Virus record (IMG/VR): IMGVR_UViG_3300010389_000127
Location: 1-24,981 of that record
DNA length: 24,981 bases
Reading direction: 5' to 3' (one strand)
DNA from: a virus
In this document: piece after piece, positions 1-24,981 of the stretch
Position numbering within the stretch: the first letter of the stretch is position 1
How the letters are laid out: every line of letters starts with the position of its first letter
The notes under the pieces: generated by a model
Seen by the model: only the letters and a program-made list of their open reading frames with translations
Told to the model about the DNA's origin: nothing
Databases searched by the model: none
Position numbers and translations under genes: made by a program

Positions 1-2
1 TC

Positions 3-695
3 TTCAATGGCAACCGCAACCAGTTCCGTAAGCGCATTGACATCACGATCAGTGCGTTCGCTGAGTTTGCTAAGGATAAGCCTGACGCCATGCTGTACCT
101 GCATATGGGTACCAAGGACCAGGGATGGGATGTGATGAACATCTTTGGCCGTGAGATGTCTCGCCGTGGCCTGGATGGGAACGGACGCATCATCATGACA
201 GCCAACTCCTCTGGTCCGCCGTCTGTGCCCGTGAGCATGCTGGAGACCATCTACCAGGCTGTTGATGTGGGCGTTAACACCTGTAAGGGTGAGGGCTGGG
301 GTCTCGTCAACTTCGAGCACGCTGCCTGCCGCGTTGCCCAGGTGGTGCCTGATCACACCTCCTGCAAGGAGATCTTCGAGGGCTACGGCAAACTGATCCG
401 CTGCGACCACATCGATGTGGACACCAACTTTGGTCGTGAGATGCCCTGCCCCTCCGATACCCACCTTGCAGAGATCCTGACCGAACTCTATGAAGACCGC
501 GACAAGCTCAATGCCGTGGCTGAGCTGTGCTACATACGCGCTACGGACGAGCAGTTCAACTGGGATACGGTTGCTGCTCAGTTCGATGGGGTGTTCCACG
601 AGGTGCTCAACTCTGGGATCGAGCAGCCTGCTGTGAGCATGGGTAAGAAAAAAAAGAAGACGAAGAAGGCGGACAAGGAACTAGCTGCGGTGTAA
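3..695 (+). CDS. Glycosyltransferase, GT-B fold (GT4-like), 5' end outside window
   Basis: The reading frame is open from the left edge (first full codon at 3), so the amino end is missing and about 230 residues remain. The visible part is the carboxy-terminal nucleotide-sugar-binding half of a GT-B enzyme. The stretch RNQFRKRIDITISAFAEF resembles the first strand and helix of that domain, and EGWGLVNFE is a textbook EX7E motif of retaining family 4 transferases, followed by a typical VVPDHTSCKEIF segment. Such phage enzymes transfer sugars to DNA, virion proteins or host glycans; the acceptor cannot be read here. The protein ends in a Lys-rich tail (GKKKKKTKKADK) encoded by an 8-A run that also forms the slippery heptamer AAAAAAG (see findings). 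A terminator-like hairpin follows about 30 nt after the stop. Confidence 0.8.
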   Translation, partial: FNGNRNQFRKRIDITISAFAEFAKDKPDAMLYLHMGTKDQGWDVMNIFGREMSRRGLDGNGRIIMTANSSGPPSVPVSMLETIYQAVDVGVNTCKGEGWGLVNFEHAACRVAQVVPDHTSCKEIFEGYGKLIRCDHIDVDTNFGREMPCPSDTHLAEILTELYEDRDKLNAVAELCYIRATDEQFNWDTVAAQFDGVFHEVLNSGIEQPAVSMGKKKKKTKKADKELAAV

Positions 696-725
696 GCTCT
701 GACCGGACGATCTATGGGTGAATGA

Positions 726-753
726 GCCTCCTGCCAACGCGGGGGGCTTTTTT
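726..753 (+). terminator. Rho-independent terminator after the glycosyltransferase
   Basis: GCCTCC (726-731) pairs with GGGGGC (742-747), using one G-U pair, around a loop of about 10 nt, and is followed by six T residues. It lies about 30 nt after the stop at 695 and before a non-coding gap, as expected for the end of a rightward transcript. Confidence 0.6.
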
Positions 754-764
754 GTGGACTATCT

Positions 765-779
765 GTCTCATGTTGAGAC
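765..779. repeat. Inverted repeat GTCTCA-3-TGAGAC in the gap
   Basis: A perfect 6-bp dyad with a 3-nt loop directly follows the terminator. The same GTCTCATG...GAGAC core is at the centre of the 24-bp palindrome at 21922-21945. It may be a protein-binding site or an RNA hairpin; its function is unknown. Confidence 0.35.
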
Positions 780-824
780 TCAGTCGTCGGTGTGGAGAAT
801 GCAGACTTTGGGGGTGTTTCAATC

Positions 825-866
825 CTTACGTAAGCTAGACGACAATAAGACGATATACGTCGTCTA
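825..866. promoter_or_regulatory. Dyad cluster upstream of the HNH-like gene (candidate operator or promoter zone)
   Basis: The palindrome CTTACGTAAG (825-834) is followed at once by an 8-bp perfect inverted repeat, TAGACGAC (836-843) and GTCGTCTA (859-866). The AGACGA core is repeated between the arms (849-854). An AT-rich TATAAAGA (872-879), one mismatch from the T4 late promoter TATAAATA, comes just after. This 696-955 gap is the largest non-coding stretch in the window and holds no ORF I would defend. A regulatory role is inferred from position and symmetry only. Confidence 0.35.
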
Positions 867-955
867 CCTTATATAAAGATAAAAGTAGGGTCAAACTCTG
901 CATCTCTGCACACCACGACAATCAGGCGTATACTGTCCTTACTCGAACCCTGGTC

Positions 956-1621
956 ATGGCAAACCTCCTTTCCAACCTGCCCTCCTTCCGGCATGTGCCA
1001 GGTATTGAGCAGCTGGAGGAGGACCGACTCAACGAGCTGGGCTACTACACCGGCTTCCCTTGCCCTCACAACCATCTCATCCGAGACTCAACCAACCATT
1101 GGTGTTATGAGTGCGTCAACAAGATCTTGAGTAACGTCTGTGGTTTCGACCTCAACTATCTCAACGCTGAGTACCGCATCAAGTACGGCAAGCTCTGGAA
1201 GTCTGTGCAGATCGGCTTCCCTGATGAGTGTTGGGAGATCAGATCCCCTGGTGGTACCACGCCTAAGAGGGTGTGTATGCCGTCCTACCGATCCGAATAC
1301 AACAAGCAGAAGTCTGATAACGTCAACATCCACAAGGCCATCTACCAGTGCGCCTGGGGGGATGTGGGGGATCTAAAAGTGACACGCCTATGTGCCAACC
1401 CCAAGTGTGCCAATCCACTCCACCTGGTCTCCAGCTTCAATCGCAACTTCCCTCCGAAGACCATCTCACCACTGGAGGTGGAGTTCAAAGCAGAGAAGCT
1501 GATGCTGTATCACCGTCGCCAGCAGCAAGGCTTGGGTATGCAACCACTTAATAGAAAGGAGCAAAAGAACGCTATTACCAATCCCGAATATGTAAAAGAT
1601 CGCCCAGAGTACAATGAATAA
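956..1621 (+). CDS. HNH-like zinc-binding protein, probable homing endonuclease relative
   Basis: A 221-residue protein with two Cys/His clusters. CPHNH (36-40) with CYEC (50-53) resembles a small zinc ribbon, and IHKAIY (125-130) followed by LCANPKCANPLHL (145-157) matches the HNH_3 pattern of phage homing endonucleases (HR.vY ... HLC.NP.CvNP.HL). In the usual family the residue before LC is the catalytic His; here it reads VTRLC, with Arg in that place. The protein may therefore bind DNA without cutting, or use another residue. The stand-alone gene sits between the gap and a virion gene, as mobile HNH genes often do. Its ATG has no strong ribosome-binding site. The stop codon overlaps a late-promoter-like AATAAATA for the next gene. 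Confidence 0.65.
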   Translation: MANLLSNLPSFRHVPGIEQLEEDRLNELGYYTGFPCPHNHLIRDSTNHWCYECVNKILSNVCGFDLNYLNAEYRIKYGKLWKSVQIGFPDECWEIRSPGGTTPKRVCMPSYRSEYNKQKSDNVNIHKAIYQCAWGDVGDLKVTRLCANPKCANPLHLVSSFNRNFPPKTISPLEVEFKAEKLMLYHRRQQQGLGMQPLNRKEQKNAITNPEYVKDRPEYNE

Positions 1622-1624
1622 ATA
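1617..1624 (+). promoter_or_regulatory. T4-type late promoter motif (AATAAATA)
   Basis: AATAAATA matches the NATAAATA late-promoter consensus of T4-like phages and cyanomyoviruses exactly. It overlaps the stop codon of the HNH-like gene and lies 16 nt before the GTG of the next gene, a probable virion protein. The short distance would leave a very short 5' leader. Confidence 0.4.
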
Positions 1625-1640
1625 GGGCTGTGTCGTTGTA

Positions 1641-2570
1641 GTGGCTAGGGTTTCAAATCAATCTAGTCAGCGTCAAAGGACGAGATCCAATCCTTTGAAC
1701 CTGGGAACATTTGATGATCTTGCTCTGCGCTTTCTGACGGGCAAGCTTGGACCCGAATACAAAGTCACGGCAGATGGTTACGGCGGCGGTACGTTTAACC
1801 ATTGGTTCCAGATCAATCTGCTTAAGCCCGCCTGGGTGATTGCAACCAAGGCTGGTTCGGCAAGACCTCAGTATCTCAATGTTTCATTTTACGACTTAAA
1901 TGAGACACCTATAGACGGACGTAATCCGTTCGATACTGATTCCATCATTGAAGGCAGGAGTCTGACGACGGAACAGATCTACTATCCGTATCTGGATACC
2001 TTTATGGGTGCTCAGTCTGATCTGTACAACACCTTCGAGCGTCTCCGTTTAGACCGTGGTGATGATCGTTACTTTCCGCTCCAAGCTGGTAGCTATCTCC
2101 TCTGCATTTCTTCTACGCGTAACGAACCGCTTGATTACGCTCTGGGACTTGTCATCGAGTTCCCAGTAGAAGAGCTGCTGTTGGCACTGGAAGATTTTTC
2201 CTTGTATCTCCAGGAGAACACGATTGATCCGGTGACCACAATTACGGTTGAGTCTCCGGTCACTGTCGACACAATCATTTCTAATCTCGCTGGTAAACCA
2301 AACGGCTTTACTCAGACTCTTTGTGAAATCGATAGTGGCGTTACTGTAACAGTGCTTGACGGGTCTGAGTGGTTAATTGGTGATGTCACAGGTGGCGGCG
2401 GTACTGCTGCACAGGAAGATAACTTCTTTGTCTTGGAATTCGGAAACGACGAGTTCCTCAATACGATCCACGATCACACACTGTCAGAATGGAGAGATGC
2501 CTGGAACCGTCAACATCAACAGACGGATCGATTCCCAGACATCTTTGTACCGCTGACAAACAGGCCATGA
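1641..2570 (+). CDS. Probable virion structural protein, unknown fold
   Basis: A 309-residue protein starting at GTG (1641); no in-frame ATG gives a better start. After a basic, Ser/Gln-rich amino end come beta-strand-rich segments. The part reading FPLQAGSYLLCISSTRNEPLDYALGLVIEFP resembles carbohydrate-binding or pre-peptidase-type beta sandwiches, but only loosely. A Val/Thr-rich stretch (DPVTTITVESPVTVDT) links to a carboxy domain with GGGG (about residue 252) and an Asp/His-rich end. I do not recognise the family. A late promoter motif just upstream and the holin and lysis neighbours suggest a late structural role such as fibre or baseplate decoration. It overlaps the next gene by 4 nt (ATGA). 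Confidence 0.55.
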   Translation: MARVSNQSSQRQRTRSNPLNLGTFDDLALRFLTGKLGPEYKVTADGYGGGTFNHWFQINLLKPAWVIATKAGSARPQYLNVSFYDLNETPIDGRNPFDTDSIIEGRSLTTEQIYYPYLDTFMGAQSDLYNTFERLRLDRGDDRYFPLQAGSYLLCISSTRNEPLDYALGLVIEFPVEELLLALEDFSLYLQENTIDPVTTITVESPVTVDTIISNLAGKPNGFTQTLCEIDSGVTVTVLDGSEWLIGDVTGGGGTAAQEDNFFVLEFGNDEFLNTIHDHTLSEWRDAWNRQHQQTDRFPDIFVPLTNRP

Positions 2571-2704
2571 TTGGTTTTTACAACTGGCTCATCTGTAAAT
2601 TGTTCAAACGGTGCCATATCTATAAAGAAACTCCGGCCGAACAATTCAACCGTTATTGTGAAGACAATCCAAGCGCTGTAGAGTGCCGTGTATATGACAT
2701 CTGA
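2567..2704 (+). CDS. Small conserved cyanophage-type protein, 45 aa
   Basis: The ATG at 2567 overlaps the previous stop (ATGA), which argues for this start over an upstream one in the same frame. The product begins with a hydrophobic segment (MIGFYNWLICKLF) and ends in EDNPSAVECRVYDI. The ending resembles short cyanophage proteins that finish in CxDNPxAxECxVYD, as I recall them, with two carboxy-terminal cysteines (residues 33 and 40) that could bind metal or form a disulfide. The function is unknown. Coupling with its neighbours suggests expression with late genes. Confidence 0.6.
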   Translation: MIGFYNWLICKLFKRCHIYKETPAEQFNRYCEDNPSAVECRVYDI

Positions 2705-2706
2705 GG

Positions 2707-3180
2707 ATGGGGATCTTTACCCACTTAATCAAGAAGAAACCCAAAGTACGAATAAAAAGAAGAAAAACTGTTACCTTCCACCATCTGGAGGATGGTTCTC
2801 TGGTCAAAACCCGCCTGATCCCATGGCTCAAAGCGGGGAGTGGAGTCGTTTGGCTCGGATCTGTAGCGAATGCAAGGAGTGTGAGGCAGATCAACGATTG
2901 GTTGATGCGTCGAAAGAACCGTCGTACCCGCCGGCTGGATGGCAATTTGACCGGTAAGTCGGGCAATAAGGTCCAGGCTATTGCAATCCGTTCTCTCAGG
3001 GAGTGGATCGATTACGTCCCACCGGGTGACTCGGTTGTTTTCCGGTGTGAATCAGCTATGCCCGCCAAGCAATTTCGCGTTTGGAAAAAGTGGATCCTGC
3101 GCCATGACTGGGATCTTAATCCTGAGATTGACGAAGAGCTTAAGTCTTTCTTTTTCTATAAACCAAGGGACATAGAATAA
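2707..3180 (+). CDS. Hypothetical basic protein, 157 aa
   Basis: It starts 2 nt after the previous stop. The first 25 residues are strongly basic (KKKPKVRIKRRK), and a second basic patch is at about 85-95 (RRKNRRTRRLDG). The middle holds a Gly/Val-rich hydrophobic strand (WLKAGSGVVWLGSV), and the end is acidic and Trp-rich. No catalytic motif is visible and I do not recognise the family. The charge pattern would suit nucleic-acid or membrane-phosphate contact. It belongs to the rightward late cluster that ends with the holin-like gene. Confidence 0.6.
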   Translation: MGIFTHLIKKKPKVRIKRRKTVTFHHLEDGSLVKTRLIPWLKAGSGVVWLGSVANARSVRQINDWLMRRKNRRTRRLDGNLTGKSGNKVQAIAIRSLREWIDYVPPGDSVVFRCESAMPAKQFRVWKKWILRHDWDLNPEIDEELKSFFFYKPRDIE

Positions 3181-3199
3181 AAGAAACAGGAGATATCCT

Positions 3200-3361
3200 A
3201 TGGACTTTAACAAGTACATCGAGCTGGCACTGGCTATCCATGCCGTTGCTTCTATCATCGTGGCAATGACGCCAACCCCTGCCGATGACAAGATTATCGG
3301 TAAGCTCTATAAACTGATCGAGACACTGGCCCTGGTGGTTGGCAAGGCTAAACAACGCTGA
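3200..3361 (+). CDS. Holin-like small membrane protein, 53 aa
   Basis: A good ribosome-binding site (AGGAGA, 3188-3193) precedes ATG 3200. The product has one hydrophobic segment (IELALAIHAVASIIVAMT, residues 7-24), then TPTPADD and a second amphipathic helix ending in KAKQR. The pattern membrane helix, TPTPxDD, YKxIE, Lys-rich end resembles small phage proteins often annotated as putative holins. A holin would open the inner membrane so the endolysin reaches peptidoglycan. The endolysin gene is close by on the other strand, which supports but does not prove this. The stop (3359-3361) abuts the stop of the convergent gene, and two rightward terminators lie within the next 155 nt. Confidence 0.55.
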   Translation: MDFNKYIELALAIHAVASIIVAMTPTPADDKIIGKLYKLIETLALVVGKAKQR

Positions 3362-3523
3362 TCAATCAGGCAGAGCCTGAAACCAGAAGACAACACCACC
3401 TTGTTCTTCTACCCAATCACGAGTTGCAAGTGCGTCATTCTTACTTAGAGTGACGCATTTTTTTTGATCTCCAACTTCCCAGCACATATTGACGCGTATG
3501 TGCGGATTTTTTTTGCATTTCAT
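3362..3523 (-). CDS. Small conserved protein, 53 aa, coding region overlaps two antisense terminators
   Basis: I chose the ATG at 3523-3521 because it overlaps the endolysin stop (ATGA), indicating translational coupling; a longer reading from 3571 would run into the endolysin gene. The product (MKCKKNPHIRVNMCW... to FWFQALPD) has two cysteines in its first half, a predicted helix (NDALATRDWVEEQ) and a Trp/Phe-rich end. The function is unknown. Read on the other strand, the same bases contain two hairpins each followed by eight T residues (3431-3465 and 3482-3514); in this gene the T runs become Lys/Asn codons (KKC, KKN). Confidence 0.6.
   Translation of the reverse strand: MKCKKNPHIRVNMCWEVGDQKKCVTLSKNDALATRDWVEEQGGVVFWFQALPD
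3431..3465 (+). terminator. Strong rightward Rho-independent terminator, first of two
   Basis: TGCGTCA (3431-3437) pairs perfectly with TGACGCA (3451-3457) around a 13-nt loop and is followed by eight T. It stands 70 nt after the stop of the holin-like gene and would end the rightward late transcript before it runs into the leftward operon. It lies wholly inside the leftward 53-aa gene. Confidence 0.75.
3482..3514 (+). terminator. Second rightward Rho-independent terminator
   Basis: GCACATA (3482-3488) pairs perfectly with TATGTGC (3497-3503) around an 8-nt loop, then GGA and eight T (3507-3514). It has the same orientation as the terminator 17 nt before it and probably acts as a backup. It is also inside the leftward 53-aa gene. 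Confidence 0.65.
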
Positions 3524-4617
3524 TTTGAGACCAGGATCGCCCAGCCTGTGTTGTTCCCATCGCACTCCCAACGCCGTAACCAGTTCTTGCGACTGTACTT
3601 TACTGCAGTACCACGCTTGCGATCATTGCTGACGTAACCGCCATTAACGAGGTCTGCTTCTCCGTTGGGATCGTGGAATATAAAGGAATCTTTGTCGTAC
3701 CCAATGCAGCAGGTCCAGTGCCCACCACCAGTCGGGTAACTAACGTTGCCTTTGTGTAACCAACCTACTGCAACAGGCCTGCCTTCGTTGATCTCTTTCT
3801 CTAACAGAGCAGCGTTGCCGTTGGTAATAAAAGTTGCCTTAAGTCCCAGAGATTTGAGCGCAGCTAGTTGTGCGTTCTTATCTGTTGTATCTCCATACTT
3901 ACTGCGGATTTTATTGTATTCATCATCGCTTTTAACCTTGCCGTAATACCGGGCAATCATGGCGCAAGTTGATGAGAAACATTCGCGATATCCAGTTCCT
4001 GACTGGTTGTCCAGCTGGTACTCGTAAGGCACTAACAGTGTCCGTTCAGCAGTGGTTGAGCCACCACTAAACTGCAGCTTTTGATCCATAATCTGCTGCA
4101 ATTTTGTACTATATGCGGGATCTGTAGCGTACCCTTCTTTAACTAAAAGCTCTGCACATTCATTGCGAGAGGAAGCTCGATTAACTCCTTTAAAACGACC
4201 AAAATCTTTGTACCAGCGTTCCACAAGGTAGAACACACAGGTCTCAAGGTCGGGAAAATCAATGAAGCTGGCAGTGATCGTGATCCAGGTGTTGTTGATG
4301 AACTCTTGGGTACTGACAGAACTACCAGATCCTTTCAATCCGAATGCGTTCCACTTACCTGAGAAATGCTTACCCCATCCCGACTCAAGTGCCCATTGTG
4401 CACAAACGCATTCAGGAAATTTTGCACCGGCTTTTTTGGCGGCTGCATACACTCCTTCCCAAGTATTTGAGGTAGTTTCTTTTTGCTCTTCTCGATAACG
4501 CTTGGCAAACTCATCGAGGTTTGCCTGGGAGATCGTGCCTTGCAACCACTCCCAAGCTTTGAGTTGATGAGGCAGTTCTTTGTAGAACTTAGCTGCGTCC
4601 GCTAGTTTTATAGACAT
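3520..4617 (-). CDS. Endolysin-like protein: glucosaminidase plus C39-like peptidase
   Basis: A 365-residue two-domain cell-wall enzyme. Residues about 50-180 match the FlgJ/LytG-type glucosaminidase domain: CAQWALESGWGKH carries the catalytic Glu at 78, followed by NAFGLKG. Residues about 195-365 look like a papain-like C39-family peptidase: Cys213 in RECFSSTCAM (equivalent to the usual CGPTSxAM), His300 in GGGHW and Asp316/Asn318 in HDPNGE. Together they would cut both glycan strands and peptide cross-links. It could act in lysis or in entry if carried on the virion. AAGGA stands 4 nt before ATG 4617, inside a 7-bp hairpin (4621-4646) that could hide it. The next gene is coupled by ATGA. 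A GH24 lysozyme is encoded elsewhere in the window, so this may not be the only lysis enzyme. Confidence 0.8.
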   Translation of the reverse strand: MSIKLADAAKFYKELPHQLKAWEWLQGTISQANLDEFAKRYREEQKETTSNTWEGVYAAAKKAGAKFPECVCAQWALESGWGKHFSGKWNAFGLKGSGSSVSTQEFINNTWITITASFIDFPDLETCVFYLVERWYKDFGRFKGVNRASSRNECAELLVKEGYATDPAYSTKLQQIMDQKLQFSGGSTTAERTLLVPYEYQLDNQSGTGYRECFSSTCAMIARYYGKVKSDDEYNKIRSKYGDTTDKNAQLAALKSLGLKATFITNGNAALLEKEINEGRPVAVGWLHKGNVSYPTGGGHWTCCIGYDKDSFIFHDPNGEADLVNGGYVSNDRKRGTAVKYSRKNWLRRWECDGNNTGWAILVSK

Positions 4618-4620
4618 ATC

Positions 4621-4646
4621 CTTAAAGCTGTTACTACAACTTTAAG
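4621..4646 (-). promoter_or_regulatory. Hairpin covering the endolysin ribosome-binding site
   Basis: In the leftward transcript CTTAAAG and CTTTAAG form a perfect 7-bp stem with a 12-nt loop, just before ATG 4617. The second arm contains the AAG of the AAGGA ribosome-binding site, so folding would partly block initiation. The stem is A/T-rich and so only moderately stable. Confidence 0.35.
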
Positions 4647-4656
4647 TCACCTCTTT

Positions 4657-5367
4657 TTAACGCGCAGCATCGAAAGCACAGTGAGCCCTTTGCCCATCTT
4701 GCAGCACGTAATGGAAAAAGATCTGGTGGTAGTAAAGCTCTTCTCCTTTACCAAACAGCTTTTTGTTGCGGTTTGCACCAGGCATTGCTTCTCGCCAGTG
4801 AGGACGTTCACAACCTTTGTAAACCATACCGTCCCCTGGCTCAAGAACTACCTTGCGATCTTCCCCAGGTACAAGAACGTTTTCTTTTTTCTTGTCACTG
4901 TAAACGTCTGGAGTTTTAATCCAGATTGGCCATTCTTCGTCCCCACCAGATAGGTTGGTGCTGATGTGAACAGTTACTGAAATCTCACATGCATCACGAT
5001 CTGCATGCATCTTTAACTCTTGACCAGGAAAATAAAATCGATCGTAATAGTACGTGTTGTACAACGGACGACCAAGTTTTTCTTCTAATTTCAAGCGGAT
5101 TTGGCTGTGAATCTCACGGTATTGCGGGTGCCAATACCTAGCGAGCGATCCTTCTACCTGTGCTTCCACAGGATTGTGATTAAACTGGTCTGTTGTTTTT
5201 CCCCAGTAGTTGATCTGTCCTCGTTCTTTGGGGACAGGATGATACAACTCTTTTGGGTTCCATAAATCTTTGATGACTAAGTAACCGTCTCGATCAAACG
5301 CTTCATTCCTAGTCCACGAAGTACCAGTGTTGAAACGTTCTTGTGCAGCAAGTTGATGAATATCCAT
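4657..5367 (-). CDS. 2OG-Fe(II) oxygenase
   Basis: A 236-residue protein with the double-stranded beta-helix signature of Fe(II)/2-oxoglutarate dioxygenases: HAD at 121-123 (iron-binding HxD) in KMHADRDACEISVTVHIS, and the distal His190 in LEPGDGMVYKGCERPHW. The amino end (FDRDGYLVIKDLWNP) is typical of phytanoyl- and prolyl-hydroxylase-like members. The family couples 2-oxoglutarate decarboxylation to hydroxylation of a protein, nucleobase or small molecule; the substrate cannot be deduced. Related enzymes are common in marine cyanophages. It lies 8 nt after a second oxygenase of a different subfamily, in one leftward operon with tail fibres and an endolysin, so modification of a structural or surface molecule is a reasonable guess. 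Confidence 0.8.
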   Translation of the reverse strand: MDIHQLAAQERFNTGTSWTRNEAFDRDGYLVIKDLWNPKELYHPVPKERGQINYWGKTTDQFNHNPVEAQVEGSLARYWHPQYREIHSQIRLKLEEKLGRPLYNTYYYDRFYFPGQELKMHADRDACEISVTVHISTNLSGGDEEWPIWIKTPDVYSDKKKENVLVPGEDRKVVLEPGDGMVYKGCERPHWREAMPGANRNKKLFGKGEELYYHQIFFHYVLQDGQRAHCAFDAAR

Positions 5368-5375
5368 GGTTTACT

Positions 5376-5996
5376 TCACTTCCAACGGGGGCCAACGGTC
5401 CAGCCTACAAGGGATTTACGAATCCCTTTACGTACTTTTAAAACCCGGTGTTGAGTGCGGGAATCAAAAAGGATAATGGTTCCGCGCTTGCGAGGAGTAA
5501 TGTAAGATTTACCTGCTTCATCCAGGAGTTGAAGGTTTCCTCCTTCGTAATCATCTGGATCTGATAACTGAAGAACAAACGAAAGTTTACGAACCATCTC
5601 GACACGTTCGTTGAGATAATCCTGTGCTAAGCCGTCTGCACGGTTACCTACGGATACCGGCTTGTATTGTGTAGCTAAACCGGCATCATTGTGCCAGCCA
5701 TAAAATTCTCCTTTTTCGTACTTGGTGTATTGCATGGATTCACCATCAATACAACGCAGGTTGTAAAGGAAGTTTTCCCGGTTAGCACGCTCAATATAGT
5801 GCCAAATAAACCCACCAACCCAATTTGTGGTTGGCACCCAAGCGTTTTTGGAGTTCCGTTTTTCTTTATTTAAGGCATCCCCATGAAGCTTAGAGTCCGC
5901 CATCTGATCGTCAAATTTTTCAGATAGGTCTCGCTCAATGATATTTACGACATCCTCTGGGATGTCCGTAAAATACCAAACACTTTGAAATGCCAT
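5376..5996 (-). CDS. Prolyl-4-hydroxylase-type 2OG-Fe(II) oxygenase (PKHD-like)
   Basis: I take the start at ATG 5996 (206 aa); TTG and GTG codons lie just upstream but are less likely. Iron ligands are His102 and Asp104 (GWHNDAG) and His183 (SRTQHRVLKV). Arg193 in GIRKSLVGW is the expected 2-oxoglutarate carboxylate ligand. DDYEGGNLQL and KRGTIILFDS are typical of the PKHD/PiuC branch of prolyl-4-hydroxylase-like enzymes. All four catalytic positions are intact, so an active enzyme is expected. It sits between the MAHFAEL fibre-associated gene and the other oxygenase. The ribosome-binding site is weak. The substrate is unknown; Gly/Pro-rich fibre proteins encoded just upstream are candidates. 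Confidence 0.85.
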   Translation of the reverse strand: MAFQSVWYFTDIPEDVVNIIERDLSEKFDDQMADSKLHGDALNKEKRNSKNAWVPTTNWVGGFIWHYIERANRENFLYNLRCIDGESMQYTKYEKGEFYGWHNDAGLATQYKPVSVGNRADGLAQDYLNERVEMVRKLSFVLQLSDPDDYEGGNLQLLDEAGKSYITPRKRGTIILFDSRTQHRVLKVRKGIRKSLVGWTVGPRWK

Positions 5997-6025
5997 CACC
6001 AAAAATCAATCTTGGCTCATCATAC

Positions 6026-6427
6026 CTAATTTTGAGGGTCTGGGATGTGAAGTTCCCAATTTTGATTGGCTTCATCCCAAGTGTAGTAATAACCTGCCTC
6101 AATTTCAGCTGGTGTCAGCTCAGGCATTGGAATCGGGGCCTTCCAGCTTGCTGTAGTTGGATCTAAAATCCAAGAAGGATACGGTTTAGGAGGAATAAAC
6201 GCATCAAGAGTTGCATCGTAACTAAACCCAATGCCTGCATAATGAAAACGAATGTTCCCGTTATAAGATGTTTGCTTCCAATTGGTATTTAAACCAAACA
6301 AACGGCGGCAAAATGCAATGCCTAGCTCTTCATTTTCAACACCATTAACGTCGTGCGTATCTTCGTTTGCAACAACGATAACGCGAGTAACGATATTGTT
6401 CGAATCTAGTTCGGCAAAATGAGCCAT
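6026..6427 (-). CDS. Conserved tail-fibre-associated protein (MAHFAEL family)
   Basis: A 133-residue protein starting MAHFAELDSNNIVTRVIVV and containing KQTSYNGNIRFHYAGIGFSYD and FIPPKPYPSWILD. I know this pattern from many marine phages, where a short protein of this type is encoded beside tail-fibre genes and is usually annotated as hypothetical or structural. The carboxy part (PAEIEAGYYYTWDEANQNWEL) is aromatic-rich like fibre tips. A GGAGA ribosome-binding site stands 6 nt before ATG 6427. Its place directly after the glycine-rich adhesin suggests a role at the fibre tip or in fibre assembly, which is inference. Confidence 0.75.
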   Translation of the reverse strand: MAHFAELDSNNIVTRVIVVANEDTHDVNGVENEELGIAFCRRLFGLNTNWKQTSYNGNIRFHYAGIGFSYDATLDAFIPPKPYPSWILDPTTASWKAPIPMPELTPAEIEAGYYYTWDEANQNWELHIPDPQN

Positions 6428-6451
6428 TTTAAATCTCCGAATTATTAAAAA

Positions 6452-8440
6452 TCAAGAAGGATAGGCAATTATGATTATACCTGATCCCCCATTGTGATTA
6501 CCGCTGGTAATAGTGCCTGGGATATTTACACCGCCGCCACCACCACCGGTTCCTTGTTTACCTGCTGTGTTATTTGGTGTTACGCCAGGGAAGGGGTATG
6601 TTGTTCCAGCGCCACCGCCGCCTGCACCGCCTGTTCCACCACTACCTGCTTGGTAAGTGCTTTGTCCGGCACCGCCACCACCACCAAACCAAAAACCTCC
6701 TGGTGTTGGCGCTGTACCGTTACCCCATGTACCAACGTCTCCAACAGTGCTTGCTGGATCTCTAAAAGAAGGTGGCGCCTGGATTCCATAACCTCCGGGT
6801 CCAGTCCCAGGGTCAACACTAGCTCCTGGAGTACCGGGGGCACCAGCACCGCCGCCACCGCCGCCGCCAAAAGCAGCTCCTATTCGACCATCACCGCCCG
6901 CATTTCCATATCCAGTGCCACCACCGGATGGTGATTGAGTTGCAGAGCCTCCCGGTGCGCCCGCTGGCGTACCTCCACCAGCACCGCCGCCGCCAGATCC
7001 ACCAGGTGCCCCAGGTGTTCCTGACTGTCCGCGACCAGCGCCGCCGCCCACAGCAGTGATGTTGCTGGGGGATCCACCTGGATCTGTTAATACACTATTT
7101 CCACCATTAGTAGAACCGTCATAATCTGGTGTAAGGTTCGGTGATGCGCCACCCGCTCCAATACCAATGGGATAAGTAGTGTTAGCAGAGAAAGGACGTC
7201 CAGGATGGATGACTACTCCACCGGCACCGCCACCGCCTGCACCACCGTCACCACCGGTACTTTGTCCACCGCCACCGCCGCCAGCAACAACAATTACTTC
7301 CGCACTAGGAATTGCAGTTCCACCTACCGCAAATGCTCCAGAATTTGTAAATGTATGAATAGTTTTCCCGCTATAAAAACTAATAGCACCACCAGTAGCT
7401 TTTGCTGTATTTGCAGAAGGTGAGATAGCGTAACGAATTACAACAATACCGGAACCGCCGCTACCACCTTTTGAATCGCTATGTGTGCTTCCGCCGCCAC
7501 CGCCGCCAGTGCTAAAACCAGCATTACCTCCGTCTGCGTTTGCGCCGGGATTGCCTGGTTGTCCTGTTGTACGACCACCAGTTCCAGCTGTGCCAACTGG
7601 ATCTCCGGCGCCGCCACCGCCACCGCCAGACCCTCCATTTCCGGCTTGTAGACCTCCAGATGCTGCGCCACCGCCACCGCCGCCTGCATATATATAAGTA
7701 GTCCCTTCGATTCCAATGGGGGATCCGGCGTCACCGCTACCTGCTTCAGTGCCAGTAGCGTTTCCGCCGGCGCCGCCAGCGCCACCGCCACCGCCTGCAA
7801 AATAATTACTAGGAGGGTTTCTTAAGCCATAACCACCTGGATTACCTTGAGGAGGTGAAGTAGGAGGTGTGTTACCTGCTCCCCCTGGCTGTGTTGTTCC
7901 GCCAGCTGTATTTTCTTGTCCGCCGCCGCCGCCGGAACCACCTGCTAAACCATTTTCATTAAAAGCACCACTTCCACCGCCGCCATCTGAGCGAATAAAC
8001 GATGGCGATGGATAAGAAGCGGGTGTAGGATAAAATTCAGAAACTGATCCCGGAAAACCGTTAAACGCAACATTAGGACCTGCAGAAACCAGTCCTTGTC
8101 CACCAACACCGCCCCCTCCTACGTTAACAGTGTAAGAACCTGTTGATACGGAATAACTAGATCCGGCAAGTGGATGGCCTGGCACATTGGTGCGAAAACC
8201 ACCGCCGCCGCCACCGCCACTGCCACCAGCGCCTGCACCACCACCTCCTGCAACGACAAGATATTCAACAGTAGAACCAGCAGGAGCTGAAGTTACATTA
8301 AAAACAGATGTTGCCAAAAAAATATGCGCTCTATATCTGGTACCACCGCTTTCGTATTCATTAATGATTCCACCAGTTGCAGCAAACTCACCACCACCAC
8401 CTGCTGGTGTGCTGGCTAGAAGCATTTGAAGAAGAGACAT
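6452..8440 (-). CDS. Glycine-rich tail adhesin, two tandem glycine-rich domains
   Basis: A 662-residue protein with long Gly runs (up to seven) separated by short Ser, Ala, Asn, Thr and Pro segments. Two copies of one domain are visible. The first starts near residue 20 (ATGGIINEYESGGTRYR, then YLVVAGGGG) and ends in GGSGIVVIRYA. The second starts near 345 (ATGGAISFYSGKTIHTF, then VIVVAGGGG) and ends in GGSGIIIIAYPS at the carboxy terminus. Each is a glycine-rich domain flanked by beta strands, as in phage receptor-binding adhesins that form polyglycine II bundles. The role is probably host-surface binding at the fibre tip. It lies downstream of two TVTG fibres in the same operon. Gly codons make the antisense strand rich in CCGCCACCG, which produces spurious ORFs. 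Confidence 0.8.
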   Translation of the reverse strand: MSLLQMLLASTPAGGGGEFAATGGIINEYESGGTRYRAHIFLATSVFNVTSAPAGSTVEYLVVAGGGGAGAGGSGGGGGGGFRTNVPGHPLAGSSYSVSTGSYTVNVGGGGVGGQGLVSAGPNVAFNGFPGSVSEFYPTPASYPSPSFIRSDGGGGSGAFNENGLAGGSGGGGGQENTAGGTTQPGGAGNTPPTSPPQGNPGGYGLRNPPSNYFAGGGGGAGGAGGNATGTEAGSGDAGSPIGIEGTTYIYAGGGGGGAASGGLQAGNGGSGGGGGGAGDPVGTAGTGGRTTGQPGNPGANADGGNAGFSTGGGGGGSTHSDSKGGSGGSGIVVIRYAISPSANTAKATGGAISFYSGKTIHTFTNSGAFAVGGTAIPSAEVIVVAGGGGGGQSTGGDGGAGGGGAGGVVIHPGRPFSANTTYPIGIGAGGASPNLTPDYDGSTNGGNSVLTDPGGSPSNITAVGGGAGRGQSGTPGAPGGSGGGGAGGGTPAGAPGGSATQSPSGGGTGYGNAGGDGRIGAAFGGGGGGGAGAPGTPGASVDPGTGPGGYGIQAPPSFRDPASTVGDVGTWGNGTAPTPGGFWFGGGGGAGQSTYQAGSGGTGGAGGGGAGTTYPFPGVTPNNTAGKQGTGGGGGGVNIPGTITSGNHNGGSGIIIIAYPS

Positions 8441-8449
8441 ATCGATTAA

Positions 8450-9337
8450 TCAGGTGATGTTTCCAGCAATGACAAAATCTGTGCCATTAGCACCTGATAC
8501 ACATAATACTGTGGCTAAACCACGCTGTGCAAGGGTTCTGTTACCAGTACCAGATGCACCTGCTTGGCGAAGTGTAACGTTGCTTCCTTGTGTAATCGTA
8601 AGATCACCAGTGGTGTTGTTATAAATACTGACTGCTTCACCAACGGTAAATACACCAGAAGGTACTGTCACACCGGCAGTAGTAAATACGTGTTTACCAG
8701 CGTCCCCAGCAACAAGAACATAGGAAGTTGTTTGTGAGTTTTGAGGAATATCTCGAACATCACCTTTGCTGTCATTGACAGTTTGACCAGTTACCGTGGT
8801 AAAACTACCGGTTGCACCGGTAACGGTGGTACCTGTGACAGTGGTAAATCCTGCGGTATTACCGGTAACGGTATCAAATTGACCAGCAGTTCCAGTAACA
8901 GTTTGGCCTGTAACCGTAGTAAACCCTGCGGTATTACCGGTAACGGTACCAAATTGACCAGCAGTTCCAGTAACAGTTTGGCCTGTAACTGTGGTAAATC
9001 CTGCTGTGTTACCAGTGACAGTTCCGAACTGACCAGCGGTACCTGTAACAGTTTGACCAGTAACTGTGGTAAATCCTGCTGCACCACCAGTGACATTAGT
9101 AAACTGAGCAGCAACACCAGTAACGGTTGCACCGCTCAACGTTGTAGTAAAGATGCCGGTAACGGCAGTAATTGTTGTAAAGTCGCCTGTATTGCCTGTA
9201 ATTGTCGCACCGGAGATGGTTCCGGTAATTGTGATGTTCGGGAAATTACCTTCAACCAGGCCGCTGACAGTCGTGGATGCGTCAACTCCGGCTGACGTAT
9301 AGGTAATATTATCAACCTTTAGAGTGCCGTAAGCCAT
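8450..9337 (-). CDS. Tail fibre protein with TVTG repeats
   Basis: A 295-residue protein with the cyanophage-type amino end MAYGTLKVDNITYTSAGVD, then a beta-repeat shaft and a distinct carboxy domain (from about 190) reading YVLVAGDAGKHVFTTAGVTVP and ending VLCVSGANGTDFVIAGN. The shaft has a 25-residue unit, AGFTTVTGQTVTGTAGQF plus GTVTGNT, in four tandem copies (residues 87-186, the last divergent), consistent with a trimeric beta-helix fibre. The carboxy domain is one I recall at the end of several marine phage fibres and probably serves as a head or trimerisation module. The gene lies 9 nt before the glycine-rich adhesin, so the two are likely co-translated. Confidence 0.8.
   Translation of the reverse strand: MAYGTLKVDNITYTSAGVDASTTVSGLVEGNFPNITITGTISGATITGNTGDFTTITAVTGIFTTTLSGATVTGVAAQFTNVTGGAAGFTTVTGQTVTGTAGQFGTVTGNTAGFTTVTGQTVTGTAGQFGTVTGNTAGFTTVTGQTVTGTAGQFDTVTGNTAGFTTVTGTTVTGATGSFTTVTGQTVNDSKGDVRDIPQNSQTTSYVLVAGDAGKHVFTTAGVTVPSGVFTVGEAVSIYNNTTGDLTITQGSNVTLRQAGASGTGNRTLAQRGLATVLCVSGANGTDFVIAGNIT
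8780..9079 (-). repeat. Four tandem 75-bp repeats in the fibre gene
   Basis: Four 25-codon units encode AGFTTVTG(Q/T)TVTG... with near-identical protein sequence in the first three and more divergence in the fourth. DNA identity between units is high, so copy number could change by recombination. This is coding repetition, not a CRISPR or regulatory array. Confidence 0.8.
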
Positions 9338-9380
9338 TCCTTTTTCCTAGCGTTGCCTTACTTTCTATTTTAAGTTAATT

Positions 9381-11684
9381 CTACACAAGGATTGCCCAGC
9401 GAGAACCACTTGGAACGTCTACTGTAAACGTATCTTGAATCTCTACTGGCCCTTGACTTAATCCATTGTATCCAGAGGTGATCCCAAAGTTGACATCAAT
9501 CACAATCTTGCTTTGCATGATGGTTGTGATGCCAGCACCACCCCCACCACTCTGGACAACCCAAGAAGTTGTTCCGTTTCCATTAGTAGAAAGAACAAAT
9601 CCCGCAGTGCCAACTGTGGTTGGGAAGGAGAACAGACCCCTGGGGCGCACATCACCAGCACCAGTAACAAAGGTTGTGCCACCAGCAACAAACTCAGAAC
9701 CAGATACGGTAACAAATACGCCAGTACTTGCCGTCAGGTTTCCAAATTGCCCTAAATCACCCGTTACCGTAGTGCCGGATAAATAGGTGAATAAACCAGT
9801 TGTTGTTACAAGGGTCTCAAAGCTACCGAGGATACCGCTGACGGAGGTGCCATACAGGTTTGAAGTACCTGTGATATTGACAGCTTGAATATTAGTAAAT
9901 AGTGACGAACTACCAGTAACTGTCGTACCGGTAATCGTCGTAAATCCGGCGGTTCCACCCGTGACTGTGGTGAACTGCCCCAAGTTTCCAGTAATGGTTG
10001 CACCAGAAACACTTGTTGTGCCGACGATGGTTTGTCCAGTGACTGTGGTCGCTTGGACACTGGTGCCAGTAATGGTGGTGCCGCTGAGCGTTCCAGTGAT
10101 TTGGACGCCAGAACTGAAATATCCAGAGCCCTCGACAATTAAGTCGCCAGAAACAAGGAGATTTCCAGTTACGGTATGAGAAGAAGCAACAAGAGTATCA
10201 AAGATACCGCTCGTAAACCGAGCAGTGCCACCAGTGACTGTTGTACCTGAAAGCTGAGTAGTGAAGACACCGCTAACAAAGTTTGCCGTGGTGCCAGTTA
10301 CTGTAATTCCGGTGACGGTGGTAAAACCTGCCGTGTTACCAGTAAGTGTTCCAAAGGTACCGGCTAAACCAGAAACAGAAGCACCAGATACACTCGTGGT
10401 CCCGACAATATTTCCGCCTGTGATGACTGTAGATTCAACACTGTTGAACCTTGCAAACTGACCTGTAATGTTCAGGCCAGAAACCTGAGTGCTAAATACG
10501 CCGCTGACAAAGTTTGCGGTTGTACCAGTAACGGTGGTACCTGTCAGAGTGGTGAATCCACCGCCAGCGCCTGTAACGGTGATGCCGCTAACGGTTCCCG
10601 TTACGTTGATTCCAGAGGCAAAGAAGCCGGACCCCAGAACAAACAGGTCACTCTGTACAGTTGCATCACCAGTGACCGTAATATTTTCACGGACAATACC
10701 GGTAGTAAAGAATGCAGTAATTGCATTCAGGGTGGTGAAGTTACCAGTGGTTCCCGTGACAGTTGTACCGGTAACTGTCGTAAATCCTGCAGTGCCGCCA
10801 GTTAATGTCGTAAATCGACCAAGTCCACCTGTGACGGTTGCACCAGAGACTTGCGTTGTGCCAACAATATTGACACCAGTAACGTTCGTGAACTGACTGT
10901 TGGTACCCGTAACGGTAGTACCACTTAGGGTGCCACTAATATTGACGCCTGAGCTGAAGAAACCCGAACCAAGAATCCGAAGATTGCCGGTGACAGTCAG
11001 ATTTCCTGTGATGGTATGGCTACCAGCATTCAAGACCTGGAAATTACCGGTCGTGAAGTTCGCCGTTGTACCTGTAACGGTTGTGCCAGAAAGAGTATTT
11101 GTATAGATACCGGTGATTCCGGTTACTGTTCCAAAAGCACCGAAGTCACCGCTCAGAGTGCCGGCATTGAGACGGTTGTTGACCGTACCACTGCGGATAA
11201 TCAGGTTGCTAAAGGCACCGGTGATACCGGTAACGGTCAGACCAGAGACACGTTCTGTAAACGTGCCAGAGACACCGGTAATGTTGGTTGCAGAGAATCC
11301 ACTGGTCGTGAAGTTAACTGCATTGATTGCAGTAGCGTTGACCGTCGTACCAGTGATTGTTACACCACTGAACGTACCGCTGACTGTTGCATTACCAGAG
11401 GTGTAGAGGGTGCCGAGGTCACCGGTCTGTACCACCCGAAGACCGGTTGTGGTGGTGTCTCCATATACAGTGAGGTTGTCCTCAATGAGAACCGAACCAC
11501 TAATCGTTCCACCTGTTCTAGGCAGGTAGAAAATATTGAGATATGCCTTAGTTCCAGATACTGTTAGCTTCTTATTTTTAATCGACGGGTCTACTTCCCC
11601 TGTCCGAACAACCGTAAATAGGTCGGCGTCGGCAAGGTCGATACCTGCAATTTCTTGCAGCTCAGATATCCGTCTGTTAGCCAC
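9381..11684 (-). CDS. Long tail fibre protein with TVTG repeats
   Basis: A 767-residue protein starting at GTG 11684. The amino end (MANRRISELQEIAGIDLADADLFTVVR to about residue 60, including YLPRTGGTISGSV) is the conserved virion-attachment region of cyanophage fibres. Residues about 70-665 are a long array of short beta repeats built on TVTG, VSG and GxFTT, probably a trimeric beta-helix shaft. A 90-residue block (222-311) recurs at exactly +280 residues (502-591) without gaps, and a related GSGFFASGINVTG block lies between. The carboxy end (from about 665, GDVRPRGLFSFPTTVGTAGFVLSTNGNGTTSW) is a common fibre-tip motif. A TATAAT-like box (11715-11720) lies upstream. It heads the fibre, adhesin and lysis operon. 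Confidence 0.85.
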   Translation of the reverse strand: MANRRISELQEIAGIDLADADLFTVVRTGEVDPSIKNKKLTVSGTKAYLNIFYLPRTGGTISGSVLIEDNLTVYGDTTTTGLRVVQTGDLGTLYTSGNATVSGTFSGVTITGTTVNATAINAVNFTTSGFSATNITGVSGTFTERVSGLTVTGITGAFSNLIIRSGTVNNRLNAGTLSGDFGAFGTVTGITGIYTNTLSGTTVTGTTANFTTGNFQVLNAGSHTITGNLTVTGNLRILGSGFFSSGVNISGTLSGTTVTGTNSQFTNVTGVNIVGTTQVSGATVTGGLGRFTTLTGGTAGFTTVTGTTVTGTTGNFTTLNAITAFFTTGIVRENITVTGDATVQSDLFVLGSGFFASGINVTGTVSGITVTGAGGGFTTLTGTTVTGTTANFVSGVFSTQVSGLNITGQFARFNSVESTVITGGNIVGTTSVSGASVSGLAGTFGTLTGNTAGFTTVTGITVTGTTANFVSGVFTTQLSGTTVTGGTARFTSGIFDTLVASSHTVTGNLLVSGDLIVEGSGYFSSGVQITGTLSGTTITGTSVQATTVTGQTIVGTTSVSGATITGNLGQFTTVTGGTAGFTTITGTTVTGSSSLFTNIQAVNITGTSNLYGTSVSGILGSFETLVTTTGLFTYLSGTTVTGDLGQFGNLTASTGVFVTVSGSEFVAGGTTFVTGAGDVRPRGLFSFPTTVGTAGFVLSTNGNGTTSWVVQSGGGGAGITTIMQSKIVIDVNFGITSGYNGLSQGPVEIQDTFTVDVPSGSRWAILV
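9912..10181 (-). repeat. Fibre super-repeat, copy 2 (residues 502-591)
   Basis: This encodes SHTVTGNLLVSGDLIVEGSG through TAGFTTITGTTVTG. It aligns without gaps to copy 1 at 10752-11021, exactly 280 codons apart. Confidence 0.7.
10752..11021 (-). repeat. Fibre super-repeat, copy 1 (residues 222-311)
   Basis: This encodes SHTITGNLTVTGNLRILGSG through TAGFTTVTGTTVTG. It is the partner of the block at 9912-10181, pointing to duplication of a fibre segment followed by divergence. Confidence 0.7.
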
Positions 11685-11714
11685 CTATTAGATCACATAA
11701 ACCCCATAAAATGA

Positions 11715-11720
11715 ATTATA
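11715..11720 (-). promoter_or_regulatory. Candidate -10 box (TATAAT) for the fibre operon
   Basis: The leftward strand carries a perfect TATAAT in the short gap before the long fibre gene, about 30 nt before its GTG. No -35 TTGACA is seen at 16-19 bp. It may be a promoter of another class, or chance in AT-rich DNA. Confidence 0.3.
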
Positions 11721-11738
11721 GTCGCAGTGTGTTTAACC

Positions 11739-12107
11739 CTACTTGGCTTTGATTTCAATGCTAGGCAGGTGATTTGACACAAAATTCCAGCTCGCTTGAA
11801 CGCCTGTTACAAGGCCACAAGAGAGCAGGATAAGCAGCCCAAGTTCTGCAACAGTCATGTTGCGGCGCAAGTAAATGATTTGAGGTTCAGACTGTGGAGC
11901 AGGAATCGCTTGACTGGGGGGAACCGTTGCTCGAGCAATGGGGCGATCCGCTTCTTCCTGTAGTTGGCCCTGCTTCTGAAGCATGGTCATACGAATTGCT
12001 TCCTCTCGAGCGCGTGCTTTCAGAGCCTCCAGAACTTCAGGGGTCAGTCCACCAGGAATTGTTTGCTCCTGCTGAGGAGGAGTACTGGACGGAACCTGAT
12101 CTTCCAT
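11739..12107 (-). CDS. Hypothetical protein with carboxy-terminal membrane segment
   Basis: I prefer the ATG at 12107 (122 aa, MEDQVPSSTPPQQEQ) over an upstream ATG at 12140; neither has a clear ribosome-binding site. The amino third is Pro/Gln-rich, the middle is a charged helix (TPEVLEALKARAREEAIRMTMLQKQGQLQEEAD), then a Pro-rich linker and a membrane helix (AELGLLILLSCGLVTGVQ, about residues 85-102) after YLRRNMT. It ends with SWNFVSNHLPSIEIKAK. The topology suggests an inner-membrane protein with a long cytoplasmic helix. It precedes the fibre genes in the leftward operon and is divergent from the HTH gene. The function is unknown; a role in membrane-associated assembly or lysis timing is only a guess. 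Confidence 0.6.
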   Translation of the reverse strand: MEDQVPSSTPPQQEQTIPGGLTPEVLEALKARAREEAIRMTMLQKQGQLQEEADRPIARATVPPSQAIPAPQSEPQIIYLRRNMTVAELGLLILLSCGLVTGVQASWNFVSNHLPSIEIKAK

Positions 12108-12159
12108 GGTAAAGCGAAACGTTTTCCCACAGACTAGCATCTAAACAAAGCGTTTGATT

Positions 12160-12567
12160 ATGGCGAACGGAATCCGAAAAGGCCTGGAAGATATCGCCTT
12201 TGAACTCAAAGGTGTCAAGACGGTTCTGTCTTCCATCTGGCACAGCAAGTACTACAACGAGGACAATGACCTCTTGAATCCAGAGGCGTTTGCTGATGAG
12301 TACATCTCAACGGAGGAGTGCGCCAGGCGTCTTGGAATTTCCGATCAGACCATCAGGAATTGGATCTCGGTTGGCAAGAAGAACAAAGACAAGGGTTGGA
12401 AAGAAGGTATCCACTATGTCAACATTTCCCCTGATCCTGGCAAGCGTGTCGTGATTCGCATCCCTTGGAACTCGCTGATCCACTCGTTTGCCCGTAACAA
12501 AACCGTCGAGCTAAAAGATTTCTTGCCACGCGGCAAATATCAGTCAACCCAGGAGATGCTGGAATGA
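12160..12567 (+). CDS. Helix-turn-helix DNA-binding protein (MerR/excisionase-like)
   Basis: The start is taken at ATG 12160 (135 aa); a TTG six bases earlier is less likely. The helix-turn-helix spans about residues 50-71 (ISTEECARRLGISDQTIRNWI), followed by a basic wing-like stretch (GKKNKDKGWKEGIHYV) and a strand (RVVIRIPWNSL) typical of MerR- and excisionase-type winged helices. The first 45 residues form a separate helical region. It is the first gene of a rightward cluster ending with dCTP deaminase and stands back to back with the fibre operon, 52 nt away, a good place for a switch regulator. It overlaps the next gene by 4 nt (ATGA). The target sites are not known. Confidence 0.7.
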   Translation: MANGIRKGLEDIAFELKGVKTVLSSIWHSKYYNEDNDLLNPEAFADEYISTEECARRLGISDQTIRNWISVGKKNKDKGWKEGIHYVNISPDPGKRVVIRIPWNSLIHSFARNKTVELKDFLPRGKYQSTQEMLE

Positions 12568-13043
12568 CTTCCAACAGATTTTCATCGCTAGACATCTATG
12601 CTGTAACGCTGGAAAACGCAGAGGAGATCTTGCCCGAGTCTTTGTACCGGCAGGTTGAGGACTTCTTTCCTCCCATCGGTTCATTCGATAATGGTTGCCT
12701 CAAGCGTTACCTTGAGAACGTTAAGAATTACGAGGAGGAGGACGCCAACTCCAACATGACTTTGGCCAATCGTTTGCGGTTAGCTTTCAAAGATATGCAG
12801 CCGGATACAATCTGTGGAAAGTTTCCACAAGCAGAGCTGCCTCTCAAACGTAGGCTCCGTTGCGTTGCGGAATATCTTATCCGATCTGGCGAATTTGACA
12901 AATTACGTGATGAAAACGGAAAGCTTGTCAAAAAACGTGGAAATTTAGGTAAGCTTGTCGTAATTTATAAACCGCTTCCTAAGCTGTTGGAAGCATTGTC
13001 CCGCCAAGGATTGTTAGAAGGATGGACCGCCGCGAAAAACTGA
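12564..13043 (+). CDS. Hypothetical protein, 159 aa
   Basis: Coupled to the HTH gene by an ATGA overlap. The sequence is helical and charged, with an acidic patch (NYEEEDANS, about 55-63) and a basic carboxy half (LKRRLRCVAEYLIRSGEFDKLRDENGKLVKKRG). The carboxy part (helix, basic turn, LVVIYKPLPKLLEALSRQGLLEG) could be a winged-helix-like fold, suggesting nucleic-acid binding. I do not recognise the family. Its operon position beside an HTH protein and the methylase-like gene fits DNA metabolism or regulation. Confidence 0.6.
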   Translation: MTSNRFSSLDIYAVTLENAEEILPESLYRQVEDFFPPIGSFDNGCLKRYLENVKNYEEEDANSNMTLANRLRLAFKDMQPDTICGKFPQAELPLKRRLRCVAEYLIRSGEFDKLRDENGKLVKKRGNLGKLVVIYKPLPKLLEALSRQGLLEGWTAAKN

Positions 13044-13408
13044 TCCATTCCGCACTGAATGGTGACATTAACGACACCAGCTCCAAGATGCTGGATCAAA
13101 CCGTGCGTTTCATACTTAGTGATATGGGTTCCATGTACCTTAAGTTCTGGGATGCGGAAGGTCCAGGAGTAATCTGCTTTCAGCCTGAGCAAGAGCGGGG
13201 TGTTCTTTATATGACGCTAGAAGAGCTACACAGTGCCAAGGAGGCTTGTGAGTCAGAGAATAAGGGTGATCTAGCGGAATCGTTTCGTCGCATCCTGGAA
13301 GCCGCTCAGAAGATTAATCCACTCGAAAAAGCTGGCTACATCATCAACGACAAGGAAGGCTTGCGTTATCTTGAGATTGATTACAACAAGATTGTTGATA
13401 GCAAATGA
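13022..13408 (+). CDS. Hypothetical protein, 128 aa
   Basis: It overlaps the previous gene by 22 nt; AAGGA at 13006-13010 lies 11 nt before the ATG. The sequence reads as a helical amino end, a beta hairpin (MYLKFWDAEGPGVICFQPE, RGVLYMTLEEL) and a second helical part (EACESENKGDLAESFRRILEAAQKI), ending with a strand (GLRYLEIDYNKIV). It is small, soluble and slightly acidic. No known motif is seen. It is coupled by ATGA to the methylase-like gene, so the two may act together. Confidence 0.6.
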   Translation: MDRREKLIHSALNGDINDTSSKMLDQTVRFILSDMGSMYLKFWDAEGPGVICFQPEQERGVLYMTLEELHSAKEACESENKGDLAESFRRILEAAQKINPLEKAGYIINDKEGLRYLEIDYNKIVDSK

Positions 13409-13992
13409 GTATTCGCCGTGTAACTGGCCGAAAGGAAGACTTAGAGCTGATTACGCCACCTGATCTTGTTGAATCAGCCCATGCTTTGATGGGTAACATT
13501 GACCTTGATCCTGCCAGCTCCAAGGTGGCCCAGGGTTTTGTCCATGCTGATCAGTTTTACACGCCTCAGGATGATGGCCTGAACTGTCAACAGTGGCATG
13601 GGAAGGTTTACTTGTTTCCTCCCAGTGGCTCCTACTTCTTTGATAAGAAGACTGACAAATGGAAGATGACCAGAGCTTCGTCTGCCACTTTGGTTTCTTC
13701 TCATGCTGTTTGGTTTCGCAAGCTGTATCGAGCGTGGCTTGCCAATGAGATCGAACAGGGTCTTTATTTCACCAATTGCCCGGACATGATCCGGTACGAG
13801 CAGAAAATCTTTGATTTTCCCATGTGCATCCTGCGCACAGTTCCAACCTTAATGAAAAATTCCAGTGAAGGAGTTGGGTCTCATAGGACTTGTACTTCGT
13901 TTCTGGTCTATCTCCAACCGCAGTCCAATTCCGCAGCTGCCACACAGAAATTTATCGACATATACCAAGAAAAAGGTCGCGTAATCTACTGA
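13405..13992 (+). CDS. Dam-like phage adenine methyltransferase relative, altered catalytic motif
   Basis: A 195-residue protein whose first half matches the phage N6-adenine methyltransferase family: TPPDLV (17-22), IDLDPASSK (32-40), FYTPQDDGLN (51-60) and a strand ending where the catalytic (D/N)PPY motif belongs. Here that motif reads FPPSG (71-75): the acidic or Asn residue is Phe and the aromatic is Ser. The AdoMet-side DLDPASS motif is kept. The rest (SSHAVWFRKLYRAWL, FTNCPDMIRYEQKIFDFPMCIL, CTSFLVYLQP) follows the family pattern. I think this is a non-catalytic or changed-function relative. It lies just before dCTP deaminase and is ATGA-coupled to the gene before it. Confidence 0.65.
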   Translation: MSIRRVTGRKEDLELITPPDLVESAHALMGNIDLDPASSKVAQGFVHADQFYTPQDDGLNCQQWHGKVYLFPPSGSYFFDKKTDKWKMTRASSATLVSSHAVWFRKLYRAWLANEIEQGLYFTNCPDMIRYEQKIFDFPMCILRTVPTLMKNSSEGVGSHRTCTSFLVYLQPQSNSAAATQKFIDIYQEKGRVIY

Positions 13993-14016
13993 ACCCGGTA
14001 TAGTTAAAGACGATTA

Positions 14017-14613
14017 ATGGGATCTATGGGAATCCTTTGCGACGCCGAGATCAAAAACTTTGCCCTGGAGCAAGGAATGATTGAGCCTTTCAACGATCGG
14101 CTCATCAATGAGGAAAGCGGTCGCCGTATTCTCAGCTATGGACTCAGCTCTTACGGGTACGACATCCGTCTTTCACCCAAGCAATGTCTTATTTTCGGTC
14201 GCATCCAAGAGGGTGTTTCTGATCCCAAGGACTTCAACCCTAAGATTCTGAGTTCTGCTGAGCTGCAGGAAGATGAAAAGGGTCAATATTTCCTTCTTCC
14301 TCCTTATGGCTACTGCTTGGCAGTCGCAGAAGAGCGTCTCAAACTGCCACAAGACGTGACCGTGATCGCCATGGGTAAGAGCAGTTATGCCCGCTCAGGA
14401 ATCATCGCCAACATTACCCCTGCAGAGGCTGGGTGGGAAGGCTACTTGACCCTGGAGATCAGTAACGCTACTGGTCAGTTCAACCGTATCTACGCCAACG
14501 AGGGTATTATTCAGCTCTTGTTCCTCCGTGGCACTCCTTGTGATGTCTCGTACCAGGATCGTAAGGGTAAATACCAAAACCAGGCGCAAGAAGTCGTCTA
14601 TTCAAAGGCTTGA
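14017..14613 (+). CDS. dcd: dCTP deaminase
   Basis: A 198-residue protein of the dCTP deaminase/dUTPase superfamily. Diagnostic parts are LSSYGYDIRL (43-52), GKSSYARSG (120-128, substrate-binding loop) and AEAGWEGYLTLEISN (136-150), with Glu147 aligned to the catalytic glutamate. The carboxy end KYQNQAQEVVYSKA resembles the lid that closes over the nucleotide. It converts dCTP to dUTP, supplying the dTMP route for phage DNA synthesis. Whether it is monofunctional or also hydrolyses dUTP cannot be told. The start may be ATG 14026 instead (MGILCDAEI), which fits family amino ends better; neither start has a strong ribosome-binding site. It is followed 2 nt after its stop by a small helical protein. 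Confidence 0.9.
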   Translation: MGSMGILCDAEIKNFALEQGMIEPFNDRLINEESGRRILSYGLSSYGYDIRLSPKQCLIFGRIQEGVSDPKDFNPKILSSAELQEDEKGQYFLLPPYGYCLAVAEERLKLPQDVTVIAMGKSSYARSGIIANITPAEAGWEGYLTLEISNATGQFNRIYANEGIIQLLFLRGTPCDVSYQDRKGKYQNQAQEVVYSKA

Positions 14614-14615
14614 TT

Positions 14616-14822
14616 ATGGAACGTTACAACCTAGACCAGCGTATTGACATCATTGAGATCCTGGAAAAACAGGTTGTCTTCCTTGAAAATCAGGAGTTGT
14701 CCTCCGCATTTACAAGGTTCAGGTCTGAGAACACGCAATGGGTTCTCAATCAAGTGCAAGATCTACTCGGTGAGATCCAAGATGCACTAGACCTAGAAGA
14801 TCTCAACAATAACTGGCTCTAG
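14616..14822 (+). CDS. Small helical protein, 68 aa
   Basis: Start ATG 14616, with AAAGG at 14605-14609 as a likely ribosome-binding site; an in-frame TTG at 14610 is less likely. The protein is almost entirely helical with heptad-like leucines and isoleucines (DIIEILEKQVVFLENQEL; WVLNQVQDLLGEIQDALDLEDLN) and acidic at its end, so a coiled-coil dimer is plausible. The function is unknown. Its stop shares bases with the stop of the convergent gene (CTAG, 14819-14822). Confidence 0.55.
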   Translation: MERYNLDQRIDIIEILEKQVVFLENQELSSAFTRFRSENTQWVLNQVQDLLGEIQDALDLEDLNNNWL

Positions 14823-15196
14823 TAACCGTAGAAGGTTCCGAAAGCTACCCCAGGTTTGCGAGCATAGTTCGTGCTTCCTGCCTGGGGAAATGTATCGCCT
14901 TGGCTTGGCACTTCTGAACCGGCAATACTGGCTGGATTACGGGGAGTTTCGCCACGCAGCATGGGTTCCATGATGGAAGCCTGCTGTTTGTATTTACCAG
15001 CGGTCTTGGCTGCCTTAATAAAGCGCCCAACCCTTTCCTGTTTATCGTTAATAGCTTCTACGTCACCACGTTCGTCTTCGTCGACACGACGTAAGTCCGT
15101 ATCGTAAGCACGTTCTGGATGTAGATCCGAGACCTCCGACCCTGAACTACCAGAGTCTTGACGAGGATCGTAGACCGGGTCGAAAATTCTTGCCAT
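14819..15196 (-). CDS. Hypothetical protein, 125 aa
   Basis: I take ATG 15196 (MARIFDPVYDPRQ) as the start; an upstream TTG would add nine residues. The amino half is polar and acidic (SGSSGSEVSDLHPE; RVDEDERGDVEAINDKQ), the middle basic and helical (ERVGRFIKAAKTAGKYKQQ), and the end Gly/Pro/Thr-rich (GDTFPQAGSTNYARKPGVAFGTFYGY). The composition suggests an extended protein with little fold, such as a scaffold or virion-associated peptide. The family is not recognised. It stands back to back with the following rightward gene, leaving 39 nt for both upstream regions. Confidence 0.5.
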   Translation of the reverse strand: MARIFDPVYDPRQDSGSSGSEVSDLHPERAYDTDLRRVDEDERGDVEAINDKQERVGRFIKAAKTAGKYKQQASIMEPMLRGETPRNPASIAGSEVPSQGDTFPQAGSTNYARKPGVAFGTFYGY

Positions 15197-15235
15197 GATA
15201 CTATTGTAGAAGGAATAATTCAAGACTCATATCCC

Positions 15236-15583
15236 ATGTACCACGGTGATTCGGCCGGTTTCTTGGATAGCTTTGTTCAAGACGAAGTGAAGAAGCGTTG
15301 TCTTTCGGTAGAAGATTTCGGACAACCTCTCGCTAACGAAGAAAATGATGTACCCTTATATGACATGTATAACCGAGGCTTGGTAGCATGCGAGCAGGGG
15401 CTAGAAAGGAATCCGTTGACTCTCGAGGGGGGACGGCCCGGAATGACGGGTTACATTCCGTCGATGGAGGAGGGGGTGATGATGGGAGCAGCTCCGAAAC
15501 CGAAAGCATTAGTTTTGGAACTGGAAGCACCTTCGGAGGAGATGCAGGAAGAGTCGTTGAAACGGCGTGGTTTGCGCCGGTAG
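15236..15583 (+). CDS. Hypothetical protein overlapping the DUF3310 gene
   Basis: Start ATG 15236 (115 aa); an upstream TTG in this frame lies inside the divergent gene. The first 45 residues (MYHGDSAGFLDSFVQDEVKKRCLSVEDF) look like a genuine small domain and resemble amino ends of other cyanophage hypothetical proteins. The carboxy half is Glu/Gly/Pro-rich. The last 196 nt are shared, in another frame, with the DUF3310 ORF. A -1 shift at GGGGGGA (15427-15433) would join this amino end to the DUF3310 domain. So this may be an independent protein, the short product of a frameshift pair, or the front half of a gene broken by a sequencing indel. Confidence 0.5.
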   Translation: MYHGDSAGFLDSFVQDEVKKRCLSVEDFGQPLANEENDVPLYDMYNRGLVACEQGLERNPLTLEGGRPGMTGYIPSMEEGVMMGAAPKPKALVLELEAPSEEMQEESLKRRGLRR

Positions 15584-15933
15584 AAAGCTCTGCTTCTCCC
15601 GACATCGTGACCTTTGGTGAGTGCAAGGACGGCGTGTGTCCTGTGCCCTGGGCTACCAAAACTGAGACCAGTAACGTATTTACTTTTGAAGATGGTCCCA
15701 AGGCCATCTTTGGTGATGAGGTCAATCACCCTGAGCACTACACCGATGGTGCAATTGAGTGCATTGAAGGGATTGAAGCTCAGCAAACCCTCGAAGAATT
15801 TCGTGGTTATCTGAAGGGCAATATTGTGAAATATGTCTGGAGGGAGCGCCACAAGGGAGGGCTGCAATCGCTCAAGAAAGCCCAGTGGTACTTAGACCGT
15901 CTGATTCAGCTCGTGGAAGCTCAGAACGGCTGA
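15388..15933 (+). CDS. DUF3310 domain protein
   Basis: A 181-residue ORF whose residues 112-178 are the DUF3310 domain of phage proteins: VNHPEHYTDGAIECIEGIEA, then FRGYLKGNIVKYVWRERHKGG and LKKAQWYLDRLIQL. The family is common in phages near nucleotide-metabolism genes; its biochemical role is not settled. The first 60 residues are Gly/Ser/Asp-rich and look like an unfolded linker. They overlap the previous frame. GAGG (15375-15378) lies 9 nt before ATG 15388, so independent initiation is possible. The gene ends convergent with the NblA-like gene, with a 13-nt overlap. Confidence 0.7.
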   Translation: MRAGARKESVDSRGGTARNDGLHSVDGGGGDDGSSSETESISFGTGSTFGGDAGRVVETAWFAPVESSASPDIVTFGECKDGVCPVPWATKTETSNVFTFEDGPKAIFGDEVNHPEHYTDGAIECIEGIEAQQTLEEFRGYLKGNIVKYVWRERHKGGLQSLKKAQWYLDRLIQLVEAQNG

Positions 15934-16211
15934 CCCTCTTCTTCCTCGTCGTCGTCTTCGTAACCTGCGCAGGCGGCGGCGAGTTCTTCTAGTTCTAGGT
16001 CGGTGGGAACATCAAAGTTCAGCTCGATGTTCTCGTCAATAAGAATTTCTTTGACTGCGTGCCACTCCATCAAGCGCTGGTGGTAGAGATTTAGCAGTGC
16101 GTAATACAGCTCATCCCATGTCATTTCCTGGGCGGCCATCTCAGCCTTGCGCATGGAGAACTGCAGTTCCAGGGGCAACTCAAACTGCCGTGGTTCAACT
16201 GACCTCTCCAT
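15921..16211 (-). CDS. nblA: NblA-like phycobilisome degradation adaptor
   Basis: Residues 11-60 follow the NblA pattern closely: ELPLELQFSMRKAE, then MTWDELYYALLNLYHQRLM and VKEILIDE, matching the family's L-x-L-E-x-x-F-x-x-R-x-x-E, then M-x-x-E-L-x-x-x-L-L-x-L-Y-x-Q-x-x-M, then I-K. NblA is a helical-hairpin dimer that binds phycobiliproteins and the Clp chaperone so that phycobilisomes are degraded. NblA genes are known in freshwater cyanophages and have been reported from uncultured marine cyanophages. This copy is 96 aa, longer than the usual about 60, with an acidic tail (EDDDEEEEG). AGGA stands 5 nt before ATG. If the call is right, it would release amino acids and change light harvesting during infection. 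The assignment is from motif memory, not a search. Confidence 0.6.
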   Translation of the reverse strand: MERSVEPRQFELPLELQFSMRKAEMAAQEMTWDELYYALLNLYHQRLMEWHAVKEILIDENIELNFDVPTDLELEELAAACAGYEDDDEEEEGQPF

Positions 16212-16246
16212 CTCGTCCTAGCGACTTTGATAGGAGTATTCTAAGG

Positions 16247-16900
16247 CTAATTAGCAAATAGAGTATCTAGCTCCTCTGAGCTAAGTGGAATCCAGGCACT
16301 TTCCGTGATCCGAAAGTTGTTGGCAAATTCTGCCAGCACATAAGGATTAATGTTTTCTTCCAGTGCTCGAATCGCTCTGACTTGGTGTGGGGCAGCAGAG
16401 TAATTACGGAAAGCCGTCATCAAGACTTCAGTGGAGGCCCAGGGGTTGCCATCTATTTCCCGTAGAAACATGGCGACTTCTTCCCGACGCCGATCTAAAA
16501 GACCACCGATGACATCGTGGTTCTTATCGAAGATCCAGCTCATCATTTCTTCTGCAGCTTCGGAGAGATCATCGCGCTCAATGGCGTCGACAATGCTGCT
16601 GTAAAGGAAAGGAGTCCAACCAATGGAGTGAACAAACGAGATCAACGCCTGCTCCATGGAGTGGTCCAGGTTCAAGTGCAGGTCATCCAAAAGCGAGCGG
16701 ATGGTCTTAACTTCCTGGAACAAATACTCCAGAGCTTTTTCCTTTGTACACCACTGGCCTTGTTTGACGGGCGTACCGTCTGGGTAGTACTGAGTACCGT
16801 AGCCGACAGTGTAACTGCCGTCTTCCCCAGACGGATATGCTTTTTCGCTGAAACCTTCGTACTTACGAATAAGTTCTACAGCTTCCCGAAATTCGCCCAT
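16247..16900 (-). CDS. Phage lysozyme, GH24 family (endolysin)
   Basis: A 217-residue protein with the T4-type lysozyme signature at the amino end: RKYEGFSEKAYPSGEDGSYTVGYG places the catalytic Glu at 15 and the catalytic-region Thr at 31. The position of T4 Asp20 appears to be Ser24, with Glu26 and Asp27 nearby. Further family features are KEKALEYLFQEV, ALISFVHSIGWTPF and LLDRRREEVAMF. It would cut the glycan strands of host peptidoglycan at lysis. The last 60 residues go beyond the usual GH24 fold and may be an extra binding part. No signal peptide is seen, so it would depend on a holin. It is the second cell-wall hydrolase of the window. Confidence 0.85.
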   Translation of the reverse strand: MGEFREAVELIRKYEGFSEKAYPSGEDGSYTVGYGTQYYPDGTPVKQGQWCTKEKALEYLFQEVKTIRSLLDDLHLNLDHSMEQALISFVHSIGWTPFLYSSIVDAIERDDLSEAAEEMMSWIFDKNHDVIGGLLDRRREEVAMFLREIDGNPWASTEVLMTAFRNYSAAPHQVRAIRALEENINPYVLAEFANNFRITESAWIPLSSEELDTLFAN

Positions 16901-16930
16901 GGGAATATAACAAGTACTCCCATATTACAC

Positions 16931-16952
16931 AAATAAAAAGGCAATCAGCCTT
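16931..16952 (-). terminator. Weak leftward terminator after the small basic gene
   Basis: In the leftward transcript AAGGC and GCCTT form a 5-bp stem with a 5-nt loop, running into TTTTATTT. The stop codon of the 39-aa gene lies in the loop. The short stem suggests partial termination before the lysozyme gene. Confidence 0.45.
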
Positions 16953-17064
16953 GACCGCGTTTTTTCTTGCGGCCGTGATTTGCTTTTGAATGAAGGCCTT
17001 GGCCCTGACGAGTTTTCTTAGGCTTGCCAGCTGCGAAGCCACCGCCTTTCTTCATTTTCTTCAT
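16945..17064 (-). CDS. Tiny basic phage protein, 39 aa
   Basis: ATG 17064 opens a 39-codon frame, MKKMKKGGGFAAGKPKKTRQ followed by GQGLHSKANHGRKKKRGQG. More than a third of residues are Lys or Arg. The ending KTRQGxG...HGRKxxRGQG recalls tiny basic proteins encoded in many marine phages. It has no hydrophobic core, so it is likely to bind nucleic acid or an acidic partner, or to be packaged; no function is known. It lies 12 nt after the 99-aa gene in the leftward operon, and a weak hairpin terminator overlaps its end. Confidence 0.6.
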   Translation of the reverse strand: MKKMKKGGGFAAGKPKKTRQGQGLHSKANHGRKKKRGQG

Positions 17065-17076
17065 GGGGAAGGAACC

Positions 17077-17376
17077 TCACCACTTTACTTTGTGAGACCA
17101 GTACCTGGCAGACATTTTGTCGGGATTCGGATCTTGGGCGTCGTGCCGGGCGTAGTAAGACTTCTTGCGGGCTTTGTCTTTTTCTGTGGTCGGATTTCTG
17201 CCTGCGCCTTCTACACCCTGTTGGCCAAAGCGAACAATCTTCTCCTCGCCACCTTCACAAGCTTTAACAACATGTGATTTGGTGGCATGGCCAGGAGTAC
17301 GACGAGGCTTGTTGCACTCCATGTCATCTTTAGCAAGCTTGGCTGCTTTTGCTGCTTTCTTACGTTTATCTGACAT
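17077..17376 (-). CDS. Conserved phage protein, 99 aa
   Basis: A basic protein with the pattern CNKPRRTPGHATKSHVVKACEGG, then IVRFGQQGVEGAGRNP, KARKKSYYARHDAQ and a closing MSARYWSHKVKW. I recall close relatives in many marine and other phages, annotated as hypothetical. Two cysteines (21, 40) and clustered His and Arg residues might bind metal or nucleic acid. Its TAATG overlap with the 1109-aa virion gene shows translational coupling, so it may be made with virion proteins. Confidence 0.7.
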   Translation of the reverse strand: MSDKRKKAAKAAKLAKDDMECNKPRRTPGHATKSHVVKACEGGEEKIVRFGQQGVEGAGRNPTTEKDKARKKSYYARHDAQDPNPDKMSARYWSHKVKW

Positions 17377-20300
17377 TAGAGACCTTTGAACATAGAAGTG
17401 AATTCACCAAGGAATTGCTTACCAGCGTTGGACTTGTAATCAACTTCCTCATCGTCTTCTCCCAGTCTAAAGTAACTTGTATATGGATCTGTACTGGAAT
17501 CTTTCCTGGCTTCTTCCAGGGCTGCTTCCTGGTCTTCTGGAAAGAAACTTTCGATCGTTCCAAGAGAAGCAAATGGATCACTGAAATCAAGCCCGTAAGT
17601 TTTAAGGGGATCGTCACGTCCTGCCTTTGTCAATAGAACCTGTTCGCTTCGATCAAGATCAGGGAAAAAGTTTTCGTAGAACTCATCTTCTGTTCCTTGA
17701 TAACCTGCTTTCTGATAGATGGCATACAACTCTGTGGTTGGTTTTGCCATTTCATCTTTATAGTCTTCAGGCCGTTCGATGTAGGTAACACCAAGGATCT
17801 CTTGGGTTGGCTTCTGGCGCTTTTCATTCAGGTACTTAATCTGTTCTCGAATATCAAGAGCAGATCCAGTGCGAAGAGTCTCGACAATATATTGCTTTAA
17901 CTCATCAACTGTTCCTGCGTAATCTGTTAGACCGTACCGTTGGAGCACTTCTTTCCATTCATCAGGAGTGTTGTAGGGATCCAGACCTCGCAGCATTTCA
18001 TCGGCAAACTCTTCTGGTGTGATGAATTGACCAAACGCTGCTACTGGGGCTTCAAACGCCTTTTCTTGTAAAACCGGAACAACTGTGGAATACAAGAAGT
18101 CTTCCACCTTGCCTGCATTAACGATGTCATCAGCAGCGTCAAAACCTTGGCCTTGACCTCTGACCTCGAAGTGCATCCGGGCAAATGCGGCCTTGTTGTT
18201 AACATCCACACCAAAGCGGTAAGCCTGCTGGTACCAGTAACCAGAGCCTTCCGCCACTTGTTTCTTTGCTTCCTCCCAATCCTTTTCGACCATTTCCTTT
18301 TGCTTGGCGTAGCTGCTAACGCGGCCTTTGTCACCACTGGGATCGAAGTAGAAGTTCGGATCAAAGCTCCTGGGTCCCTCCAGCTTAATGTTACCGAGAT
18401 ATTCCTCTGTGTATTTATCGGACAGCGCCTTCATGGCCTGGTAGGTATCTTGTAAATACAGGGCACTGGTCTGGAAAGGGTTGCGTTCTTCTTGGCGAAC
18501 ATCAAGGTACTCAACAAATTCGTCCATAGACCTTGATGTACTAAAACGAGGTGACAGATACTCATCAATGTAATCACGAGCAAACTGCGCCTCAATATTC
18601 ATCATCTCGGTTTTGTCGCCCAATGTCATCGACAAAGCAAGATCTCTGTCTTTTGCTGCGTCTAGAACGTTGATATCAGCAAGAATTCGAGATTGGATCG
18701 GATAAAGAATTTGCTTTGTTTCTTCGTTGACATCTCCCTTAATAGCTTCCAGGATGCTCAAGCCTTCTTCTCCTTGTCCCTCTAAGAACTCCACAAGAGA
18801 ATTACTGGAACTAAAGCCAGCACTAGCTACGAACTCGTTAGTGAAAGCACCCTTGGTTTGATCGAAAGGCTTTTTCTCTGATTCCAAGAACGCGTTTAAG
18901 ATATCTTTCTTTTCTTCCAGGGGCTCAAATTGCGCATAGTCAATGCCATATTTTTCTTTAATGGCTGTGTCAAACCATTGTTGCCAGTTGTAGACAACGC
19001 TGTTGCGCATGCCCGTGACGTTCTGGAGAGAGTTGAGCAGACTCTCTTCTGCCTTACCTGCTGAGGTGTAAGAAAGAATACCGCCTACCCCTGTGTCTCC
19101 CAGGATGGCATTAGATAGTTCTTTATTAATGTCAACAACTTCACTGAAGCCACTGAAGCCACGGTAGAAAGCAAGCATCTCCTGCTCACCCTTCACCCGT
19201 TTCATTTCCGCAATTGTGTCCTTAAGAACGTTCTGACTTAAAGCAGCAAAGTTTTTGATATCAAATTCTGTTTTCTTGGCAATCGCTTCGTTGATTGCGT
19301 CTTCCAGCTGAGTGATACCTTCTTCTACCCCAAGGTTTGACTGGAAAATGATCTGCTTGTCCTCTGGTCTTTCAGAAAGACGGAAGAGTACGCTGAACTC
19401 ATCTGCAATGGTTGGATCCAGGTACTTTTCTTTAGCGAGCGCAGACCAGTAAGGATCACCATTGCGAGCCTTGGTCCATTCGTTTGCAACCTCTGGAATA
19501 TTGAGAAGACGTTCGGTAATAGTTCCCTGGTTAACTCCAAGCTGCTTGTCGCGTATCGTCTGAATATCTGAATCAGTTGGAGTTTGTTCTACATAAGCAT
19601 TAGCAGCAGCGGTATCTTCTTCTTTGTTGCCCCGTAAACCCTGTGACTTACCCGTGCTGGTGTAATGTTGCAGGTAGTAGTTGTTTTCACCATATCGCTC
19701 GGTAATATCAATGTCATCATTAGCAACAGCTTCACTATAAGCTTGTGAAACGACAGGGTTTTGATCTCTGTAGTACTTGGGATCAAAGATGCCATAAGGC
19801 GGTTGGGCTCCAAGGTTGGAATCCCAGATGGTCAGCTTTTCTGTTCTGTAAAAGTCTTTATATTGTGATTGGATGTTGCCAACAAGATCTTGTGCATCGG
19901 CATAAGACATGCCTGCGTTAACCAGTTCTTGTACATTGATTCGATCTCGCTGATCAACGTAGTCACCACCATTGGTACTTGCCGCTATCTGTAACGTCTT
20001 GTCGTAAAGATTATTTGAAAGCGTTCCACGGGTATTGGCGTAGGTGTTCTCTTGGTTTAGTTGGGTGTTTTGTTCATTTAACTTTCTTGCTTCATCATTA
20101 AGCCTTGCATTGGTTGCGTTTAACTCAATGTTCTCACTGTTTTTATTGAATGCTTCTGTATTTAGTTGTATGATTGTTTGGTTTTGTCTTTGAACATTTA
20201 AATTTTCTGTCTCATTGTTTAAATTTTGCTGAGCATTTTCGGCATTACGAATAGCATTAGCCTGATTTTCGGCTGCGTTAGTATTATTTTTTTGTTGATT

Positions 20301-20705
20301 TTCTTTGTTTTTTTGTTTGTTTTCTTTGTTTTTCTCTTTGTCGTCTACCCATTTAAACCGTTCTACGTTGGAACAACGCCGACGGTACCAGGGTCCCTCG
20401 CAGACTCTCTCCCAGCCGTCTGAGACTTTTATCTGTTTATCTGTTGGGTAATCAGTGCGGTAGTCGGTTTTTAAATCTGTCCGAAGATTAGTGGGAAGAT
20501 TTGTCGGTAAATAGGGTTGAAAAGATACAGCGCCATAATCGGTCGTGGTTGTCCACTGACCGTTTACATAGGTGCGGTACAGATTATTAATAGGGTGATC
20601 TGTTTTTCGACTTGTGTCGTAATTAGTTAAATAGTCAGTCTTGTAGTCCGTCCGCTCAGGAACGATACTCCAAGACCTAGATGTTGGGTTGTAGGCGATA
20701 CCCAT
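17376..20705 (-). CDS. Large probable virion protein with tetrapeptide repeats and an Asn-rich coil
   Basis: The largest gene of the window, 1109 residues. The amino end has two runs of a tetrapeptide repeat of form T-(D/N)-(Y/L)-x (residues 19-30 and 68-91), then VCEGPWYRRRC with a Cys pair (102, 111). Residues about 122-222 are Lys/Asn/Gln/Glu-rich and strongly coil-forming (KEKNKENKQKNKENQQKNN). The remaining 880 residues are mostly helical and acidic with many Tyr, without membrane segments or a recognised enzyme motif. The size, the lysozyme and conserved small genes downstream, and the leftward late position suggest a virion protein, possibly an internal ejected protein or tape-measure-like protein. 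I do not recognise the family. Confidence 0.6.
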   Translation of the reverse strand: MGIAYNPTSRSWSIVPERTDYKTDYLTNYDTSRKTDHPINNLYRTYVNGQWTTTTDYGAVSFQPYLPTNLPTNLRTDLKTDYRTDYPTDKQIKVSDGWERVCEGPWYRRRCSNVERFKWVDDKEKNKENKQKNKENQQKNNTNAAENQANAIRNAENAQQNLNNETENLNVQRQNQTIIQLNTEAFNKNSENIELNATNARLNDEARKLNEQNTQLNQENTYANTRGTLSNNLYDKTLQIAASTNGGDYVDQRDRINVQELVNAGMSYADAQDLVGNIQSQYKDFYRTEKLTIWDSNLGAQPPYGIFDPKYYRDQNPVVSQAYSEAVANDDIDITERYGENNYYLQHYTSTGKSQGLRGNKEEDTAAANAYVEQTPTDSDIQTIRDKQLGVNQGTITERLLNIPEVANEWTKARNGDPYWSALAKEKYLDPTIADEFSVLFRLSERPEDKQIIFQSNLGVEEGITQLEDAINEAIAKKTEFDIKNFAALSQNVLKDTIAEMKRVKGEQEMLAFYRGFSGFSEVVDINKELSNAILGDTGVGGILSYTSAGKAEESLLNSLQNVTGMRNSVVYNWQQWFDTAIKEKYGIDYAQFEPLEEKKDILNAFLESEKKPFDQTKGAFTNEFVASAGFSSSNSLVEFLEGQGEEGLSILEAIKGDVNEETKQILYPIQSRILADINVLDAAKDRDLALSMTLGDKTEMMNIEAQFARDYIDEYLSPRFSTSRSMDEFVEYLDVRQEERNPFQTSALYLQDTYQAMKALSDKYTEEYLGNIKLEGPRSFDPNFYFDPSGDKGRVSSYAKQKEMVEKDWEEAKKQVAEGSGYWYQQAYRFGVDVNNKAAFARMHFEVRGQGQGFDAADDIVNAGKVEDFLYSTVVPVLQEKAFEAPVAAFGQFITPEEFADEMLRGLDPYNTPDEWKEVLQRYGLTDYAGTVDELKQYIVETLRTGSALDIREQIKYLNEKRQKPTQEILGVTYIERPEDYKDEMAKPTTELYAIYQKAGYQGTEDEFYENFFPDLDRSEQVLLTKAGRDDPLKTYGLDFSDPFASLGTIESFFPEDQEAALEEARKDSSTDPYTSYFRLGEDDEEVDYKSNAGKQFLGEFTSMFKGL
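20433..20504 (-). repeat. Six tandem tetrapeptide repeats (TNLP/TDYR type)
   Basis: Residues 68-91 of the 1109-aa protein read TNLP TNLR TDLK TDYR TDYP TDKQ, six four-residue units. A shorter run, TDYK TDYL TNYD, is at residues 19-30 (20616-20651). Confidence 0.75.
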
Positions 20706-20745
20706 TATCTACACGTATTTTGTCGATCTTATTATCTTATCAAGG

Positions 20746-21114
20746 CTAGACTGCAAATCTAGGCTGTGCCCCAGGACTGGTATATGCATGTAGATCGATG
20801 ATCTCCTGGGACATCCAGTTCTTGATGCGTTGGAGCTTGATCTCACAAAAGAAGTCTTGCTCGCGGTACCACTCCTCCATGCAGTTGCTTGCTTTATTGG
20901 CATTACATCTGCGGCAAGCAGGGACTAAGTTATTACGGTTGCTGGAGCCTGACTTAAATCTTGGGACGATGTGATCAAGAGATGTGGCCGGTTCGTCGCA
21001 ATAGCCACACTTGCAGTCCCAAGCGTCGTAGATAGATTGTCTGAAACGTCGTTTTGCTAACTTCGGAGTTAATTCAATGAGCAGGGCGAGGGGATCCTGT
21101 TCACAGTTGAACAT
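20746..21114 (-). CDS. HNH endonuclease
   Basis: A 122-residue protein with a complete HNH motif: CGYC (36-39), LDHIVPRFKSGSSNRNN (46-62) with catalytic Asp47-His48, and LVPACRRCNANKAS (63-76) closing the zinc site with Cys67 and Cys70. It is of the McrA/free-standing type common in cyanophages and would nick or cut double-stranded DNA with a divalent metal. The amino end (MFNCEQDPLALLIELTPKLAKRRFRQ) is a helical lead. It stands alone in a 140-nt divergent gap with the HTH gene. It may be a selfish mobile gene, or may act in packaging or host DNA breakdown. Confidence 0.85.
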   Translation of the reverse strand: MFNCEQDPLALLIELTPKLAKRRFRQSIYDAWDCKCGYCDEPATSLDHIVPRFKSGSSNRNNLVPACRRCNANKASNCMEEWYREQDFFCEIKLQRIKNWMSQEIIDLHAYTSPGAQPRFAV

Positions 21115-21198
21115 GCTCTTTGGTTGCCGTTAATTTATTCTAATTTCCCCATACATGTAGCAGACCAAACTAAAGAGATAAAACTTTGCTTAAGGCTG

Positions 21199-21231
21199 TT
21201 GACAGTCACTTGACTCTTGGTACGGTATACC
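21199..21231 (+). promoter_or_regulatory. Candidate long-spacer promoter with dyad before the HTH gene
   Basis: TTGACA (21199-21204) and TATACC (21226-21231) resemble -35 and -10 boxes but are 21 bp apart, beyond the usual 17. The -10 box is part of the palindrome GGTATACC (21224-21231). MerR-type regulators act on over-long spacers (19-20 bp), and the gene after it encodes a MerR/excisionase-like HTH, so autoregulation is conceivable. Evidence is weak. Confidence 0.25.
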
Positions 21232-21254
21232 AGTACGCGTTTCCACGCCACATC

Positions 21255-21473
21255 ATGACTAAAGCACGGGGATGGGTCTCTGCCCAACGCGCAGAAGAAC
21301 TCCTGGGCATCGACCGGAAAACCCTATTCCAGTACCGTGACAACGGCACCCTGAAGCTGGGTCCTCACTTCGCAGCCTTTCCTGGTTGCATGTCACGCGA
21401 CAGCTATCGCTGGAACGTGGAAGCCGTCAGGAAGCAACTGCGCAAGCAGGGACTGATGCCTGTTGCTGCTTGA
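21255..21473 (+). CDS. Small HTH protein (MerR/excisionase-like), 72 aa
   Basis: I take ATG 21255 (MTKARGWVSAQRAEELLGID) as the start; a TTG far upstream in the same frame is less likely. The helix-turn-helix spans about residues 7-29 (WVSAQRAEELLGIDRKTLFQYRD), followed by a wing-like GTLKLGPHFAAFPG and a basic helix (SYRWNVEAVRKQLRKQG). Such small proteins act as excisionases or transcription regulators. It is convergent with the integrase-like gene and overlaps it by 47 nt. The pairing with a recombinase-like gene is what one would expect of an excisionase, but the recombinase is incomplete. Confidence 0.65.
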   Translation: MTKARGWVSAQRAEELLGIDRKTLFQYRDNGTLKLGPHFAAFPGCMSRDSYRWNVEAVRKQLRKQGLMPVAA

Positions 21474-21849
21474 GTTGTCGGTAGTAGCTTTTGCGCAGAC
21501 GGTGCGCGAGTAGCAGATCGGTGATGTTGAAGCTTGCCTGCTGATGCGCCATCGCTCTGTAAAGGGATGCAGAGAGTGAGTTCCAGCAGCCTTGCAGCTT
21601 GTGAGGCTGCTTTTCTTTGAGCTGAAACAAGAACACCCACTGTGGATGCAGCGGGCGTATTGGACGTTTTTTACTTGGTAACACAAGAGCTGTTCCGTCC
21701 CATCGATAACCACTCTCCAGCTCTTCTGGCTTGATGCCGTAGGTAGCGATCATGCCATAGAGCCAAGCGATACTCTTAGAGCCACGGCGGCTTTCCAGCT
21801 GGAAGAACTCGTCAACGATCCGCTGGTCTAGTGGCGGTGCGTGAGTCAT
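21427..21849 (-). CDS. Tyrosine-recombinase-like protein, incomplete catalytic set
   Basis: A 140-residue protein. SIAWLYGMIATYGIKPEEL (26-44) resembles the first catalytic box of cyanobacterial tyrosine recombinases (LYGMMATYGLRPHE), but the catalytic Arg position is Lys40. KKRPIRPLHPQWVFLFQL (60-77) matches the strand after it. LLLAHRLRKSYY (112-123) resembles the second box HxxR (His116, Arg119). The nucleophilic Tyr and the final His/Trp box are not visible before the stop. It could be a shortened, domesticated integrase acting as a DNA-binding protein, or an inactive remnant. I recall similar short proteins in marine cyanophages, so it may be conserved rather than decaying. The fold link is inference. 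Confidence 0.5.
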   Translation of the reverse strand: MTHAPPLDQRIVDEFFQLESRRGSKSIAWLYGMIATYGIKPEELESGYRWDGTALVLPSKKRPIRPLHPQWVFLFQLKEKQPHKLQGCWNSLSASLYRAMAHQQASFNITDLLLAHRLRKSYYRQLKQQQASVPACAVAS

Positions 21850-21921
21850 AGCTGAGATGAGCTGTGCTTATCCGAACCATATCTAACGGTCGGTCCAGCT
21901 CGCAAGGGGTAGAGGATTCCT

Positions 21922-21945
21922 TAATAAGTCTCATGAGACTTATTA
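21922..21945. repeat. Perfect 24-bp palindrome
   Basis: TAATAAGTCT, CATG, AGACTTATTA is a perfect self-complement over 24 bases. It lies in the 124-nt gap between the end of the structural operon (stop at 21974) and the start of the integrase-like gene. It could be an operator for a dimeric protein, a recombination core, or a hairpin at the 3' end of the structural transcript; there is no following T run. The core GTCTCATG...GAGAC also occurs at 765-779. Confidence 0.7.
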
Positions 21946-21959
21946 CAAGTATACAATAT

Positions 21960-21971
21960 TAAGAATTCTTA
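21960..21971. repeat. 12-bp palindrome TAAGAATTCTTA
   Basis: A second perfect palindrome, 14 nt from the 24-bp one and 2 nt after the end of the structural operon. GTATAC lies between them. The region is A/T-rich and otherwise empty. Confidence 0.5.
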
Positions 21972-21973
21972 TG

Positions 21974-22195
21974 CTACTCAGGTGCTACGCCACTGGAAAA
22001 AGAACCCCAAGCGAGGCCGATCGCTTCCATCGTTGAAATCTCGCCGGAAGTAAAAGGTAAGTTCACCACATCGCCAGCGTGGTACACAGTGGGGACTCCT
22101 TCTGATTTAATTGGACTCTTGCCATATTTTCTAATCTCAACTTGCTCAGGAGACAGCGTAAACGTCCCATCGATAATGTCACCGAAGTCAGCCAT
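21974..22195 (-). CDS. Small probable structural protein, 73 aa
   Basis: Last gene of the leftward structural operon, coupled by TAATG to the 532-aa gene. The product is acidic with short strands (FGDIIDGTFTLSPEQVEIRKYG; VPTVYHAGDVVNLPFTSGEIS) and ends with AIGLAWGSFSSGVAPE. No family is recognised. Its size, composition and coupling suggest a small virion component or accessory of the upstream protein. Confidence 0.6.
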   Translation of the reverse strand: MADFGDIIDGTFTLSPEQVEIRKYGKSPIKSEGVPTVYHAGDVVNLPFTSGEISTMEAIGLAWGSFSSGVAPE

Positions 22196-23793
22196 TAGGT
22201 TGCAGGTCTACCGCCTTGAGAAGGATTGTATTCGTTCCCATTTTTGTCATACATTCTGAATCCGCTCATCAATATAAAAGTCGATGGCACGTTAAATAGT
22301 TTCTGCATCATGGGCATCATCATTGGCGCCTGGCAGTTATAAGGAGGTACGTCCATCAACGAGAGTCCACGCCTGGCAAGCTCGTAACCAGCTGTTTGGT
22401 TTTCCTTATCGGTATCATCAACCAACTTCTGCTCCCACTCCACAATGCTACCAATCTCAACCGGCAAGTCAGATGGCTCAGGCGGAAAAACCTTCTCCGC
22501 AAACTTCATGGCGTAGATGTGTTTGCAATAACGTAACTCATCAAGAAGTGGCGTCCAGTTGTCTGTTAAGGACGTAATAGTAAACGAGCCATCGCCATTG
22601 GGAGAAGTGGTGTAATCATTGTAGTTAGGTGGACCTTCTGCCTTGGAGCCCTCCAAAGATGGTAGTGGGTTGTTCCTTGTGTAGGTCTTACCAAAATCTC
22701 GAAACACACCAGGATTGTCTCGAATGGTTCCAGGGATTGTTTGGCTGTTTGGTGTAATGGTCGGTGGAATATTGTATTCAGCTGATGGAGCAATGATTTC
22801 CATCTGACGGTTCACGTCTGCACTAGTCATAGCACTGTTATTAACAACGCCACGCAAGCGCATAATTTCCCGGCGACCAGGCTTCACAGTAGATACCTTG
22901 GTTCTGGGGAAGATCTTCTGATTACTATTACCCAGGCCCATGAGGTAGGCGTAGTCCCTGCGAGTAAAGTCCTGGCATGAACAGCAGTAACGCGTACCAG
23001 TCATCAGAAATCGCCCGACGTTTGGTGGCCTGGTTGCAGGAGTCTGTAGCACGCCATCAGGCGTGGATTCAACTGAACCTTGCTTTTGCAGGGTCAAGAT
23101 TCCGTTGACCTCATCGGTGGCAACAAGAACTGCTTGGACGTACCCGTACCGCTTTTGAGTTGTGGGGTCAATCGTCTGACTGTTAATCGGGGTACCGCCA
23201 ACAGTGATGATCCGGTCCTCCAGAATCTCTCCATTAATCGGATATTGCTTAGGAACTGGGCCAACAGGGGCGATAAACAGTGGTGCTGGAAGGGGGTTAG
23301 TGGCACTCCAGTCACCACTCAAGGTGACGTACCAGTAGTTCTCATCCTCTGTGACGGACAGAATCGGAGAAGGATCTCCGTCTTTGTCCCGAACATTGTC
23401 AAAGCGCAGGCTACCGGCGATGCGGACACCAGCCCAGTGCATCCCCAACTCTTTATTCGTGGTCGGAAAACCCTGAAAAGCACCTGGAATTTTGGGCGGG
23501 TTCGCCCCAGGGGGCAGTACTGTTCCTGGAGGAAGCGGGATGATGTAGTCAAAGGGGTAGCTATATACCTCAGTGACGATGCTGTGGGAGTAAATCTCAA
23601 ACCCCCGTCGCCACCGAGACCACGCTGCTTCTCTGTTCGAGGAATAAATAGAATCCGGAACCGAGCCTCTAGAGAACTCAGTCCGGATTGGTGTCACGTT
23701 CTTAGGGGTCATCGCTTCTGAGCGAATGAAATCCCCGAATGCATTTCCTTTGGAATTACGTGCTACTCCAAAGGAGTTTCCACGTTTTGCCAT
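22195..23793 (-). CDS. Probable virion protein with a split SWIM-like zinc motif, 532 aa
   Basis: A beta-rich protein with a basic amino end (MAKRGNSFGVARNSKGN), then a Tyr/Pro-rich region (YSYPFDYIIPLPPGTVLPPG). Two Cys clusters stand out: YCCSCQDFTRRDYAYL at 269-284 and CKHIYAMKF at 423-431. Together these fit the CxC...CxH arrangement of SWIM-type zinc sites, with about 150 residues inserted between the halves. SWIM domains are usually nucleic-acid or protein-binding modules. I recall similar CxCxDFTRRDY and CKHIYA pairs in other marine phage structural proteins. The end is Met/Pro-rich (QAPMMMPMMQ). It starts 2 nt after the previous gene, within the structural operon. A metal-stabilised tail or neck protein is my inference. 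Confidence 0.6.
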   Translation of the reverse strand: MAKRGNSFGVARNSKGNAFGDFIRSEAMTPKNVTPIRTEFSRGSVPDSIYSSNREAAWSRWRRGFEIYSHSIVTEVYSYPFDYIIPLPPGTVLPPGANPPKIPGAFQGFPTTNKELGMHWAGVRIAGSLRFDNVRDKDGDPSPILSVTEDENYWYVTLSGDWSATNPLPAPLFIAPVGPVPKQYPINGEILEDRIITVGGTPINSQTIDPTTQKRYGYVQAVLVATDEVNGILTLQKQGSVESTPDGVLQTPATRPPNVGRFLMTGTRYCCSCQDFTRRDYAYLMGLGNSNQKIFPRTKVSTVKPGRREIMRLRGVVNNSAMTSADVNRQMEIIAPSAEYNIPPTITPNSQTIPGTIRDNPGVFRDFGKTYTRNNPLPSLEGSKAEGPPNYNDYTTSPNGDGSFTITSLTDNWTPLLDELRYCKHIYAMKFAEKVFPPEPSDLPVEIGSIVEWEQKLVDDTDKENQTAGYELARRGLSLMDVPPYNCQAPMMMPMMQKLFNVPSTFILMSGFRMYDKNGNEYNPSQGGRPAT

Positions 23794-23795
23794 CG

Positions 23796-24575
23796 TTAGA
23801 AGAAACCGCCCTGTGCAATGATGTGAGCGCCAGGGTTGTAGCCGGAAACGTTAGGACCATCTGGGAATACACCCACATAGATACGGTCGCCACGCTCAAG
23901 GTAGACGCCACGGTTGCGAAGAGGGGCACCATTACCAAGGCCAGTGGTATTGCCAGCAGCGACCACAGGCACTGCCAACTCAGGCATTACGTCCGTGCAA
24001 TCAACACGCTGGGTGTTAGCCGGAACCTGTTTAGTGAACAGAACTTGGTAGTCACCAGACGCAGGAATCGGGGTGGTTGTGCCACGGGTGTGGTAAAACA
24101 CAAAGGTCACTTCTGGCTGGTAGCCGTAGTTGACACCGTTGTAAACAAAGCCAGAAGCAATGCCACCGGAGTAGTTGATGTCGGTGTTCACACCGGTCAA
24201 GGTACTGGAACCGGTATAGGTGTAGTAACCAAAGCCGCTGGCTACACCATTGTTCAGTACGCCAGTATCAAAGATCAAAACGATTTGACCACTGGTGAGG
24301 GAGATCACCGTGCCAGAAGTACCGCTGGTGACGCTGTAGTCAGCATCCCGGTAGTAGTCGTTACGGATAATGGTGATGGCTTCTACCACGCCACCGTTGT
24401 TATTGTCCTCTTCCAGGGCGGCGTCCATGTCCACCAGGATGGATGGTGCCTGGCCACCTTGAACGAATACAGTATTACCTGCTTGACTGCCAACAGTCTG
24501 AGTCGTGACACGCACCGAGTCAAACAGCGGGCGGTCGACTAAAAGCGGCTGCTTGTTTGTGCTAGTACTTGCCAC
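23796..24575 (-). CDS. Probable virion structural protein, 259 aa
   Basis: It starts at GTG 24575 with AGGGA about 9 nt upstream. The amino end (MASTSTNKQPLLVDRPLFDSV) and the Thr/Ser/Gly/Val-rich body (YSVTSGTSGTVISLTSGQIVLIFDTG; YTGSSTLTGVNTDI) are typical of beta-sandwich virion proteins such as head decoration or tail-tube parts. The closing segment (RNRGVYLERGDRIYVGVFPDG) is a conserved-looking beta hairpin. There is no Cys cluster and no enzyme motif. It is followed 2 nt later by the 532-aa gene. The family is recalled as a marine phage structural protein, but its exact place in the virion is not known. Confidence 0.65.
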   Translation of the reverse strand: MASTSTNKQPLLVDRPLFDSVRVTTQTVGSQAGNTVFVQGGQAPSILVDMDAALEEDNNNGGVVEAITIIRNDYYRDADYSVTSGTSGTVISLTSGQIVLIFDTGVLNNGVASGFGYYTYTGSSTLTGVNTDINYSGGIASGFVYNGVNYGYQPEVTFVFYHTRGTTTPIPASGDYQVLFTKQVPANTQRVDCTDVMPELAVPVVAAGNTTGLGNGAPLRNRGVYLERGDRIYVGVFPDGPNVSGYNPGAHIIAQGGFF

Positions 24576-24598
24576 GTCTTTAGATCCCTTGTTTGTCT

Positions 24599-24604
24599 AT
24601 TATA
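24599..24604 (-). promoter_or_regulatory. Candidate -10 box (TATAAT) before the 259-aa structural gene
   Basis: The leftward strand has TATAAT, overlapping the stop of the 95-aa gene and 24 nt before the GTG at 24575. No -35 box is seen. It may give an extra promoter for the structural genes, or be chance. Confidence 0.25.
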
Positions 24605-24887
24605 CCGAGCCCGGATTCAATCCGAACTCTCGGACGATGCTCATGTATTGATTGAATCCATCGGGATATTTGATCGCTTCTTGGTAGAGAGAAGCTGGAT
24701 CACGTTGCAAATTTAGGAAGCGCTGGAAAGACTCTCCTGACATGGTATCTTCTTCGTCAGGATAGAACTTAACCTTTCCCTTCGCTTTCATCAATACCTT
24801 ATAAAAAGGATTGGTGCTCGCAGCGCCATAAGTACTGCGAGACACCTCACCAGGAAGATATTTGTCGGCGTATTCGATATAGGACAT
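24600..24887 (-). CDS. Small probable structural or assembly protein, 95 aa
   Basis: Coupled to the gene before it by a TAATG overlap. The product (MSYIEYADKYLPGEVSRSTY to YMSIVREFGLNPGSV) is mainly helical, with a central basic patch (KVLMKAKGKVKFYPDEED) and a carboxy helix with aromatic residues. The family is not recognised. The position in the structural operon argues for a virion or assembly role. Confidence 0.6.
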   Translation of the reverse strand: MSYIEYADKYLPGEVSRSTYGAASTNPFYKVLMKAKGKVKFYPDEEDTMSGESFQRFLNLQRDPASLYQEAIKYPDGFNQYMSIVREFGLNPGSV

Positions 24888-24981
24888 TAGAAGAGCTTAC
24901 CGAGACCTTGGAAACCTGGCGTTGTACCAAACACACCAGGGACAGTGGGAACTTGAAGAGCACTGCGTAGCAATTGCTCCA
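24887..24981 (-). CDS. Upstream leftward gene, carboxy end only
   Basis: An open frame enters from the right edge and ends at TAA (24889-24887), overlapping the ATG of the next gene. The visible 30 residues, EQLLRSALQVPTVPGVF, then GTTPGFQGLGKLF, are Gly/Pro-rich and hydrophobic. Too little is visible to name it; it extends the structural operon. Confidence 0.6.
   Translation of the reverse strand, partial: EQLLRSALQVPTVPGVFGTTPGFQGLGKLF

Follow-up and report, generated by a model that had tools for sequence, protein, structure and literature searches.

A probable NblA homologue with a putative SSB-type docking tip in a virus most likely related to cyanophage S-EIV1

We propose that the viral DNA analyzed here (IMG/VR record IMGVR_UViG_3300010389_000127, a stretch of 24,981 nucleotides, hereafter referred to as the window) encodes a divergent NblA-type Clp adaptor that would be expressed late in infection and that carries an added SSB-type docking tip, with phycobilisome proteins as the likely cargo. 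Judged from sequence comparison and structure prediction, we assign this reading a probability of about 0.5. NblA is a small protein that marks the cyanobacterial light-harvesting antenna, the phycobilisome, for destruction. In our view, the homology of the core of the viral protein to NblA can be regarded as settled, while its function cannot.

The NblA-like gene occupies positions 15921-16211 on the minus strand of the window and comprises 96 codons from an ATG start to a TGA stop; the coordinates, strand, and length (96 amino acids) of the sequence-only reading that preceded our study are correct. A tblastn search identified 378 stretches in viral contigs that encode relatives of this protein, and the open reading frame is a genuine gene that is conserved as a protein. 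One of these relatives (L028, position 2686 onwards) possesses an internal stop after codon 38; either the gene is broken or its sequence contains an error. The sole match in a set of about 50,000 phage records was a protein of the cultured Synechococcus phage S-EIV1 (AHV82245.1) that is 65% identical to the NblA-like protein and is annotated as a hypothetical protein; its gene directly follows the lysozyme gene, as it does in the window. Since both the only homologue in the phage records and this lysozyme-adjacent position point to S-EIV1, the window most likely derives from a cyanophage of the S-EIV1 type, a group in which the gene is widespread. A megablast search with the whole window against the phages gave no match, nor did a search with the NblA-like protein against PHROGs and NCBIfam.

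The first approximately 58 residues of the protein are very probably homologous to NblA. We delimit this core to residues 10-59 (16035-16184, minus strand). The Pfam NblA profile (PF04485), which the sequence-only reading had put forward as a check, aligned with residues 11-57 of the window protein at 19.3 bits and thus below the curated Pfam cut-off of 25, which by itself would be no more than a lead; its sibling L036, which is 73% identical to the window protein, surpassed this cut-off with 27.1 bits, and each of the 18 family members tested was matched with an E-value of 0.1 or lower. With an NblA model that we built from 38 non-redundant cyanobacterial NblAs, the window protein scored 25.8 bits, compared to a maximum of 12.9 bits for 5,000 composition-preserving shuffles, 0.2 bits for the reversed sequence, and at most 7.8 bits for any other open reading frame in a set of 7,448 from the window and related loci. 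Comparison of the family profile with the NblA profile by hhalign yielded a score of 43.9 at a probability of 95.9; among 100 decoys with shuffled columns, the best reached a probability of 10.9 (score 18.6), and the reversed profile one of 0.3. In the reverse direction, the family profile matched nine places in 386 cyanobacterial genomes. Eight of these loci were kept and re-scored, at 50.8-96.9 bits, and every one is an NblA gene; the site of the ninth (G092) had already been marked by the Pfam NblA profile. Because the reverse-search matches end at profile position 52-59, the C-terminal extension of the phage protein has no counterpart in cyanobacterial NblA. Weak matches of the NblA-like protein to the Pfam families PHF12_MRG_bd and DUF4030 fell below the cut-off and were set aside. 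When the phages were searched by tblastn with the Anabaena NblA, no match was obtained, and a second NblA matched only Microcystis phages and their relatives.

AlphaFold2 predictions made on the family alignment (overall pLDDT 75) place helices at residues 14-28, 32-59, and 71-81, followed by a disordered tail in which residues 85-88 and 92-96 have pLDDT values under 50. Modeling of the core alone returned the same helix-loop-helix monomer (pLDDT 87), the helical hairpin that the sequence-only reading had expected. The predicted third helix (residues 71-81; 15969-16001, minus strand) contains an invariant Cys81 and, like the acidic tail behind it, is an addition to the NblA body: cyanobacterial NblAs comprise about 60 amino acids, compared to the 96 of the phage protein. 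Structure searches with Foldseek and VIA-align, conducted with the full model and with the core against the PDB and viral models, returned weak, unrelated helical matches and no NblA entry. This is not evidence against NblA, since two-helix monomers offer such searches little to work with.

Inspection of the individual positions of the core provides a more differentiated picture. The phage family follows cyanobacterial NblA in a gap-free register over approximately 45 residues, and in the N-terminal motif L-x-L-E-x-Q-F, the ClpC side of the protein, all five specified residues (L, L, E, Q, and F) are kept. One Gln residue of this motif region is changed to Leu in the phage family, and the equivalents of two conserved NblA positions, Q11 and K53, are altered. 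Lys53 of the Anabaena NblA is located at the C-terminal binding end, and we take it to be needed for phycobilisome binding. The equivalent position is occupied by Lys or Arg in 29 of the 38 NblAs but by A, I, S, T, or Q in all 18 phage family members. The assertion of the sequence-only reading that the core fits NblA at nearly every conserved position is therefore too strong, given these two changes and an identity of 36% over 47 residues to the closest NblA in our comparison set; the homology that it proposed is supported. Since the basic residue is absent from every member, binding to phycobilisomes cannot be assumed, and we have filed the family as a homologue of NblA rather than as a proven functional NblA. 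Such a pattern would fit a protein that has kept its Clp end and altered its cargo end, and it proves neither.

The C-terminus of the window protein reads EDDDEEEEGQPF. It had previously been read as EDDDEEEEG, which stops three residues short of the actual end, and the extension had been put at about 30 residues; it amounts to about 37 residues beyond the core and includes the conserved predicted helix ahead of the acidic stretch. The predicted disordered acidic tail (residues 84-96, YEDDDEEEEGQPF; 15924-15962, minus strand) varies in length and sequence among the relatives, and the order of its acidic residues shifts as well, although it is acidic in all of them. Its last two residues, a terminal Pro-Phe (15924-15929, minus strand), are its most conserved part: they are present in 40 of the 41 distinct family proteins (64 distinct gene sequences), the exception being the truncated L028. 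The residue preceding the Pro is mostly Gln, and the endings QPF, APF, IPF, and LPF are all found.

A confounding factor for this conservation is a convergent DUF3310 gene (15388-15933, plus strand; E-value 6.5e-19), whose end overlaps that of the NblA-like gene tail-to-tail by 13 bp (15921-15933). This arrangement is kept in most relatives, and the overlap is 4 bp in others. Where it spans 13 bp, the QPF codons face the final codons of the DUF3310 gene on the other strand (QNG-stop), so that part of the Pro-Phe conservation could stem from that gene. We therefore considered 12 listed genes with the 4-bp overlap together with L012, in which the DUF3310 gene is situated well away. All 13 keep Pro-Phe, as QPF, APF, IPF, or LPF, with synonymous variation in both codons (CCT, CCG, or CCC and TTT or TTC); L035, one of the genes with a 4-bp overlap, is followed by a different downstream open reading frame and still ends in QPF. 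Hence, the overlap is not the whole cause of the Pro-Phe conservation. Because these 13 genes retain the Pro-Phe with synonymous variation, selection seems to act on the tip itself, although the sequences are related and not independent of each other. We consider it probable that the tip is functional.

These data bear on the explanation that the protein is an ordinary, divergent phage NblA that serves phycobilisome degradation only, with a tail that acts as a solubility or stability extension or as an unstructured handle for the Clp unfoldase and with a Pro-Phe ending that has no SSB-type role. The homology evidence applies to it equally, and the DUF3310 overlap would explain some of the Pro-Phe conservation. 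Moreover, several known cyanophages carry NblA, and some of these proteins cause pigment loss when expressed (PMC9602691). The phages Ma-LMM01, MaMV-DC, and PaV-LD resemble the virus studied here in possessing an NblA-type gene. However, the NblAs of Ma-LMM01 and PaV-LD score well above the Pfam cut-off, have no acidic tail, and keep the basic residue at their C-terminal end, which is lost from the family. Since the Pro-Phe also persists through synonymous changes in genes with no 13-bp overlap, at the end of tails that otherwise vary, we regard this explanation as somewhat unlikely.

The free end of the family proteins resembles the C-terminal tip (SSB-Ct) of single-stranded DNA-binding proteins. 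Partner proteins of the E. coli SSB, whose tip reads DDDIPF, bind it through its final Phe, the Pro before it, and the Asp residues (PMC10164576; PMC5872125). The phage family shares with this tip a predicted disordered acidic stretch that ends in Pro-Phe at a free C-terminus; it differs in that the tip is placed on an NblA hairpin instead of an OB-fold and that mostly Gln rather than Ile precedes the Pro. No OB-fold was recognized in the NblA-like protein: the SSB profile (PF00436) found no match, and three helices are predicted. Eleven SSBs from cyanobacterial genomes of small, picocyanobacterial size end in (E/D)(D/E)EIPF (e.g., EDEIPF), and the SSBs of S-EIV1-group phages end in TDEPF (S-EIV1), EEAPF, EEVPF, DEIPF, or DDAPF. 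A separate SSB gene was present in all five long relatives first tested and in five of nine further contigs, several of which are short. We scanned three long related contigs in six frames for acidic ends of the type [P/L/I/V]-F and retrieved the SSB, the NblA-like protein, and a 57-codon open reading frame ending in NIF that has no other support; only the SSB and the NblA-like protein end in acidic-Pro-Phe. The same filter applied to S-EIV1 returned only the SSB. The NblA-like protein of this phage was missed because its tip, DLRKELAPF, possesses basic residues near the end; its acidic run is found about 10 residues from the tip, and it is a weaker match to SSB-Ct. The sequence-only reading had suggested that the acidic extension might change the partner of the protein, an idea that was well directed and that overlooked the SSB-like Pro-Phe tip. 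We see an even chance that the tip acts as an SSB-Ct docking peptide.

A tip common to the phage and host-type SSBs, together with a kept N-terminal motif and a lost C-terminal basic residue, would also suit a retargeted adaptor whose hairpin recruits ClpC, whose new C-terminal half replaces phycobilisome binding, and whose tip selects SSB-interacting repair or replication proteins as cargo or blocks their SSB pocket. We find this improbable, since phycobiliproteins may still be bound through other residues and the tip of S-EIV1 itself is the weaker match described above. The specific proposal of a phage-rewired protease adaptor, with a hairpin that still recruits ClpC and with cargo moved from phycobilisomes to proteins possessing an SSB-Ct pocket, strikes us as quite improbable. 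If it were true, the phage would remove host proteins of repair and replication, or keep hold of them, by means of the Clp machinery of the host or through simple competition.

The lysozyme gene located directly upstream of the NblA-like gene (16247-16900, minus strand; Phage_lysozyme, E-value 1.7e-19) places the latter in the late structural strand, in agreement with the setting proposed in the sequence-only reading. Between the two genes, 33 nt upstream of the start codon, we found the octamer TTAGAATA (16237-16244, minus strand), a putative late promoter element. Of 37 distinct upstream regions, 34 contain the sequence TTA(G/A)AATA at a distance of 32-34 nt from the NblA-like start, and this sequence also occurs a short way upstream of other late-strand genes of the window (21136-21143 and 9366-9373, both minus strand) and in four related genomes, often on the late strand. 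It presumably resembles the late promoters of T4-type phages, and we regard it as a candidate late promoter of S-EIV1-like phages. Expression of nblA in phage Ma-LMM01 is early (PMC4103541), and late expression would set the window gene apart from it. This difference, the position directly after the lysozyme gene with its own putative late-type promoter element, and the lack of an NblA match in the structure searches would favor a small, late, helical phage protein that is not functionally an NblA (e.g., a lysis control, virion, or transcription accessory protein) and whose hairpin is related to or convergent on NblA, a highly unlikely explanation given that NblA alone is picked by the profile searches, forward and reverse, and that a two-helix monomer gives structure searches so little to work with.

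Elsewhere in the window, two genes on the minus strand are possible auxiliary genes: that at 4657-5367 matches a PHROG family labelled ferrochelatase (E-value 2.6e-61) with no Pfam match, and that at 5376-6002 matches a PHROG family labelled 2OG-Fe(II) oxygenase. A protein of 1,109 amino acids (17376-20705, minus strand) had no match in Pfam or PHROG; at the corresponding place, S-EIV1 carries a hypothetical gene of 2.7 kb.

In our preferred reading, that of a divergent NblA-type adaptor which is expressed late and bears an SSB-type tip, the hairpin would dimerize as in NblA, and its N-terminal end would dock on the host ClpC; the protein would thus act as an adaptor for Clp late in the infection. 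Most likely, it would still deliver phycobilisome proteins for degradation, which would provide amino acids and lower light harvesting. That phycobilisomes are made available to Clp, the role originally proposed for this gene, can reasonably be inferred, and we rate the odds of phycobilisome degradation by the NblA-like protein as slightly better than even. The C-terminus of NblA is replaced by the predicted third helix and the acidic tail with its terminal Pro-Phe. This tip would constitute an additional, distinct SSB-Ct-type docking peptide for at least one host or phage protein that possesses an SSB-Ct pocket; it might place the adaptor near replicating phage DNA, present the pocket proteins to Clp, or tie them up.

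Cyanophage nblA genes are known from Microcystis and Planktothrix phages, and distant forms have been found in marine phages (PMC9602691). The distant NblA-like genes of S-TIM5, S-SCSM1, and podoviruses were described by Nadel et al. (2019), as cited in PMC9602691; to judge from that citation, they are, like the family studied here, distant homologues recognized only by sensitive comparison. Our search with the Pfam NblA profile yielded nothing for S-TIM5 or S-SCSM1, in contrast to the S-EIV1-group family. In one ocean survey, about 3% of the cyanophage signal came from the S-EIV1 group; photosynthesis genes were screened in that study, and no nblA is listed for this group (PMC5332604). A prophage of Synechococcus elongatus UTEX 3055 has been reported to be most similar to S-EIV1 (PMC9239245), and it would offer a practical laboratory system if it possesses the NblA-like gene. 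Among publications that mention both S-EIV1 and nblA, we found none that assigns nblA to S-EIV1, and we came across no report naming the gene, although it may have been named earlier.

We know of no link between NblA and SSB-type tip systems anywhere, and an SSB-type tip on an NblA body would join the two. S-EIV1-like phages are widespread. If their gene works as an NblA, the dismantling of the light-harvesting apparatus would extend to the S-EIV1 group.
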